This document shows positions 1-64,000 of a stretch of DNA of 64,000 nt, one piece after another. This DNA comes from Spongiibacter nanhainus (GTDB lineage Bacteria > Pseudomonadota > Gammaproteobacteria > Pseudomonadales > Spongiibacteraceae). The notes beneath the pieces are model-generated. The model was not told where the DNA came from, did no database searches, and was given only the letters and a program-made list of their open reading frames with translations. How positions within the stretch are numbered: position 1 is the first letter of the stretch; each line of letters begins with the position of its first letter. The translations under genes were made by a program, and so were the position numbers. The stretch is from positions 2,693,001 through 2,757,000 of the forward strand of contig NZ_CP066167.1 of assembly GCF_016132545.1 (NCBI RefSeq), in the 5' to 3' direction.

Positions 1-817
1 CCAGTACCACATCGTTGGTGGTGGCCTCAAAGGCTTTACCCACCGCTTTGATTCTGCTCCGGGAATAAGACTGGGCGGCAAAACGACGGGTGGAGGAAAT
101 GGGCTGAACCAGCGCGCAACGCGGGCTCATACCGATCACTACATCTTCCTTGTGATTACGATAATCAGTAATGGTGGTGCGCAGCTCCTTGAGCAAGGGC
201 AAGGGCGAGTACAGCGACTTGATCCCTTCCCTGGCAAGGGAACGCAGCGCCGTAATGCCGCCAATACTGGTCTGGGGTACCGGGCTGGCTTGGGCTCCGC
301 TGCGGGGTGCAGTGACTTCCCACATGGCCGGCAAGGTCATCGACTCCTCCGGGTCAGCGGACATCGCATTCATCACCGCCCGCATACCGGCCACGCCGTC
401 GACCAGGGCGTGGTGTACTTTCATGTAGACCGCGATGCGGCCATCTTCCAGGCCCTCGATAAAGTACATACGCCACAGCGGGTAATTTCTATCCAGGTGT
501 GCACAGTGCACTCGAGAGATCAGTTCAAACAGCTCTCGAATACGCCCGGGCTGGGGCAGCGCGGTGTGTACAAAGTGCTGCCCCAGGTCGAAATCTTCAT
601 CCTCTTTCCAGTAATGCATACCGCGTTTGCGAACCAGCAACCGGTTGAATGGCTCTGCAGCGTGATTGGAGCGGCTGAGCTTCTTAAACAGCTTGGCGGC
701 AAAGTCCGCTGGCGCATCTTCCGGCGGCTCAAACAACATCAGCATGCCAATATGTAACGGTGTACTGCGGCTCTCCAAGCGCAGAAAGGCATCGTCGGTT
801 AAGGATAGTTTTTTCAT
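1..817 (-). CDS. Wax ester synthase/diacylglycerol acyltransferase (WS/DGAT), N-terminal part
   Basis: The gene runs off the left edge, so about 272 N-terminal residues are visible. The translation contains the family's catalytic HHxxxDG motif (seen as HHALVDG), preceded by typical WS/DGAT sequence such as PLWRMYFIEGL. Family members esterify acyl-CoA with a fatty alcohol or diacylglycerol to make wax esters or triacylglycerol storage lipid at the inner membrane. The start is the ATG at 817, with a GGAG box a few bases upstream. The gene is divergent from the arsC-like gene; the 325-bp gap between them carries a 14-bp perfect palindrome that could be its operator. The C-terminal half is not in the window. 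Confidence 0.88.
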   Translation of the reverse strand, partial: MKKLSLTDDAFLRLESRSTPLHIGMLMLFEPPEDAPADFAAKLFKKLSRSNHAAEPFNRLLVRKRGMHYWKEDEDFDLGQHFVHTALPQPGRIRELFELISRVHCAHLDRNYPLWRMYFIEGLEDGRIAVYMKVHHALVDGVAGMRAVMNAMSADPEESMTLPAMWEVTAPRSGAQASPVPQTSIGGITALRSLAREGIKSLYSPLPLLKELRTTITDYRNHKEDVVIGMSPRCALVQPISSTRRFAAQSYSRSRIKAVGKAFEATTNDVVL

Positions 818-1142
818 CGGTAACTCCGGTTTGCACCCCGCCGGGGATTGTTATCTTGTAATGTGTCGTTAGCGGCGAATAGTAAGCGTGGCACGGTTTC
901 GGGCCTGCCGCCAACATGATTTTTGCGATCTGTTGATACTGATCAGTATTTTCGCCCCAACCCGAGTCAAATGTCCGTACTAATGGACAGACAGGTCACG
1001 AGCGGCAATGTTCACCCTCCATGTCGCAATGCGGCAATTAAGCGCCGATTAATCCAACCGTATGGTAAGCAAAAATCGGACCTGAAGGGGTCTGTGAATT
1101 TTGTTATTATGCCGGCCCTTTATTTCAGCTTGATCGCAAACC
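818..1142. other. Intergenic region between divergent WS/DGAT and arsC-like genes
   Basis: 325 bp without a credible gene. It must hold the promoters of both flanking genes. I see a perfect 14-bp palindrome at 936-949 and an imperfect inverted repeat TGTCC-N8-GGACA at 972-989. The open frame across 923-1312 has no family-like sequence and runs into arsC out of frame. Confidence 0.6.
936..949. promoter_or_regulatory. Perfect 14-bp palindrome, candidate operator
   Basis: The sequence ATACTGATCAGTAT is identical to its reverse complement. It lies about 120 bp upstream of the wax-ester synthase start and 190 bp upstream of the arsC-like gene. The size and symmetry fit a TetR-type operator, but no regulator gene is adjacent and binding is inference only. 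Confidence 0.4.
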
Positions 1143-1499
1143 ATGAGCACCACTCTTTACGGCATAAAAAACTGCGACACCGTCCGCGCCGCCCGGCGCT
1201 GGCTGGACAGTCACAATATCGACTACGTGTTCAGCGACGTACGAGAGCAAGCCCTCAGCCCCGAACAGCTGCGTGCCTGGCTGCAGGAGCTGGGCCTGGC
1301 CCTGGTCAATAAGCGCAGTACCACCTGGAAGCAATTGAGCCAGAGCGAGCGCGACAACCTGGATGCAGAGACCGCGGTAGCACTGCTCAGTCAGCACCCG
1401 ACATTGATGAAACGGCCGCTACTGGATACCGGCCGCGAACGTCACCTGGGCTTTAAAGCAGAGGACTATCAGCGCCTGTTTGCCCATCACACATTGTAA
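1143..1499 (+). CDS. ArsC/Spx-family reductase (YffB-like)
   Basis: A 118-residue protein of the arsenate reductase/Spx family with the GIKNCDTVRAARRWL start typical of YffB-like members: a single Cys in the N-terminal thioredoxin-fold loop and a C-terminal KRPLLDTG segment. Homologues are annotated as arsenate reductase-like, but the true substrate is usually unknown. It sits 48 bp upstream of dapD on the same strand, an arrangement familiar from Pseudomonas, so the two are probably co-transcribed. The Shine-Dalgarno before the ATG is weak. Confidence 0.85.
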   Translation: MSTTLYGIKNCDTVRAARRWLDSHNIDYVFSDVREQALSPEQLRAWLQELGLALVNKRSTTWKQLSQSERDNLDAETAVALLSQHPTLMKRPLLDTGRERHLGFKAEDYQRLFAHHTL

Positions 1500-1547
1500 G
1501 GCCCGTACCATTCACTCATTTTCTACAGGTAAAGAGACCCCAATACT

Positions 1548-2585
1548 ATGAGCAATTCACTATTCGCCCTGGGCATCGGCCTCGGCGCCCAAAACAGTAA
1601 AGGCGATTGGCTGGACAGCCTGTTCCCGCTGCCGCGCCTGAACCCTGACGCCGCCGTCTGTGAGGCGGTGGCCGGTGTACTCTCCTTTACCGGTGGCAAC
1701 CGCGCCATTGCAGTCAATGCCGAGCAGATGTCGCAAGTCGCCGAAGCGCTCAAAGGTGCCGGTGACAGCGAATTGGCCGACGTAGCCGCACAACTGGCCA
1801 GCAGTCAGCAGGCCCTGGTCGTCACCCTGCTTAGCAGCGACGACGCCCCTAGCTCCGTCCCCGAAGGCTATCTCAAGCTGCACCTGCTTTCCCATCGTTT
1901 GGTTCGCCCCCACCAGATCAACCTGAGCGGCCTGTTTGGTGCGCTGCCCAATGTCGCCTGGACCAACCAGGGCGCCGTGGATCTGGCAGAACTGCCCCAG
2001 CGCCAGTTGCAGGCGCGGATGAAGGGCGAGCTGCTGGAGGTCATGTCGGTGGATAAATTCCCCAAGATGACCAACTATGTGGTCCCCACCGGGGTTCGCA
2101 TCGCCCATACCGCCCGGGTTCGTCTGGGTGCTTACCTGGGCGAAGGCACCACGGTCATGCACGAGGGTTTTGTCAATTTCAACGCTGGCACCGAAGGCCC
2201 GGGCATGATCGAAGGTCGCATTTCGGCAGGCGTGATGATCGGCGCCGGCTCAGACCTCGGCGGCGGCTGCTCCACCATGGGCACCCTGTCCGGCGGCAAC
2301 GATGTGGTGATTTCAGTCGGTAAAGAATGCCTGGTGGGCGCCAATGCCGGTGTCGGCATCCCTCTTGGCGACCGCTGCACCATTGAAGCCGGCCTGTATA
2401 TCACCGCTGGCTCGGTGGTCACCATGATCGACGATCAGGGTGAGGTAGCCGGCAACGCCAAGGCTCGGGACCTGGCCGGCAAATCCGACCTGCTGTTCCG
2501 CCGCAACTCCAAAAATGGCGCCATTGAAGTGCTGACCAATAAGTCGGCCATCGCCCTGAATGAGATGTTGCACGCCCACAACTAA
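1548..2585 (+). CDS. dapD: 2,3,4,5-tetrahydropyridine-2,6-dicarboxylate N-succinyltransferase
   Basis: 345 residues, the longer Pseudomonas-type DapD. It transfers succinyl from succinyl-CoA to tetrahydrodipicolinate in the succinylase branch of lysine and meso-diaminopimelate synthesis in the cytosol. The central and C-terminal parts show the left-handed beta-helix hexapeptide pattern and family blocks such as GCSTMGTLSGGN and GANAGVGIPLGDRC. The start has an AGGTAAAGAG-type box upstream. It follows the arsC-like gene and ends before a strong intrinsic terminator. The next dap enzyme, dapE, lies 12.5 kb away in the same window rather than adjacent. Confidence 0.96.
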   Translation: MSNSLFALGIGLGAQNSKGDWLDSLFPLPRLNPDAAVCEAVAGVLSFTGGNRAIAVNAEQMSQVAEALKGAGDSELADVAAQLASSQQALVVTLLSSDDAPSSVPEGYLKLHLLSHRLVRPHQINLSGLFGALPNVAWTNQGAVDLAELPQRQLQARMKGELLEVMSVDKFPKMTNYVVPTGVRIAHTARVRLGAYLGEGTTVMHEGFVNFNAGTEGPGMIEGRISAGVMIGAGSDLGGGCSTMGTLSGGNDVVISVGKECLVGANAGVGIPLGDRCTIEAGLYITAGSVVTMIDDQGEVAGNAKARDLAGKSDLLFRRNSKNGAIEVLTNKSAIALNEMLHAHN

Positions 2586-2634
2586 GTGCCTGTTTAGTGC
2601 TTTTTTAGCGCTTTTATACGGCTGTTAGATCAGG

Positions 2635-2669
2635 GCCCGGGTTAGCGGACGCGCACCCGGGCTTTTTTT
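2635..2669 (+). terminator. Rho-independent terminator of dapD
   Basis: A perfect 7-bp stem GCCCGGG / CCCGGGC (2635-2641 and 2656-2662) with a 14-base loop is followed directly by seven T residues. It lies 50 bp after the dapD stop. Confidence 0.9.
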
Positions 2670-2725
2670 GGCCTGTTAAAACTGGCCGGAGATCTCTCCC
2701 GGCAGTGTATTTCCCCCTGCCCAGC

Positions 2726-3679
2726 TTAACTGCGGATTTCTATCACCACTTTGCCCCGACAACGACCGCTGCGGTTGCGGGCGTAAGCAGCGTCACTGTC
2801 GACCAGAGAATACACACTGTCGATAACCGGATGGAGAGCACCCAGTTCGACCAACTCCGTTAAATAGCCCAGGTCCTCACGGTAAGATTCCACCACCACA
2901 CTGTTGGCCTTTTTACCCAGCAGGCGATACAGCGGTGTGGCCACCATAGAGAGCCCCTGCCCACCCGTGGAAATGAAATGACCGTTTTCACCGAGCAAAA
3001 CCTTACAAGTGAGGGGCGTTTCGTAGGACGTCACGTCATACACGATATCGAACGCACCGGCAGATTTGCGGTAATCGCCCTGGGTGTAATCAATCACGGC
3101 GTCGGCACCCAACTGTTTGACAAACTCCAGGTTACGGGTGCTGCACACGCCGGTTACCTGCATACCCAGGTATTTAGCAATCTGCACGGCCAGAGAGCCC
3201 ACCCCGCCGGAAGCCCCGATAATCAGCACTGTCTTGCCCTGTTCAGCGCCGCCCTTGCGCAAACCCTGTAGCGCCGTCAGCGCCGCCAAAGGCAAGGATG
3301 CCGCCTCGGTAAAACTGAGACTTTTGGGTTTCTTTGCCACGCGCTGTTGATTGATCACCGCCTGCTCGGCCAAAGATGCGGTGCGCAGGCGCATATCCAT
3401 ACCATAGACTTCATCGCCGACATCCAAACCCTGTACTCTCGTCCCTTTATCGACTACGACACCGGCCAAATCATCTCCGAACAAGGGGGGTAGACGCCGG
3501 GTACCCAGCGGGGTAGCGGCCATCGCTAGATGGTAGTTGAGCTTCCAATCTTTGGGGTTTACCGAGGCTGCATGCACCTCCACCAACACGTCTTCATCCC
3601 CCAACGAGAACGGCGCGGGCATCTCGCTAAGAACCAGCTTTGTTTTAGGTCCCCAGCCTGCGGTGGCAATGGCTTTCAT
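2726..3679 (-). CDS. Zinc-type medium-chain quinone oxidoreductase
   Basis: 317 residues from the ATG at 3679, chosen because GGGAG lies about 7 bases upstream; a longer frame to 3706 lacks a better ribosome site. This is an NAD(P)-dependent medium-chain dehydrogenase/reductase of the quinone oxidoreductase (zeta-crystallin-like) group. An N-terminal GroES-like domain (VHAASVNPKDWKL) is followed by a Rossmann domain with the cofactor loop IGASGGVGSLAVQIAKYLG. Structural Cys ligands of true alcohol dehydrogenases are absent, as expected of the quinone reductase group. The substrate is unknown. It is convergent with dapD and downstream of the MBL hydrolase on the same strand. Confidence 0.85.
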   Translation of the reverse strand: MKAIATAGWGPKTKLVLSEMPAPFSLGDEDVLVEVHAASVNPKDWKLNYHLAMAATPLGTRRLPPLFGDDLAGVVVDKGTRVQGLDVGDEVYGMDMRLRTASLAEQAVINQQRVAKKPKSLSFTEAASLPLAALTALQGLRKGGAEQGKTVLIIGASGGVGSLAVQIAKYLGMQVTGVCSTRNLEFVKQLGADAVIDYTQGDYRKSAGAFDIVYDVTSYETPLTCKVLLGENGHFISTGGQGLSMVATPLYRLLGKKANSVVVESYREDLGYLTELVELGALHPVIDSVYSLVDSDAAYARNRSGRCRGKVVIEIRS

Positions 3680-3745
3680 GGCGTTACTCCCTGTTGGTTG
3701 AGGCAATTGCAGCCACGTTATACAAGTCGAGCCCTCGTCCCCTGA

Positions 3746-4609
3746 CTAGGCAACAAGATTGGATATGGACGCACGCTCGTCGGTAACCGCGAACCGCCCT
3801 TTCTGGTCGCGGACCACCCGCCCTATCGCCACGTCGGGGTCATGGGTAAAAAACAGCCGGCCACCACGGGATTCCAGGTCGTCCAGTAGCGCGCGTTTCT
3901 CGTCAATTAAGGCCTCGGGGTAGCGGTCGTAGCCCATGGTGATGGGCAGATGCACCCAGGGCACCCCCGGAATGAGATCCGCGGCGAACACCACTGGCTC
4001 CGACGGCATAAGAATTTCGGTCAGTAACATACCGGGGGTATGCCCACGGCTGGTATGGAAAACGTAGTCTTTCCCCAGCAGCTCGCTATGCCCGCCCGAC
4101 AGCACCTGTAAGCGCCCCGATGCCGACAGTAACTCGGGCAACTCCGGGATGAAGGACGCCCGGTCCCTTGGGTGAGGCTGTTTGGCACGGGTCCAGGCGT
4201 CTTCACTCACCACTATCTGCGCATTGGGGAACAGTAACTCGGGCACATAGCCCTCGCGCCACGGCTGCAACAGGCCGCCGGCATGGTCAAAGTGCAAATG
4301 CGAGAGCACGATCAGGTCGATATCTGTGTGCGACAAACCCTGCCCAGCCAACTCGTTCAATAGTCGGTGTTCCCTTTCAACCAAGCCGTAACGCTGAGCC
4401 AAATCCGGGGCGAAAAAAGCGCCCACGCCCACCTCCAGCAAAATATTTCGCCGCTCTTCACGAATGAGCAAACACCGGCACGCCAGAGGGATGTGGTTGT
4501 CCGCGTCGACTTCGACCCAACGGGACCACACCGCCTTGGGCGCATTGCCAAACATCGCGCCGCCGTCCAAGCGCTGCGAATTTCCCAAAAGACTAGTGAG
4601 CGCTTTCAC
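3746..4609 (-). CDS. Metallo-beta-lactamase-fold hydrolase
   Basis: 287 residues with the dinuclear zinc motif HxHxDH (seen in [12 protein letters not shown]) and further metal ligands in [15 protein letters not shown] and the C-terminal FTHDPD. The layout resembles the AHL-lactonase-like part of the MBL superfamily, so a lactone or ester hydrolase is plausible, but the substrate cannot be named. It has no signal peptide and is probably cytosolic. It lies upstream of the quinone oxidoreductase with a 66-bp gap and may share its transcript. Confidence 0.82.
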
Positions 4610-4838
4610 GCGACTTTGCTCCCATCGTTATTCACAACAACCTCTTTCGATTACCTGCTCCGACATCTCTGCCGGTATTGCAGAGCCCACGCGAGGGCCG
4701 CTATACGCTTGCCTCGGCATTGGATTTTATCAAAGAACGCGGAGCCAAACGGCTGCATCAACAGCATGGTGAACTCATCGCCAGTGCTTTACTCTATGGC
4801 AGTCGTTCACTTCACTCACACAAGGCGCCTCACAAACT

Positions 4839-5909
4839 ATGGATTCTGCTCCCCGCCGCCAAAACTGGGCGCTTATTTTACTGGCGATTTTGGCGGTGCT
4901 GTACACCTTGCGCATTGCCCGGGATGTACTGCTGCCCATCACTCTGGCCCTGATTTTTGCCCTGCTAATGGCGCCCCTGGTGACCAAGCTGCAGCGCTTT
5001 AAACTGCCCCGCAGCCTTGGTGCGGTGCTGGTCATGGCCGTGTGTTTTGGCAGCGTTGGCGGCATACTTTACGGCATTGCCAGCCCAGCGAGTACCTGGT
5101 TGCAAAAGGCACCAGAAGCGGTGGATGTCATTCGCCACCATTGGCATGACGTGAACAGCAATAACCGCGACGACGTCGACGCCGCGACCCGCAGCCTGGA
5201 CTCCCTGGCCAAGGAGCTGGCGCCACCAGAAGACCCCAAGGTTCGCAAAGTGGTGATTGCCGAACCGGGCTGGCGAGGCGAAATGTGGGAGATCGGCCGT
5301 AACTTTGGTGTCTACGGTACCCTCAGCATTATTCTGCTGTTTTTTCTGCTGACCTCGGGTGATGCGCTGCTGCGGCGATTTATCCATACCCTGCCAACCC
5401 AGCGAGACAAGGCCACAGTGATCTCCCTCAGCGAGCGGGCGTCGCTACAGATGTCCCGCTATCTGATTACCATTACCGCGGTCAATGTGGTGGTGGGCAT
5501 CATGACAACACTGGCGCTGTGGTTACTGGGCCTGCCAGACCCGGTGTTGTGGGGGGCTCTGGCCGCGGTGCTGCGCTATATTCCCTATCTCGGCGTAGTG
5601 ATAACAGTGACCCTGCTGGCCATTGTCAGCGCCGTCAGTTTTGGCGATGGGCTAATCGTGATCGCCGCGCCGCTGGGCTATGCCCTGTTTACCGCCGTGG
5701 TGGGCCAATTCGTCGATCCATTCGTACACGGTATTCGCTTCAAGCTAAATCCGATTGTGGTGTTTTTATGGATCTTTTTCTGGGGCTGGCTGTGGGGCGC
5801 ACCCGGGGTTCTGCTGGCCGTCCCCCTACTAACTTTATTCCAAGTTGTCTGCCAACATGTAGACCGACTCGGCCCTGTCGCCAGCATTATTGGAGATGCC
5901 AATGACTGA
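4839..5909 (+). CDS. AI-2E family (PerM/YhhT-type) membrane transporter
   Basis: 356 residues with an N-terminal hydrophobic pair, a charged periplasmic stretch at about residues 85-145, and a C-terminal block of membrane segments including the conserved YIPYLGVVITVT and GxFVDPFVxG-like patterns. The family exports varied substrates: autoinducer-2 for TqsA, Na+/H+ for others. The substrate here is unknown. Its stop overlaps the amidoligase start (ATGACTGA), which suggests translational coupling and a functional link to the amidoligase/amidotransferase pair. The ribosome site is weak. The 229 bp upstream contain no gene I can support. Confidence 0.85.
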   Translation: MDSAPRRQNWALILLAILAVLYTLRIARDVLLPITLALIFALLMAPLVTKLQRFKLPRSLGAVLVMAVCFGSVGGILYGIASPASTWLQKAPEAVDVIRHHWHDVNSNNRDDVDAATRSLDSLAKELAPPEDPKVRKVVIAEPGWRGEMWEIGRNFGVYGTLSIILLFFLLTSGDALLRRFIHTLPTQRDKATVISLSERASLQMSRYLITITAVNVVVGIMTTLALWLLGLPDPVLWGALAAVLRYIPYLGVVITVTLLAIVSAVSFGDGLIVIAAPLGYALFTAVVGQFVDPFVHGIRFKLNPIVVFLWIFFWGWLWGAPGVLLAVPLLTLFQVVCQHVDRLGPVASIIGDAND

Positions 5910-6915
5910 TATGCGTCACTACCGAAAATCCCTGTGGCCTCTGCCGCCTATTATGGAGTCCGAGGCCGGCAAAGAACGGCGAGTCGGTGTGGAAATCGAG
6001 TTCACCGGCCTCGACATGGACCCCATCGCCGACATTATCATCGACCATATCGGTGGCTCGGTAAGCAAAAAATCCGATTTTGACTATCGCATCAAGGACA
6101 CGGCCCTGGGCGATTTTGTCGTGGAGCTGGACTCCGCCTATATCAAGCGCATGAGCCAGGAGCGCTATGAAGCCGAGGAAAGCAACGAGCTGGAAGAGTT
6201 TGCCGAGGCCATTGTCGGCCTGGTGGCAAAACAGCTGGTGCCCTTCGAGGTAGTGAGCCCCCCTATCGCCGTGAGCGACCTGTGGCAGCTGGAGGACCTT
6301 TTTGTGGCTTTGCGCCTGGCCGGCGCCAAGGGTACCGAGGCCTCCACCAAGAACGCCTTCGGCCTGCACTTAAACCCCGAGGTGCCCAGCTGTGACGCCA
6401 CCACTGTACGGCGCTATATTCAGGCATTTCTGTGTCTTTACGAGTGGATTAAAGTCCGCAGCAACGTTGCCATCAGCCGCCGCATCACTCCCTACATCGA
6501 CCCCTTTAAACGGGACTATGTGAAGCACGCCCTGGCGGATGATTACCAGCCGGACATGGACCAGCTGATCGACGACTATATTCACTTTAATCCCACCCGC
6601 AACCGGGCGCTGGACATGCTGCCGCTGTTTGCCCATATCGATGAGCCCCGACTGCGGGCCAAAATTGACGACCCCCGGGTCAACGCCCGGCCCACCCTGC
6701 ATTACCGGCTGCCCAACAGCCAAATCGACAACACCCAGTGGGCCCTGGTTCACGCCTGGCGGGACTACCTGCAGGTAGACGCCCTGGCCAACGATCCGGA
6801 GCGCCTGGAGCGAGTTCGTCGGGCCTATTGCGCCTACCTGGACAAAACCACCAACTTGCTATTTGGCGACTGGCCAGAAGATGTCAGCCGCTGGCTGCTG
6901 CCGGAACTGCTTTAG
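5902..6915 (+). CDS. Putative amidoligase (PF12224-type, glutamine-synthetase-like fold)
   Basis: 337 residues from ATG 5902, which has GGAG six bases upstream; a TTG at 5890 is also in frame. The start RRVGVEIEFTGLD and the following acidic and aromatic pattern are those of the uncharacterised amidoligase family, COOH-NH2 ligases related to gamma-glutamylcysteine and glutamine synthetases (described by comparative genomics). They are expected to use ATP to join a carboxylate to an amine. It overlaps the transporter upstream and is followed after 11 bp by a class I glutamine amidotransferase-like hydrolase. That pairing fits making or trimming gamma-glutamyl-type amides. The product is unknown. 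Confidence 0.82.
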   Translation: MTDMRHYRKSLWPLPPIMESEAGKERRVGVEIEFTGLDMDPIADIIIDHIGGSVSKKSDFDYRIKDTALGDFVVELDSAYIKRMSQERYEAEESNELEEFAEAIVGLVAKQLVPFEVVSPPIAVSDLWQLEDLFVALRLAGAKGTEASTKNAFGLHLNPEVPSCDATTVRRYIQAFLCLYEWIKVRSNVAISRRITPYIDPFKRDYVKHALADDYQPDMDQLIDDYIHFNPTRNRALDMLPLFAHIDEPRLRAKIDDPRVNARPTLHYRLPNSQIDNTQWALVHAWRDYLQVDALANDPERLERVRRAYCAYLDKTTNLLFGDWPEDVSRWLLPELL

Positions 6916-6926
6916 GGTAGTTAACC

Positions 6927-7604
6927 ATGAGCACTGGCAAACGCCCGCTGATCGGTGTCACCGGCGCAGACAAACGCTTTCCCGTCTCCTGGTGGTTTAT
7001 TCGCTGGGCGCTGAGCCGGGTCGGTGCCGATGCCGTCTACATGACACCCCGGCGGAGCCATATTCCCCAGCACCTGGACGGCGTCATCATCAGCGGTGGT
7101 GACGACATCGACCCCGGCCTCTACCTTCCCGATCACGACGATACCGCGCCACTGGACCGTTCCAGGGACGAATTTGAAATCCGTGTACTCGAACAGATTA
7201 TGCCCACCCGCAAGCCGGTGCTGGGCATTTGTCGGGGGGCGCAATTGATGAATGTGGTGCTGGGCGGCACCCTCTATACCGACCTGCGCCCATTCCGCCG
7301 GCTGACCTCCAACCGCCGGATGTTGTTGCCGCGCAAACATCTGCAGGTCGACGCGGGGACCCTGCTGGAAAGTATCCTGCAAGCCCAACATTGCCGCATC
7401 AATTCGCTACACCACCAGGCAATTCGCGACCTGGGGCAAGGACTAAAAATCAGTGGGCGGGATCGCGACGCTATCGTACAAGCGGTGGAAAACCCCGATC
7501 ACCCCTTTCGGGTTGGCGTGCAATGGCACCCTGAATATTTGCCGCAACAACGTCCCCAGCTGCGACTGTTCCAACAGCTGGTAGACACCGCCAAAGCACT
7601 ATGA
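6927..7604 (+). CDS. Class I glutamine amidotransferase / gamma-glutamyl hydrolase (PuuD-like)
   Basis: 225 residues with an intact catalytic triad: the nucleophile elbow GICRG (Cys about 102) and WHPE near the C-terminus (His about 201, Glu about 203). The family includes PuuD, which hydrolyses gamma-glutamyl-GABA, and amidotransferase domains that release ammonia from glutamine. In this operon it lies directly after an amidoligase, so it could supply ammonia to it or hydrolyse its product. It has no signal peptide. Its stop overlaps the yqaA-like start (ATGA). Confidence 0.88.
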   Translation: MSTGKRPLIGVTGADKRFPVSWWFIRWALSRVGADAVYMTPRRSHIPQHLDGVIISGGDDIDPGLYLPDHDDTAPLDRSRDEFEIRVLEQIMPTRKPVLGICRGAQLMNVVLGGTLYTDLRPFRRLTSNRRMLLPRKHLQVDAGTLLESILQAQHCRINSLHHQAIRDLGQGLKISGRDRDAIVQAVENPDHPFRVGVQWHPEYLPQQRPQLRLFQQLVDTAKAL

Positions 7605-8023
7605 CCCCGTATCTGATTCTGTTTGCCTCGGCCTTTGGCGCCGCGACCCTGCTGCCCTTCTATTCCGAGCTACTGTTGTTGGCCCAGCTCAACGAGGGCC
7701 TGTCGCCCCTCTGGTTGTGGATCGCCGCCAGCAGCGGCAATACTCTGGGTTCCGGGGTAAATTGGTGGATGGGCAAACGCATCAGTGATTTTGTCGGCCG
7801 GCGCTGGTTCCCGGTTAAGGAGCAGGATCTGATTCGCGCTCAAAACTGGTTCAACCGCTACGGCAAGTGGTCACTGTTAATGGCGTGGTTACCCATTGGC
7901 GGCGACGCCCTCACCGTGGTCGGCGGCATCATGCACATTCCAGCCCCAGTATTTTTCACTCTGGTCGCCATTGGTAAAAGTCTGCGCTACGCTCTGGTCA
8001 TCCTCGGCTACCAGCTAGCCTGA
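7601..8023 (+). CDS. YqaA-family small membrane protein (SNARE-associated/VTT-like)
   Basis: 140 residues, mostly hydrophobic, with family blocks LPFYSELLLL, SSGNTLGSGVNWWMGK and WLPIGGDALTVVGGI. YqaA proteins belong to the DedA/VTT superfamily of inner-membrane proteins thought to move lipids or maintain envelope homeostasis; a precise role is not established. The start ATG overlaps the stop of the amidotransferase by four bases, so it is the last clearly coupled gene of that operon. The yaeQ-like gene follows after 28 bp. Confidence 0.88.
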   Translation: MTPYLILFASAFGAATLLPFYSELLLLAQLNEGLSPLWLWIAASSGNTLGSGVNWWMGKRISDFVGRRWFPVKEQDLIRAQNWFNRYGKWSLLMAWLPIGGDALTVVGGIMHIPAPVFFTLVAIGKSLRYALVILGYQLA

Positions 8024-8051
8024 TTTACCGCAGTCACAAGGAATTGCCTTA

Positions 8052-8600
8052 ATGGCACTCTCAGCTACGATTTTTAAAGCGCGCTTGCAGATCAGCGATT
8101 TGCGCCGCCACTACTACGCCGAGCACAGTCTGACTGTAGCCCGGCACCCCTCTGAAACTGACGAGAGAATGATACTGCGCCTGCTGGCTTTTGCTCTCTA
8201 CGCCGACGATGCATTGCAGCTGACCCGTGGGCTCAGTACCGACGAGGAACCCGAGCTTTGGCAGCGCAATTTGCAGGGCGAAATTGAGCTGTGGATAGAA
8301 TTGGGCCAGCCGACTGAAAAACGCCTGCGTCAGGCCCGGGGCCAAGCGCGCCACGTGGTGGTGCTGAGCTACGGCGGCCGCCCTGCCACTCAATGGTGGC
8401 AAGCCAATGGTGCGGCGCTAGCCAAACTGGGCTCAGTCTCTGTCTACGAGCTGGCGCCGGCCGACAGCCAGGCCCTGGCCGCGCTGGCACAGCGCAACAT
8501 GGATCTGCAATTCACCCTCGATGAAGACAGCATCTGGGTATCCAGCAATGACCACAACATCGCTTTGTCACTGACCACTCACTGCGAGGCGAACTCATGA
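8052..8600 (+). CDS. yaeQ: YaeQ family protein
   Basis: 182 residues matching YaeQ throughout: the ATIFKARLQISDLRRHYY start, PSETDERMILRLLAFALY, and EPELWQ. YaeQ has a PD-(D/E)xK nuclease-like fold. Its function is unresolved, although it has been linked to RfaH-like suppression and peptide-release-related folds. It overlaps the downstream VOC gene by four bases (ATGA), so both are likely one transcript with the genes upstream. Confidence 0.93.
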   Translation: MALSATIFKARLQISDLRRHYYAEHSLTVARHPSETDERMILRLLAFALYADDALQLTRGLSTDEEPELWQRNLQGEIELWIELGQPTEKRLRQARGQARHVVVLSYGGRPATQWWQANGAALAKLGSVSVYELAPADSQALAALAQRNMDLQFTLDEDSIWVSSNDHNIALSLTTHCEANS

Positions 8601-9001
8601 TCACCATCACCAAACTCGACCACGTGGTACTGCGCTGCCGCGACTTTGATGCCATGCTGAGCTTTTACCGCGATCTGCTGGGCTGCCCCTTGGAGCGGTC
8701 AGAACCCGACCTGGGTCTGTATCAACTCCGCGCTGGGGACGCGCTGATTGATCTGGTGCCGGTAAACAGCCAGTTGGGGCAGGAAGGTGGCCGTGCCCCC
8801 GACCGCGATGCTCACAACGTCGATCATATTTGCGTGCGGGTATCCCCTTTTGACGGCCAGGCCATCCTGGACTGGTTGGATCGACAAGGCATTGGCCATG
8901 GCGGCATTGAACGACGCAACGGTGCTGAGGGCTTTGGGCCGTCGATCTACATCGATGATCCGGATGGCAACCGCCTGGAATTGAAAGGCCCCGCAGAATA
9001 A
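8597..9001 (+). CDS. VOC superfamily protein (glyoxalase/bleomycin-resistance fold)
   Basis: 134 residues forming one complete VOC module of paired beta-alpha-beta-beta-beta units. It starts KLDHVVLRCRDFDAMLSFYRD and ends with the metal-ligand region YIDDPDGNRLELKG. The candidate metal ligands are His (DHV), His (DHIC) and the C-terminal Glu (ELK). Members include dioxygenases, lyases and drug-binding proteins; the substrate cannot be deduced. It is translationally coupled to yaeQ. Confidence 0.87.
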   Translation: MITITKLDHVVLRCRDFDAMLSFYRDLLGCPLERSEPDLGLYQLRAGDALIDLVPVNSQLGQEGGRAPDRDAHNVDHICVRVSPFDGQAILDWLDRQGIGHGGIERRNGAEGFGPSIYIDDPDGNRLELKGPAE

Positions 9002-9059
9002 GCTAAACCAAGAAACACACTACTGCCGCTGATAAGCGACGCCACCTGGAGCAGCAGCC

Positions 9060-11327
9060 ATGAATGGCGAGGGATCAATCACCAGCCGTATTGAAGCCGC
9101 GCTGGCGCAAATCAATCGGGAGGATTTTATACAAAACCATCAGGAGGGCTTGATTGCAGGGCGCAGTATTCCACCAGAGGACACTGTCCGGCAGATACTG
9201 GCAATCTGCGATATATGGCCCGGCGCCAAGGTGCTGCATATTGGCGCCGGCTCGGGTTATCTGACCGCGGTACTGAGCGTTCTCAGCCAGCACGTCACAG
9301 CGATAGAGAAACTACCCTCGCTAGTCACCTATGCCAGAGAAAGACTGACCGAACTGGGGTTAGAGAATACCCAAGTTCGCGAGGGAGACGGTGTCCAGGG
9401 CGCCAGCGACAGCGGACCGTTTGATCTCATTCTTATCTCCACCCCAAAAATTGCCGTCCATCCCGCACTCCTTGAGCAGTTGGCACCACGGGGTCAATTA
9501 GTGTGCATCGAGCCCGGTGAGGCATCCCGGCACATACTGGTGAAGTACGTCAACCGAGGCAATCATAAGGCGGCGCGGACAGAGCACGGCTTTATCGACT
9601 TTGTTTCCAGTGGCGACGATATTTTGGTGGAGCTGGGCTTTGTCACCCCGGATGTACTAAAAGAGGCCCGCAGCAAAGCCGAGGCCAACAAATCCCTGAT
9701 CATCGACGAGATCATGAAGCTGCAGAACCTCGACGATCTCAAAGTCTACCGCTCACTGGCCAAGCAATACGGTTTGCCGCTAAGCAATGCCGACACCCTG
9801 CTCCGCCATGTCGACCCCAGTATTTTCGCCAGCTTCTCCAAGGCCTACTTGGATCACCAACATATTATTCCGCTGTATGTGAAGGGTTCCAGCCTGGTCG
9901 TCGCCTGCACCAGCCCCAACAGCCGGATGGACGAAATTCAACAGGTCTTCCCCGGCAAGACCATTGAACTCCAACTCATTACTCCCACTGACTTCCGCCG
10001 AGTGTGGTCCTCCATCGACCGACAGCTGCGGGGTAAAGATCATCCGGTTGCCACAGAAAAAGATATTCACTCTCCCGGCTACGACGAAGACTTGCTGGAA
10101 AAAGAACCCACCACCATCGACGCCCGTCTGGTTGCCCTTTACGAAGCCCTACTGCTGGATGCCGTCGCCGACCGCGCCAGTGATATCCACCTGGAGCTGT
10201 ACCGGGATCGGGTCAGAGTGCGGCTGCGGGTCGACGGCGAACTGCTGGACCTCAGCCACTACCAAGTCAGCCCCGCCGAGTATCGCGGCCTGATCAATGT
10301 GATTAAGCTGCGGGCCGACCTCAACATTGCCGAGCGACGACTGCCACAGGGGGGCCGCGCCCAGGTGCGGGTAGGCGGCAGTCGCTTCGATTTGCGGGTG
10401 CAGGTGCAACCGTCGCTGCACGGTGAACACGTGGTGATTCGCCTGCTGGCGCAGAATTCTTCGCTAATCAGTATCGACGAGCTGGGGATGCCGCCACAGA
10501 TCGCCAGCCACTACCGCCGTCTGCTTCACAACCCCGCAGGACTGGTGTTAGTGGTGGGGCCAACCGGCTCCGGTAAAACCACCACCCTCAATGCCGGGCT
10601 GCAGTTACTGGCCCAGGACAGCACCCGCAAAGTCATCACCGTGGAGGATCCCATCGAATACTCCATCGACGATATTCAGCAAACCCGAGTGCGGCCAGAA
10701 ATCGGTTTTAGCTTTGCCGATGCCATGCGCTCCTTTGTGCGCCAGGATCCCGACGTGATTCTGGTAGGGGAAATTCGCGATCACGAGACGGCGCTGGAAG
10801 CACTGCGGGCGTCCCAAACGGGTCATATTGTGTTGTCCACACTGCACTGCAACGATGCCGTCGACGCCGTGCAGCGGCTTTTCGATTTAAACGTTCACCC
10901 CAATTCATTGGCTTCCGAACTGCTGGCGGTCATGGCACAGCGCTTGGCCAAGCGTATATGCCCCCACTGTAAAACCGAGGCCGAAACCGACCCGGAAATT
11001 CTTGCCGAACTGTTCCCGACCGGGGTACCGGACGGTTTTCAATGCTTTGCCGGCACCGGCTGCGACCACTGTGGCGGCACTGGCACTCGAGGGCGACTGG
11101 GGGTAATTGAATACTTACAGCTCAATGGCGAATTGCGGGATGCGATTTCCAGACATACCCCAGTGGGCGAACTGCGATCGCTGGCATTGGACTCCGGCCT
11201 GATCACCATGCGCGACAGCGCCCTGGATCACGTGATCAACGGTCTCATCCCCATTACCGAGCTGCCCCGCATACTGCCCCAGGAGCGCATGGCACCGGAA
11301 AAACGCGGTCAATGGCAACCCTCTTAA
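9060..11327 (+). CDS. Fusion of PCMT-like methyltransferase and GspE/PulE-type secretion ATPase
   Basis: 755 residues in three parts. Residues 1 to about 205 match protein-L-isoaspartate methyltransferase: IPPEDTVRQIL, then the SAM loop VLHIGAGSGYLTAVL and FDLILISTPK. Residues about 210-350 look like the MshEN/GspE N-terminal domain. From about 370 comes a complete type II secretion/type IV pilus ATPase: RASDIHLE, Walker A GPTGSGKTTTL at about 500, DPDVILVGEIRD, Asp/His boxes, and a zinc finger CPHC...CDHC near 635. The PCMT part is an unusual N-terminal extension and no pilus or secretion genes lie nearby. A MoxR ATPase follows after 16 bp. I do not know what it does. Confidence 0.88.
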   Translation: MNGEGSITSRIEAALAQINREDFIQNHQEGLIAGRSIPPEDTVRQILAICDIWPGAKVLHIGAGSGYLTAVLSVLSQHVTAIEKLPSLVTYARERLTELGLENTQVREGDGVQGASDSGPFDLILISTPKIAVHPALLEQLAPRGQLVCIEPGEASRHILVKYVNRGNHKAARTEHGFIDFVSSGDDILVELGFVTPDVLKEARSKAEANKSLIIDEIMKLQNLDDLKVYRSLAKQYGLPLSNADTLLRHVDPSIFASFSKAYLDHQHIIPLYVKGSSLVVACTSPNSRMDEIQQVFPGKTIELQLITPTDFRRVWSSIDRQLRGKDHPVATEKDIHSPGYDEDLLEKEPTTIDARLVALYEALLLDAVADRASDIHLELYRDRVRVRLRVDGELLDLSHYQVSPAEYRGLINVIKLRADLNIAERRLPQGGRAQVRVGGSRFDLRVQVQPSLHGEHVVIRLLAQNSSLISIDELGMPPQIASHYRRLLHNPAGLVLVVGPTGSGKTTTLNAGLQLLAQDSTRKVITVEDPIEYSIDDIQQTRVRPEIGFSFADAMRSFVRQDPDVILVGEIRDHETALEALRASQTGHIVLSTLHCNDAVDAVQRLFDLNVHPNSLASELLAVMAQRLAKRICPHCKTEAETDPEILAELFPTGVPDGFQCFAGTGCDHCGGTGTRGRLGVIEYLQLNGELRDAISRHTPVGELRSLALDSGLITMRDSALDHVINGLIPITELPRILPQERMAPEKRGQWQPS

Positions 11328-11343
11328 GGCTTGGAGAACAGCG

Positions 11344-12423
11344 ATGAGTGACAAACACATACAGAGACCGGTTGCTGAAGATCTGTTCGCCAGCGAGTTG
11401 GAAAAATTAAAACAGTGGGACCCGGGCCCAGTGCCACCGGGCTGGCAACTCTCTCCCTTTGCCGTCGAACGCTTTATTCTCGGCGACAAGGAGCTGGGTA
11501 TAGAGCGCAAATTCGTGGCCCCGAGGGAGCTGGTTAACCGGGTCATTGTATCGCTGCTCACCGAGCGTGGTGTGATGCTGATCGGCGAGCCCGGCACAGC
11601 CAAATCCTGGCTCTCGGAGCTGCTGGCCAGCAGCATTTCCGGCCACTCCCAGTTCACCATTCAGGGTGGCGCCATCTCCAACTATCGGCAGTTACTCTAC
11701 GACTGGAATGTGGCGCTGCTGCAGCGCCATGGCCCCAGCCGGGAAGCCCTGATTCCCGGGCCGGTCTACCAGGGTATGGCCGAGGGGCAACTGGTCCGCT
11801 TTGAGGAACTGTCTCGTTGCCCCCAGTCAGTACAGGACGCCATTTTATCGATCCTGTCGGAGCGTCAAATTGTCATCCCCGAATTGGGTAACGAGGTGGT
11901 GTTCGCCCGGGAAGGGTTTAACATCATCGCCACCTCCAACTCCCTGGACCGCGGCTTGTTTGATATGAGCGCCGCGCTTAAACGGCGGCTCAACTTTGAG
12001 ACCATTCCGCCGATCAGCAATCTTCAGGATGAGATGGCGATAGTGCAGCGGGAGTCGGGGCGACTGATACAGCGCTCTGGTGTGGATACGCAGGTACCGC
12101 CTGAAATGGTGGAAGCCCTAGTGACGATCTTTCACGAATTGCGCAACGGCCAAACCTTGAGCGGCCGCAGTACCGATCGCCTGTCAGCCGCGGTTATGTC
12201 CACCGCCGAAGCGGTCTCAGTAGCCCACGCCATCGGCATCTACGCCTACTACTATCGACGCGGCGCCTCCCAGCCTGAGGACATCGTCAATTTCCTGGTG
12301 GGCACGGTCTTAAAGGACAACCCTCGAGATCGTCGCCGGGTCCGCCACTACTTTGATACCGAGGTTAGCAACAAAAAAGGCGCTGTGTGGCAGACCCTGT
12401 ATGAACAGCGAAATCTGCTCTAG
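11344..12423 (+). CDS. MoxR-type AAA+ ATPase
   Basis: 359 residues. Walker A is GEPGTAKS at about residues 81-88. The Walker B region reads VRFEELSRCPQSVQDAILS, with Glu where many MoxR proteins have Asp, as in YehL-like members. Sensor 1 is IATSNS and an arginine-finger region is present. MoxR ATPases act as chaperones that mature metalloenzymes or envelope complexes and are usually encoded next to von Willebrand A-domain proteins. None is seen here. It starts 16 bp after the PCMT-GspE fusion with GGAG upstream, so the two are almost certainly one operon. Confidence 0.88.
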   Translation: MSDKHIQRPVAEDLFASELEKLKQWDPGPVPPGWQLSPFAVERFILGDKELGIERKFVAPRELVNRVIVSLLTERGVMLIGEPGTAKSWLSELLASSISGHSQFTIQGGAISNYRQLLYDWNVALLQRHGPSREALIPGPVYQGMAEGQLVRFEELSRCPQSVQDAILSILSERQIVIPELGNEVVFAREGFNIIATSNSLDRGLFDMSAALKRRLNFETIPPISNLQDEMAIVQRESGRLIQRSGVDTQVPPEMVEALVTIFHELRNGQTLSGRSTDRLSAAVMSTAEAVSVAHAIGIYAYYYRRGASQPEDIVNFLVGTVLKDNPRDRRRVRHYFDTEVSNKKGAVWQTLYEQRNLL

Positions 12424-12439
12424 GGCCTGGCCAAGCTGG

Positions 12440-12736
12440 CTAATTCAGAATGTCGATGATTTCCAGGGTTTCAGCTAACAACCGCAAGCGGCGATCTTCG
12501 ATCTGAACGGTGACGATATCCCGATCACGACTGGTATGAATCACCTGGGCGTGATGGTAAACATCCCGGTCCAGCCGATGGCCTACCGCCAGTTTCTTCT
12601 GCCAACCCGGGGGCAGATCGCCGCGAGCCGCCTTTTTCTCCAGGCCCGGTGGCAGAGAGTGGGGAGGCGCAGCGAAGGTCGGCGCCACCAAAAAGCCTGC
12701 GGCAAGCACGGCCAAAGTCCAACGTGCGATCGACAT
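12440..12736 (-). CDS. Small secreted protein with LPPG repeats (RcnB/CigR-like)
   Basis: 98 residues with a Sec signal peptide (hydrophobic core AVLAAGFLVAPTFA, cleavage after AFAA-like residues) and two LPPG(L/W)xKK units typical of small periplasmic proteins near the RcnB/CigR group. The ATG at 12736 has a good AGGAG box. The function is not known. It is convergent with the MoxR gene, with only 16 bp between the stops. Confidence 0.75.
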   Translation of the reverse strand: MSIARWTLAVLAAGFLVAPTFAAPPHSLPPGLEKKAARGDLPPGWQKKLAVGHRLDRDVYHHAQVIHTSRDRDIVTVQIEDRRLRLLAETLEIIDILN

Positions 12737-12773
12737 AACATACTCCTGATTACAAACACACTAACTATAAACC

Positions 12774-12807
12774 CTAACGAATAAACGCTAACGAATAGAC
12801 GCTAACG
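12774..12807. repeat. Short tandem repeat, 14-bp period
   Basis: CTAACGAATAAACG and CTAACGAATAGACG occur back to back, followed by a partial third CTAACG. The repeat lies 38 bp upstream of the small secreted protein gene and could be part of its promoter region. Confidence 0.7.
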
Positions 12808-12944
12808 TTGTCATCAAGACTAAGACTAGTAGTCGCGATGCAAGGTTTCCCGGAGCAGTGGGCCAATCCGCATTATTTACTTTTTATCAGTGGCCGCCCC
12901 GCAGGGCGGCGAACACCGTGGCGGCAATCACAGTACGTCGGCCG

Positions 12945-13133
12945 TCACAGCACGTCAGTCAGTACCGCGCTGTTGATGCGAACGCTGCGATGCGGTTGAA
13001 ATTGAGGACCGGACAGCTGCTCGATCTTGCCACCCTTTTTGAGAAACTCGTCGACCTGTCGGGAAATTTCTGCCCGCACAGACTGCTGGTGCATATTGGA
13101 GTGTAAGGCCTGCTGCTTATAGTAACGATTCAT
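12945..13133 (-). CDS. Small protein with DEFLKKGGKIEQL motif
   Basis: 62 residues from the ATG at 13133; the frame stays open further upstream but without sensible sequence. The core RQVDEFLKKGGKIEQL resembles the EFLxRGGKVxxI segment of the RNA-polymerase accessory protein SutA of Pseudomonas and of related small proteins. It lacks SutA's long acidic N-terminal tail. Basic residues flank the core. I would call it a small SutA-like or DNA/RNA-associated protein only tentatively. It is downstream of the acyl-CoA ligase on the same strand but separated by a terminator. Confidence 0.6.
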   Translation of the reverse strand: MNRYYKQQALHSNMHQQSVRAEISRQVDEFLKKGGKIEQLSGPQFQPHRSVRINSAVLTDVL

Positions 13134-13250
13134 GTCACAACCCTTATTTCTCATCCTGTGAACAGTATGCCGGGGCCGATCTGCCGCCGGCACTACAGGA
13201 TGCTAAGGGTATGGGATGACAGGAAAACGATGCTTTTATGACAGGCACAA

Positions 13251-13279
13251 AACAAAAACGGGGCGCCTGAAGCGCCCCG
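13251..13279 (-). terminator. Terminator of the acyl-CoA ligase gene
   Basis: Read on the minus strand, CGGGGCGC and GCGCCCCG (13272-13279 and 13259-13266) form an 8-bp stem with a 5-base loop, followed by TTTTTGTT. It lies 25 bp after the stop of the ligase. Confidence 0.85.
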
Positions 13280-13303
13280 CTGCGGTGACAAAACGACTGT
13301 CGA

Positions 13304-14920
13304 TCAATCGATGGCAGGCATCTCGTCGGCCATTTCCCGCAGCTTGTTCTTGGCCACTTTCTCCAAGGTCGCGCGAGGGAACTCATCGACGATATACACC
13401 GCCCGAGGCACCTTAAAGTCCGCCAGGTTAGCTTTGCAGTGATCGATAATGGCCTGGGCAAAGGCCTCATCGTCCTCCGGCGCACCCCAACCTTTGATCA
13501 CAAAGGCCACCGGCACCATATCCAGCATGTCGTGGGATTTGGCGACAATGGCGATTTCACCGATGCCGCCGCCGGGCACCTGCATACACACTTCTTCAAC
13601 CTGTCTGGCAGAAACGTTCTCGCCACCCACTTTCAAGGCGTCTTTGTCGCGGTCGGTAAAGTAGAAATGGCCTTCGTCGCCAACGTGAACCATGTCGCCG
13701 GTTTTAAACCACCCGTTGGGAGTAAAGGACTTGGCCATCGCCTCCGGGTTTTTGTAGTACTCAAGGAAGATATTCACGCCGGGCACACCGTGCACCCACA
13801 GCTCGCCGATTTCGCCTTTCTGACAGGGTTCGCCGGTTTCCGGGTTGACCACCGCCAGGTGGTAACCGGGGGTCGGCTTGCCGATACTGCCCTGGGGCCA
13901 ATCGTGGACAAAATCCGAACGGGTGGCATGGGTGACGGTCTCGGTCATCCCCCAACTGGCGAAGGGCTCAGCTTTGAGCCAACCTGAGATTTCCTTCCAG
14001 ATAATCCCCATAGGCATCACTTTGAGGCTGTGGGACTCCGGCACCGGCTCCATGGCGATGGCCTTGAACACAAAGGGAATCATCGAGCAGTGAGTGACCT
14101 GGTACTTGTCGATCACTGACCAAAACTTAGAGGCCGAGAATTTGGGCATCAGCACCGCAGTGCCACCTACCCCCAGCGACCCCCAGAAACACCAGCTCTG
14201 GCAGTTAACGTGGAAGAAGGGCAGGAAGCCAAGGTAAACACTATCGCTGTCCATATTCATACTTTGGCTACCCATGGTGCCGGACCACAGCGCATTGGCA
14301 TGGGTGTGTACCACTGCCTTGGGCAGCGAGGTAGTGCCCGAAGTGAACATAATCCCCGCCGGCAGCATCGGCTCGGCAGGACGCTCGGGGACAGAAGCAG
14401 GGTCGCCAAACAGGCTGTCAAAGCTGGGGTAATCGCCCTTGACTGGAGACTCCGGGGCTTCGCCTGAGTTATCGCCGGTCACCACAATCCAGCCGACATT
14501 CTTGGCATTGGCGGCAATCTCGTCGACAAATTTGGGCTGGGTAATCGCCCCCACCGCTTCGGTATGGGCGGCAAAGTACTCGATCTCCCCCCCCACACAG
14601 CGGGTATTGGTGGTCACCCCTACCGCCCCCAAGCGGGCACAGGCATACCAGGCCAAAACCATCTCCGGGCAGTTTTCAGCATGGATAAGAACCTTGTCAT
14701 GCTTTTTTACGCCCAGGCCATGCAGCCCAGCCGCAACCTGATTGACCGCGTGCTCAAACTCTTTGTAGGTCCAGCGACGCTCATTCCCCGAACGCGGCTC
14801 CCAAATCATAAAAGGGTGATCGGGACGGTGCTCTGCCCAGTGGCGCAGGCGCTGGGGAATATCCTGGTCGGCAAAATCAAACTGTGCGGCGGCGCTTGCG
14901 AGTTCCAGATCGGCGGTCAT
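13304..14920 (-). CDS. AMP-forming acyl-CoA synthetase
   Basis: 538 residues from ATG 14920, preceded by GGGGAAGA; a longer frame to 15046 lacks family sequence. The adenylate-forming signature FTSGTTSLPKAVVHTHAN, the WGMTE block, and the C-terminal TGD and ETGEP...GELW motifs are all present. The hinge region DRDKDALKVGGENVSARQVEE is followed by the catalytic Lys near LEKVAKNKL. It would activate a carboxylic acid to its CoA thioester. The ISGWLKAEPFASWG stretch resembles the crotonobetaine/carnitine-CoA ligase-like group more than FadD. With the CaiB-type CoA transferase 2.5 kb away it fits catabolism of an unidentified acid. Confidence 0.88.
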   Translation of the reverse strand: MTADLELASAAAQFDFADQDIPQRLRHWAEHRPDHPFMIWEPRSGNERRWTYKEFEHAVNQVAAGLHGLGVKKHDKVLIHAENCPEMVLAWYACARLGAVGVTTNTRCVGGEIEYFAAHTEAVGAITQPKFVDEIAANAKNVGWIVVTGDNSGEAPESPVKGDYPSFDSLFGDPASVPERPAEPMLPAGIMFTSGTTSLPKAVVHTHANALWSGTMGSQSMNMDSDSVYLGFLPFFHVNCQSWCFWGSLGVGGTAVLMPKFSASKFWSVIDKYQVTHCSMIPFVFKAIAMEPVPESHSLKVMPMGIIWKEISGWLKAEPFASWGMTETVTHATRSDFVHDWPQGSIGKPTPGYHLAVVNPETGEPCQKGEIGELWVHGVPGVNIFLEYYKNPEAMAKSFTPNGWFKTGDMVHVGDEGHFYFTDRDKDALKVGGENVSARQVEEVCMQVPGGGIGEIAIVAKSHDMLDMVPVAFVIKGWGAPEDDEAFAQAIIDHCKANLADFKVPRAVYIVDEFPRATLEKVAKNKLREMADEMPAID

Positions 14921-15106
14921 GGTCTTCCCCTGTTTATTGGTTGTGGTCACGAACTGTTTGCATCGGCGGCCAAGCAACGGCCACCAAAAAGTATGGACAA
15001 AATAGTAGGCAGCCCGGCCCGCCGTCTCTATGACCAAACCGTTCACTCTTCAACCGGCTGAGTGATTCGGTCACTCGGCACGCTATCCAGGCAGCAAACC
15101 TGCTAA

Positions 15107-16276
<1,170 letters not shown>

Positions 16277-16304
16277 GGCTTGGCCGAAGGCGTTTGGCGG
16301 GGCT

Positions 16305-17330
16305 TCAGTCCCCTGCCTTGCCCGGTGTCATCAGGTAGTGGCCGACAAACCACTCCTGGCCGCCGTTGTAGGCAAACAGCTCGGCACAGGCCATCAAAAA
16401 CATTCGCCAGCGCTGCAACTGCAAGCGCGGCTGGGGATGCTCGGCCAAGATCGCCAGGGCTGGTTTTCTGAAAGCGTCCAGTTTATCCAACCAAGCCTCC
16501 AGGGTTTTGGCGTAGTGCTCGCCATTAAGCCGCCAACTGTCGACGATGCGCATATGCTCAGAAAAATGCATCAGCGTATCAAAGGCTGGCATCTGCCCAC
16601 CGCTAAAGAAGTGATCCGTCATCCAACCGCCGTCGAAGGGATAGTGCAGGAAAGCGTGGCAGAAAATATGCACAAACAGAAAGCCGTCCGGCTCCAGCCA
16701 CTGGGAGATATTGGCCAGCATGTCCCGGTAGTTGCGCACATGCTCCAGCATTTCGACGGTGACCACTCGGTCGAAGGTCTCAGCCAGCTCGAGCTGACCC
16801 ACGTCACAGGTAATCACCCTCAGGTTGGTCAAGCCCCGCGCAGCCGCCTGCGCTTCGATAAACTCTCGCTGGCCGTGGGAGTTTGATACGGCGGTAACCT
16901 CTGAATCGGGATACTGTTGGGCCGCCCATAGGCAGAAGCTCCCCCAACCACAGCCCAGTTCGAGAATTTTCTGGCCGTTTTCCAGCTTGGCGCGCTCCGC
17001 CATTAACTGAAGCATGGCGTCTTCGGCCTGGGCCAGGGAGTCGCAACCCTCTGGCCAGTAACAGCTGCTGTACTTGAGCTTGGGGCCCAGCATAAGTTCG
17101 AATAGCCCTGCGGGGACCTCGTAATGCTGGTCGTTGGCGTCGTCAGTATTGATGGCAATGGCAGAGTGGCGCAGCGCCTCTCGAAACTGCCGGCGACGGC
17201 TTTCACTGGCATCGACATCACTGCCGTGTTCTTGCTCCAGTCGCTGGGCAAGCTGGCGGCGGATGCCTTTTCTTAACAGAGAATCAGGTACCAGGCCTTT
17301 TTCGGCCAAGGCGATGGGGTCGAGGCGCAT
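16305..17330 (-). CDS. CFA-synthase-family SAM methyltransferase (coclaurine N-methyltransferase-like)
   Basis: 341 residues from ATG 17330, chosen for a GGGAG box; 17375 is the frame limit. The SAM loop LELGCGWGSFCLWAAQQYP, the block DRVVTVEMLEHVRNY and HIFCHAFLHYPFD place it in the cyclopropane-fatty-acid-synthase superfamily. The sequence is closer to the small-molecule or lipid methyltransferase branch that includes coclaurine N-methyltransferase than to true Cfa. It may methylate a lipid or amine; the acceptor is unknown. It is convergent with dapE, with 28 bp between stops. Confidence 0.83.
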   Translation of the reverse strand: MRLDPIALAEKGLVPDSLLRKGIRRQLAQRLEQEHGSDVDASESRRRQFREALRHSAIAINTDDANDQHYEVPAGLFELMLGPKLKYSSCYWPEGCDSLAQAEDAMLQLMAERAKLENGQKILELGCGWGSFCLWAAQQYPDSEVTAVSNSHGQREFIEAQAAARGLTNLRVITCDVGQLELAETFDRVVTVEMLEHVRNYRDMLANISQWLEPDGFLFVHIFCHAFLHYPFDGGWMTDHFFSGGQMPAFDTLMHFSEHMRIVDSWRLNGEHYAKTLEAWLDKLDAFRKPALAILAEHPQPRLQLQRWRMFLMACAELFAYNGGQEWFVGHYLMTPGKAGD

Positions 17331-17411
17331 TGACGGTCTCCCTACACGAGTAATTAGACTCTGTATACGCGCCACGATCCCAGCTGGATTGCGGAGTGTT
17401 TAGCCCTGCGA

Positions 17412-18554
17412 TCAGGTCAACACGCCATCACTGCGCAGCGCCGCCAATTCGTCGGCACTGAAGCCCGCTGCCTCAGTCAACACCGCATCAGTGTCGCTGC
17501 CAGGCCGCGGCGCGGCGTTCGGAGTAGCGGGCGCACTGCGGCTGAACTTCGGCGCCGGCGCCGGTTGCACATGCCCACCAACCTCAATGAAGGAATTGCG
17601 CGCGACATTGTGGGGGTGCTTGGGCGCTTCGGTCATGCTCAGTATCGGCGCTACGCAGGCGTCGGTGCCGTCAAACACTTCAGTCCACTCGGCACGGGTG
17701 CGGGTTTTAAACACCGCCGCCAATTTTTCTTTAAGTTCAGGCCAGCGGGACGCATCATACTGGGCGCCAAAATCTTCCTCGCTGAGATCCATTTTCTCTT
17801 TCAGAATGGCGTAAAACTGCGGTTCAATAGGTCCAACTGACATATAGCCGCCGTCGCTGGTCTCATACACTTCGTAGAAATGCGCGCCGGTATCGAGGAT
17901 GTTCACACCTCGCTCGTCACGCCAGCCAAACGTGCTGTTGTTAAGGAAGCTGTACATCATGTGCATCAGCGCCGCCGAGCCCTCGACCATGGAAACATCC
18001 ACCACCTGCCCCTGACCGCTGCGACTGCACTCCAGCATGGCCGACACCACACCGAAAGCCAGGAACATACCGCCCCCGCCAAAGTCGCCGACCAGGTTCA
18101 GGGGCGGCATGGGACGCTCACCGGCACGGCCGATGGAACCCAGGGCGCCGGACAGGGAAATGTAGTTGATATCGTGGCCCGCCATCTGCGACATAGGACC
18201 CGTTTGGCCCCAACCCGTCATGCGGCCGTAAACCAGTTTGGGATTGCGGCCCATGCAATCTTCCGGGCCAATACCGAGTTTTTCCGCTACGCCCGGGCGA
18301 AAGCCCTCAATCAGTGCATCGGCGTTCTCGCACAGTTTGAGCACAGCCTCCACACCGCGGGGGTCTTTAAGGTTCAGGGCGATGGATTTTTTGCCTCGCT
18401 CGCTGATGGTGTTCTCAACGGGCTTGCCTTCCGGTGTGGACTTGCGGGTGATGGAGATCACCTCAGCCCCCATATCGGCCAGCATCATGCCGGCAAAGGG
18501 TGCTGGGCCGAGCCCTTCCAATTCAATTATGCGAAATCCTGATAGTGGTCCCAT
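17412..18554 (-). CDS. CaiB/BaiF family CoA transferase (alpha-methylacyl-CoA racemase-like)
   Basis: 380 residues of the family III CoA-transferase fold. It starts GFRIIELEGLGPAPFAGM and contains the conserved Asp region GDFGGGGMFLAFG and the LNLKDPRG and RPGVAEKLGIG blocks. The EGLGPAPF start and MVEGSAALMHMMY are those of alpha-methylacyl-CoA racemases (Amacr/Mcr), which epimerise 2-methyl-branched acyl-CoAs in branched lipid or sterol side-chain breakdown. The ATG has GGGGAA upstream. The role fits the other branched-lipid genes in the window, but the substrate is inferred. Confidence 0.87.
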   Translation of the reverse strand: MGPLSGFRIIELEGLGPAPFAGMMLADMGAEVISITRKSTPEGKPVENTISERGKKSIALNLKDPRGVEAVLKLCENADALIEGFRPGVAEKLGIGPEDCMGRNPKLVYGRMTGWGQTGPMSQMAGHDINYISLSGALGSIGRAGERPMPPLNLVGDFGGGGMFLAFGVVSAMLECSRSGQGQVVDVSMVEGSAALMHMMYSFLNNSTFGWRDERGVNILDTGAHFYEVYETSDGGYMSVGPIEPQFYAILKEKMDLSEEDFGAQYDASRWPELKEKLAAVFKTRTRAEWTEVFDGTDACVAPILSMTEAPKHPHNVARNSFIEVGGHVQPAPAPKFSRSAPATPNAAPRPGSDTDAVLTEAAGFSADELAALRSDGVLT

Positions 18555-18688
18555 GAAAGCGTAATTCCCCAGTTGATTGTGACGCGATGATTAGTCCGCC
18601 CACCGTCGAGCTGACAGGCCATTATTGTCCTGTATGGGGACAGTCCAAACAACTGCTCGGCGCGCCACCACTGTTCGCGGACGCCGGC

Positions 18689-19240
18689 TTACTCAGCCTC
18701 CGGCGGGATATAGATCACGGGATCGCCCACCGCGATGCGCCCGGATTCCAGGATGCGGGCACAAAGCCCACCGTAGCCCAACATCGCCACCAGGGCACCA
18801 GGACCCAGCGCCGTCTCCATCCGCGAACAGGGCTGGCACAGGGCATTGGTTTCCACCACGACCTCACCGATGCGAATACGCTGGTGCCGCAGCGCATTGA
18901 GATTGACACCGGAGACGACCAAATTCCGCCTCAGCAGTGCCGGATCAATGGCGGCCACACCCAATTGCCGGGCTACCATGTCGATAAACTCTCGGCTGGT
19001 TATCGTCACCTGACGCCCCGAACCAACCCGTCCCTGCATACGCCGGTCGCCCTGCAGGCCCATACCGGCCTCGGCCCGGGCCTCGTTCACGACCGTCATC
19101 GGCGCTTTGCGCTGGGGACGCAGGCCGATCCACTCTACGCGGCCCTCTGGCATTCCATTGAGATAGCGAGCGATAAGACGGGTCTGTGACTTCACCTTTT
19201 GCACCTTCTTTTCCACCGTGAGCAGCATGCTGCTTTGCAC
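18689..19240 (-). CDS. MOSC domain protein
   Basis: 183 residues from a GTG at 19240 with AAAGG upstream; an internal GTG at 19195 is an alternative start. The MOSC core is complete: GLQGDR, RQVTITSREFIDMVA, RRNLVVSGVNLNAL and a Cys-containing LCQPCSRME segment. MOSC proteins carry or transfer sulfur, or reduce N-hydroxylated compounds via the molybdenum cofactor. This short form has no MOSC N-terminal barrel or ferredoxin domain, so its role is unknown. It has the same strand as the CoA transferase, 134 bp apart. Confidence 0.85.
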   Translation of the reverse strand: MQSSMLLTVEKKVQKVKSQTRLIARYLNGMPEGRVEWIGLRPQRKAPMTVVNEARAEAGMGLQGDRRMQGRVGSGRQVTITSREFIDMVARQLGVAAIDPALLRRNLVVSGVNLNALRHQRIRIGEVVVETNALCQPCSRMETALGPGALVAMLGYGGLCARILESGRIAVGDPVIYIPPEAE

Positions 19241-19297
19241 GCATGCCTTTGCATTTTATGTGGGCCGGTCAGATCAACATGCACAGCCCTGTTGATG

Positions 19298-20041
19298 CTA
19301 TAGATAAGCGGCGACGGCTTGCTCGATGGCCTCAGCACCCTGCCGCGACACCCAGACAACGATGGCTGTCTGCGCCTGCTGCTTGTCGGGTCGAGCTGGC
19401 AGCGCTGCAGTACCCGTAAAATAAGCGGGCTGTTTTTCTATTGCCATAGCATGTCGTTGATGTGAATCGACAACAAAATCGTGGCACAACTGTCTGCCAC
19501 GATTTTCACCGGCACCAATCTCACTGCATACCCCCATCAGCAGATAGGCGACATGCAGGGTCCACTGCATCTGGCTGGAATCCGCCGGACGATACTGATA
19601 GCGAATACGGCCCGCGCTGGCATCAGTATCAACATTAACCTGCAAACGACCCGCTTTCTGGGAGGTGTGTCGAGGCAAGCGTTGCCCTGCAAAGAAGCCC
19701 CGCCATTCACGGTTATCCACCACAAACCCGGGGGTATACACACGCTCCAAATTCCCCTCCTGATGATGGCGGCGCTGACGCTGGGAATATTCCCTGGACG
19801 CAAAGGAGTCCCGCCACCCCAAGCGATCCCAGTAGTCGACGTGAAATGCCATGGGAATCAGGGTATCAAACAGGCCCGGCGCCGCCTTTAGCCTCGACAA
19901 CCACTGGTCTGCGGGCGGGCAACTGCTGCAGCCCTCGGAGGTAAACAACTCCACCGTTGTGGCGCGCTGCGTGCCACTGTCCAGAGTCAAGGCCTGGGCG
20001 CTTGTCGCCAGAAACAGAGTTATCAAAAGTAGCGCTTTCAT
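19298..20041 (-). CDS. DUF1223 thioredoxin-like secreted protein
   Basis: 247 residues with a short signal peptide (LLITLFLATSAQA) and the DUF1223 hallmark VELFTSEGCSSCPPADQWL, in which a CxxC pair sits where a thioredoxin active site would be. The expected WRDSFASREYSQRQ and HVDYWDRLGW blocks are present. The family is periplasmic and presumed redox-active; its partner is not known. It stands alone between the MOSC gene and dps. Confidence 0.88.
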   Translation of the reverse strand: MKALLLITLFLATSAQALTLDSGTQRATTVELFTSEGCSSCPPADQWLSRLKAAPGLFDTLIPMAFHVDYWDRLGWRDSFASREYSQRQRRHHQEGNLERVYTPGFVVDNREWRGFFAGQRLPRHTSQKAGRLQVNVDTDASAGRIRYQYRPADSSQMQWTLHVAYLLMGVCSEIGAGENRGRQLCHDFVVDSHQRHAMAIEKQPAYFTGTAALPARPDKQQAQTAIVVWVSRQGAEAIEQAVAAYL

Positions 20042-20170
20042 CTCGCTCGTCCGCCCTTGTGAAATCCTTACTACTATGACGGATGGCGGCGGCGCCTGTT
20101 ACATATCCCAGGGTGTCACAAAGACCAGTGCTGTGTGGCCGGGCCAAGCTCAACAGCCAAACCCCAAAAT

Positions 20171-20194
20171 AAAAAGCCCGGCACAGACCGGGCT
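20171..20194 (-). terminator. Terminator of dps
   Basis: On the minus strand, AGCCCGG (20194-20188) pairs with CCGGGCT (20181-20175), followed by TTTTTATTTT. It begins about 40 bp after the dps stop. Confidence 0.85.
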
Positions 20195-20232
20195 CTATTT
20201 GGCTTTAAGCGGCATAGCGCTAGGGGTTTACG

Positions 20233-20703
20233 CTATTGGTTGATCGCGCGCAGCATCCAGGCGGTTTTCTCGTGGATACGCATACGGTCTGACACCAAGG
20301 CAGTGGTGGATTCGTCATCAGCCTCTTGGGCCATTTTCAAAACTTCTCGGCTGGTTCGCACCACTTGTTCATGTCCAGCCCGAAGAATGTCCACCATCTC
20401 CTCCGCCGACGGTACACCGTCCACTTCTTTCACTGCACTGAGCTTGGCAAAGGCGGAATACGTCCCCGGTGCCGCGACGCCCAGAGTACGGATGCGCTCG
20501 GCAATGTCATCCACAGCTGTCGCCAGCTCGGTGTAGTGTTCTTCAAACATCAGGTGTAGGTCCCGGAAACGTGGACCGGTAACGTTCCAGTGGAAGTTGT
20601 GTGTCTGAAGGTACAGCGTGTAGGAGTCGGCGAGAAGGCGGCTCAGGCCTTCAGCGACTTGCTGACGATCACTTTCGTTAATACCTATATCAATCTTCTT
20701 CAT
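20233..20703 (-). CDS. dps: Dps-family DNA-protection ferritin
   Basis: 156 residues matching Dps: [22 protein letters not shown] and [20 protein letters not shown] contain the inter-subunit ferroxidase ligands (His and Asp/Glu). Dps dodecamers oxidise Fe(II) with peroxide and protect DNA in starvation. The N-terminal basic tail is short. The start has a clear AGGAG box. The gene is monocistronic, ending at the terminator at 20171-20194. An inverted pair of repeat elements lies upstream at 20737-20843. Confidence 0.94.
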
Positions 20704-20736
20704 CTCTCACTCCTTTTGCTGAGACCAATGGCCCTC

Positions 20737-20843
20737 GGTGGACATAAAAAGCGATGTCCACCCTACGGGTTCAGATGCGTCATTTGCTGTGTTGTTCCAC
20801 ACACCTACCTAACAGTAGGGCGGACACCGCTTCTCTGTCCGCC
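20737..20843. repeat. Inverted pair of GTAGGGyGGACA repeat elements
   Basis: Two roughly 30-bp imperfect palindromes, 20737-20766 and 20815-20843, are inverted copies of each other. Each half contains a (G)TGGACAT...ATGTCCAC-type stem. The same element recurs as a tandem array at 36271-36775 and as another inverted pair at 56885-56958. Together they behave like a REP/BIME family. The pair fills most of the 303-bp gap between dps and the lipoprotein gene, which otherwise shows nothing I can support. Confidence 0.85.
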
Positions 20844-21006
20844 ACAGACACCGTTACGCGCAAAACCGCAAATCCGTTTTTTTCGCAACTTATCGATAAT
20901 CCCAATCTGTGATACAAGGATAAGTTGAAGCAGTGGATATGACCAATCGTTTGCAAGCATGACAACAATAGGCGCTACCCATTGCGCCGTCATAAGGAAG
21001 GTTTCC

Positions 21007-21321
21007 ATGAGCCAAACCGCAAACCTGCGTATAGCCGCTATCGCGCTGACTGCGCTGCTGTCGGCCTGCTCCGCGTTAAAGGATTCAGATGAGGGGAATA
21101 CCGGTTTTTTCCAGTGCAAGTCACCTCGCCCAGAGATGTGCACCCGGGAATATCGGCCGGTATGTGGTCATATCGACACCCGTATCGAAAGTAAGGTCCG
21201 CTGCGTGACCGAGCCCTGCCCTAGCGGCAAGCATCAGACCTTTGGCAATAGCTGCAGCGCCTGCGCCAATCCCGCCGTGATGGGCTATGAAGAAGGCAGT
21301 TGCGAGAGCTACGGCAAGTAA
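21007..21321 (+). CDS. Kazal-like Cys-rich lipoprotein
   Basis: 104 residues from ATG 21007, which has AAGGAAGG upstream. A lipoprotein signal ends in the lipobox LLSAC (Cys about 22). The mature part is Cys-rich, with CTREYRPVCG, a Cys-Gly spacer pattern, and FGNSCSACANPAVMGYEEGSC. This resembles the Kazal-type serine-protease-inhibitor fold, in which CxxxYxPVCG and YxNxCxA are diagnostic. It is probably anchored in the outer membrane facing the periplasm or outside. A protease-inhibitor role is inferred from the fold signature only. Confidence 0.8.
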   Translation: MSQTANLRIAAIALTALLSACSALKDSDEGNTGFFQCKSPRPEMCTREYRPVCGHIDTRIESKVRCVTEPCPSGKHQTFGNSCSACANPAVMGYEEGSCESYGK

Positions 21322-21342
21322 GCCGGGTTCACAGTCAGCGCC

Positions 21343-22632
21343 TTAAGGCCGCTCCATGATAGCGGTCACACCTTGACCGCCAGCCGCACAAATGGAGATC
21401 AGACCGCGGCCGCCACCATTTTGCTCCAGCATTTTGGCCAAGGTAGCGACGATACGACCACCAGTCGCGGCAAAGGGGTGGCCGGTGGCCAAGGAGCTGC
21501 CATTGACGTTTAGCTTGCTGCGATCTATCGACCCCAGCACCTCGCGCCCCAGGCGATCTCTACAGAAGGTCTCGTCCTCCCAGGCCTTGAGTGTCGCCAA
21601 CACCTGGGCGGCAAACGCCTCGTGGATTTCATAAAAATCGAAGTCCTGCAGTGTCAGCCCCGCTTTATCCAGCATTTGTGGCACGGCGTAAGCCGGCGCC
21701 ATCAGTAGGCCCTCACTGTTGTCGCCGGGGCGGAAGTCCACCGCCGCCACCTGCACAAAGCTCAAGTAGGCCAGTACTGGCAGCCCCTGGGCCTGGGCCC
21801 ACTCTTCTGATGCCAATAACACCGCCGAGGCGCCGTCCGTAAGGGTTGAGGAGTTCCCCGCCGTCAACGTGCCCTGGCCACTTTTTTTGTCAAAGGCGGG
21901 CTTGAGCGTGGCGAGTTTTTCTACCGTGGTATCGGGACGCAGGATATTGTCCTGTTTGACACCTGCGTAGGGGCTGACCAGATCGTTAAAGAATCCCGCT
22001 TGATAAGCCGCAGCCAGGTTGCGGTGGCTGTCACAGGCCAGTGCATCCTGGTCCTCGCGGCTAATCTGCCAATGCTTGGCCGTCAGCTCGGTGTGTCCGC
22101 CCATGGACAAGCCGGTGCGGGGCTCGGCATTCTGCGGAATTTCGATACCAATATCTCGGGGGCGCAATTTCAGTAGGGCTTTTACCCGGTCGCCCATGGT
22201 GCGTCCGCGGTTGGCTTCCAGCAACACATTGCGAAGACCATCGGAGACGGCAATAGGCGCATCGCTGGTGGTGTCGACACCGCCGGCGATGCCCGAGTCG
22301 ATCTGGCCCAAGGCGATTTTATTGGCCACCGTAATCACCGCCTGCAAGCCAGTGCCGCAGGCAAGCTGCAAATCGCAACAGGGGGTACAGGGATCCAGGC
22401 TGGTGCTCAACAGGGATTCCCGAGTGAGATTAAAGTCCCGGCTGTGTTTCATCACCGCGCCGGCCACGACTTCGCCCAGGCGCGCTCCCTGCAACTTATA
22501 ACGCTGTGCCAGCCCCTCGATGGCTGCAGTCAGCATCTGCTGATTGCTGTGGCCGACATAGGCGGTGTTGGAGCGGGCAAATGGAATCCGGTTGCCGCCC
22601 ACTATGGCGACACGCTTAGGCAAAGCAGTCAT
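21343..22632 (-). CDS. Acetyl-CoA C-acyltransferase (thiolase, FadA2/FadI-like)
   Basis: 429 residues with all thiolase catalytic signatures: the nucleophile Cys in LQLACGTGLQAV, the loop NVNGSSLATGHPFAATGGR, and the second Cys in ISICAAGGQG. Thiolases cleave 3-ketoacyl-CoA, or condense acyl-CoAs in reverse. The longer chain and neighbours (FabG4-type reductase divergent at 22832, MaoC at 25437) mirror the mycobacterial fadA2-fabG4-htdX group. It therefore probably works with them on 3-oxoacyl-CoA chemistry. It is convergent with the lipoprotein gene. Confidence 0.92.
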   Translation of the reverse strand: MTALPKRVAIVGGNRIPFARSNTAYVGHSNQQMLTAAIEGLAQRYKLQGARLGEVVAGAVMKHSRDFNLTRESLLSTSLDPCTPCCDLQLACGTGLQAVITVANKIALGQIDSGIAGGVDTTSDAPIAVSDGLRNVLLEANRGRTMGDRVKALLKLRPRDIGIEIPQNAEPRTGLSMGGHTELTAKHWQISREDQDALACDSHRNLAAAYQAGFFNDLVSPYAGVKQDNILRPDTTVEKLATLKPAFDKKSGQGTLTAGNSSTLTDGASAVLLASEEWAQAQGLPVLAYLSFVQVAAVDFRPGDNSEGLLMAPAYAVPQMLDKAGLTLQDFDFYEIHEAFAAQVLATLKAWEDETFCRDRLGREVLGSIDRSKLNVNGSSLATGHPFAATGGRIVATLAKMLEQNGGGRGLISICAAGGQGVTAIMERP

Positions 22633-22831
22633 GATGGTAGTCCTCTAATTGACGATGGCGAGTGTAACAAGCCCGGCGCCGGCGGCATTGGCTGTGGCGA
22701 CGGTGCCGCAGGTCAGTTTCGTCAACGCCCGGCCACCGGGATGACGCTAGAATGCTCACAATATCGGCAATCATTGCCACAACACCCGTTCCATAAACCA
22801 GTATTCTCTACATACGCAGGAGACCACGAGG

Positions 22832-24175
22832 ATGAGTGACCGTCTAGAGAGCCTGATCAACTCCGCCCCCGGCAAGGCCATTTTGGGTGCGCTGGGGGTC
22901 AACCCTCCCCCTGAACTGCGACGCTACACGGCAGACCAGGCAACCACGCCAGTTCTGGTGGACCTCGGTGGTAACGCAAGCAGCGCGGTATTCCAGGCTG
23001 TGCAATCGGTGTTGACCGGCATGCCGGCAAGCCATACCGACGCCACCACCCAGCGCTGTGATGCGCTGATCTTTGACGCCAGCCATATTCAAAATCCGAC
23101 CCAGTTAGACGAGGCTTACCGCTACTTCCACGCCCGCATACGCCAGCTGGGCGCCAATGGTCGCATCGTTATTTTCGGTCGCCCCCACATGGCCTGCCAA
23201 ACCTTGTCCGCAGCCACCGCCCAGCGGGCGCTGGAGGGCCTGAGCCGCTCTCTGGGCAAGGAAGTCGGCCGCAAGGGTTCCACAGCCCAGCTGGTGACTG
23301 TCGCAGAGGGCATGGAATCCCACATCGCCAGTAGCCTGCGCTTTCTGCTGTCAGCCAAATCCGCTTATATCAGCGGCCAGGTACTAAAGGTCGCCAATAC
23401 CGCGGCAGAACACCCGGGGAGCTTGGATTGGCAGCGCCCCTTGGCCGGCAAAACAGCCCTGGTGACCGGTGCGTCCCGGGGCATTGGCGCCGCCATTGCC
23501 ACCGTTCTAAGTCGCGATGGTGCTCAAGTGCTGGGGGTGGATGTCGCGCCCATGGAGAGTGAACTTCGCAGCACCATGGAGAGCATCGGTGGCACCAGCT
23601 TAGTGGCAGATATCACCGCCGAGGACACACCACAGCGACTCAGCGAGTTGTTTGCCGCCCAGGGCGGCGTCGATATCGTGGTTCACAACGCCGGCGTGAC
23701 CCGGGACAAGACCCTGGCCAACATGACTGAAGACCAGTGGCAGATGGTGTTGAACATCAACCTGACGGCTGCACAGCGTATCACCGATGAGCTGTTGGCA
23801 AGCGGCGCCCTCAACGACGGCGGCAGCATTGTCGGCGTATCGTCGATGAACGGGATTGCCGGCCAGCGGGGGCAAACCAACTATGCGGCATCCAAAGCCG
23901 GGGTGATTGGCTACGTTGACTATATGACAGCCGACGACGCCCTGCGGCAGCGGGGTATTACCGTCAACGCTGTAGCACCGGGCTTTATCGAAACCGCTAT
24001 GACCGCCGCCATCCCCTTTATGACTCGCCAGTTTGGGCGCCGGTTGAACTCCCTGTCTCAGGGTGGACTGCCAGTGGATGTGGCCGAGGCCATCGCCTAC
24101 TTTGCCAACCCGGCGTCCCGGGCGGTGCAGGGCAATGTGATGAGGGTGTGCGGCCAGGCGCTGATTGGCGCCTAG
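22832..24175 (+). CDS. High-molecular-weight 3-oxoacyl reductase (FabG4-like)
   Basis: 447 residues, about 200 more than ordinary FabG. Residues 1-200 are a flavodoxin-like domain without the SDR motif. The SDR part begins at GKTALVTGASRGIGAAIA, has the NAG block (HNAGVTRDKTLANM), the catalytic Ser (SSMNGIAG) and YAASK, and a VNAVAPGFIETAM tail. This is the FabG4/HMwFabG type that reduces 3-oxoacyl-CoA with NADH. It is divergent from the thiolase across 199 bp, with the MaoC hydratase and an AraC regulator just downstream. Confidence 0.93.
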   Translation: MSDRLESLINSAPGKAILGALGVNPPPELRRYTADQATTPVLVDLGGNASSAVFQAVQSVLTGMPASHTDATTQRCDALIFDASHIQNPTQLDEAYRYFHARIRQLGANGRIVIFGRPHMACQTLSAATAQRALEGLSRSLGKEVGRKGSTAQLVTVAEGMESHIASSLRFLLSAKSAYISGQVLKVANTAAEHPGSLDWQRPLAGKTALVTGASRGIGAAIATVLSRDGAQVLGVDVAPMESELRSTMESIGGTSLVADITAEDTPQRLSELFAAQGGVDIVVHNAGVTRDKTLANMTEDQWQMVLNINLTAAQRITDELLASGALNDGGSIVGVSSMNGIAGQRGQTNYAASKAGVIGYVDYMTADDALRQRGITVNAVAPGFIETAMTAAIPFMTRQFGRRLNSLSQGGLPVDVAEAIAYFANPASRAVQGNVMRVCGQALIGA

Positions 24176-24226
24176 TGGACCTTATCGATGAAACTAACTT
24201 GATAAGCTTTGCAAAAGCGGGCCCCA

Positions 24227-25273
24227 CTATTGGGGCTCACCATCCGCCATTTTCTGTTGGCGGTATTCCACTGGGGTGAGGCCGGTCCAGCGTTTGAAGG
24301 CACGGTAGAAGGTGCTGGGCTCGGAAAAACCAGTTAGGTAGACCACATCGGCAATGCTTTCATCGGTGCGGGCCAACAGACGTTTGGCGAGGATACACCG
24401 GTAGTCCGCCAGCACCTGGTTAAAACTGGTGCCGGCTTCGGTCAGCCGCGAGCGCAGCACTCGCTCGTTCATATCCAGGCGCGCGGCCACTCCCTCCAGG
24501 GTGGGCTGTCCCAGCTCCAACACTTCAGCGATGACCCGTTTTACGTCCCCCACCACATCCTGGCGGGACAGTTTTTCCAGTTGCTTGCTGGCCAGGCGCT
24601 CGTGGAGTTTTAGCAGCTCCGGTTCGGCGTGAGTTGAGGGGGTATCCAACACGTCGGTGGCAAAAACCAGGGCCTGCCGAGGGCTGTCGAACTCTACCGG
24701 ACAACCAAAGGCCCGCTCGTATTCATCCACCGCAGCACCGGGAGAGTGAGGCAGGTTAACCCGCAATGCTCGAAAGGCGCCATCGGTTAAGGCATCGAAA
24801 TAACGCAGTAAAAATCGCGCAAAGCAGTCATTGCGATGGCGCAGCGACGGCGCCGAGTCGCCGGCAAAATCCAGTACCAAGCGGGATTCCTCAGCACCGA
24901 CCTCCAACTCAAACTGCATGGCGTCGGTCACCAGGCGCTGGTAGTTTTGCGCCCGCCGCAGCCCCTCACCAAAGTTAGGGCTGCTGAGAAACAGATATTC
25001 CAGCACCTGCCCCCGATAAACCGGCACCACCTCGGCGATATGCAGACCGATTAAGGGATCTCCACTGACCTCTTCCAACACCCGCCAAAACTGTACCTGC
25101 GCGGCATGGGGAAAGCGCGCGGTGCGATCCGTCAGCAGGTTACTGGAGATTTTACACTCCTCCACGACCCGCTCGACATCCAAACCCATTTCCAACATGG
25201 CGGGGTAGACCAATTGCACCAGAAAGCTGGAATCGCTCAGCTCTGAAAAGGATTTCCCACCCGCTTCAGTCAT
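24227..25273 (-). CDS. AraC-family transcriptional regulator (arabinose-binding-like N-terminal domain)
   Basis: 348 residues. The N-terminal two-thirds match the PF12625-type ligand-binding region found in regulators of lipid catabolism (VPVYRGQVLEYLFLSSPNFGEGL). The C-terminus has two helix-turn-helix motifs, ending DVVYLTGFSEPSTFYRAFKRWTGLTPVEYR, the AraC signature. It lies between the FabG4-type reductase and the divergent MaoC gene and likely controls one or both. A direct repeat upstream of the MaoC gene at 25387-25410 is a candidate binding site. Confidence 0.92.
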   Translation of the reverse strand: MTEAGGKSFSELSDSSFLVQLVYPAMLEMGLDVERVVEECKISSNLLTDRTARFPHAAQVQFWRVLEEVSGDPLIGLHIAEVVPVYRGQVLEYLFLSSPNFGEGLRRAQNYQRLVTDAMQFELEVGAEESRLVLDFAGDSAPSLRHRNDCFARFLLRYFDALTDGAFRALRVNLPHSPGAAVDEYERAFGCPVEFDSPRQALVFATDVLDTPSTHAEPELLKLHERLASKQLEKLSRQDVVGDVKRVIAEVLELGQPTLEGVAARLDMNERVLRSRLTEAGTSFNQVLADYRCILAKRLLARTDESIADVVYLTGFSEPSTFYRAFKRWTGLTPVEYRQQKMADGEPQ

Positions 25274-25366
25274 TGTCCTCTATCTCACTTGTGCCTGGCC
25301 CATCTGGGCTTCGGAATAATCCCCGACTTGACCCCGCCGCGGGGCGGGAACATAAACAGGGCGAAT

Positions 25367-25410
25367 TTGTCAGCGTGGCTATTTGGTTATACTGGCTTAC
25401 TTATACTGGC
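25367..25410 (+). promoter_or_regulatory. Candidate promoter with direct repeat TTATACTGGC
   Basis: TTATACTGGC occurs at 25387-25396 and again at 25401-25410, a 14-bp period. The first copy contains TATACT, with TTGTCA at 25367-25372 about 15 bp upstream, a plausible -35/-10 pair. The repeat lies 27-50 bp before the MaoC start and between the two divergent genes. AraC proteins often bind direct repeats, so this may be the regulator's site. Confidence 0.4.
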
Positions 25411-25436
25411 CGTACTGTAAACATGGGTAGATTAGC

Positions 25437-26309
25437 ATGACCGCCGCTATGGAACGAAAATTAGATAAGCTCCCTGCACTTTTACCGTTGTTGGCCCGCG
25501 CCGCGATCGCCAGAGGCAACGGTGACGCCGAGCCCAGCTTCCCCGACCAGCTCATCACCCTGGGCCAGGTCGATATTGATCGGCGCGCTGTGGCTCGCTA
25601 TGCCCAGGTCTGCGGATTTCAGCACGATAATCGCACCCTGCCACCCAGTTACCTCCACACACTGGCGTTTCGCCTGCAAATGCAGTTGATGTTGGACAAG
25701 GCCTTTCCGGTGGCGCCAATGGGCTGTGTCCACCTCAGCAACCGCATCGTGCAATATCGTGCCGCCAGGCTCGACGACACCCTGTCGATGACCTGCCGAG
25801 TCGCCGGTCACCAATTGACCCCGCGGGGTGTCGAGTTCGATTTTGTCTGCGAGGCCCACAGCGGCGACGAACTGCTGTGGCAGGACTTCAGCAGTTATCT
25901 GTCGCGCCGCAAAACTGGCGCCAGTGGCGGCAAGCGAGAACGCCCCGCTCCGCGAGTCTACCCTGAACAGCTGGCACTGCATCTGCAGCGCCAAACCGCG
26001 CGACAGTACGCCCGCGCCTCGGGAGACTTCAACCCGATTCACCTTCACGACCTCAGCGCTAAAGCCCTGGGTTTTAAGCGTATGGTGATACACGGAATGT
26101 GGAGCAAGGCCGCCTGTATGGCCGCGCTGATAGGCCGCTACCCCGATTTTGGCGAGGCGCTATCCTGCCACGTAGAATTTAAAACACCGGTGTTTTTACC
26201 GGCAACCACGCAACTTTGCTTTGATCCGGGCGAGCAGAAAATCGACTTTGAGTTACGGGACGAAGCAGGCCGCAAACCGCATTTGATCGGTTCTCTCAAT
26301 CGCCTGTGA
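25437..26309 (+). CDS. MaoC-like dehydratase (HtdX-type)
   Basis: 290 residues forming a tandem hot-dog architecture: a degenerate N-terminal half and a C-terminal MaoC half with the hydratase-2 active-site motif, seen as YARASGDFNPIHLHD followed by GFKRMVIHGMW. These enzymes hydrate 2-enoyl-CoA to (R)-3-hydroxyacyl-CoA or run in reverse. With the FabG4-like reductase and thiolase it would complete a 3-oxoacyl/3-hydroxyacyl/enoyl-CoA cycle. It is divergent from the AraC gene. Confidence 0.9.
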   Translation: MTAAMERKLDKLPALLPLLARAAIARGNGDAEPSFPDQLITLGQVDIDRRAVARYAQVCGFQHDNRTLPPSYLHTLAFRLQMQLMLDKAFPVAPMGCVHLSNRIVQYRAARLDDTLSMTCRVAGHQLTPRGVEFDFVCEAHSGDELLWQDFSSYLSRRKTGASGGKRERPAPRVYPEQLALHLQRQTARQYARASGDFNPIHLHDLSAKALGFKRMVIHGMWSKAACMAALIGRYPDFGEALSCHVEFKTPVFLPATTQLCFDPGEQKIDFELRDEAGRKPHLIGSLNRL

Positions 26310-26374
26310 AGCGCCCTTGGGGGCCACCACAGCGGCCCCTCACTTTCGAAACCCGGATATTAGAAACTTGGAGA

Positions 26375-27172
26375 TTAGAGGTAGCTGCGCAACTGCCGCA
26401 ACCACTCTTGTAGGGCCAGCATGTTTTCCTGCCCCAGACGCCACATCCACTTGCTTAGCGGGTCGGCATTTTCCAGCACCGGGTCGGCGTATTCGTAAAA
26501 TACCTTGGGCTGCTTCAGCGGCGTATCGTCGGGGATAGGCTCCACCACCAGCAGGTGTTCGATCGTGCTACGCAGCTGAGTGTCGAAGGATTGGGGATTG
26601 CCCAGTTCGTTGTAGGCCTTTTCTAGAAAGGGTGACCATTTTTTGTAGTAAACCGCCAGATTCTTGGGATCCAAAGACGTCACAGCGTTGATCAGCGGGT
26701 CCCAGCGGTCAAAATTGGCCGGGTCGTTCACCAATTGCCCGCTGTCGTTTTTAATAACCTGAAACGAATCTTTGTTGTACACCACCGGCAAGTGCTTGCT
26801 GGGCAAGCGATACTCGGCCATCTGGTCGATCAGAGACACCCACTTGCGCACTTGCTCATCGGGGCTGAGGTAGGAGCCCAGGGGCTCTGACAAATCCCCC
26901 GCTGCGGCGCGAACCTGGTCGTCGCTACCCGCAATAGAATCCGGCGGCTCAATAGCCTTCTTCGCTTTTTCCTGATAGTCCTCCTCGGACTCCACCGCGA
27001 GGGTTTCCTTCACGGTTTTCCGGGGACGGTCGTCGCTGCCGTCTTCGGCGCTGGAATCAGCTGGCGTCAGTTGACGATTAAAGTCGCTGCCCGCTGATTG
27101 GTCGACCACATACCAAACGAAACTCGCCACCCCTGCCAGGGCAATCACGGCGACAATAGCTTTCCAATTCAT
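26375..27172 (-). CDS. DUF3014 membrane-anchored protein
   Basis: 265 residues from ATG 27172, next to a purine-rich GGGGAAAAGGG. One N-terminal membrane anchor (KAIVAVIALAGVASFVWYVV) is followed by an acidic, disordered linker to about residue 90. A periplasmic domain of the DUF3014 type follows (GSYLSPDEQVRKWVSLIDQMAEYRLPSKHLPV and YYKKWSPFLEKAYNELG). The function is unknown. It stands alone, convergent with the MaoC gene. Confidence 0.85.
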   Translation of the reverse strand: MNWKAIVAVIALAGVASFVWYVVDQSAGSDFNRQLTPADSSAEDGSDDRPRKTVKETLAVESEEDYQEKAKKAIEPPDSIAGSDDQVRAAAGDLSEPLGSYLSPDEQVRKWVSLIDQMAEYRLPSKHLPVVYNKDSFQVIKNDSGQLVNDPANFDRWDPLINAVTSLDPKNLAVYYKKWSPFLEKAYNELGNPQSFDTQLRSTIEHLLVVEPIPDDTPLKQPKVFYEYADPVLENADPLSKWMWRLGQENMLALQEWLRQLRSYL

Positions 27173-27364
27173 CCCTTTTCCCCACTGTGGCATCCCCCCA
27201 ACTATTATCAAACTCTACAGGGGACCGACCACATGGTATATCTGGTACCGGTAATGGGCAATAAAGTATTGGACCGCGGGCGCAGGGGACACGGGGGTGG
27301 AGTGCGGGCAGACCTGATTCAACGAGGACGTCACAGCGCTTCCTGCGGCCGTTAACGTCACCGC

Positions 27365-27559
27365 TTACAAATCGAAGTCGTCCAGCAGATCGAGTTCTTC
27401 CATCAAGCGCTTGCGCTCAAGACGTTCCTCGATCTTGCGACGGATACTGTTGTCCCGCCCGCCGTTAACAGCTTGCTCTTCGAAGCTACTGCTGTCGTCA
27501 AAAAAACCGTCTTCCATATCTTCGGAATCGGAGTCGGTATCCGCCAATTCTTTTGCCAT
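27365..27559 (-). CDS. Small acidic protein, PA3496-like
   Basis: 64 residues from ATG 27559 with GGAGAG upstream; the open frame extends to 27586 but with no better start. An acidic N-terminal half (DTDSDSEDMEDGFFDD) is followed by a charged helix RRKIEERLERKRLMEELDLLDDFDL. This two-part layout is that of the PA3496-type family, annotated as putative envelope-integrity proteins, of unknown mechanism. It is downstream of sthA on the same strand. Confidence 0.72.
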   Translation of the reverse strand: MAKELADTDSDSEDMEDGFFDDSSSFEEQAVNGGRDNSIRRKIEERLERKRLMEELDLLDDFDL

Positions 27560-27716
27560 TTTGCTCTCCAGCACAAAGTCAGACAAAAAAACGAATAGCT
27601 TTTCAAACGCTGGGTTTTACTGCGCTCTCAAGGGCACTATTTAGGGCCAAGAGCACTTTGTGTCAATTAAAATTTGTACGTATTGGCGACTTTTTTTGGA
27701 TGACAAAGGCCGGCTT

Positions 27717-29108
27717 TCAAAGTCGGTTTAAACCATTGAGGGCCGCAGTGCGGTAGGCCTCTGCCATGGTCGGGTAGTTAAAGGTCGTGCTGACAAAGTA
27801 GCGGAGGGTATTGCCGCCGTTTTTTTGCTTCATGATGGCTTGACCGATATGGATGATTTCCGCCGCTTCGGCGCCAAAGCAATGGATGCCCAGTATCTCC
27901 AGTGTATCGACACGAAACAGCAATTTGAGCATGCCCACTGTCTCGCCACTAATTTGCCCCCGGGCGGTATCTTTGAAGAAGGCCCGACCCACCTCATAGG
28001 GGATACGGGCCTCGGTTAATTCGCGCTCTGTTTTACCCACTGAGCTAATTTCCGGGATGGTGTAGATCCCGGTGGGGACATCATCGACGAAACGGCACTG
28101 TTCCTTACCTCGGGCCGACGCCGCCGCGGCGCGCCCCTGGTCGTAGGCTGCACTGGCCAGGCTGGGCCAGCCAATCACGTCGCCGGCGCCAAAGATATTG
28201 TCGACGGTAGATTGATAGTGGTCGTCCACCACAATCTGGCCGCGATGATCCACCTCAAGCCCCACCGCGCCCAGGTTCAGGTCCTCGGTATTGCCGCTGC
28301 GCCCGTTACACCACAGCAGTGCGTCGGCCTGTAAGCGCTTGCCAGATTGCAGCTGCAAGGTAACGCCGGCGTCATCGGCCTCAACGCTCTTGTAGATTTC
28401 CCGGTGGCGAATCATGACCCCGAGGTGGCGCAAGTGATAGCTCAGGGCATCGGAAATTTCGTCGTCCAGGAATTCCAGCAGTCGATCCCGTGTATTGACC
28501 AACTCCACTTTGATGCCAATGCCCGAGAAGATCGACGCGTACTCACAACCGATCACCCCGGCTCCGTAAACAATTAGCTTGCGGGGGGTATTGGTCATAT
28601 CCAGGATGGTGTCGCTGTCGTAAACCCGCGGATGATCAAAGTCGATGTCGGCGGGCCGATAGGGCCTGGAGCCAGTAGCGATTACCACCCGGTCGGCGGT
28701 GACGGTATCCACCTGACCGTCTTCGTTGACCACTGCAATGCTGTGGGCGTCCTCAAAGCGGCCGCGGCCGTTGATCACCCTAATGCCATTGCGATAGTAA
28801 AAGCGGCTGCGCATGGACACCTGCCGGGAGATCACGTCCTTGGCGTGGCTGAGTAGCTTGGGATAGGTCAGTGTGCGGGGGTCGCCAATTTCGCGAAATA
28901 TCGGCATTTCATTGAAGCGGATTGCCTGACGCACCATATGCCGAAGGGCCTTGGAGGGAATGGTGCCGCGATGGGTACAGGCACCGCCCACCAAGGGCAG
29001 CGACTCGACAATGGCCACTGACTGGCCGTGTTTGGCGGCGTTGAGTGCCGCGCTCTCCCCCGCTGGACCACTGCCCAAGACCAACATATCGTAATCGTAT
29101 TTACTCAC
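27717..29108 (-). CDS. sthA: Soluble pyridine nucleotide transhydrogenase
   Basis: 463 residues, full length. It has the FAD loop [20 protein letters not shown], the NAD(P) loop [19 protein letters not shown] and the C-terminal dimerisation domain. The sequence [17 protein letters not shown] shows the SthA variant in which one of the redox Cys of dihydrolipoamide dehydrogenase is replaced (CxxxGxxP rather than CxNxGCIP), as expected of this FAD enzyme. It moves hydride between NADPH and NAD+ in the cytosol. Confidence 0.95.
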
Positions 29109-29240
29109 GTCACCGTCCTTTTACACCGTTAAAGCCGGGGAAGCTCTGCACAACCTGGCAAAGCCTCAAGCATCAGCAGGTTGTGAAGAGATTCCCAAGC
29201 CCTATACTACCTAACCCCGCCCACCTTTAGCATTGGACGT

Positions 29241-29876
29241 TTGGCGAGACCTACTGTGCCCCATTCAAGCCCCCACCTCCGGCAGTACTATGGCATCAAT
29301 TACCCGCTGGCGGGCCACCCGGTGCGGCGCCGACTCAAGCGAGACCACCCTGCCACCACGCTGCACGGCCATAAAGTCTGGGGTTCGGCACTGTTGATGA
29401 TGGACTGGTTAAGCCGCGAACCACTGCCGCCGGGAAGCCGAGTTGTGGAAGTGGGCTGTGGCTGGGGATTACTCAGCACTTACTGTGCCAAACAGCAGGC
29501 GTGTGAGGTGACCGCCTCCGATATCGACCCCGCCGTGCGGCCCTATATCAATGCCTTGGCAGGGCTTAACGACGTCGAGCTGGCCTGGCGGCAAGCCGAG
29601 TTTGCCGACTGGGACGCCGCCTTACTCAGCGAGATCGACGTATTGATTGCCAGCGATATCTGTTTTTGGGATCAGCTGGCGGAGCCGGTATGGCAGTTAA
29701 TCAATCGCGGTATCGACAGCGGCGTATCGCAAATTTTGATCACAGACCCACTGAGGCCGCCTTTTATCGAGGTGGCCGAGGCCTGTATTGAGGATTTTCA
29801 CGCCGAGCTGCTGCCACTGACCATCGATACGCCCAGACGGCATCGCGGCGCGCTATTGCGCATAGAAAACCGCTAA
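29241..29876 (+). CDS. Class I SAM-dependent methyltransferase (METTL/ETFB-like)
   Basis: 211 residues starting at a TTG (29241) with a weak ribosome site; a GTG at 29256 is also possible. The SAM fold shows VVEVGCGWGLLSTYCA and an acidic SDID motif; ASDICFWDQLAEPV replaces the usual post-II motif. The form resembles protein-lysine or small-molecule methyltransferases of the nicotinamide/ETFB-lysine group. The substrate is unknown. It is divergent from sthA across 132 bp. Confidence 0.72.
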   Translation: MARPTVPHSSPHLRQYYGINYPLAGHPVRRRLKRDHPATTLHGHKVWGSALLMMDWLSREPLPPGSRVVEVGCGWGLLSTYCAKQQACEVTASDIDPAVRPYINALAGLNDVELAWRQAEFADWDAALLSEIDVLIASDICFWDQLAEPVWQLINRGIDSGVSQILITDPLRPPFIEVAEACIEDFHAELLPLTIDTPRRHRGALLRIENR

Positions 29877-29967
29877 AACCCCGCCCCTGCACTGTCGCAA
29901 ATCTGCAACAGTATTGTCACGCAACCGCAAAGCCCAGAGCGTACTGTTTGACTGTGAGGATCAAACT

Positions 29968-30495
29968 ATGCGCTTAATACAGTCGATCAATCAGTTTGAT
30001 GTCAGGATGTTTATGGCCTGCGTCAACACCCGCTTCCAGCGCCCCTTGGTGCGCGTGGCTCGCAGTGTATCAAAAACCGGCGATGGCTATGCGCAACTGG
30101 GGCTGCCGACACTGGTTTACCTCAGCGGTACACACCTGGGTGCCTCGTATTTTGCCGCCACCGCGCTGGCCTTTGTGATCTGGCTGCCGCTCTACTGGGT
30201 ACTGAAAAACACCTGCCGGCGTCGCCGTCCGCCCGCCGCCATTCCCGCATTCAGCGCTGAAATCATCGCCTCTGACGAATTCAGCTTTCCCTCCGGCCAC
30301 ACCGCTGCGGCGTTTTTACTGGCCACCATGACGGTATTATTTTACGGCGTTATCGGTGCACCGCTGTTTATCTGGGCACTGGCTGTCGCCGCGTCTCGGG
30401 TCATCCTCGGCGTGCACTTCCCCACCGACACCGTCGCTGGCGCGGGCCTTGGCATTGGCATCGCCCACCTGAGCTACAGTCTGATACTAATTTGA
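29968..30495 (+). CDS. PAP2-family membrane phosphatase
   Basis: 175 residues from ATG 29968 with GAGGA upstream. The three phosphatase motifs are present: KNTCRRRRP (KX6RP), PSGH, and SRVILGVHFPTD (SRX5HX3D). Several hydrophobic segments place it in the inner membrane. Members dephosphorylate phosphatidate or undecaprenyl pyrophosphate. It starts a same-strand group with a glycosyltransferase, a peptidase and a hydrolase, so an envelope-lipid role is plausible. Confidence 0.9.
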   Translation: MRLIQSINQFDVRMFMACVNTRFQRPLVRVARSVSKTGDGYAQLGLPTLVYLSGTHLGASYFAATALAFVIWLPLYWVLKNTCRRRRPPAAIPAFSAEIIASDEFSFPSGHTAAAFLLATMTVLFYGVIGAPLFIWALAVAASRVILGVHFPTDTVAGAGLGIGIAHLSYSLILI

Positions 30496-30567
30496 TCAGC
30501 AGACACCGCAAGCCAATCAAGAGCGTGACGTGACGCGCTATATGTTCCGTGAACCGCGAGTACAACT

Positions 30568-31626
30568 ATGAAAATTCTCTACGGCGTCCAGGGCACCGGT
30601 AACGGCCATATCGCCCGCGCCCGGATGATGGCCAAGCACTTTCAAACCCGATCAGCCGATGTGCAGTTCCTGTTCTCAGGGCGAGATGCCAGTGCTTATT
30701 TTGATATGGAAGTGTTTGGTGACTACGAACACCGCCAGGGACTGACTTTTGCCACTACCAACGGCAAGATTGATACACTTAAAACGCTGCGTGAAGCGCG
30801 CCCCTTGCAGTTCATTCGCGACGTAAAACACCTGGATCTGTCAGGCTATGACCTTATCGTCACCGACTTTGAACCGGTCACCGCATGGGCCGGGCGCATC
30901 CACAAAAAGCCGGTAGTGGGGGTGGGTCACCAATACGCCTTTGGTTACCCCGACGTTCCCGAAGAGGGCGTGGATTTCATCAACAGCACGATCATGCGCA
31001 ACTTTGCACCGACTCGCTATCGCCTGGGTCTGCACTGGCATCACTTTAACGCCCCGATTGTGCCGCCCATTATCAACCCGGATGAAAAGCCAGCAAAAAC
31101 ACCGGGCCAACATATCGTGGTCTACCTGCCCTTTGAAAATCAGCTGCGGGTCACTCAGACGCTGCAACAATTAGAAGGCTACGAATTCCGTCAGTACTCC
31201 CCGGATCTAAGTGACGGCAGCGATGGCAACGTTCAGCTGCGCAAGACCAACCTGCATGGATTCAAGGCGGACTTATGCAGCGCCGCCGGCGTGATCTGTA
31301 ATGCCGGTTTCGAATTAATCAGCGAGTGTCTGCATATGGGCATTCCCGCCCTGGCCAAGCCGGTGGCAGGACAGTCGGAACAGCTTGGTAATGCCGCGGC
31401 GCTGCGGCAATTGGGTTGCGCCTCCGTTATGGAGGATTTTTCAGTCGCGGCGATTCGCGACTGGCTGGCCAGCCAACCCCAACACTCTCCTCGCCACTAC
31501 CCCGATGTGGCGGCCGCGATTTGCGACTGGCTGCTTAAAGGCCAGTGGCACGACAGTGCCGGACTGGTAGAAAGTCTCTGGCAACGTACTGACCGTGCGC
31601 CACTCACGCTGGCCAAAACAGGCTAG
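30568..31626 (+). CDS. MJ1255/VC2487-type glycosyltransferase
   Basis: 352 residues. The N-terminus KILYGVQGTGNGHIARARMM carries the glycine/His loop of GT28-like UDP-sugar transferases, and the C-terminal donor site GVICNAGFELISECLHMGIPALAKPV matches MJ1255-type proteins. It likely glycosylates a membrane lipid or small molecule. It follows the PAP2 gene by 72 bp and precedes the M14 peptidase by 17 bp, suggesting one transcript. Confidence 0.85.
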   Translation: MKILYGVQGTGNGHIARARMMAKHFQTRSADVQFLFSGRDASAYFDMEVFGDYEHRQGLTFATTNGKIDTLKTLREARPLQFIRDVKHLDLSGYDLIVTDFEPVTAWAGRIHKKPVVGVGHQYAFGYPDVPEEGVDFINSTIMRNFAPTRYRLGLHWHHFNAPIVPPIINPDEKPAKTPGQHIVVYLPFENQLRVTQTLQQLEGYEFRQYSPDLSDGSDGNVQLRKTNLHGFKADLCSAAGVICNAGFELISECLHMGIPALAKPVAGQSEQLGNAAALRQLGCASVMEDFSVAAIRDWLASQPQHSPRHYPDVAAAICDWLLKGQWHDSAGLVESLWQRTDRAPLTLAKTG

Positions 31627-31643
31627 CCTCTGTCTGCTGTGGT

Positions 31644-32765
31644 ATGAGTAGCGAGCTGGGACAGTCAATCACTGAACACGCAGATGGCGCCGTAGGCCCC
31701 CACCTTCCACCACTGAGTGAGGTGCTGGATCAGTGCCGGGGCCGCCTATACCGACGCCTGTCGGAATTAATTTCCCTGGAGCAGCTGTGTCGGCAGGCCG
31801 GTGACTGGGTGAGCACCCGCACTGAGGCCTTGATCGACGTGGATGATTACCGCCTGCCAGTGGTCTCTATCTGTATCGGTGAGCCCACCAAGGCGCGCTG
31901 CTGCCTGCTGCTCACCGGCGGCATCCACGGCGTGGAACGCATCGGCACTCAGGTATTGCTGGCGTGGCTGGAGTCGGTGATCGAGCGCTGCCGATGGGAT
32001 AGTCACTGGCGCCAACAGTTTCAAGAAGACGTCGCCATTGTCGCCCTGCCCATCGTCAACCCAGGCGGCATGCTCAAAGACTGGCGCAGCAATCCCCGTC
32101 ATGTCGATCTCAACCGCCACGCCCCCATCAATGCCGAGGACAAAGTACCCTTTCTGGTGGGTGGGCAGCGCCTGTGGCGAAAACTGCCCTGGCACCGGGG
32201 CCACTTCGAACAGGAGGTCGAGGCCGAGTTCCTCGCTCTGCAAAATGTCATAGACCGCTACAGCTCGCCCCAGCGGCCCATGCTGGCAGTAGACCTCCAC
32301 TCGGGCTTTGGCTTTCGGGATCACCTGTGGATTCCCTACGCCTATCGGCGGGAGCCCATCGAAGATATCGGCAGCTATATGGCCCTCAAGCTACTGTGGG
32401 AGCGCAACTTTCCCCATCACAACTACGCCTTTGGCCCCCAGTCGATGCACTACCTCAGCCACGGCGATATGTGGGATTACTTCCACCGCCGCGGCACGCA
32501 GCAAGGCCACACCTTACTACCACTGACTTTGGAAATGGGCTCGTGGCTGTGGGTAAAAAAGCACCCGCGGCAGTTGTTCAGCTTTGCCGGGCTGTTTAAC
32601 CCCACTGTGCCCCATCGCCATGCCCGAGTGCTGCGCAGCCACTTGGTATTGCTGGACTTCCTGCTGGCGGCCATACGCAACCCAGACAGCTGGATTGTTA
32701 GTGGCGAACGCGATCGGCACATGCAACAGATAGCACAAACCCTGTGGTATCGGAATCTGCCGTGA
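31644..32765 (+). CDS. M14-family zinc carboxypeptidase-like protein
   Basis: 373 residues of the M14 metallopeptidase fold. The metal site is GGIHGVE (HxxE) with a downstream His in LAVDLHSGFG. Substrate-binding residues lie in VDLNRH and the general base Glu in LTLEMGSW. There is no signal peptide, so the enzyme is probably cytosolic, acting on a peptide or amidated amino acid. It is coupled to the next gene: its TGA overlaps a GTG start at 32762. Confidence 0.85.
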   Translation: MSSELGQSITEHADGAVGPHLPPLSEVLDQCRGRLYRRLSELISLEQLCRQAGDWVSTRTEALIDVDDYRLPVVSICIGEPTKARCCLLLTGGIHGVERIGTQVLLAWLESVIERCRWDSHWRQQFQEDVAIVALPIVNPGGMLKDWRSNPRHVDLNRHAPINAEDKVPFLVGGQRLWRKLPWHRGHFEQEVEAEFLALQNVIDRYSSPQRPMLAVDLHSGFGFRDHLWIPYAYRREPIEDIGSYMALKLLWERNFPHHNYAFGPQSMHYLSHGDMWDYFHRRGTQQGHTLLPLTLEMGSWLWVKKHPRQLFSFAGLFNPTVPHRHARVLRSHLVLLDFLLAAIRNPDSWIVSGERDRHMQQIAQTLWYRNLP

Positions 32766-33523
32766 CAGAGGAAAAGATACACCACTGGCTATTTTTGCGG
32801 GGACTATCCCGGGAACAGGCTCACTGGGGAGAGTTTGCGCGAGGCTGCAGGGAACAACTGGGCTGGCAATGCCACTTTCTCGACCTGCCCGGCTTTGGCG
32901 ACCAACATCCCCTCAACTCACCGCTGACCATCCCCGCAATACGACAGCAGGTCGCAGAGCGCTTTAGTGGCGAGCACACAAGGCCAATGGGCATCGTTGC
33001 ACTGTCACTGGGGGGCATGGTGGCACTGGACTGGTTGGCGGCAGATCCGCAACGCTTTCACGCTGCCGTACTCATCAATAGCAGCAGTCGCTTAAGTCCG
33101 TGGTATCAGCGACTGCAAGTCAGTCAGGTGCGGCATGTGGCAAAAGCCCTGCTCTCAACAAAGCCTGTGGATCAGGAGCGGGCCATTTTAAACATGGTCA
33201 GCAATCGCGACTGGGGCAGTGGCGCAAAACAAGACGATCTCGTATTGGAGCAATGGCTAAACATTCGTCACTGTCACCCCATCACCAAAGCCAATACCTT
33301 GCGCCAACTATTTGCCGCTAGCCGCTTTCGGCCGCCGGCGACTCTGCCTTTATCACCGCTGTTTATCACCAGCTATGGCGATCGTATGGTGTCCTGGAAA
33401 TGCAGCGCCGAATTGGCCAAACACTATGGTGGCCAGCTGATCGCACACCCCGATGCAGGGCACGATCTTCCTCTGGACGATCCAGGCTGGCTGATTGATT
33501 GCTTAAGGCAGCGCTTGAGCTAA
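32762..33523 (+). CDS. Alpha/beta hydrolase
   Basis: 253 residues from GTG 32762, whose four-base overlap (GTGA) with the peptidase stop supports this start. The nucleophile elbow reads ALSLGGM (GxSxG-like), the acid is near ITSYGDRMVSW, and the His is in HPDAGHDLPLDDP. It resembles BioH- or 2-hydroxy-6-oxohexa-dienoate-type hydrolases. The substrate is unknown. It ends 20 bp before the convergent OlsF-like gene. Confidence 0.85.
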   Translation: MTEEKIHHWLFLRGLSREQAHWGEFARGCREQLGWQCHFLDLPGFGDQHPLNSPLTIPAIRQQVAERFSGEHTRPMGIVALSLGGMVALDWLAADPQRFHAAVLINSSSRLSPWYQRLQVSQVRHVAKALLSTKPVDQERAILNMVSNRDWGSGAKQDDLVLEQWLNIRHCHPITKANTLRQLFAASRFRPPATLPLSPLFITSYGDRMVSWKCSAELAKHYGGQLIAHPDAGHDLPLDDPGWLIDCLRQRLS

Positions 33524-33543
33524 CGCAGCTTATTATTTGCTTT

Positions 33544-35322
33544 TCAGGCCGCGTGGCTATCCGTATCACTCGCTGACTGCGGCCCGGCTGATTGCAGCCC
33601 GGCTGACCGCAGCCCGGAACTATCAATATAACGCTTGTAACGGGCTGGCTTCATTTGTTCAATATCGACCATCACCAAACCGTCGATACAGTCGGCAAAA
33701 TCCGGGTCGATATTAAAGTCGGCAAAGCTAACGCCACCAGGCTCACAGAGTTCGGTGTACTGTTTATACAACGTGGGCACTGCACAATCCATAGCGCTCA
33801 ACTGAGCTTTAAGGCGCGCGAACTCCTCATTGTAATTCTCACCGGTAAAGGGCGATGGCTGATGCTCGGAGCGGTAAGGGAGCTTGGCACTAGCCCATTG
33901 CTCAGGTGCGACAAAATGCGCTTGGTAGAACTGCACAATCAGATCTTTGGCTGCTTTGGGCATACTGTCGCTCAGACTGACCGGACCAAACAAATAGCGC
34001 ACATCCCGGTGGCGACGAAGGTAGGTCCCTACCCCTTGCCACAGGTAGTCCAGAGCGCTGCGGCCCCAGTAGCGGGGCTGAACGAAACTGCGGCCCAGCT
34101 CTGCACCCTGCTCAAATATTGGCCCGCTCAACCCAGGGTCGTAGTCAAACAAGGTTGCGCTGTAAAACTGCTGATCACCTTCCAGGCTCGCACCACGTTT
34201 CAATCGGTAGGCGCCCACCAGCTCCAATTGATTTTCATCCCACAGCACAATGTGGTCATAGTAAGCGTCGTAAGTATCCACATCCCTGCGGTGGCCAGTG
34301 CCTTCCCCCACCGCCCTGAAGCTGATTTCCCGGAGGCGGCCGATCTCCCGCATGATCACGCAATCACCGCTGTACTGGTAGCAGTAGATCTCCATACCGT
34401 CCCGCGTTGTGCCCAGCTTTTCGCACTGGCGGATCGCCCGGCGCAGTAGCTGACGGTCCTCGGGATGGGCAACCGGCTGTGCTTCCGGCATAAAACAGGG
34501 CTCGCCGCGGCGACGACGCTTACCCAGCTTGTAAATATGCTTTTTAAACAGACGCACTTTAGCCTGAGCAGTCAGCGGCAAATTGCGGTGCAAGTCGGTC
34601 TCGATAGCGGGACCGATAGTGACCCTCACCGTGCGATTGTTCTGCTTAAACATTTCCCGAATCAGCCACAACGTAGACAGCGGCTTGGCCAGCATCGACA
34701 GGGCGTAAAAGAACACCGAATTGCGGGCATTGATATGTACCGGCAGAATCGGCGCATTGGTTTTTTCGGCAAATTTGATAAAACCGTTGTGCCAGCGACC
34801 GTCGCGAATACCGGCAGGGCTAAACCGGGAGACCTCCCCGGCCGGAAAGATAATCACAGCGCCTTCACCTTTAAGGTGATCCTGAATCGCCTTTAAATTC
34901 TCTTTGCGGTTGGCTTTGCCGCTCATATTATCCACCGGCAGCAGCATACTGCGCAGAGGTTTAATGGCGTAGAGCACATCGTTGGCCACCACTTTGACGT
35001 CGCCGCGAACCTCCGACACCAACTTCAGTAGCGCCAAGCCGTCCAAACTGCCGATGGGATGGTTGGAGATAATCACCACCCGCCCAGACACCGGAATGCG
35101 CTCCTTATCCAGGGCGCTGACAGCATAGCCAAAATCAAAGAAATCCAAGACCTGCTCGACAAAATCCAGGCCCTGTAGATGCGGATAGTCCTTTTCAAAC
35201 TGCTTGAATTCGGCCTCGTGAAACAGGTACTGCAGCAAAGCCGCGAGGGTCTTGCGAATATGGGGATTACCTGTTGCCAAGCGGGGAAAGCGTTCTTCAA
35301 TAACGGCATCGACGGAAATCAT
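33544..35322 (-). CDS. Bifunctional PlsC-GNAT acyltransferase (OlsF-like)
   Basis: 592 residues with two catalytic domains. The N-terminal half is a PlsC-type O-acyltransferase (VVIISNHPIGSLDGLALL; the usual HX4D box appears here as H-X5-D, as in this sub-family). FPAGEVSRFSP is its glycerophosphate block. The C-terminal half is a GNAT-like N-acyltransferase with ELVGAYRLKRG and ELGRSFVQPRYWGRSALDYLW, as in OlsB. That order matches OlsF, which makes ornithine lipid in one protein. The extreme C-terminus carries a 15-bp tandem repeat giving AGLQSAG-type residues. It follows the LpxH-like gene after 9 bp. Confidence 0.86.
   Translation of the reverse strand: MISVDAVIEERFPRLATGNPHIRKTLAALLQYLFHEAEFKQFEKDYPHLQGLDFVEQVLDFFDFGYAVSALDKERIPVSGRVVIISNHPIGSLDGLALLKLVSEVRGDVKVVANDVLYAIKPLRSMLLPVDNMSGKANRKENLKAIQDHLKGEGAVIIFPAGEVSRFSPAGIRDGRWHNGFIKFAEKTNAPILPVHINARNSVFFYALSMLAKPLSTLWLIREMFKQNNRTVRVTIGPAIETDLHRNLPLTAQAKVRLFKKHIYKLGKRRRRGEPCFMPEAQPVAHPEDRQLLRRAIRQCEKLGTTRDGMEIYCYQYSGDCVIMREIGRLREISFRAVGEGTGHRRDVDTYDAYYDHIVLWDENQLELVGAYRLKRGASLEGDQQFYSATLFDYDPGLSGPIFEQGAELGRSFVQPRYWGRSALDYLWQGVGTYLRRHRDVRYLFGPVSLSDSMPKAAKDLIVQFYQAHFVAPEQWASAKLPYRSEHQPSPFTGENYNEEFARLKAQLSAMDCAVPTLYKQYTELCEPGGVSFADFNIDPDFADCIDGLVMVDIEQMKPARYKRYIDSSGLRSAGLQSAGPQSASDTDSHAA
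33577..33621. repeat. 15-bp tandem repeat in the OlsF-like 3' end
   Basis: Three consecutive 15-bp units (33577-33591, 33592-33606, 33607-33621) share a GCAGCCCGG core, with the third unit diverging at its end. In the protein they give a low-complexity SAGLQSAGPQSAS-like tail. The unit length keeps the frame, so copy number could vary between strains. Confidence 0.8.
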
Positions 35323-35331
35323 ATTGTCTCC

Positions 35332-36150
35332 TCAACCGGCGCGGCGCAGTGGCAGGATATCGGCGCTGGCCGGTTCACCATCGTGATGCAGGCTGTCTAA
35401 CAAGGTCTGGCGCTCGGTCCAGTTAAGCAATTCCATTTTGCCTTCGGCGGTTTCACCCAGCACCGTGCAGTTCTCAATCCAATCGCCGTCATTGCAGTAC
35501 AACAGGCCGTCGATTTCTTTCAGTGCCGGCTGGTGGATGTGGCCACAGATCACACCGTCCAGGCCCCGGCGCTTGGCTTCACGCACCGCTGCTTCCTCAA
35601 AGACATCGATAACCTGACGAGCGTTGGGAATACGCTGCTTGATGTAAGTAGCCAGTGACCAGTAGTGACGACCGAAGCGGCGACGGAAAAAGTTGGCCCA
35701 ACGGTTCAAGAACAACAGCAAATCGTAGGCGGCATCACCAATCAGGTCTTCCCACTTACTCAATTGGATATGCTCGTCGAGAATATCGCCGTGGAACATC
35801 AGCAGACGCTTGCCAGTCACGGTGGTGTAAATCGCTTCCCGTTTTACTTCGATGGGGCCAAACAGATTATCGGTGTAGTCCCGGAAAGGTTCGTCGTGGT
35901 TGCCGGGGATGTAGACCACGCGGGTGCCGCTATTGGCCATGTGGAACAGGCGTCGAACCACGTCATAGTGAGATGGCGGCCAGAACAGCGTGCGCTTCAT
36001 GGCCCACAGGTCGACCACATCGCCAACCAGGTAGATCGTGTCGCACTCGACACGGGAGAGAAAATCCAACAGATACTCGGCGCGGCAATCCTTAAAACCC
36101 AGGTGGATGTCCGACAGCCAAATGGTTTTGTATTTGAGTTTTTCTGTCAC
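35332..36150 (-). CDS. LpxH-like UDP-2,3-diacylglucosamine diphosphatase family metallophosphoesterase
   Basis: 272 residues with the calcineurin-type phosphoesterase motifs in order: SDIHLG, GDVVDLW, GNHDEP, FHGDILDE and GHIHQP. The family (COG2908) includes LpxH, which removes UMP from UDP-2,3-diacylglucosamine in lipid A synthesis. The sequence is longer than E. coli LpxH and has the DIHLG variant, so it may act on another diphospholipid. It is immediately upstream of the OlsF-like acyltransferase (9-bp gap), indicating a shared operon for membrane lipid synthesis. Confidence 0.86.
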   Translation of the reverse strand: MTEKLKYKTIWLSDIHLGFKDCRAEYLLDFLSRVECDTIYLVGDVVDLWAMKRTLFWPPSHYDVVRRLFHMANSGTRVVYIPGNHDEPFRDYTDNLFGPIEVKREAIYTTVTGKRLLMFHGDILDEHIQLSKWEDLIGDAAYDLLLFLNRWANFFRRRFGRHYWSLATYIKQRIPNARQVIDVFEEAAVREAKRRGLDGVICGHIHQPALKEIDGLLYCNDGDWIENCTVLGETAEGKMELLNWTERQTLLDSLHHDGEPASADILPLRRAG

Positions 36151-36270
36151 CGTGATGCACCCTCGCTATGCATTTGGCGACATGCTATCGATGACAAGTG
36201 ACAGAAAAGGGACTCTTTGGCGACATATTTATGACAAGTCACCACGTTTGTAACAGAGGCGAGACAAGAC

Positions 36271-36775
36271 CGTAGGGCGGACACGGTGTTTTGTTTCCAC
36301 CACATCCACTTCGATGTGGGCACCATCTCGGGAGCGATTCGGTGGACACAAAGGGCGATGTCCACCCTACAGGTGAAGGGTATCCAACGTACGAACAAGG
36401 CCGTAGGGCGGACACCGGTTTTGTGTCCGCCGCGTCACCCTCGATGTGGGCACCAGCGTGGCTTCGATCCGGTGGACATAAAAGGCGATGTCCACCCTAC
36501 AGGTGAAGGGTATCCAGCGTACGAACAAGGCCGTAGGGCGGACACCGGTTTTGTGTCCGCCGCGTCACCCTCTATGTGGGCACCGGCGTGGTTTCGATTC
36601 GGTGGACATAAAAGGCGATGTCCACCCTACAGGTGAAGGGTATCCAGCGTACGAACAAGGCCGTAGGGCGGACACCGGTTTTGTGTCCGCCGCGTCACCC
36701 TCGATGTGGGCACCGGCGTGGCTTCGATCCGGTGGACATAAAAGACGCTGTCCACCCTACAGGTAGAGGATATCC
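36271..36775. repeat. Tandem array of four 130-bp repeat units
   Basis: Units begin with CGTAGGGCGGACA at 36271, 36402, 36532 and 36662, a 130-131-bp period. Each unit holds two inverted GTAGGGyGGACA-type palindromes (one ending GTCCACCCTAC) and a spacer CAGGTGAAGGGTATCCAACG. The first unit is the most divergent. The last unit runs into the 3' end of hvfC, where CAGGTAGAGGATATCCAACT encodes the last residues of that protein; the spacer therefore looks like a copy of this end. Together with short flanks this explains the 606 bp between the LpxH-like gene and hvfC; open frames here are spurious. Confidence 0.9.
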
Positions 36776-37491
36776 AACTCTAAGAGCTGCGCCAGAAGGG
36801 CTTTGCCATGCTCGATAATTGCGGCCGGCTCCCCACCGATCTCTTCCGCGATACGCTGCAGTGCGGCAGCCGGCGTCGGTGCATCGGCGTCGAGCAATTC
36901 CAATAACCGCAGTGTCACTGGGTTGCTCTCCAGAAACGCCACTTCATCGCTGCGGTTGCGATACACCACGATACAGGTTGGCGCGTCACTGGCTTTGGCA
37001 GGTTGAAATTGGGAACTGATTAAATGGACGGGAAATGAAAAGGCCAAGGGCCAGGCCAAGGGCGACACCTGCAATGGAGCATTCAGCAAATCATCGGGCA
37101 GGTCTTGGGCGGGAGGCAGGTCTTCTTCTGCCACATCCAACGCCAACTCCACCCACTCATAATAGGCCAGTTCCCGCAAAAATACGGGATCAGAGGCGCA
37201 CTGGCGTTCGTGGTTCAGGTAGTCGAGAAACTCCTCGGCGAGGTCGACAAAATAGGGGCTCTGACAGCGGTGCCGACGCATAAAGTCCCGCACCATTTGC
37301 AGCCAAGTCTCATCGTTGAAGATGCTTCTCAATACCGGGAAGCTATTGCTTAAAGAGCCCTCGATGTTTTTAAACAATAGATCTCGATAGATACCCAGCC
37401 GACGGGATTCAATACCCGCCGGCCCGGCGTTTTCGAGCGGATCTCTGACAAACTCGGTCAGCGATTTTTGCACGCGCTGAAAATCTTGCAC
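36757..37491 (-). CDS. hvfC: HvfC/BufC-type DUF2063 partner protein
   Basis: 244 residues starting at GTG 37491, immediately after the hvfB stop (TGAGTG). The N-terminal part matches the DUF2063 domain (RRLGIYRDLLFKNIEGSLSNSFPVL and FRRHRCQSPYF-like residues). The C-terminal half is the PqqD-like segment found in these partners (residues about 165-244, SDEVAFLESNPVTLRLLELL). In known HvfABC and bufferin systems this protein binds the precursor peptide and the DUF692 enzyme to guide modification. Its last codons lie within the tandem repeat array. Confidence 0.9.
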   Translation of the reverse strand: MQDFQRVQKSLTEFVRDPLENAGPAGIESRRLGIYRDLLFKNIEGSLSNSFPVLRSIFNDETWLQMVRDFMRRHRCQSPYFVDLAEEFLDYLNHERQCASDPVFLRELAYYEWVELALDVAEEDLPPAQDLPDDLLNAPLQVSPLAWPLAFSFPVHLISSQFQPAKASDAPTCIVVYRNRSDEVAFLESNPVTLRLLELLDADAPTPAAALQRIAEEIGGEPAAIIEHGKALLAQLLELDILYL

Positions 37492-38364
37492 TCAGCCCGC
37501 CCTCACCTGCTTTGCACGGGTAGGTGCTGATGCCACACGGGCCTGGGCAACGCGGATCTGCGCCACCTCCGCCAACAACTCGCTCATCGGTGGAAAATTA
37601 AAATCCCGCTCCAGTAAGGTGGGGACAGGCCCGCAGCGCTGGTAAACCTCATCCAACAAGGTCCACACCGGATCGATCACATCGCTACCGTGGGTGTCGA
37701 CCCGCAAGTCTTCCGCTTCTTCGTAGTGACCGGCAATATGCAGGTAGCTCACCCGCTCCAGCGGTAAGCCGTCGATAAAGCCCAATGGATCGTAACGGTG
37801 ATTAATGCTGTTGACGTAGACATTGTTAACATCCAACAGCAAGCCGCAGTCTGACTCCCTGGCCACCGCCGCGATAAAGTCGCTCTCGCTCATTTGCTGT
37901 CCCGGTGCGGCGTAGTAGGAGGCGTTTTCCAGCAACATGGGGCGGCCGAGAATATCCTGCACCTGCTTGACCCGCTCGGCCACGTGGCGCACTGCCTCTT
38001 CGGTAAAGGGGATCGGCATCAGGTCGTAAAGGTGCCCCTCATCGCCGCAGTAGGTCAGGTGCTCGCTGTAAAGGGGGCACTGATAGCGGTCTATAAAATC
38101 CCGCACCGCCGTTACCAAGTCGGTATCCAGCGGCGCAAAGCCGCCGATATTAAGGGATAAACCGTGAAGGGTTACCGGATAGCGTTCGGCAATCTCGTCA
38201 AAGTCCCGGCGAAAACGCCCGCCCAGTTTGAGCCAGTTTTCCGGGGCCACCTCGACAAAATCCAGCTCATCGCCAGATAGAGACTGAAACGCGCCCATCA
38301 GGGCGCGCCGCAGTCCAAGACCGGCAGATGCCGGTTTAAGGGAGTTGGGCATTAGCTGCCGCAT
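37492..38364 (-). CDS. hvfB: DUF692 multinuclear non-heme iron oxidative enzyme (MNIO), HvfB-type
   Basis: 290 residues from ATG 38364, with GAGG four bases upstream; a second ATG at 38352 overlaps the hvfA stop (TAATG) and is also possible. The TIM-barrel iron ligand positions of DUF692/MbnB-like enzymes are visible: His67 (LHGLS), His102 (SEHLTY), Glu146 (LLENASY), Asp178 (LLDVNN), His209 and His213 (YLHIAGH), His225 (DTHG) and Glu252 (LLERDF). Such enzymes oxidise Cys in a precursor to oxazolone/thioamide or thiooxazole groups that bind copper. It lies between hvfA and hvfC on one transcript. Confidence 0.93.
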   Translation of the reverse strand: MRQLMPNSLKPASAGLGLRRALMGAFQSLSGDELDFVEVAPENWLKLGGRFRRDFDEIAERYPVTLHGLSLNIGGFAPLDTDLVTAVRDFIDRYQCPLYSEHLTYCGDEGHLYDLMPIPFTEEAVRHVAERVKQVQDILGRPMLLENASYYAAPGQQMSESDFIAAVARESDCGLLLDVNNVYVNSINHRYDPLGFIDGLPLERVSYLHIAGHYEEAEDLRVDTHGSDVIDPVWTLLDEVYQRCGPVPTLLERDFNFPPMSELLAEVAQIRVAQARVASAPTRAKQVRAG

Positions 38365-38735
38365 TTAGCCTCGCCACATTTGCCTTCGGAGGCTTTCTTG
38401 TCACCACCGCACTTGGCCTCGCCGCATTTACCTTCCCGGGCTTTATCTTCACCGCATTTGGCTTCACCACACTTTCCTTCCATGGCTTTCTTTTCGCCGC
38501 ACTTGGCCTCGCCGCATTTGCCTTCATGGGCTTTCTTTTCACCGCATTTAGCTTCGCCGCATTTGCCTTCCCCGGTTTTGCCATGGGCGTCGGCGAGCTG
38601 ATAACCCGCACTCAACTGAGTGGCGGCAAACGGATTACTATCAGCCATCGCTGGGGAGATTGCGGTTGCCAGAAGTGCCGCACCAAAAGCAGAGGCAACA
38701 GGTTTCTTACTAAAGGATTTTTTCATTGAAGCCAT
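38352..38735 (-). CDS. hvfA: HvfA-type RiPP precursor with five EGKCGEAKCG repeats
   Basis: 127 residues from ATG 38735, with GAGGAG eight bases upstream. A Sec signal peptide (about residues 1-31, core AFGAALLATAISPAMA) is followed by a conserved linker NPFAATQLSAGYQL. Then come five copies of EGKCGEAKCG starting at residues 56, 71, 86, 101 and 117, separated by EKKA-, EDKA- or GDKKA-type spacers. Cysteines lie at 59, 64, 74, 79, 89, 94, 104, 109, 120 and 125. The EGKCG motif is the modification site of HvfA peptides, where the DUF692 enzyme installs oxazolone/thioamide pairs that bind copper. The product is expected to be exported. Its 45-bp DNA period indicates growth by repeat duplication. 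Confidence 0.93.
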   Translation of the reverse strand: MASMKKSFSKKPVASAFGAALLATAISPAMADSNPFAATQLSAGYQLADAHGKTGEGKCGEAKCGEKKAHEGKCGEAKCGEKKAMEGKCGEAKCGEDKAREGKCGEAKCGGDKKASEGKCGEAKCGS

Positions 38736-38767
38736 AGGTCGTACTCCTCGTAGGCGTGTCCCGCCTG

Positions 38768-38773
38768 ATTATA
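38768..38773 (-). promoter_or_regulatory. Candidate -10 box of the hvfABC operon
   Basis: TATAAT read on the minus strand lies 33-38 bp before the hvfA start, in the 158-bp gap after hrpA. I see no convincing TTGACA at 17 bp upstream. An alternative sigma factor, as reported for bufferin genes, is possible. A weak inverted repeat AACGGG/CCCGTT at 38858-38872 lies further upstream and may end hrpA. Confidence 0.3.
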
Positions 38774-38893
38774 AAAATGATCGCGGTTGCCGCGCCAGCC
38801 GGTTTAGCATAGCTCAAAAATTTGGATTAGACCGGCCTTATTCCCCACTACGTGAAGAACGGGCAACCCGTTTTCATGGATTAGACGCCAGCT

Positions 38894-41800
38894 TCAGGTG
38901 ATTGTTACAGCCTCTTGCAGTTCTTTCCAAAGAATTTTCAATCGCTTCTCTGATACCGGTGCCTGGGTACCCAATTCCTGGGCAAACAAAGACACCCGGA
39001 ACTCCTCCAGCTGCCAGCGGTACTGCTCCACCAGCGGGTGCCTGGCAATCCCCTCGCCCTTGCGCTCAATCAGCGCCTGCAACTGGGCCTGAAGCGGCTC
39101 CAGAGTCAAGGTGCACTGACGGTCCCGGGTGAAATGGCCCCGCAACTTGTCGATACGTTGCTGCACCGCCTTTAAATAACGGGGGTACTGCTGTAAGCGC
39201 TCGCTATCGACCGCAAGAATAAACTCTCCTTCAAACAAGGCACTAAGCTGATTGTTAATATCCGCCACACTGTGGGCCCAGCTCAGGTTGTTGGCTTTTT
39301 TCAGGGTCCGGCGAACGCCGGCATAGAGGGCCAGCACTTCCTTCATCAAGGCCTCGTAGGCCTCCAGTGTGGCGACAAATTCACTGCGCCCCTGCTCCCA
39401 GACGGCATCAAATTCCTCGGCACGCCGGGGCAGACTACCGGCGCTGATGGCGAAGGCATCTCTGGCAGCCGCCAGCAGCATCATCTCCACCCAGCGGTGG
39501 CGATCACCGCCAATCGTGGCGAACTGCAACTGGTGTTCGTTGCCCCGCAGCACCTTGCCCCGGGCCTGCTTGACCTGCTGGGGCAGGCGCAGCAATAACA
39601 GCCGCAGCACACCGCGCTCGCTGAGACGATTGGCTTCGGCCTCGGACTCCGCCAAGCCCAGTTCGGCGGCATCGCCCTTGTCTCGCAAGCAGGGATACGC
39701 CGTCAGGGTGGCACCACTTTGTTTGAAGCGGTGTTGGTCGGCCATTTTGCCAAAGTCCCACTCAGTCACCGCCCGGGTCTCGAACTGATTGCCGGTTTCC
39801 TGACTGATACTTTTTTGCACCCGGTCCGCCAGTTGTGAGCGCAGCCGAGCTATATCGCGGCCGGCGGCGAGCTTTTTACCGGCATCGTCCAACACCCGGA
39901 TATTCATTCGGTAGTAGTCTTCCAGCTCCGCCACCGGCCAATCCGTCAAAGCGATATCGACATTGCTAATCTGCTGCAGGGCCTCGGCCAGGGCCGGCAA
40001 CAAGGGCTGGTCTCCCACCTGCATGCGCTGTAAAGCCCGGTCCACATAATCCGGTACCGGCACCAGCTGTTTGCGCTGGGCCTTGGGCAGCATTTTTACC
40101 AGGGCAATGCACTTGTCCCGGAGAATCCCCGGCACCATCCAGTCGAGCCGCCCCTCGGGGAGGGTCGCCAGCTGCCCCAGGGGCACAGACACAGTCACCC
40201 CATCGGCAGGGTGGCCCGGCTCAAAGTGATAGCTGAGCGGATAACTGACGCCCCCGGCGGTCAATTGGTCGGGGAACTCGGCACCGGCGTCGTCCTGGTG
40301 ACGCATCACATCGCCCCGGGTCATCTTTAGGGCTTCGGCGCCGGCGGATTTCTTCAGCCAACTCTCAAGATGCTTGGCGGTAGTGATGCCCTCCGGCAAG
40401 CGCTGGTCGTAAAAACGGAACAATTCCTCGTCGGAGACCAGAATATCTCGCCGCCGGGTTTTGTCCTCCAGCCGGGTCACCTCGGCGATCAGCGCGCGGT
40501 TGTGCTTAAAGAACTTGGCCGGCCCTCGATAACGCCCCTCCACCAGGCCCTGGCGGATAAGAATTTCCCGGGACAGCACCGGGTCGATTGGGCCGTAGTG
40601 CACACGATGGCGATCGCGGATGGTGAGGCCGTGCAGCAGGGTTTGCTCGTAGGCCATGACCCGGCCAGTCTTGGCCTGCCAATGGGGCTCGTAGTAGTTG
40701 CGCTTGAGCAGGGAGTCGTTGATACCAAATACCCAGTCAGGCTCAATTCTGGCCACACAGCGAGCATAGAGCTGGGTGGTCTCCGCCAGCTCTGCCGCTA
40801 CAATCCACTTGGGGCTTTTCTTAAACTGGGAGGAGCCGGGGAAGATGCGCAGTTTGCGGTTGCGGGCCCCCAGGTATTCCCGGTCGTCCCCTTTGACCGC
40901 CAACTGGCTGAGAAAACCCGGCAACAGCGCCTGGTGAAGACTGTCGTAGTCCGCTGGCTGCGGGTTTTGTTTGAGTTTGAGCTGACGGCACATGACCGCC
41001 AGCTGGTAGTGCACTTCCCGCCACTCCCGCATCCGGGTCCAGGATAAGAACTCCTTCTGACACAGTTTGCGCCATTGGTTGTTAGACAATGCCTGACGCT
41101 GCTCCTCGGCGTAGTCCCACAGCGCCACAAAAGCGAGAAAATCTGACTCGGGATGCCAGAAGCGGCGATGTTTTTCGTCGGCAGCCTGCTGTTTGTCGGC
41201 GGGACGCTCCCGGGGGTCCTGAATACTCAGGGCACTGGCGATAATCAGCATCTCCCGCAGGCAGCTTTTCTCTGCCGCCGCCAGCAGCAGCCGACCGATG
41301 CGTGGGTCCACCGGGAATTTGCCCAGCGCCTTGCCCCGCTCGGTAAGCTTGCCCTGCTGACCTTTTTTGCCGCTGTGGACCGCACCCAGCTCTTCCAACA
41401 GGCCAAAGCCGTCGCGGATCAGGCGGTGGTCCGGCGGATCGACAAAGGGAAATTTGCGGATATCCCCCAGGCCCAGCTGCAACATCTGCAAAATCACCGC
41501 CGCCAGGTTAGTGCGCTGAATCTCCGGCTCGGTAAATGCCGGGCGGCGATCAAAATCCTCTTCGCTATAAAGACGGTAGGCGATACCCGGCGCCACCCGG
41601 CCACAGCGACCGGCACGCTGGTTGGCACTGGCCTGGGACACCGGCTCAATGGGCAGCCGCTGCACTTTGCTGCGTATGCTGTAGCGACTGACCCGGGCGG
41701 TGCCGGCATCGATAACATAGCGAATGCCCGGCACGGTAAGAGAGGTTTCCGCTACGTTAGTGGCCAACACCACCCGCCAGCCACGCCGCCCCCGCAGATC

Positions 41801-42814
41801 GAAAATCCGCTGTTGTTCGGCATTGCTGAGCCGAGCATAGAGGGGCAGCACCTCGGCGCCGGGCAAGTCGATGCGACGCAGGTGTTTGGCCACCTCGCGG
41901 ATATCCCGCTCGCCACTGAGAAAAACCAGGGTGTCACCCTGGCGCTGGGCGCCCTCGGCGATCAGCTCCCGCAACACCTCCTCTACACCCTGGGACAGGT
42001 CGTTATCGTCGCTGAGGTCTTCCAGGGGCCGGTAGCGGTACTCCACCGGGTAACTGCGGCCCGAGACTTCTACCACTGGGGCGTCATCAAAGTGCTTGGA
42101 AAAACGCTCCACGTCGATGGTGGCCGAGGTAATAATCACCTTGAGATCGGGGCGCTTGGGCAGCAGGGTCTTCAGGTAACCCAGCAGAAAATCGATATTG
42201 AGGCTGCGCTCGTGGGCCTCGTCGATAATGAGGGTGTCGTACTGGTTGAGAAAGCGGTCCTGCTGGATCGACGCCAGCAAAATACCGTCGGTCATCAGCT
42301 TGATATAGGAGTTGGGGGAGCTGACATCCTGAAAGCGCACCTGATAGGCCACTCCCTCACCCAGGGGCGTATCCAGCTCCTCCGCCAGGCGCTGGGCCAC
42401 GGTGCGGGCCGCCAAGCGCCGGGGCTGGGTGTGGGCAATCATGCCGTCGATGCCCCGGCCCATTTCCAGGCACAGTTTGGGAATCTGTGTGGTCTTACCA
42501 GAGCCGGTTTCCCCTGCTACCACCACCACCTGATGGCTCTCAATGGCTTTGCGGATATCCGACAGCCGCTGGCTGACCGGCAGTTCCTCGGGGTAGCGAA
42601 TGGCCGGGCGGCGCTCAACGCGATCCTGACGCCGCTGGACGGAGCGCTGTAGCCGCTGGACAAACTGCGCAACCCGCTGTTGCTGTTTGTCGGTGCCATC
42701 GTCGCGTTCACCATCGCGCTGCAATTGCTGCAACTTGCGACGCAGTGGAAAGCGGTCGGCGCCGTAGCACTGGTCAATTTGGCGCCGCAGGGAGGGCCAG
42801 TCGATATCGGGCAT
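38894..42814 (-). CDS. hrpA: ATP-dependent RNA helicase HrpA
   Basis: 1306 residues, the expected full length. The DEAH-box helicase core has Walker A GETGSGKTTQIP, motif II DEAH (IIDEAHERS), SAT and the QRAGRCGR motif VI. It is followed by the HA2/OB region and a long C-terminal DUF3418-type extension typical of HrpA. HrpA unwinds RNA and has been shown to rescue stalled ribosomes in E. coli. It is preceded by the fadD gene on the same strand but separated by a terminator. Confidence 0.97.
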   Translation of the reverse strand: MPDIDWPSLRRQIDQCYGADRFPLRRKLQQLQRDGERDDGTDKQQQRVAQFVQRLQRSVQRRQDRVERRPAIRYPEELPVSQRLSDIRKAIESHQVVVVAGETGSGKTTQIPKLCLEMGRGIDGMIAHTQPRRLAARTVAQRLAEELDTPLGEGVAYQVRFQDVSSPNSYIKLMTDGILLASIQQDRFLNQYDTLIIDEAHERSLNIDFLLGYLKTLLPKRPDLKVIITSATIDVERFSKHFDDAPVVEVSGRSYPVEYRYRPLEDLSDDNDLSQGVEEVLRELIAEGAQRQGDTLVFLSGERDIREVAKHLRRIDLPGAEVLPLYARLSNAEQQRIFDLRGRRGWRVVLATNVAETSLTVPGIRYVIDAGTARVSRYSIRSKVQRLPIEPVSQASANQRAGRCGRVAPGIAYRLYSEEDFDRRPAFTEPEIQRTNLAAVILQMLQLGLGDIRKFPFVDPPDHRLIRDGFGLLEELGAVHSGKKGQQGKLTERGKALGKFPVDPRIGRLLLAAAEKSCLREMLIIASALSIQDPRERPADKQQAADEKHRRFWHPESDFLAFVALWDYAEEQRQALSNNQWRKLCQKEFLSWTRMREWREVHYQLAVMCRQLKLKQNPQPADYDSLHQALLPGFLSQLAVKGDDREYLGARNRKLRIFPGSSQFKKSPKWIVAAELAETTQLYARCVARIEPDWVFGINDSLLKRNYYEPHWQAKTGRVMAYEQTLLHGLTIRDRHRVHYGPIDPVLSREILIRQGLVEGRYRGPAKFFKHNRALIAEVTRLEDKTRRRDILVSDEELFRFYDQRLPEGITTAKHLESWLKKSAGAEALKMTRGDVMRHQDDAGAEFPDQLTAGGVSYPLSYHFEPGHPADGVTVSVPLGQLATLPEGRLDWMVPGILRDKCIALVKMLPKAQRKQLVPVPDYVDRALQRMQVGDQPLLPALAEALQQISNVDIALTDWPVAELEDYYRMNIRVLDDAGKKLAAGRDIARLRSQLADRVQKSISQETGNQFETRAVTEWDFGKMADQHRFKQSGATLTAYPCLRDKGDAAELGLAESEAEANRLSERGVLRLLLLRLPQQVKQARGKVLRGNEHQLQFATIGGDRHRWVEMMLLAAARDAFAISAGSLPRRAEEFDAVWEQGRSEFVATLEAYEALMKEVLALYAGVRRTLKKANNLSWAHSVADINNQLSALFEGEFILAVDSERLQQYPRYLKAVQQRIDKLRGHFTRDRQCTLTLEPLQAQLQALIERKGEGIARHPLVEQYRWQLEEFRVSLFAQELGTQAPVSEKRLKILWKELQEAVTIT

Positions 42815-42845
42815 GGGGTCTCAAATACTCGTTTGGCGAGAACCA

Positions 42846-42874
42846 TAAAAAAAGGCGCCGTCGTGGCGCCTTTT
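42846..42874 (-). terminator. Terminator of fadD
   Basis: An 8-bp perfect stem AAGGCGCC / GGCGCCTT (42851-42858 and 42864-42871) with a 5-base loop is followed on the minus strand by a run of seven T. It lies 22 bp after the fadD stop, and its short plus-strand T-run is weaker. Confidence 0.88.
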
Positions 42875-42895
42875 CTATTGCTATGTGGATCGGGA

Positions 42896-44593
42896 TCAGG
42901 CGGATTCGCTCCGCTTGGCCAGTTCCTCGTCGCGTAGGGTGCGGCGCAGCACCTTGCCGACATTGGTCTTGGGCAACTCGTCCCGGACTTCAATATAGCG
43001 CGGCATTTTATAGCCCGTCAGGCGCTCACGCAAAAACCCCTTGAGCTCATTTTCGTCGATGCTGCCTTCTTTAGGCGCCACAAAGATCTTCACTACTTCA
43101 CCGGATTTTTCGTCCGGCACGCCTATTGCCGCACATTCAGCAATATTGGGATGGTCGCTGAGGACATCTTCAATCTCGTTGGGATAGACATTAAAGCCGG
43201 ACACCAGAATCATGTCCTTCTTGCGGTCAACTATTTTCAGGTAACCGTCCTCCTGCACCACCGCCACATCGCCAGTGTGCAACCAGCCGTCCTTGATGGT
43301 CTTCTCGGTTTCATCGGGACGCTGCCAATAGCCCATCATCACCTGGGGGCCCCGCACGCAGAGTTCGCCCCGCTCGCCCAACTCCACTTCGTTGCCGTCG
43401 TCGTCCACCAGTTTCACCTCGGTGCCCGGCAGCGGCAGACCAATGGTGCCAATCTGGTTGTGGCCGCCTGGGTTGATGGAGACCACTGGCGAGGTTTCGG
43501 TTAGGCCGTAGCCCTCGTAGACCTCGGCGCCGGTGATTTCCTTCCACTGTTTGGCGGCACCGGCGGTGAGGGCCATCCCGCCGGACAGGGTGACTTTGAC
43601 CTTAGAGAAATCCAGATCCCGGAAGCCGGGATGCTTACACAGCTGCACAAACAGGGTGTTGATGCCGCTCATGCCGGTCCAGGACCATTTACCCATGGCC
43701 TTGACCAAAGAGTCCAGGTCCCGGGGGTTGGGAATCAACACCGAGTGGTTGCCTTGCAGCATCACCACGAAAGCCAGCATAAAGGAGTAAATATGGTAGA
43801 GCGGCAGGGGCGCGATAAAGGTCTCCTCCCCCATTTTCAGGCCGTAGCTCTCAAACAACGACTTGCTTTGCAGCACGTTGGCCATCAGGTTGCGGTGGCT
43901 GATCATCGCGCCTTTGGAGACGCCAGTGGTGCCGCCAGTGTACTGCAGCAAAGCCAGGGCCTCGGCATCTGGCGCCGCGGCGGTGAATTGCCCACTGCTG
44001 CCTTTACTCAGGGCCTGACGCAGTGACAGCACATTGTCAAAGGAGGTCTTAGGCACTTCCTTCCTGATATGCTTGAGCACCGTGTTGATCAGTGTCCGCT
44101 TAACCGGCGAATGCAGGTCGGCGACTTCGGTGACAATCACGGTTTCCACCCCAGTCTCGGGAATCACCGCTTCCGCTGTTTTGGCGATGTTAGCCAGCAC
44201 CACCATCGCCTTGGCGCCGGAGTCATTGAGCTGGTGCTTGAGTTCGCGCTCGCTGTACAGCGGGTTGGTATTCACCACAATCAAGCCCGCGCGCATGGCA
44301 CCAAACAGCACCACGGGGTACTGCAGTATGTTGGGCAGCTGAATGGCGATGCGATCGCCGGACTTCAGGTCGGTGTGATTTTGCAGGAAGCTGGCGAATT
44401 GACCCGACAGCTTCTCTAATTCGCCGTAGCTCAGGGTGTGCCCCAGGCAAGACGTGGCCGGTTTGTCGGCAAAGGTATTGACGCAGTGGTCGAACATCGA
44501 CACCAGGTTGGCAAACTGCCCCAGGTCTACCTCAGTGGGTATCCCCACCTTCTGCTGCCCCTGCGCTATGCGTTCTGAAAGTAGCTGTGACAA
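42896..44593 (-). CDS. fadD: Long-chain-fatty-acid-CoA ligase
   Basis: 565 residues from a TTG at 44593 that has AGGGGG six bases upstream; this gives a length close to E. coli FadD (561). The frame stays open to 44701 but that extension is not family-like. Adenylation motifs are YTGGTTGVSKGAMISHRN and EGYGLTETSP; the hinge DRKKDMILVSGFNVYPNEIED contains the FadD signature and the terminal catalytic Lys lies in LPKTNVGKVLRR. It activates fatty acids at the inner face of the membrane for beta-oxidation. A palindrome about 50 bp upstream may bind a regulator. Confidence 0.93.
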   Translation of the reverse strand: MSQLLSERIAQGQQKVGIPTEVDLGQFANLVSMFDHCVNTFADKPATSCLGHTLSYGELEKLSGQFASFLQNHTDLKSGDRIAIQLPNILQYPVVLFGAMRAGLIVVNTNPLYSERELKHQLNDSGAKAMVVLANIAKTAEAVIPETGVETVIVTEVADLHSPVKRTLINTVLKHIRKEVPKTSFDNVLSLRQALSKGSSGQFTAAAPDAEALALLQYTGGTTGVSKGAMISHRNLMANVLQSKSLFESYGLKMGEETFIAPLPLYHIYSFMLAFVVMLQGNHSVLIPNPRDLDSLVKAMGKWSWTGMSGINTLFVQLCKHPGFRDLDFSKVKVTLSGGMALTAGAAKQWKEITGAEVYEGYGLTETSPVVSINPGGHNQIGTIGLPLPGTEVKLVDDDGNEVELGERGELCVRGPQVMMGYWQRPDETEKTIKDGWLHTGDVAVVQEDGYLKIVDRKKDMILVSGFNVYPNEIEDVLSDHPNIAECAAIGVPDEKSGEVVKIFVAPKEGSIDENELKGFLRERLTGYKMPRYIEVRDELPKTNVGKVLRRTLRDEELAKRSESA

Positions 44594-44643
44594 AACCGAC
44601 CCCCTAGATTTATTGTGTGCTGAATTGCCGCGTTGTTTGTACG

Positions 44644-44657
44644 TATTATCGATAATA
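44644..44657. promoter_or_regulatory. 14-bp perfect palindrome upstream of fadD
   Basis: TATTATCGATAATA is self-complementary over 14 bp and lies 51-64 bp before the fadD start. It is flanked by a second, wider inverted repeat (TACG ... GTACG). Position and symmetry suggest an operator overlapping the fadD promoter. It does not match the FadR or PsrA consensus I know. Confidence 0.45.
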
Positions 44658-44796
44658 GTAGTTGTACGCCTGACTGGCACAAGTACCAAGCCTGCCGACA
44701 CAAAGCGAGCAAGCTATCGGCAATTGTTTTCACTGTCAACACAGTGGACATTTTTTAAGAATTAGAGCTCGAGGTTTAGGGTTCAAGGATTGCATC

Positions 44797-45780
44797 CTAA
44801 CAATCGGCAGCCTCAACCACCCTCAGCCGATGGCAGGCCACCTCGGTGCCTGCCTTGGACAGCTGCAACCAGGGCGGTGCCCGCCGGCAGCCGGTATCCA
44901 CAAAAGGGCAACGCGGCGCAAAGCGGCAGCCACGATCGCCGCTCAGGGGCAAAGCCCGGGCGGCAGGGGCAGCGACGGTATCCAAGGCGGCACTGGAGCC
45001 CGGTTCAGGCTCCAGATGGGCGGCCAGCAACTGCCGGGTATAGGGATGAGTCGGCACCGAAAATAGCGCCGGGCTGTCACCCAGCTCGACAATCTCGCCC
45101 AGGTACATCACCGCGGTTCGCGCCGCCAGGTAGCGCACCACCGCCAGATCGTGGGCGATAAACAGCATGGCGGTGCCCTGCTCTCGCTGAATATCCCGCA
45201 GCAGTTGAATAATCTGCGCCTGCACCGACACATCCAGCGCCGATACCGGCTCGTCGCAAACCACCAGCTTGGGTTTGCTGATAAAGGCCCGGGCGATGCC
45301 CACCCGCTGCCGCTGCCCGCCGGACATCTCATGGGGGTAACGCTCAGCGGCCTCCGCCGGCAGCCCCACCCGGGTCAGCCAGTATTCCACTGCCTGCTCG
45401 ATCTCCGCCCTCCGCGCGCCCTGAATCATCAGCGGTTCACCGAGGCTCTCGCCAATAGTGAGCCGGGGGTTGAGGGAGGCATAGCTGTCTTGAAAGACCA
45501 TCTGCACCGGGTGACCAGTGCGGGCCCGGCGCCGAAAATCGCCACTGCGGCTGTGCTGGGGCAGCGCTACGCCATCCACCCAGACTTCGCCGGCGCTGCG
45601 GGGTAAGAGGCCGGCAATAATCCGGCCCAGGGTGGATTTACCGGAGCCACTCTCCCCCACCAAGCCCAGCACTTCGCCGGGCTGCAGGGTTAAGCTGACG
45701 TTGTCCACCGCGCTGAGATACTGATCGCCCTGGCGAAACAGCCGGCGCAGAGCACGGACTTCCAACGCTGGATGGGTCAT
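44797..45780 (-). CDS. oppF: Oligopeptide ABC transporter ATP-binding subunit (OppF-type)
   Basis: 327 residues from ATG 45780, which overlaps the stop of the upstream subunit by four bases. Walker A is GESGSGKST, the ABC signature MSGGQRQRVGIARAF, and Walker B VVCDEPVSALDVS. The C-terminal oligopeptide-type extension has GCRFAPRCPFVDTGCRRAPP. With OppD it powers peptide import. It is the last gene of the five-gene transporter operon. Confidence 0.95.
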   Translation of the reverse strand: MTHPALEVRALRRLFRQGDQYLSAVDNVSLTLQPGEVLGLVGESGSGKSTLGRIIAGLLPRSAGEVWVDGVALPQHSRSGDFRRRARTGHPVQMVFQDSYASLNPRLTIGESLGEPLMIQGARRAEIEQAVEYWLTRVGLPAEAAERYPHEMSGGQRQRVGIARAFISKPKLVVCDEPVSALDVSVQAQIIQLLRDIQREQGTAMLFIAHDLAVVRYLAARTAVMYLGEIVELGDSPALFSVPTHPYTRQLLAAHLEPEPGSSAALDTVAAPAARALPLSGDRGCRFAPRCPFVDTGCRRAPPWLQLSKAGTEVACHRLRVVEAADC

Positions 45781-46877
45781 GGCTGAAAGTCTCCCTGGTC
45801 CCCAGCAGCTTCTACCGCTGGCGATGGGGGTCGCCGCACATAACCGGGGCCGGGGTGATCGGGGTGCAGCAACCAACAACGGCTGAGATGGTGGTCACCC
45901 CCTTCTCCTTGTCTCATACCGCCAGCCAGATGTGGCGGCATCTCATCGCAAATGGCCATGCGCCGGTCGCAACGCGGCGCAAAAGGGCAACCACCAATTT
46001 CCCCGCGCAAATCCGGCGGCGTGCCGGCTATCGGCCGCAACAGCCGCTGGCTCTGCAAGCTGGGCACTGCCGAACGCAGAGCCTGGGTGTAGGGGTGGGC
46101 AGTATCGGTAAAAATCGATTCTACCGGGCCCGATTCCACCGTGTGCCCGGCGTACATCACCGACACGCTGTCGGCAATATTGGCCACCACCCCCAGGTCG
46201 TGGGTGATAAATAACAGCGCCGTGCCCTGCTCCCGTTGCAACTCTCTGAGCAGCGCCAGCACTTCGGTTTGCACCGTCACATCCAAGGCGGTAGTGGGCT
46301 CATCAGCAATCAGTAACTGGGGTTCGCAAGCGATGGCCATGGCGATCATGGCCCGTTGTAACATGCCGCCAGAAAACTCAAAGGGGTACTGTCGGGCGCG
46401 CTGTTCTGCGTTAGGGATGGCCAAACGCTCCAACAAAGCGATCGCCCGATGCCGGGCTTCTCTACGCCCCATGCCTTTGTGCTCCCGCAGCGGCTCAGCA
46501 ATCTGCTGGCCAATCTGCTGGGTGGGGTCCAGGGCGGTCATGGGGTTTTGAAAGATCATGGCAATGCGGTTGCCCCGCAGTTGCCGCCAGGCCTTGCTGC
46601 CCAGGGCCGGCAGCGGCTCACCGTCGAACAGGCGCCGCTCGGCGTCCACCGAGGCTGCGGGCGGTAATAACCCCAGCAGGCTCATCGCCGTCACGGACTT
46701 ACCACAGCCGGACTCCCCCACCAGCGCCCGACACTCTCCCCGGCGCAAATGCAGTGAAGCATCCCGTACCGGGTGGACCTCGCCGATGCGCACCGACTGA
46801 GCCCGGACATCCACCAGGGTGTCGGTTTTGCGGGTGGCCATGGGGCGGGTTTTGGCTCGCTTGGCGCTAAAACTCAT
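45777..46877 (-). CDS. oppD: Oligopeptide ABC transporter ATP-binding subunit (OppD-type)
   Basis: 366 residues starting at an ATG that overlaps the permease stop by four bases. Walker A is GESGCGKSVTAMSLLG, the signature FSGGMLQRAMIAMA, Walker B LLIADEPTTALDVT, and the C-terminus has the Cys-rich GGCPFAPRCDRRMAICDE segment of peptide-type transporters. It pairs with OppF. About 20 extra N-terminal residues before LVDVRAQSVRIG are poorly conserved. Confidence 0.95.
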   Translation of the reverse strand: MSFSAKRAKTRPMATRKTDTLVDVRAQSVRIGEVHPVRDASLHLRRGECRALVGESGCGKSVTAMSLLGLLPPAASVDAERRLFDGEPLPALGSKAWRQLRGNRIAMIFQNPMTALDPTQQIGQQIAEPLREHKGMGRREARHRAIALLERLAIPNAEQRARQYPFEFSGGMLQRAMIAMAIACEPQLLIADEPTTALDVTVQTEVLALLRELQREQGTALLFITHDLGVVANIADSVSVMYAGHTVESGPVESIFTDTAHPYTQALRSAVPSLQSQRLLRPIAGTPPDLRGEIGGCPFAPRCDRRMAICDEMPPHLAGGMRQGEGGDHHLSRCWLLHPDHPGPGYVRRPPSPAVEAAGDQGDFQP

Positions 46878-48184
46878 TGCGGTACCCCACCACTGCGCTT
46901 GTCGGTGAGATCCCGCAGCGCGTCGCCGAGGATATTAAAGGCCAGCACCGAAATACTGATCATCAAGGCCGGCAGCAATAATTGTCGGGGGTGAGACAGC
47001 AGGGTTTTTATACCGTCATTACACAGTGCACCCCAGGAGGTGGTGGGCGGCGCCACCCCCATACCGATAAATGACAAAAACGCTTCGGTAAAAATCGCCT
47101 GGGGAATGGCAAAACTAAAGGCCACCAGAATCAAGGGCAGCACATTGGGGAACACATGGCGGAAGATAATATGCAGATTACTGAGGCCAGCCAGACGCGC
47201 CGCCTCGACAAAAGGCTGCTGGCGCAAACTTAACACCTGACCGCGAATCAGCCGCGCCGTGCCCGGCCAACTGAGGATCAGCATGGCGATAATCAGCGGG
47301 AAAATGCCGTTTTCCCCCGGGCCAATGCCAAAGGCCACCCGCAGCAAAATCATAAATAACAGAAAGGGTAAGGCGATAACAAAATCCACCAGCCGCATGG
47401 TGGCCTGATCCACCCAACCACCGGCAAAACCCGCCACCGCGCCCAGCAGGCAACCAAAACTGATATACAGCAGCGGCGCCACCACACCGACAAACAGCGA
47501 GGTCTGCCCGCCGGCCATCAGCCGGGCCAGAATATCCCGGCCCAGCGCATCGGTGCCCAGCGGGTGCCCGGGCAACTCTACATAGCTGGGATAGCTGTCC
47601 CCCACTGACACCGGCACCAGGCCTTGGAGCTGGGCCTCAAACAGCGAGATCGCCACCTTGGGGCGAACATCCAGGGCAAACAGTTGCAGCCCGCGGTCAG
47701 CATCCACCACCGTATAACGGTAGATTTGTCGTCGCAGCTGCAGCACATCTTCGTAGTGCCCCTTAGCGGTGGTCCCCAGCGGCAGACCGATGCCGGGTTC
47801 ATCCGCCGGCCCCCGGTAAATCTGGTAGCGCTCCACATCGGGCAGGACTGGCCATTGCAGGCGCACATATTCAGTATTGGCGGCCCGCACTGTCAGGTGT
47901 TTGACCTTGCGCCGCGGCTGCCACTGACCGTGGTCATCCACCACCATCGCCCACTGGCTGGGCAGCGGCCCCTGGGAAGTCAACGACAGCCACTGCTGGG
48001 CTGGGTCCTGCCGCCACAGCTGCGGCCCGAGGGTGACAAACACCACCAATAACACCACTGCCGCACCGGCGATCACCACCGTCGGCGACGACCACAATGA
48101 GGGCTTGGGGCGGCGATAAAATACGTCCGGCTGCTGCATCTGCGCCGGCTGCCAGGGCAAGAAGCGAAACGGGGAAAGACTCAT
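46874..48184 (-). CDS. oppC: Oligopeptide ABC transporter permease (OppC-type) with extra periplasmic domain
   Basis: 436 residues, against about 300 for ordinary OppC/DppC. A membrane segment at about 35-53 is followed by an insertion of roughly 130 residues. The permease proper resumes at HPLGTDALGRD (about residue 207), which normally lies near residue 75. The insertion contains a fibronectin-III-like stretch (YVRLQWPVLPDVERYQIYRG ... IYRYTVVDADRG). The rest has the expected EAA loop (EAARLAGLSNLHIIFRHVFPN) and membrane helices. The extra domain would face the periplasm next to the substrate-binding protein. It overlaps both neighbours by four bases. Confidence 0.93.
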   Translation of the reverse strand: MSLSPFRFLPWQPAQMQQPDVFYRRPKPSLWSSPTVVIAGAAVVLLVVFVTLGPQLWRQDPAQQWLSLTSQGPLPSQWAMVVDDHGQWQPRRKVKHLTVRAANTEYVRLQWPVLPDVERYQIYRGPADEPGIGLPLGTTAKGHYEDVLQLRRQIYRYTVVDADRGLQLFALDVRPKVAISLFEAQLQGLVPVSVGDSYPSYVELPGHPLGTDALGRDILARLMAGGQTSLFVGVVAPLLYISFGCLLGAVAGFAGGWVDQATMRLVDFVIALPFLLFMILLRVAFGIGPGENGIFPLIIAMLILSWPGTARLIRGQVLSLRQQPFVEAARLAGLSNLHIIFRHVFPNVLPLILVAFSFAIPQAIFTEAFLSFIGMGVAPPTTSWGALCNDGIKTLLSHPRQLLLPALMISISVLAFNILGDALRDLTDKRSGGVPQ

Positions 48185-49128
48185 GAATCTGCCCCCCGGT
48201 ACTGACGAATACGGGGATCAATCAGTCCATAACTGATATCCACCAGCACCACCACCAACACCAGGAAGGCACCGTAAAACACCGTGGTGCCCATGATCAC
48301 GGTGTAGTCCAGCTGCTGCACTGCCTGAACAAAGTATCGGCCCAGGCCGGGGATAGCGAAGATCAGCTCCACCACAAAACCACCGGTGGTAATAGCGGCA
48401 ATGGTGGGCCCCAATTCGGTCACCACCGGCAGCACCGCATTGCGTATCTGGTGTCGCCAGAACAGCCGAAAACCACCTAAGCCCTTGGCCCGGGCGGCGG
48501 TGATGTAATCGGCGCTGAGCACCTCCAACATTGAGGCTCGCATTAGCCGGCTCAGGTAGGCCATGGTACCCAGGCCCAATACCAGCGCCGGCACCCACAC
48601 ATGGGACAGGCCGCCCCAGCCCGCCACCGGGATCAGTGAGCTATCGCTCCATTGATTAAGCTGCACAATCACCAGTTGCGCCAGAGCGGCAATAACAAAA
48701 CCCGGCACCGAGATGGCGGCGATCACCCCCAGCATGACCAGCCGATCCGGCCAGCGGTTGCGGTAGATTGCAGCCACTGTCCCCGCCGCCACCGCGCCCA
48801 CCAGGGCGATCAGAATGGCGGCAATACCCAGCACTGCCGACACCGGAAAATGTTCGCGGATGATGTCGTTAACCTGGCGGTTTTCCTGGGTAAACGAAAT
48901 GCCAAAATCCCCCCTCAGCATACTGGTGATATACAGCCAGTACTGCTGAGCCAGGGGTTTGTCCAAGCCATAGCGAGCTTCCAGCTGAGCCCGGACCGCC
49001 GGCGACATGGCCTTTTCCTGAGTCAACGGATCACCGGGCACCGCGTGCATGGCAAAAAACGTGGCAGTGGCGATAAACCACACCGTCAGCAGCCCCCAGC
49101 CCAGTCGACGCAGGATAAAGGCCGCCAT
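48181..49128 (-). CDS. oppB: Oligopeptide ABC transporter permease (OppB-type)
   Basis: 315 residues of standard length. The N-terminal helix IATATFFAMHAVPGDP is that of OppB/DppB, with six membrane segments and the EAA loop TAARAKGLGGFRLFWRHQIRNA. It forms the membrane channel with the OppC-type subunit. Its ATG overlaps the oppA stop (TGATG), and its stop overlaps the next gene, confirming one operon. Confidence 0.95.
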   Translation of the reverse strand: MAAFILRRLGWGLLTVWFIATATFFAMHAVPGDPLTQEKAMSPAVRAQLEARYGLDKPLAQQYWLYITSMLRGDFGISFTQENRQVNDIIREHFPVSAVLGIAAILIALVGAVAAGTVAAIYRNRWPDRLVMLGVIAAISVPGFVIAALAQLVIVQLNQWSDSSLIPVAGWGGLSHVWVPALVLGLGTMAYLSRLMRASMLEVLSADYITAARAKGLGGFRLFWRHQIRNAVLPVVTELGPTIAAITTGGFVVELIFAIPGLGRYFVQAVQQLDYTVIMGTTVFYGAFLVLVVVLVDISYGLIDPRIRQYRGADS

Positions 49129-50753
49129 CAGTCGGCAATCCAGGCGTAGCGGAAGTTGGGGTCACCGCCGAATACCGCCCGGCGCACACCGCGCAGCCGA
49201 GGGTGCTGCACATACAGCGCGCCGTTCTCGTAGGTGGGCAAGATCGGCACATCCTCAACCACGATCTGCTGAATACCGGCCATGGCCTTAAAACGCCGGC
49301 GGGGATCGCTGGTCTGCTGGGCGACCCGGATCAGGCGGTCGTATTCAGCGTTGTGGTAGCGGCCCCGGTTATTGTCGTTCCAGGACGCGAACAGATCCGC
49401 AAAGGTCATAATATCGTCGTAATCCGGACCCCAAGCGGCGGCGACAATATCAAAATCGCCCCGGCGCATCTTCTCCAAACGCTGCTTAAAAACCTGCTGA
49501 TCGATGCGAAGCTCAATACCCAGCCCGGTACGAAATAGATACTGGTAGTACTCGGCCTCTTGGGTGGCCCGAGGGCTGTCCCCGGCCAGTAGCATCAGCG
49601 GCGGAATCTCCTCCAGCCCCAGTTCCTCTTTGGCCAGGCGCAGGTAGCGCCGGGCGGCTGCGATATCCGGCTTCACCCTAGGGGCGGGATATTCCTGACG
49701 AAAGCTGCCCTTTAGCCCTTTGACGGTGACCGGAAACAGCGAATAGGCCGGCTTGATGCCCGGCAGGCCGATCACTTTGTTCACCAACATGGCGGGGTCC
49801 AGCAGGTGTTGAATCGCCTTGCGAAAGGCCCAGTTGCCGGTAATCCGCCCTTCGCGAAAGTTAAACTCCAGAAAGAACAGCGAGCCGGTATGGAAGTCGT
49901 GAATCTCGTAACCGCGGCTCACCGCCTCGCCCATCAAACCGGTATCCAGCGCCGCCAAGGCAATGCGACCATCCCGAAACAAATTAAATTGGGCGCTGGG
50001 ATCGCTGGTGATATACGGCATATCGATTTCCTCGATACGCACCTGCCCGGCATTCCAATAATAGGGGTTTTTGCGCAACCGCAAATGAGCACCGTGGACC
50101 CAGGTCTCCAGACTAAAGGGCCCGTTAAAGACCATCTTGTCGGCATCCGCCGCGTAGCGCCGCCCCCACTGATCGACAATATCCTCCCGCAGCGGCATAA
50201 AGGTCATAAACGCGGTCAGACTGAGAAAATAGGGGCAGGGCTGCTTAAACCTTACCTGCAATTGATAGTCGCCCACCGCCTGCACCCCCAGAGCCTCCGG
50301 CGGTAGCTCCCCATTATTGACCTGCTCAGCATTAGCGATGGGATAGAAGATAAAAGCGTATTGGGAGGCGGTGGCGGGCTTGAGCGCATGGCGCCAGGCA
50401 AACACAAAGTCGTGGGCGGTGACCGGCTTGCCGTCGCTCCAACGGGCATCCCGGCGCAGCCAAAAAGTGGCGCCCTGCTCAGTCAGCTGCCAGTGCTCGG
50501 CAATGCCCGGCACCAGCTCTCCCTCTGGGCCATAGGCTGCCAAGCCCTCCATTAGGTGAGAGAGCACAAAGTTGGCTATGGTATCGGTGGCTACGGCGCT
50601 ATTGAGGGTGGGGGGCTCGGTGGCCAATGACAAGGTCACCGCCTGGCGCTGGGCATCTACCGCCTTGGCATGGGCCGGTGCCGCCAGCAAGGCGGTCAAT
50701 AGTGTAGCTATCAAAGCGGCATACAATGCGGCATGGCCCGGCAGATGATGCAT
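49128..50753 (-). CDS. oppA: Periplasmic oligopeptide-binding protein (OppA-type)
   Basis: 541 residues from ATG 50753, which gives a signal peptide MHHLPGHAALYAALIATLL...APAHA; the open frame beyond is not protein-like. The family 5 solute-binding fold is complete, with SLATEPPTLNSAVATDTIANFVLSHL at the start, FWLRRDARWSDGKPVTAHDFVFAWRHAL, and NPYYWN later. This is the closest to OppA/MppA within the SBP_5 family, so peptide or murein-peptide uptake is likely. It is first in the operon; the 143-bp gap to mnmC must hold the promoter. Confidence 0.93.
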   Translation of the reverse strand: MHHLPGHAALYAALIATLLTALLAAPAHAKAVDAQRQAVTLSLATEPPTLNSAVATDTIANFVLSHLMEGLAAYGPEGELVPGIAEHWQLTEQGATFWLRRDARWSDGKPVTAHDFVFAWRHALKPATASQYAFIFYPIANAEQVNNGELPPEALGVQAVGDYQLQVRFKQPCPYFLSLTAFMTFMPLREDIVDQWGRRYAADADKMVFNGPFSLETWVHGAHLRLRKNPYYWNAGQVRIEEIDMPYITSDPSAQFNLFRDGRIALAALDTGLMGEAVSRGYEIHDFHTGSLFFLEFNFREGRITGNWAFRKAIQHLLDPAMLVNKVIGLPGIKPAYSLFPVTVKGLKGSFRQEYPAPRVKPDIAAARRYLRLAKEELGLEEIPPLMLLAGDSPRATQEAEYYQYLFRTGLGIELRIDQQVFKQRLEKMRRGDFDIVAAAWGPDYDDIMTFADLFASWNDNNRGRYHNAEYDRLIRVAQQTSDPRRRFKAMAGIQQIVVEDVPILPTYENGALYVQHPRLRGVRRAVFGGDPNFRYAWIAD

Positions 50754-50896
50754 TAGCTGCCACCCGGCAACTGAATGACGCTCAGGTCGGCAACCGCTGC
50801 GGCCGTCAGTGAAGCAAAGAGAAACACAGTAACTAGAGACTCGGTTAAACACTGTTACAATAGCGCTCCGCCGGTCATCACCCTGCATACAGCTCT

Positions 50897-52969
50897 GTGG
50901 AACACTCCCCAAATCCTTATCATCTGACTCCCGCCGAAATCCAATGGGACGACGACCATACCCCCGTCGCTGCGCCCTTCGGCGATGTGTACTTTTCCCG
51001 CGACAATGGTCTGGAGGAAAGCCGTTACGTCTTTCTCGATCACAATGCCCTAGCCCAGCGCTGGTCCGAGCTGGCACCGGCCGGTGGACGTTTTACCATT
51101 GTGGAAACCGGTTTTGGTACCGGTTTGAATTTTTTGCTGGCCTGGCAGCTGTGGCAACAATTGGCCCCGCCTGGCTGGACGCTGCACTACTTGTCGGTAG
51201 AGAAACACCCGCTGCGACCGGCGGACCTGGCCCGGGCTCAGCAATACTGGCCCGAGGCGCTGCGCGACCTGAGCCTCATACTACAGCACAATTATCCAAG
51301 TCTGATACCCGGCCATCACCGCAGAATGTTGAATAAGTCACAAGTCTGCCTGGATCTGTGTTTTGGTGATGTAGGCAACATCTTGCCCCACCTTGCCGAG
51401 CCGGGCGGACTACCCTGCGTGGACGCCTGGTTCCTGGATGGTTTTGCCCCCGCCAGCAATCCCGGCATGTGGACGCCAGAACTGTTCCAGTCGATGGCCC
51501 GGCTCAGCGCCCAAGGCGCCACCTTCGCCACATTTACCGCTGCCGGCGCGGTGAAGCGCGGGCTGCGGGAGGTCGGCTTTGCAGTGGAAAAAGTGAAAGG
51601 CTATGGCCGCAAACGGGAAATGCTAAGGGGCCATTGGCCCGACTCACCCAGCGCTGAGCAGCCGCCCGAGTGCCCGCCGAGCACACCCTCTCTGCACACA
51701 GCAGACAAGTCGCGGTCACAGCAACTACCCTGGCACCAACCCGCCGCCCAGCATCCGGTCAGTTCCGTTGCAGTTATCGGCGCTGGGCTGGCGGGTTGCA
51801 GCACCGCCGCGGCCCTTACCAAACGCGGCCTTAGGGTCACCGTCATCGAGCGGGAGGCCAAAGTCGCCAGCGGCGCCTCGGGCAATCCACAGGGCGTTTT
51901 GTACACCAAATTGTCACCCCAACCGGGGCCCCTCAATCAGTTCACCCTGAGCAGCTTTCTCTATGCCTGCCAGCACTATCAACCCTTGGTAAATAGCGGC
52001 GCCATCGATGGCGAGCTGTGCGGGGTGCTGCAGACCGCCAACACGCCCCGTGAACGGGAGCACTGGCAACGGCTACAACAGCAGTTAAGCAACCCCCAAG
52101 ACGAGGCCGATTGGCTGCGCTTTGTCGATGCCGCCGACACCGAAAGATACTGCGGCCTGGCCATCGACCGCCCCGCGCTGTTTTACCCCAATGCTGGCTG
52201 GCTGGTGCCGGGCAGCGTCTGTCAGGCGGCGCTGAGGGACAGCAATATCGACGTGATCACTCACAGCGAGGCCATCGATCTGCAATGGCAGACCGACGGC
52301 AATCAATGGCGGGTAATGGATGCCCGCAACCAGGAATTGTGTCGGGCCGACGCGGTGGTGATCGCCAATAGCCATGACGCCACCACGTTGCCCCACTGCG
52401 GCGAGCTGCCCCTGCGGCGTATTCGCGGCCAGCTCACCTATCTGCCGGAGAGTGACCTTGCCCAGCGCCCCAGCTCAGTGATCTGCCACGAGGGCTACCT
52501 GGCACCGCCGGTGGAGGGTCAAGTTTGCCTGGGGGCCAGTTTTGACCTTCACGCCGACTCGCTGGCCATTACCGACGACGACCACCAGCACAACCTGGCC
52601 CAGCTCGACGATATCGCGCCGGGGCTGGTGGCCGCGCCCCATATCCTTGGCGGTCGAACCGCCTGGCGCTGCGCCAGCCCGGATTACCTGCCTATCGTCG
52701 GCGCAGTACCGGATATTGCCGCCTTTGAAGAGGACTATGCCCCGCTGCGCAAAGATGCTCGCCAAAATATCGACCGCCCCGGCCGCTACCTGCCCAACCT
52801 CTACGTCAACGTCGCCCACGGCTCCCGGGGGCTAACCTCCACCCCGCTGTGCGCCGAGTTGCTGGCCAGTTACCTGTGCCGAGAATTGCGTCCCCTGCCA
52901 TTTTCACTGTGTGAGCACCTGTCACCGGCGCGATTTGTGATCCGCGACCTGATGCGAAACCGGCGATAA
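50897..52969 (+). CDS. mnmC: tRNA 5-methylaminomethyl-2-thiouridine biosynthesis bifunctional protein MnmC
   Basis: 690 residues starting at a GTG (50897). The N-terminal methyltransferase domain has the FGTGLNFLLAWQLW SAM loop and the DAWFLDGFAPASNPGMW catalytic block. From about residue 290 the FAD-dependent oxidoreductase domain begins with VAVIGAGLAGCSTAAALTKRG and ends with ITCLP-like FAD contacts and the NVAHGSRGLTSTPLCAELLA tail. It completes mnm5s2U34 in the wobble position of certain tRNAs. It is divergent from oppA. Confidence 0.96.
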   Translation: MEHSPNPYHLTPAEIQWDDDHTPVAAPFGDVYFSRDNGLEESRYVFLDHNALAQRWSELAPAGGRFTIVETGFGTGLNFLLAWQLWQQLAPPGWTLHYLSVEKHPLRPADLARAQQYWPEALRDLSLILQHNYPSLIPGHHRRMLNKSQVCLDLCFGDVGNILPHLAEPGGLPCVDAWFLDGFAPASNPGMWTPELFQSMARLSAQGATFATFTAAGAVKRGLREVGFAVEKVKGYGRKREMLRGHWPDSPSAEQPPECPPSTPSLHTADKSRSQQLPWHQPAAQHPVSSVAVIGAGLAGCSTAAALTKRGLRVTVIEREAKVASGASGNPQGVLYTKLSPQPGPLNQFTLSSFLYACQHYQPLVNSGAIDGELCGVLQTANTPREREHWQRLQQQLSNPQDEADWLRFVDAADTERYCGLAIDRPALFYPNAGWLVPGSVCQAALRDSNIDVITHSEAIDLQWQTDGNQWRVMDARNQELCRADAVVIANSHDATTLPHCGELPLRRIRGQLTYLPESDLAQRPSSVICHEGYLAPPVEGQVCLGASFDLHADSLAITDDDHQHNLAQLDDIAPGLVAAPHILGGRTAWRCASPDYLPIVGAVPDIAAFEEDYAPLRKDARQNIDRPGRYLPNLYVNVAHGSRGLTSTPLCAELLASYLCRELRPLPFSLCEHLSPARFVIRDLMRNRR

Positions 52970-52977
52970 GCGGTATC

Positions 52978-53919
52978 ATGGCCGCTATGACCGCCAGTCC
53001 TCCATACCGCTCCTGCGCCCCAGGCCCTAGCTCAAGGGGTTGTTGGGCCATGCTGCATGTTGTTTTTGTGGCAATGGTGGCGCTGCTTCCCCTGTCCGGC
53101 TTTGCCCAAGCGGCAACGAGTCCGACCCTTACCCAGGCGCCAAAGCTGGATTATCACGTTGTGGCCCGCTACCCCCACAATCCGGCCTTCTTTACTCAGG
53201 GCCTGGAGTTGTACAAGGGGCGTCTGTTCGAGACCAGTGGGCTCTACGGTCGCTCCCGGGTGTTGTCCTACCCGTTTCCTCCGCCGGAGAGCACGCCGGC
53301 CTTTGGTCTTAAAGGGGTGGCATTGCCGGAAAGGCTGTTTGCCGAGGGCCTCACCCTCTACCGGGATCGACTCTACGTGCTCACCTGGCGGGCCGGCCTG
53401 GGCCTGGTGCTGGACGCCGAAAGCTTCGCACTGCTGTCGCGATTCCGCTACGCCGGCGAGGGCTGGGGCCTGTGTTATAACTCGAGCCTGGGAGAGGGCG
53501 GCAGCATGGTTATGAGCAATGGCACTGCCACGCTGCAATGGTTAGCCCCAGACGACCTGAAGGTAAAGCGCAAAATCGTTGTAAGGGATGGCGGCCAGCC
53601 AGTGGATAAGCTGAATGAACTGGAGTGTCTGGGCGATGTCATTTTGGCAAATCGCTGGCAGCACAACGACATCGTCATCATTCATAGCCGCAGTGGCCAA
53701 GTGCTGGCGCGGCTGGACCTCAGTGAACTGGTCCCAGAGGGCCTCAACCCCCAGGCGGTACTTAACGGCATCGCCTATGATCACGATAGCGACAATTGGC
53801 TTGTGACCGGCAAACTTTGGCCCCATATTTACCGTATACAATTTCAACTACCAGTGACGGAAACCCCCGTCGCCGGCGTAAACGCGCCTACAACCACACC
53901 ATCGCAAGGAGTGTTATGA
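52978..53919 (+). CDS. Secreted glutaminyl-peptide cyclotransferase
   Basis: 313 residues starting at 52978 (other ATGs at 52987 and 53050). A hydrophobic signal (MLHVVFVAMVALLPLSGFAQA) precedes the mature domain. The plant-type (five-bladed propeller) glutamine cyclotransferase pattern is clear: ARYPHNPAFFTQGLELYKGRLFETSGLYGRSRV and LNELECLGDVILANRWQHNDI. It forms pyroglutamate at peptide N-termini in the periplasm. It starts 9 bp after mnmC, and its stop overlaps the next ATG by four bases, so it is translationally coupled to the M16 protease. Confidence 0.9.
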   Translation: MAAMTASPPYRSCAPGPSSRGCWAMLHVVFVAMVALLPLSGFAQAATSPTLTQAPKLDYHVVARYPHNPAFFTQGLELYKGRLFETSGLYGRSRVLSYPFPPPESTPAFGLKGVALPERLFAEGLTLYRDRLYVLTWRAGLGLVLDAESFALLSRFRYAGEGWGLCYNSSLGEGGSMVMSNGTATLQWLAPDDLKVKRKIVVRDGGQPVDKLNELECLGDVILANRWQHNDIVIIHSRSGQVLARLDLSELVPEGLNPQAVLNGIAYDHDSDNWLVTGKLWPHIYRIQFQLPVTETPVAGVNAPTTTPSQGVL

Positions 53920-56867
53920 ACCAGCTCGCCACCCCCACCCGCACCGACAGCTTCGAGTTATTGAGCCGGGAGGAGATCGCCGCTCTGGGTCTGGAACTCA
54001 GCGAATACCGCCACAAAAAAACCGGCGCGGTACACTACCACCTGGCCAGCGACAACCCGGAAAACGTCTTTCTGGTGGCCCTGCGCACCGTGCCCCACGA
54101 CAATACCGGCGTGGCACACATCCTTGAGCACACTGCCCTGTGCGGCAGTGAGAAGTACCCGGTTCGCGACCCCTTCTTTATGATGATCCGGCGTTCGCTA
54201 AACAGCTTTATGAACGCCATGACCAGCTCCGACTGGACCGCCTACCCCTTTGCCAGCAGTAACCGCAAAGACTTTGACAACCTGTTGCAGGTCTATCTGG
54301 ATGCGGTATTTTTCTCCCGCCTGGACCCGCTGGACTTTGCCCAGGAAGGCCACCGCCTGGAGTTTGCCGAGCCCACTAACCCCAAGTCCGAGCTGCAATT
54401 CAAGGGCGTCGTGTTCAACGAAATGAAAGGGGCAATGAGCTCCATCAACAGCCAGCTGTGGCAAACCTTGTCCAAATACCTCTTCCCCACCGTGACCTAC
54501 CACTACAACAGTGGCGGCGACCCGGAGGCGATTCCCGATCTCAGCTACGACGAGCTTAAAGCCTTCTACGAGAGCCACTACCACCCCAGTAACGCCATTT
54601 TTATGACCTTTGGGGATATTCCTGCCGAGGAACATCAGGCGCGCTTTGAAGAGCTGGCGCTGCATCGCTTTGACGCGCTGGAAAGGCATATTCACGTCCC
54701 CGATGAAAAGCGCTACCACTCACCGATTCGCGCCGAAGAGGGCTACCCCCTCCCCGCCGATGAGGATCCCAAAGACAAGACCCATATTGTGATGGCCTGG
54801 CTGCTGGGCACCAGCACCGACCTAAAAACCCAATTGGAAGCCCAATTGCTGGCCGGCATCCTGCTGGACAACAGCGCCAGTCCCCTGCTCCACGCCCTGG
54901 AAACCACCGAACTGGGCAAGGCGCCATCCCCCATGTGCGGACTGGAAGACTCCATGCGGGAGATGGTCTTTGCCTGCGGCGTGGAGGGCAGCAATCCGGA
55001 ACAGCGGGACGCGGTAGAGAAACTGATTCTGGATACCATCGCCAAGGTCGCAGAGAACGGTGCCGACCAAGACACGGTGGAATCCGTGCTCCACCAACTG
55101 GAACTGCAGCACCGGGAAATCGGCGGCGATAGCTATCCCTACGGTCTGCAATTGACCCTTAACGCCCTGGGCAGCGCCACTCACCGCGGCAACCCCCGGG
55201 ATGTGCTGGACCTGGATCCGGCGCTGGCCACCCTGCGGGAAAATATCCAGCACAGCGACTACATACCCAAGCTGGCCCAAGAGTTATTGGACAACCCCCA
55301 CCGCGTGACCCTGGTGTTGCGCCCGGACCAGCAATACCACGACCGCGCCGAAGCCGCCGAGATACAGCGCCTGGAGCGTATCAAGGCCGGCCTCAGTGAC
55401 GACGATATTCAACAAATTATCAAACGCTCCCAGGACCTGGCCGAGCGCCAGGCCCTGAAAGAAGACGAAAGCATTCTGCCCAAGGTCACACTGGACGACG
55501 TACCAGTGGATATTCCGGTATTGGAGTGGCAGGCGGCCGAGTTTGGCTCACTACCTGTGGAGCAATACGGACGCGGTACCAACGGCTTGGTTTACCAGCA
55601 AATCTTAATCAACCTGCCCGAGCTGTCCGACGAGGAGTTGGCGATTCTGCCCATCTACACCCAGGCCCTAACCGAGCTGGGGCTGGGGGATCAGGACTAC
55701 CTGCAAATCCAGGCCCGCCAGGCCCGAGTGTGTGGTGGCATCAGCGCCTACAGCAGCATGCGCGGCGGCATCGATGATGAACAGCAACTGCAAGCGTATT
55801 TAGTCCTCAGCTCCAAAGCCCTGCTGCGCAACGCGTCTGAGCAGGCGCAGCTAATGCGGGATACCTTAGAGTCGGTTCGATTCGATGAGCACAAGCGCCT
55901 GATTGACATCGTTATGCAACTGCGGGCGCGGCGCGAATCCGCGATTACCGGCAATGGCCACGGTCTGGCCATGGCCGCCGCCAGCGCTGGCATGAGCCCG
56001 GTGGCCCAGCTCAACAACGCGCTGGTGGGCCTACCCGGCATTCGCGATCTCAAACAGCTGGCTAAAAATCTCGCCGACGCGGACCAAAGCGCAGCAGCGG
56101 CCACTGACCTGGCTCAGCGACTCAAGCGGCTACACCAGAAAATGCTGGCCAATCCCCGCCGTATGCTGCTGATTGCCGAGCCCGAGCACTTGGGCGACTT
56201 GGAGCAAACCCTCGCGCCGATATGGACCGACTTTAACGCCAGTGGTGCGTCGGCACTTGACCGGGGCAAGATCCGGGAAGGCCGCAAAGCTTTCTGGTCC
56301 GCCAACAGCCAGGTCAACTTCTGCGCCGCGGCCTATCCCACGGTGACATCCAACCACCCCGACGCCGCCGCCCTTACCGTGTTGGCGGTCTACTTGCGCA
56401 ACGGCCATCTGCACAGTGCCATCCGCGAGAAAGGCGGCGCCTACGGTGGCGGCGCCTCGCAAGACTCCAACATCGCCGCGTTCCGCTTCTTCTCTTATCG
56501 GGACCCACGCTTAAAAGACACGCTGGCTGACTTCAAAGCCTCCATTGACTGGATGCTGGACACCCCCGTCGACGATGATGCCCTGGAGCAGGCCGTATTG
56601 GGCGTAGTCAGCAGTATCGACAAACCCGGCTCCCCTGCCGGCGAAGCCAAGCAGGACTACCACAACCGCGTCTTTGGCCGCACCCCCGAACAGCGCAAAC
56701 TGTTCCGGGAGCGGGTGATCAAGGTTAGCGGTGAAGACTTATTGCGGGTCACCCAGACCTACCTCAAAGACGTGGAGCCCAGCATCGCGGTGATCAGCAA
56801 CGACAGCCAAGCCGGTAAACTCGGCGATTGGATTAAGGAGAATGGCTTTACCTTAGAGAAAATGTAG
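53916..56867 (+). CDS. M16C-family protease (PreP/presequence protease-like)
   Basis: 983 residues from ATG 53916, which overlaps the stop of the cyclotransferase gene. The inverted zinc motif HILEH (HxxEH) lies at residues 68-72, with CGSEKYPVRDPFFMMIRRSLNSFMNAMTSSDWTAYP following, as in the single-chain PreP/M16C peptidases. The C-terminal half has YRDPRLKDTLADF and SSIDKPGSPAGEAK blocks. No signal peptide is evident. It degrades medium-length peptides in a closed chamber. It probably acts in peptide turnover alongside the nearby oligopeptide transporter. Confidence 0.93.
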   Translation: MNQLATPTRTDSFELLSREEIAALGLELSEYRHKKTGAVHYHLASDNPENVFLVALRTVPHDNTGVAHILEHTALCGSEKYPVRDPFFMMIRRSLNSFMNAMTSSDWTAYPFASSNRKDFDNLLQVYLDAVFFSRLDPLDFAQEGHRLEFAEPTNPKSELQFKGVVFNEMKGAMSSINSQLWQTLSKYLFPTVTYHYNSGGDPEAIPDLSYDELKAFYESHYHPSNAIFMTFGDIPAEEHQARFEELALHRFDALERHIHVPDEKRYHSPIRAEEGYPLPADEDPKDKTHIVMAWLLGTSTDLKTQLEAQLLAGILLDNSASPLLHALETTELGKAPSPMCGLEDSMREMVFACGVEGSNPEQRDAVEKLILDTIAKVAENGADQDTVESVLHQLELQHREIGGDSYPYGLQLTLNALGSATHRGNPRDVLDLDPALATLRENIQHSDYIPKLAQELLDNPHRVTLVLRPDQQYHDRAEAAEIQRLERIKAGLSDDDIQQIIKRSQDLAERQALKEDESILPKVTLDDVPVDIPVLEWQAAEFGSLPVEQYGRGTNGLVYQQILINLPELSDEELAILPIYTQALTELGLGDQDYLQIQARQARVCGGISAYSSMRGGIDDEQQLQAYLVLSSKALLRNASEQAQLMRDTLESVRFDEHKRLIDIVMQLRARRESAITGNGHGLAMAAASAGMSPVAQLNNALVGLPGIRDLKQLAKNLADADQSAAAATDLAQRLKRLHQKMLANPRRMLLIAEPEHLGDLEQTLAPIWTDFNASGASALDRGKIREGRKAFWSANSQVNFCAAAYPTVTSNHPDAAALTVLAVYLRNGHLHSAIREKGGAYGGGASQDSNIAAFRFFSYRDPRLKDTLADFKASIDWMLDTPVDDDALEQAVLGVVSSIDKPGSPAGEAKQDYHNRVFGRTPEQRKLFRERVIKVSGEDLLRVTQTYLKDVEPSIAVISNDSQAGKLGDWIKENGFTLEKM

Positions 56868-56884
56868 AGCCAGCGCCGGTTCGT

Positions 56885-56958
56885 GGCGGACATAAAAAAC
56901 GATGTCCGCCCTACCTTTATGGACCCTGTAGGGTGGACATCGCTTTTTATGTCCGTCC
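56885..56958. repeat. Inverted pair of GTAGGGyGGACA repeat elements
   Basis: Two inverted copies, 56885-56914 and 56928-56958, of the element also found at 20737-20843 and in the array at 36271. They lie between the M16 stop and the amidohydrolase terminator, with a 13-bp centre between the halves. Confidence 0.85.
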
Positions 56959-56986
56959 TTCATCTACAGGCACAAACTACGCGCAC

Positions 56987-57012
56987 AAAAAAAGGTGGCC
57001 GAAGCCACCTTT
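56987..57012 (-). terminator. Terminator of the P450/amidohydrolase operon
   Basis: A 9-bp stem AAAGGTGGC / GCCACCTTT with a four-base loop CGAA is followed on the minus strand by a run of T. It lies 27 bp after the amidohydrolase stop. Confidence 0.9.
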
Positions 57013-57038
57013 CATCGCTGTCGCAATGCTGTCTGTCA

Positions 57039-58370
57039 TCAACCTGCTTTGCGTTCCTCGGCGCTCTTGGCGTGGTGGGCAAACATCTTCATCAAATCGC
57101 CAGATACGATGCGGCGTTTTTCCTCACCGGCGGCCAGGGGCGCATCACCACCGTAAGACTGGGGCGACGTGTCGACACCGTCGGCAGCGGCTTTGGCGCG
57201 CAGCGCACCTACGGTGACTTCTTCGCGCTTGAAGTGAGAGAACAAGTCAAAGTTGAAGTAGCGCATCGCGTTGCGATGGGTCACCTTCTCGATCTGTTCT
57301 TCAGTCAGCTCCTTAACGCTTTCCCACAGGTGCTCGGGTACTTCCGGCCACAGGGTGTCGGAGTGCGGGTAGTCACACTCATAGGCCACCATGTTCTCGT
57401 CGAAGGCGTCCAGGTTTTTCAAGCCGAACGCATCGTCGATAAAGCAGCTCATGAAGTGGCGACGGAAAATGTCGCTGGGCTTCATGCCGCCGAAACCGGA
57501 ATTGGTCCAGGCTTTGTGACGCTCGTGGCTGAAGTCGGCCCGCTCCATGAAGTAAGGAATCCAGCCGATGCCGGACTCGGACAGGGCGATCTTCATGCTG
57601 GGGTAGCGCAGCAGCGCGTCCAGGTTCAGCCAGTCAGCGGCACCGGTAGAGACCGACATCGGCATGGTGGTAATCCAGGCTTCGATGGGGGTTTCCATTG
57701 AGGCGTGGGGCGCGGGGTTACCGGCACCGATGTGCAGGCAGGTCACCATGTCGTGGTCAACCAGTGCCTTCCACATGGGCTCCCAGTACTCGTTATGGAT
57801 GCTGGGCAGACCCTGTACGGTGGGGTTTTCGTTCAGCGAAACAGCGGTAACGCCCTTTTTGGCCAGACGCTCGATTTCAGCAACGGTGGCTTTCATGTCC
57901 CAGGTCGGCAGAATGCCGCAGGGGATGAAGCGACCGGGGTGTGAGCCACACCACTCGTCGACGTGCCAATCGTTGTAGGCGCGCAAATGGATTTTGGCCA
58001 GCTCTTTGTCTTCCGCTTTATGGAAGCGACCGCCGTCAAAACCAACCGCGGTACCGAAGTTCAGCGACGCGGCAATACCGTTGGCATTCATGTCGTCAAC
58101 ACGGGCATCGACGTCGTAAACGCCTTTGCGCATTTCTTCCAGCGAGGTGGGCTCCATGCCGTACTCTTCTGGCGGGCGACCCACGACGGCGTTCAGGCCC
58201 ACGGAAGGCATAAACATCCCCTGGTAGGTCCAGTAGCTCTTGCCGTTCTCGTCGGTGCAGAATTTAGGGGCGGTTTTCAGATCGTCGCCAGACAGGTGCT
58301 TGTCAAACATGTCCGGCGGCTCAGTGATGTGGTCATCCACACTGATGATCACCATATCGTCTTTTTGCAT
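57039..58370 (-). CDS. Amidohydrolase-2-family metal-dependent hydrolase
   Basis: 443 residues. The N-terminal metal site reads SVDDHITEPPDMF (DxH-type), with further ligands in CLHIGAG and the C-terminal ECDYPHSDTLWPE. This is the TIM-barrel group related to aminocarboxymuconate-semialdehyde decarboxylase (PF04909). Members are common in steroid- and aromatic-degradation clusters as hydrolases or decarboxylases. The ATG has AGGAGG upstream. It is the last gene of the minus-strand operon that starts with the ferredoxin. Confidence 0.88.
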   Translation of the reverse strand: MQKDDMVIISVDDHITEPPDMFDKHLSGDDLKTAPKFCTDENGKSYWTYQGMFMPSVGLNAVVGRPPEEYGMEPTSLEEMRKGVYDVDARVDDMNANGIAASLNFGTAVGFDGGRFHKAEDKELAKIHLRAYNDWHVDEWCGSHPGRFIPCGILPTWDMKATVAEIERLAKKGVTAVSLNENPTVQGLPSIHNEYWEPMWKALVDHDMVTCLHIGAGNPAPHASMETPIEAWITTMPMSVSTGAADWLNLDALLRYPSMKIALSESGIGWIPYFMERADFSHERHKAWTNSGFGGMKPSDIFRRHFMSCFIDDAFGLKNLDAFDENMVAYECDYPHSDTLWPEVPEHLWESVKELTEEQIEKVTHRNAMRYFNFDLFSHFKREEVTVGALRAKAAADGVDTSPQSYGGDAPLAAGEEKRRIVSGDLMKMFAHHAKSAEERKAG

Positions 58371-58434
58371 ATCGTCCTCCTATCGGCGACTGTTATTGTG
58401 CCGGTTGCTAATACCGTGTAATCCGGGCCAAACG

Positions 58435-59178
58435 CTAAGCCCGGCGAACACTTGGGGGAAGCGCCGGCTCGACGTTGTCGAGGGGTCGTGCGCTCCCGTG
58501 ACTGAAATCAATAATTTCACCCACCCGGCGGGCGCGCCGAGCGCGCTCCGGCTGGAAGGTGTAGCAGTTGGATGGCATTTTGCTAGCATCCGACTGGTCG
58601 GCGAGGGGGATCGTCCGACCGTGGGCCAGCATCATGCCCCACTGCAGCAGACGGGCGGCCTCTTGGGTCGCCTCATCCTGCCTGTCTATCCACTGGCGCA
58701 GTTTGTCCAGTCGTTGACCCGCTATGGCCTCAGGCCAGGTCAACACAAAGGCCTTGTCCTTCCAGTGCAAGACCAACTCGCCATTGCGCCGTATCTCGGC
58801 GCTTCGCTCTCCCGCTAGCGGGTCGCTGACCACGATGTCGTAGATCAACGTGTCACTGTCCGCCGCATGGGCCGCCGCCAGCACTGCCAGGTCGAACAAG
58901 TGGGTGCAGTTCTGGCGCTTTTGTCCTGCTCGCTCTGTAAATTTTGACAGTGGCAGATCCCGAAAGGTCTGCGTCAATGTCGCCTCTGCCCCGGGGCAGG
59001 TTGTCCAGGGCGCCCGGTGTATTGTCGGTTCGACGCTTTGCGCAACGCCGCCATCGTGATGCACCGTCACTGACATGCAATGAAAGTCATCTTCCAACTG
59101 GCTGCACACCGCCAGCTTCGTCGGTGTTACCCGCAGCCGCCGCCAAAACCCGGTTGCGGTTTCACAATGGCTATCCAC
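58435..59178 (-). CDS. DUF2889 protein
   Basis: 247 residues from GTG 59178, which has GAGG six bases upstream; a TTG at 59190 overlaps the thiolase stop and is an alternative. The DUF2889 core is seen: EDDFHCMSVTVHHDGG, APWTTCPGAEATLTQ, and CTHLFDLAVLAAAHA. The enzymatic role is unknown. The domain recurs in lipid and steroid catabolism clusters, and here it lies between a thiolase-like protein and an amidohydrolase. Confidence 0.85.
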   Translation of the reverse strand: MDSHCETATGFWRRLRVTPTKLAVCSQLEDDFHCMSVTVHHDGGVAQSVEPTIHRAPWTTCPGAEATLTQTFRDLPLSKFTERAGQKRQNCTHLFDLAVLAAAHAADSDTLIYDIVVSDPLAGERSAEIRRNGELVLHWKDKAFVLTWPEAIAGQRLDKLRQWIDRQDEATQEAARLLQWGMMLAHGRTIPLADQSDASKMPSNCYTFQPERARRARRVGEIIDFSHGSARPLDNVEPALPPSVRRA

Positions 59179-59186
59179 GGTAAGCC

Positions 59187-60350
59187 TCAAGCGTCCCGCG
59201 CCAGCAGCAGGGCTGTGGCCAGAGGGCCACCACCTGAGGTGGCAACCGCCACCTTGGGATCGCCGGGAATTTGCCGCTCACCGCCATTACCGCGCAGCTG
59301 CAGTACGGATTCGTGGGCAAAACCAAAGCCGTGGAAACGCCCAGCGCCGATCTGCCCGCCAAAGGTATTCATCGGCAGTTCGCCGTCCAGGGCAATACGC
59401 TGACCGCCCTCAACAAACTTGCCGCTCTCGCCTACCTCGCAAAAGCCCAGCGCTTCCAGCCAGGTCAGCGCGAGAAAACTAAAACCGTCGTAGAGCTGCA
59501 CGGTATCGACATCGTCGGGGCGATAATCGCAGCGCTTCCACAGGTCTCGTCCAGTGGCATACGACGCCATCCACTCGGCCTGGTCCCAGCTGTGCCGGTC
59601 GACACTGCCGGCCATGGCCGCGATGCGTATAGGCGTGCACTTGATCTCGTCCAGGGCGTCGCCTGCCGATACGATCAACACCGTGGAAGCATCGGTATAC
59701 TGGTCACAATCGAATAAACACAGCGGGTCACTGACCATCCGAGCGCTGAGGTACTCATCCATGGACAGGGGCTTGCCATACATCAAGGCCTTGGGATTGC
59801 GCAGCGCATTGGCGCGGTCATTCAAAGCCACCTGAGCCAGTTGCTCCCGGGTCAAACCGTACTTTTTGACATGGCGCATGGCGTACTGAGCTACCCAAAC
59901 CGCCGCCGACAGCGCGTTAAAGGGCGCGGTCCACTGGCTCATGCCGTCTACCCGATCCCGGCGCGGCATCGGATACTCGTCAGGTTTAGCCATGGCACCG
60001 GCCTCGTACACGGTGCGATAGCAGATCACATGGCGGGCCTGGCCGGATTTAATGGCCCCTACGGCGGCCACAATAGCGCCCAGCTGGGAGGTGATTTCGC
60101 CACCGCCGGCATACCAGGTAGCCTTGATGCCGAGGGCGTCGATCAGCTCGTCGGCGCCCACTGGGGAGAAGCCCAGCATTTGCGGCACTCGTCCCGGATA
60201 GGTAGATACGCCGTCGATCTGTTCAATACTCAGGCCGGCCTCGGCCAGGGCTTCCCGCACGGCATCCACCGTCAATAACAGCGGGTGGCGCTCCAGGCGC
60301 TTGCCCACTTCTGACTGACCGATACCGGTGATAAATGCGTCGCTACTCAC
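59187..60350 (-). CDS. Thiolase-superfamily lipid-transfer/aldolase-like protein (Ltp2/SCP-x-like)
   Basis: 387 residues with the thiolase fold, starting AFITGIGQSEVGKRLERHP and ending NTFGGQIGAGRFHGFGFAHE and ATSGGGP. The nucleophilic Cys of thiolases is absent: the segment YAGGGEITSQLGA lies where the Cys loop should be, and the C-terminal CxG is GGG. Thiolase-like proteins lacking this Cys, paired with a DUF35 protein, are the retro-aldolases of steroid side-chain breakdown (Ltp2 with a ChsH2-type DUF35). The DUF35 gene is immediately upstream (gap 2 bp), so the pair is probably one complex. Confidence 0.88.
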   Translation of the reverse strand: MSSDAFITGIGQSEVGKRLERHPLLLTVDAVREALAEAGLSIEQIDGVSTYPGRVPQMLGFSPVGADELIDALGIKATWYAGGGEITSQLGAIVAAVGAIKSGQARHVICYRTVYEAGAMAKPDEYPMPRRDRVDGMSQWTAPFNALSAAVWVAQYAMRHVKKYGLTREQLAQVALNDRANALRNPKALMYGKPLSMDEYLSARMVSDPLCLFDCDQYTDASTVLIVSAGDALDEIKCTPIRIAAMAGSVDRHSWDQAEWMASYATGRDLWKRCDYRPDDVDTVQLYDGFSFLALTWLEALGFCEVGESGKFVEGGQRIALDGELPMNTFGGQIGAGRFHGFGFAHESVLQLRGNGGERQIPGDPKVAVATSGGGPLATALLLARDA

Positions 60351-60352
60351 CC

Positions 60353-60748
60353 TTACTTCACCTTCTCAAAAAGCGGAATGTAGACGTCGTCCTGGTGTTC
60401 GAAGGTGACCGCCACGCGATCGCCGATATCCACCTCATTGACCTCGCAGCCGATGACATTACTGGTGAGTATTACCCCTGGTGCATCCTCCAGAGCGATA
60501 CGCGCCACCACAAAGGGCACCTCCATGGCCGGGTGCCACTTTTGGTAATTGACCGTGTAGGTGTCGACAACGCCGTATCCCGACACCGCTTTGGGTGCCA
60601 CGTTGTCAGACAAGCAGTGCCGACATACAGGACGCGGCGGATGGATATAACCCTGACAATCATTGCAGTGCATGATGCGCAACTCGCCCTGCTCGCCGCC
60701 GGTCCAAAAATCTCGGTTAAAAGAGTCCAATCGCGGTAGTGGTCTCAT
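60353..60748 (-). CDS. DUF35 zinc-ribbon/OB-fold protein
   Basis: 131 residues from ATG 60748 with GGGAGG upstream; a TTG at 60766 is also in frame. The N-terminal rubredoxin-like ribbon has MHCNDCQGYIHPPRPVCRHC (CxxC...CxxC). The OB-fold follows with GYGVVDTYTVNYQ and IGDRVAVTFEH. DUF35 proteins bind acyl-CoA and partner with thiolase-like or MaoC proteins. Here it sits between the P450 and the Ltp2-like protein and likely activates the latter. Confidence 0.9.
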   Translation of the reverse strand: MRPLPRLDSFNRDFWTGGEQGELRIMHCNDCQGYIHPPRPVCRHCLSDNVAPKAVSGYGVVDTYTVNYQKWHPAMEVPFVVARIALEDAPGVILTSNVIGCEVNEVDIGDRVAVTFEHQDDVYIPLFEKVK

Positions 60749-60753
60749 GGCGT

Positions 60754-62010
60754 TTAGGCCTCCCAAACCAGATGAAGAGAGTCCACGCCAATCACATTGC
60801 CGCAGTGAAAGGTGGGGGGCTTATTGGGATCGACACTGAACATCGGCAAGGCCGCCAGTAACTCTTCGTAGAGCACCTGTAATTCAACCCGCGCCAGATG
60901 CGACCCCAGGCAGCGGTGCGGCCCGGCATTAAAGGCAATATGGGGATTGCTGCGGTCCAGCATGTAGGTCTCGGGATCGGCGTACTCCCGTGCATCCAGG
61001 TCGGCGCCCGGCAGGTACATCACCGCGCGCTCGTCTTTCTTCATGGTCACCCCCTGGAACTCCACATCCTTGGCGACCCGGCGCGGCGGCACGGTAAAGG
61101 TGTAGCGACGCAGCAGCTCCTCGGCGGCATCCTTAATCAGCTCTGGCTTGTCACGCAGTTTGGCCTGCAACTCATGGTCACGAGCCAAATGGCGAACACC
61201 GTGGCCAATGCCCTGCATCACGGTATCCAGGCCGGCGATAAACAGCAGTACACCGTAGTTTTCCAGGTCTTCCTGGGTGGTGGGGCGACCGTCCACTTCG
61301 ACCTGCCACAGCATGCTGAGAATATCGTCTTGGGGATTATCTCGGCGCTCGATAATGGTGTCCCGCATCGCAGCGGCCACGTCCTGCATTGAGCGCAAAC
61401 TGTCCAGCGGGTCTTCCGAACCGATGGCATCCAGGTGCTCCCGGGTCAGGCGGCGATACTCCGCCAGCTTTTCCAGGGGCAGGCCCAGCATTTTTAAAAA
61501 CACCTGAACCGGCAGCGGCTCGGCCACTTCACTCATCAACTCGCAGTGACCCCGGTCGGCAAACTCGGCAATCAGCTCTTTGGCTAATTGCCGGATGCTG
61601 TCTTGCAAGCCAGCGATGGTCTTGGGAGAGAACACCCGCTGCAAGGGCTGGCGATACTTGGTGTGCATCGGTGGGTCGAGGTTGATGGGAAAAGCCTCGG
61701 GAATGCGCCCCATCTGCTTTTCCAACTCGGCAAATATCTCCACCATTTGCTCGCGGGGATAAATCTCGTTGGAAAAGGCCTCCACATCTCGGGCCGCTTC
61801 AAAGTTGGCACTGTGGCTTAACAATACCCAGTGCCCGCCATTGCGGGGAGTCCAGAATATCGGCGGCGCATTGTGCAGCAGATCCACCACCCGACGGTGG
61901 GGATCGGCATTGAGCTCGGGGTCCCGAAACATATCAAAGTCATAGCTCAATGACTCGGGAATATGCCCGGGACGACTGACGGCTTCGCTAAGTTGAACTG
62001 CTTCTGACAT
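60754..62010 (-). CDS. Cytochrome P450
   Basis: 418 residues of a soluble bacterial P450. The I-helix acid-alcohol pair is in LFIAGLDTVMQGIGHG (AGxDT), ExxR in EELLRR, and the haem loop FNAGPHRCLGSHLAR has the axial Cys at about 367. The order of genes (P450, SDR, ferredoxin on one transcript) indicates that the ferredoxin at 62985 is its electron donor. The substrate is inferred to be a lipid, steroid or terpene, oxidised at the start of a CoA-dependent pathway. It starts 64 bp after the SDR stop. Confidence 0.93.
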   Translation of the reverse strand: MSEAVQLSEAVSRPGHIPESLSYDFDMFRDPELNADPHRRVVDLLHNAPPIFWTPRNGGHWVLLSHSANFEAARDVEAFSNEIYPREQMVEIFAELEKQMGRIPEAFPINLDPPMHTKYRQPLQRVFSPKTIAGLQDSIRQLAKELIAEFADRGHCELMSEVAEPLPVQVFLKMLGLPLEKLAEYRRLTREHLDAIGSEDPLDSLRSMQDVAAAMRDTIIERRDNPQDDILSMLWQVEVDGRPTTQEDLENYGVLLFIAGLDTVMQGIGHGVRHLARDHELQAKLRDKPELIKDAAEELLRRYTFTVPPRRVAKDVEFQGVTMKKDERAVMYLPGADLDAREYADPETYMLDRSNPHIAFNAGPHRCLGSHLARVELQVLYEELLAALPMFSVDPNKPPTFHCGNVIGVDSLHLVWEA

Positions 62011-62073
62011 AGACTCTGTCCGTTACCACTGAAGTGCATCGGGACGCATCAAGCGCGCCCCGGCGTCTTCTCT

Positions 62074-62895
62074 TTAGCCGCCCATCATCGCCGCCAAGGC
62101 AGACAGATCCACCTGACCAGTCATCATGCCCGCCATAAAGCCGCCATCAACCGGCAGCGCAAGGCCGTTCAGGTAGCTGGCCGGTGCACTGTTCAAAAAG
62201 ATGAGCGCTGCCGCTTGCTCTTCCGGTGTGGAACGACGACCAATAGGCTGGATAAAGGTGTTGAGGACTTTGTCGTCGGTGGCTTCTTCAAAGTGACTCA
62301 TCATTGGCGTCTGGGTCGGACCAGGCAGGGTGCAGTTGATGCGGATGCCCTGTTTGATCAACTTGGGTGCCATCATCAGCGTCCAGACACAGACCGCTTC
62401 TTTGGAGAAGGAATAGCCCTCTTTGACGTGCTCTTCTTTATGCTCTTCACACCACTTAACAGCAGCGTCGTAGCCTTCGTTAGCCAGGAACTGACCGTGC
62501 AACTCCATCTTGCGGGGATAGCCCATACCGCCGTTGGAGGAGATGGTCACAATGCAGCTGCCTTCGCTCATCAGGGGCAGCACTTTCTCGGTGAGGTGAC
62601 GCATGCCGATGAAGTTCACTTTCATTACGTCCATCGGCGGCGCAGTTTGCGGCAAGCCGGCGCAGTTAAATAGCGCATCGACCTTGCCACCGATTTTTTC
62701 GATGGCGGCGTCGATAGTCGCCGGGTCGCGCAAATCGACTTGGTGGAACGAGGCGAGGTCCAGGCTGGATTCTTTGAAATCCAGGCCATGCACTTCCGCA
62801 CCCAGCTCCAGCAATTGCCGGGCAGTCGCCTCCCCCATACCGGAGTAACAACCGCTAACAATGACACGTTTATTCTCATAACCGAGAAAGCTCAT
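62074..62895 (-). CDS. SDR-family oxidoreductase (coniferyl-alcohol dehydrogenase-like)
   Basis: 273 residues with the cofactor loop GCYSGMGEATARQLL, the catalytic pair Tyr161-Lys165 (YSFSK) and Ser at about 119-120. The sequence fits the coniferyl-alcohol/3-alpha-hydroxysteroid dehydrogenase branch of SDRs, with a long insertion (KWCEEHKEEHVKEG) before the YxxxK. It would oxidise an alcohol made by the P450 to a ketone or aldehyde with NAD(P)+. GAGGA precedes the ATG. Confidence 0.9.
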   Translation of the reverse strand: MSFLGYENKRVIVSGCYSGMGEATARQLLELGAEVHGLDFKESSLDLASFHQVDLRDPATIDAAIEKIGGKVDALFNCAGLPQTAPPMDVMKVNFIGMRHLTEKVLPLMSEGSCIVTISSNGGMGYPRKMELHGQFLANEGYDAAVKWCEEHKEEHVKEGYSFSKEAVCVWTLMMAPKLIKQGIRINCTLPGPTQTPMMSHFEEATDDKVLNTFIQPIGRRSTPEEQAAALIFLNSAPASYLNGLALPVDGGFMAGMMTGQVDLSALAAMMGG

Positions 62896-62984
62896 TTCTT
62901 ATCCTCTTTATTCGCTATGTTGCCGTGGCAATGAGGGCATCAGGACCGCCCGACCAAGGCCGAAAGATTAAATTTCGATTACAA

Positions 62985-63185
62985 CTAGTCTTCATCATCG
63001 ATAATGTGGATGACTCGCTCGGGGCAGGCCCGGGCACCACGGCGGGCTAGCTGCTCCATACCCTCCGGCACATCCACCTCGACAACACTGATATAGCCAT
63101 CGTCGTCCAGTGGGAATAATTCTTCAGACACATTGGCACATCGGGCATTGCCTACACAGGCGTCTTTATCGATCCGAATCTTCAT
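62985..63185 (-). CDS. Ferredoxin for P450, [3Fe-4S] type
   Basis: 66 residues from ATG 63185, with GGGGAGGA upstream; the open frame to 63242 is not better supported. The cluster ligands are Cys10, Cys16 and Cys54 (CVGNARC, ... ACP). The second Cys of a [4Fe-4S] motif is replaced by Asn13, which is the pattern of the single-cluster [3Fe-4S] ferredoxins that serve P450s. It is the first gene of the operon, just after the candidate promoter. No dedicated ferredoxin reductase is in the window. Confidence 0.92.
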   Translation of the reverse strand: MKIRIDKDACVGNARCANVSEELFPLDDDGYISVVEVDVPEGMEQLARRGARACPERVIHIIDDED

Positions 63186-63233
63186 TAAGTCCTCCCCGAT
63201 TTTGCAGCTGGCGCTGCCTTCGTTTTTTGCGTT

Positions 63234-63261
63234 AGTATACATCAGTGCTGTTCAATAGCAA
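63234..63261 (-). promoter_or_regulatory. Candidate sigma-70 promoter of the ferredoxin-P450 operon
   Basis: On the minus strand TTGCTA (63261-63256) and TATACT (63239-63234) are 16 bp apart. The -10 lies about 50 bp before the ferredoxin start. The 173-bp gap also serves the divergent gene at 63359. Confidence 0.5.
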
Positions 63262-63358
63262 CATAACAGAACGCGCGACAGACCGCACCATCAACACCGC
63301 TGAAATGCGCTCATTTCGCGTACTCGGACGGTCAAAGTCGCCCTAACAGGACAATAAG

Positions 63359-64000
63359 ATGACGCTTTATACAACGGTGCACTTTCACAATGTGACGGCG
63401 GGACGGGAGCTGGAATACGCCACCTGGTTTGACGGCGCCCACCGGGAGGAACTGGCCAAACTGCGGGGCTTTAAAGGCGCTGAGCGCTATGAGGTCGCCG
63501 AGCAGCAAATCATGCCGGACATCCTGCAACCCTGGCGCTACGTCAGCGTTTACGACTTCGAGACCGACACTCCGGAAATCGACATTCCCGCCCTGGGGCC
63601 ACTGCTGGCCAATGTCCGAGATAAAGGGCTCATCGCCGACGATAGCGCCGAGCGTATATACAGCTATCAGCTATTTGGCGACTGGAAATACAGCCCCAAC
63701 TATCAGCCGGATCAGCCGCTGTCCGGCGTCAGCATCATTCTCGGTAACTACGTGGCAGGGCACTATGAGGAATATCAGAAGTGGTATGAAGAAGTGCACA
63801 GTGTGGAGGTCATCAATGTCCCCGGCCATGTCGGTATGAAGCGCGGCGAACTCAGCAATTACCAGGTTGAGCCCCGCCACTACTGCCCCGGTGACCAGCT
63901 GGTGCTCTGCGCTCAGCAAACCGATGACCTGCTGTTTACCCTGCGGGACTTCAGCGCCCGGGCCCGTGGTGTTAGCCCCAGTGGTATTGCTATGGAGCCA
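63359..64000 (+). CDS. Dimeric alpha/beta-barrel (EthD-like) protein, truncated by window end
   Basis: At least 214 residues from ATG 63359, with AGGA upstream; the gene runs off the right edge. It has two ferredoxin-like repeats: the first with YATWFDGAHREELAKLRGFKGAERYE, the second with YEEYQKWYEEVHSVEVINVPGHVGMKRGE. This is the dimeric alpha/beta barrel layout (EthD/YCII-like). EthD-type proteins are often encoded beside P450 and lipid catabolism genes. The function is not established. It is divergent from the ferredoxin operon and may share its promoter region. Confidence 0.75.
   Translation, partial: MTLYTTVHFHNVTAGRELEYATWFDGAHREELAKLRGFKGAERYEVAEQQIMPDILQPWRYVSVYDFETDTPEIDIPALGPLLANVRDKGLIADDSAERIYSYQLFGDWKYSPNYQPDQPLSGVSIILGNYVAGHYEEYQKWYEEVHSVEVINVPGHVGMKRGELSNYQVEPRHYCPGDQLVLCAQQTDDLLFTLRDFSARARGVSPSGIAMEP

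Follow-up and report, generated by a model that had tools for sequence, protein, structure and literature searches.

Three consecutive genes, hvfA, hvfB, and hvfC, lie on the minus strand of the window (the whole 64-kb stretch of DNA that was analyzed), together with the features collected in Table 1. The three open reading frames that an earlier note had described from the sequence (36757-37491, 37492-38364, and 38352-38735) are all present at those coordinates, and its reading of them as an HvfABC-type RiPP operon was borne out by NCBIfam profile searches, in which each protein matched a curated family over its cut-off. HvfA matched through the KCGExKCG_twice domain, which places it in the HvfA family, and fell below the cut-off of the full-length HvfA equivalog NF050188 (59 versus 95 bits); judged by the latter model, it is a member of the wider family and not HvfA proper. 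HvfC has the make-up of HvfC (PME type 1), a DUF2063 domain plus an RRE-type C-terminal domain, and Pfam matches among the operon proteins included PF05114 (350.1 bits) and PF09836 (86.4 bits).

Table 1. Features of the hvfABC operon and of its predicted regulon partner in the window.
Feature	Coordinates	Strand	Description
hvfA	38352..38735	-	exported precursor peptide, 127 aa, ten Cys; NF050137 103.1 bits (cut-off 19.5)
Sec signal peptide of HvfA, residues 1-31	38643..38735	-	by eye; likely cleavage after AMA
Leader motif NPFAATQLSAGY	38601..38636	-	F-x4-[LMI]-x2-G-[YF], directly behind the signal peptide
Five EGKCGEAKCG units	38358..38570	-	38570-38526, 38525-38481, 38480-38436, 38435-38388, 38387-38358
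hvfB	37492..38352	-	MNIO (DUF692) peptide maturase; start probably 38352; NF003818 (equivalog) 424.8 bits (cut-off 360); 3BWW E 5.4e-82
hvfC	36757..37491	-	DUF2063 + RRE-type partner protein; GTG start directly after hvfB stop; NF050145 287.6 bits (cut-off 142); PF09836, PF22106
Predicted ECF sigma promoter of hvfABC, TGTAAC-N16-CGTC	38884..38909	-	overlaps hrpA stop
Second predicted TGTAAC-N16-CGTC site	20078..20103	-	first base 62 nt before DUF1223 start
DUF1223 protein, CSSC motif	19298..20041	-	PF06764 162.7 bits; predicted member of the hvfABC regulon

The hvfB frame is real, but its upstream end at 38364 lies inside hvfA, and the probable start is the ATG at 38352, which overlaps the hvfA stop by one base (TAATG). 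Because of this overlap, and because hvfC begins right behind the hvfB stop, the three genes almost surely form a single transcript. The operon had been called complete: hvfA, hvfB, and hvfC are indeed there, but hvfX is absent and located elsewhere on the chromosome. No doxX match was found within the 64-kb window, and hvfX is thus not in the operon as it would be in HvfABCX. On these family matches, the operon is of a known RiPP kind, HvfABC / oxazolin. Two other identities were rejected: methanobactin, for which HvfB scored 48.9 bits against the cut-off of 325 for the MbnB equivalog TIGR04159, and a role of the enzymes in phage defense, for which HvfB and HvfC had no PADLOC match at E 0.001.

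The iron ligands expected of an MNIO are in place in HvfB (286 residues). Nine positions (H98, E142, D174, N177, H205, D219, H221, E248, and D250) align with H91, E135, D165, N168, H194, D209, H211, E238, and D240 of the MbnB chain 7dz9, the set named as ligand or catalytic residues of VcMbnB (PMC8888699). We infer that 7dz9 is VcMbnB because the residue numbers agree with that paper. A tenth ligand position, H63 (for H55), is supported by the 3BWW alignment only; an alignment of three sequences shows no variation at any of the ten.

Other repeats occur in the window. Directly after hvfC (36264-36778), a palindromic intergenic repeat (CCTGTAGGGTGGACAT..TATGTCCACC) occurs as four 130-bp copies in tandem, one of which folds well as RNA (z -2.69); the core recurs at 20737-20769 and 56925-56957. 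ORF 33544-35322, acyltransferase-like by eye, has a 15-bp repeat in three copies (33572-33617) at its C-terminal end.

A predicted signal peptide and a conserved leader motif open HvfA

Signal peptides are cleaved according to the A-x-A rule, and the likely site in HvfA is given in Table 1. An exported precursor with a copper-binding role, as had been proposed, is supported by homology. Sec signals have been described for the precursor family (PMC12452194).

To describe the family, we used two sets of precursor ORFs. The wider set holds 107 ORFs of 60 to 259 residues with at least three [KRS]CG from all loci fetched; it includes near-duplicates and two truncated ORFs (L022 and L062), and shares computed from it are partly circular because many loci were fetched with the KCGExKCG model itself. 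The cleaner set comes from loci fetched by HvfB alone, namely the best 80 of at least 553 relatives; 67 of these loci yielded 68 ORFs, and 13 had none by the same criterion, with some contigs ending just before hvfB. The leader motif was present in 97 of the 107 ORFs of the partly motif-selected set, compared with 0.1 of 107 when the N-termini were shuffled, in 61 of the 68 ORFs from HvfB-fetched loci, and in all 14 unlinked precursors of the genus. At least four of the ten ORFs without the motif as written deviate through a one-residue insertion. We regard the motif as a possible recognition site for HvfC. As an argument against its being the sole site, Haemophilus HvfA minus its signal peptide was barely modified (PMC13419390).

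Predicted ECF sigma promoters precede hvfA, hvfX, and a DUF1223 gene

On the window's own chromosome, about 255 kb from the operon, a doxX gene (2,986,416) is accompanied by an ECF sigma gene (2,987,122). The DoxX protein is HvfX by NCBIfam NF050144 (236.5 bits; cut-off 80). An 88-residue ORF after the sigma gene, whose zf-HC2 match is marginal (21.2 bits versus a cut-off of 22.2), is a probable zinc-finger anti-sigma, while the ORF divergent from the pair is by eye drug/metabolite transporter-like and no precursor.

The sequence TGTAAC-N16-CGTC recurs upstream of genes of this pathway. We found 27 matches (26 distinct) in the 390,547 bases of 37 fetched loci, where a first-order Markov model predicts 0.2. 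Each site lies 62 to 242 nt before hvfA (7), before hvfB in loci lacking hvfA there (3), or before doxX (16), with the distances to hvfB and doxX measured to the starts of tblastn matches. In the 330 to 361 bases that surround the hvfA start in the window and 16 relatives, the site was exact in 8 of 17 and had one mismatch in 7; in two (L124 and L121) it was absent within one mismatch. Part of this conservation could be coding, because the -35 element of hvfA shares bases with codons of hrpA (Val-Thr). The loci of the best 80 of at least 553 HvfB relatives (628,966 bases) contained eight sites, four before a precursor and four 81 to 103 nt before the hvfB match; five of these are in genus genomes already counted, and three are outside the genus (L033, L065, and L072). 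The window's own genome has four sites, and the reversed pattern, used as a control, has 16, so the count proves nothing and the positions carry the argument: three of the four precede hvfA, hvfX, and the DUF1223 gene. The fourth (2,263,291), opposite a long ORF, is probably a chance match.

The DUF1223 gene was found in 7 of 13 genus genomes searched and is preceded by the site in six of the seven; in three genomes of other families, the gene stands without it. Near the DUF1223 gene is a ferritin-like gene (20233-20703, minus strand; Dps-type by eye), with the core of the palindromic repeat just upstream. An ECF sigma match was present in all 21 genus and family genomes, though in four of them (G006 and three other-genus genomes), at 43 to 45% identity, it may not be the same factor. 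We propose that the sigma factor, encoded beside hvfX and its probable anti-sigma, very likely activates a regulon of hvfABC, hvfX-sigma, and the DUF1223 gene through these promoters. Regulation of this kind is already known from two systems: the DoxX-COG3220-DUF2063 cluster of H. influenzae, which we read as the hvf operon, depends on an ECF factor (RpoE2) and is induced by HOCl (PMC7907618), and the DUF2282-DUF692-DUF2063-DoxX operon of Caulobacter is under ECF control with GTAACC-N16-CGAA (PMC3511200). For the TGTAAC-N16-CGTC site and the split arrangement, we found no published description in the literature surveyed.

We consider it highly probable that the locus is an HvfABC-type operon for a periplasmic Cu(I)-binding peptide, driven by an ECF sigma factor together with hvfX and the DUF1223 gene. 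One report speaks against a copper role: proteomics of Microbulbifer did not detect the related proteins MmrA to MmrC, whether copper was added or not, and its authors are reluctant to assign a role in copper protection (PMC12538549). The same finding would suit a different function, in which the system answers envelope oxidative or hypochlorite stress rather than copper through modified thiols that serve as a sacrificial redox buffer, as would the HOCl induction in H. influenzae (PMC7907618), the small putative zinc-finger ORF behind the sigma gene, and the CSSC motif of the DUF1223 protein. We judge such a function unlikely, as characterized products bind copper (PMC12538549, PMC13097082) and a related operon of Legionella is responsive to gold as well as copper (PMC5413113).

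Precursor genes are found beside hvfBC, beside hvfX-sigma, or both

KCGExKCG_twice was matched in 36 of 57 genomes searched, including 17 of the 18 of the genus (the window's among them), and HvfB exceeded its cut-off in 38, including all 18. In the genus, hvfBC adjoins hrpA in 17 genomes, the exception being G006, while the precursor varies in place. In ten of the 18, hvfA accompanies hvfBC and another precursor is encoded elsewhere; four (G011 to G014) have hvfBC without an adjacent hvfA and a precursor elsewhere, that of G014 being missed by the family model and detected by protein search; and in four (the window's, G001, G006, and G009) family and protein searches found a linked precursor only. 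Within the window's own genome, a DNA pattern search at up to three mismatches and a protein search for a second precursor returned only the known gene and its five units. All 14 unlinked precursors of the genus adjoin doxX and an ECF sigma gene. Because hvfA of this genus may be located next to hvfBC, next to hvfX-sigma, or at both places, HvfBC probably modifies precursors encoded elsewhere as well. For bufferins, earlier work has pointed out precursor genes unlinked to MNIO genes as well as the possibility of multiple substrates (PMC12452194).

We extended the search outside the genus to 11 genomes, chosen since the precursor criterion saw none beside hvfB, and eight had a family match somewhere, a count to be read with three provisos: two of the eight are, to judge from their match coordinates, the genus genomes G012 and G013 already counted, L018 and L025 do carry an adjacent Cys-repeat ORF, and the coordinates of one L025 match place it at the hvfB locus. 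In L025, the precursor beside hvfB (3495-3932) consists mostly of single EGSCG units, and a double-Cys precursor is found elsewhere in the genome. No precursor ORF lies within 1.2 kb upstream of hvfB in L065, L072, or L073. Just before hvfB, these three loci have a 250-residue exported protein, alike by eye (L065 3158-3910, L072 3133-3885, and L073 2002-2754); in L072 and L073 it is preceded by an ORF that is rhodanese-like by eye, and the L072 protein matched nothing in Pfam or NCBIfam at E 0.01.

Both Cys of each repeat belong to the family pattern

The ten Cys in five repeats, each with EGKC followed by GEAKC, were found as described, as five identical EGKCGEAKCG decapeptides. They start at residues 56, 71, 86, 101, and 117 (spacing 15, 15, 15, and 16 residues), which places the Cys at 59/64, 74/79, 89/94, 104/109, and 120/125; the fifth unit is shortened and ends in KCGS. 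Two statements of the earlier note about these repeats need correction. The second Cys (GEAKC) had been taken for a new context, but Cys pairs five apart are the family signature, the model itself being named KCGExKCG_twice, and EAKCG is modified in FonA (PMC13097082). The product that the earlier note named, an oxazolone/thioamide, has since been reassigned by two groups to a 5-thiooxazole, with the mass change unchanged at -4 Da (PMC13419390, PMC13097082).

In the HvfB-fetched loci, every one of the 68 precursor ORFs beside hvfB contains two Cys spaced five residues apart. KCGExKCG (where K is K, R, S, or Q) occurs at least once in all 68 and at least twice in 62, compared with only five that contain EGKCGEAKCG exactly. 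Thus, the decapeptide is a local flavor of a general pattern. It is commoner in the window's genus; of the 107 ORFs in the wider set, which is partly motif-selected, 28 have it, 27 besides the window's.

Work on homologues bears on whether both Cys are modified. Haemophilus HvfA has three AEGKCGEGKCG motifs with all six Cys modified (PMC13419390); each Lys-Cys of the FonA peptide SGEAKCGEGKCGEK undergoes a loss of 4 Da (PMC13097082); and in MmrA the loss of 4H persists when Cys40 or Cys45 is changed to Ala, so that either Cys of a pair can be modified alone (PMC12538549). One could suppose that only one Cys per unit is modified (EGKC or EAKC), the other remaining a free thiol that aids copper binding. 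The two pentads do differ at position 2 in consistent order, with Ala there in 12 of 382 first and 89 of 431 later pentads (runs of at least two in the partly motif-selected 107-ORF set). We hold this to be very improbable given the modified EAKCG of FonA67-80 (PMC13097082), the modification of both Cys in HvfA and MmrA (PMC13419390, PMC12538549), the acceptance by FonBC of substitutions other than Pro at positions 1 and 2, with Arg at position 1 as the exception (PMC13097082), and the equal conservation of both Cys over synonymously diverged units in HvfA. It is normal in this large RiPP family for a repeat to hold two Cys contexts, and the chemistry has been settled in homologues.

The HvfA repeats are old

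Tandem Repeats Finder (TRF) detects the HvfA array with a period of 45, 4.8 copies, and 76% matches (score 233; threshold 50). The 45-bp period had been taken to suggest recent repeat growth, which the codons contradict: synonymous divergence among the units is near random. On average, 4.5 of 10 codons differ per pair of the five units, with no amino acid change in ten comparisons, whereas random choice among synonymous codons, simulated from the codon usage of neighboring genes, predicts 5.18 (sd 0.62), and 15.3% of 3000 simulations were as low as 4.5. This divergence without amino acid change indicates that both Cys of each unit are kept by selection. We conclude that the repeats are old and under selection rather than newly grown, although units 2 and 4, only two codons apart, may represent a later copy. 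That the array is a young DNA expansion with little function, for which the 45-bp period and the similarity of units 2 and 4 could be cited, is barely credible against the near-random codon divergence and the complete absence of amino acid change.

Discussion

The operon is real but ordinary; the split pathway and its regulon are the more useful outcome. In the mechanism that we propose, HvfB, held by HvfC, would oxidize all ten Cys of HvfA to 5-thiooxazoles, with a predicted loss of 40.3 Da, which would take the mature form (calculated for cleavage behind residue 31) from 9690.8 to about 9650.4 Da. Modification would precede Sec export of HvfA, and the thiols of the modified pairs would then bind Cu(I) and buffer periplasmic copper. 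Homologues show the hallmarks of a thiooxazole copper peptide, namely -4 Da per Cys, absorbance at 302 to 305 nm, and copper binding (PMC13419390, PMC13097082, PMC12538549).

For the genus as a whole, we lean toward a copper-peptide pathway that is a dispersed regulon, in which HvfBC would act in trans on the precursor at the hvfX-sigma side. Because the two precursor genes would be interchangeable, either could be lost; the window's species would have kept the enzyme-linked one, lost or never had the sigma-linked one, and would drive hvfA from the distant sigma locus together with the CSSC-containing DUF1223 protein, whose part may be to recharge the peptide or to load it. Genome mining built on the assumption that precursor, enzyme, HvfX, and regulator are neighbors overlooks part of the pathway here. 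The four species with hvfBC and no adjacent hvfA are natural tests of modification in trans and of leader reading by HvfC.

Among characterized systems, HvfABC(X)/oxazolin of nontypeable Haemophilus influenzae resembles the operon in its Sec-type precursor, tandem KCGExKCG pairs, MNIO, and DUF2063-RRE partner (PMC13419390), and an ECF sigma factor controls its cluster, as predicted here (PMC7907618). Its HvfA has six Cys in three AEGKCGEGKCG motifs (PMC13419390), whereas here there are ten Cys in five EGKCGEAKCG units, hvfX lies outside the operon, and the precursor falls under the HvfA equivalog cut-off. MmrABC/bulbicupramide of Microbulbifer shares the three genes, the di-Cys cassettes, and the lack of a protease nearby, and its authors judged the neighboring ORFs non-participating; MmrA differs in having three cassettes after Lys runs in the strain studied and five to eight Cys across strains (PMC12538549). 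Fontiphorin (FonABC) has EAKCG adjoining EGKCG, as here, with -4 Da per Lys-Cys and a 5-thiooxazole in FonA, but it has seven modification sites, and the A pentad comes before the G pentad in the peptide studied (PMC13097082). Finally, the bufferins and the Caulobacter sigma-F regulon are alike in the MNIO, DUF2063, and DoxX proteins, the ECF sigma factor, and a GTAAC-N16 promoter, and differ in their DUF2282 precursors and -10 element (PMC12452194, PMC3511200).
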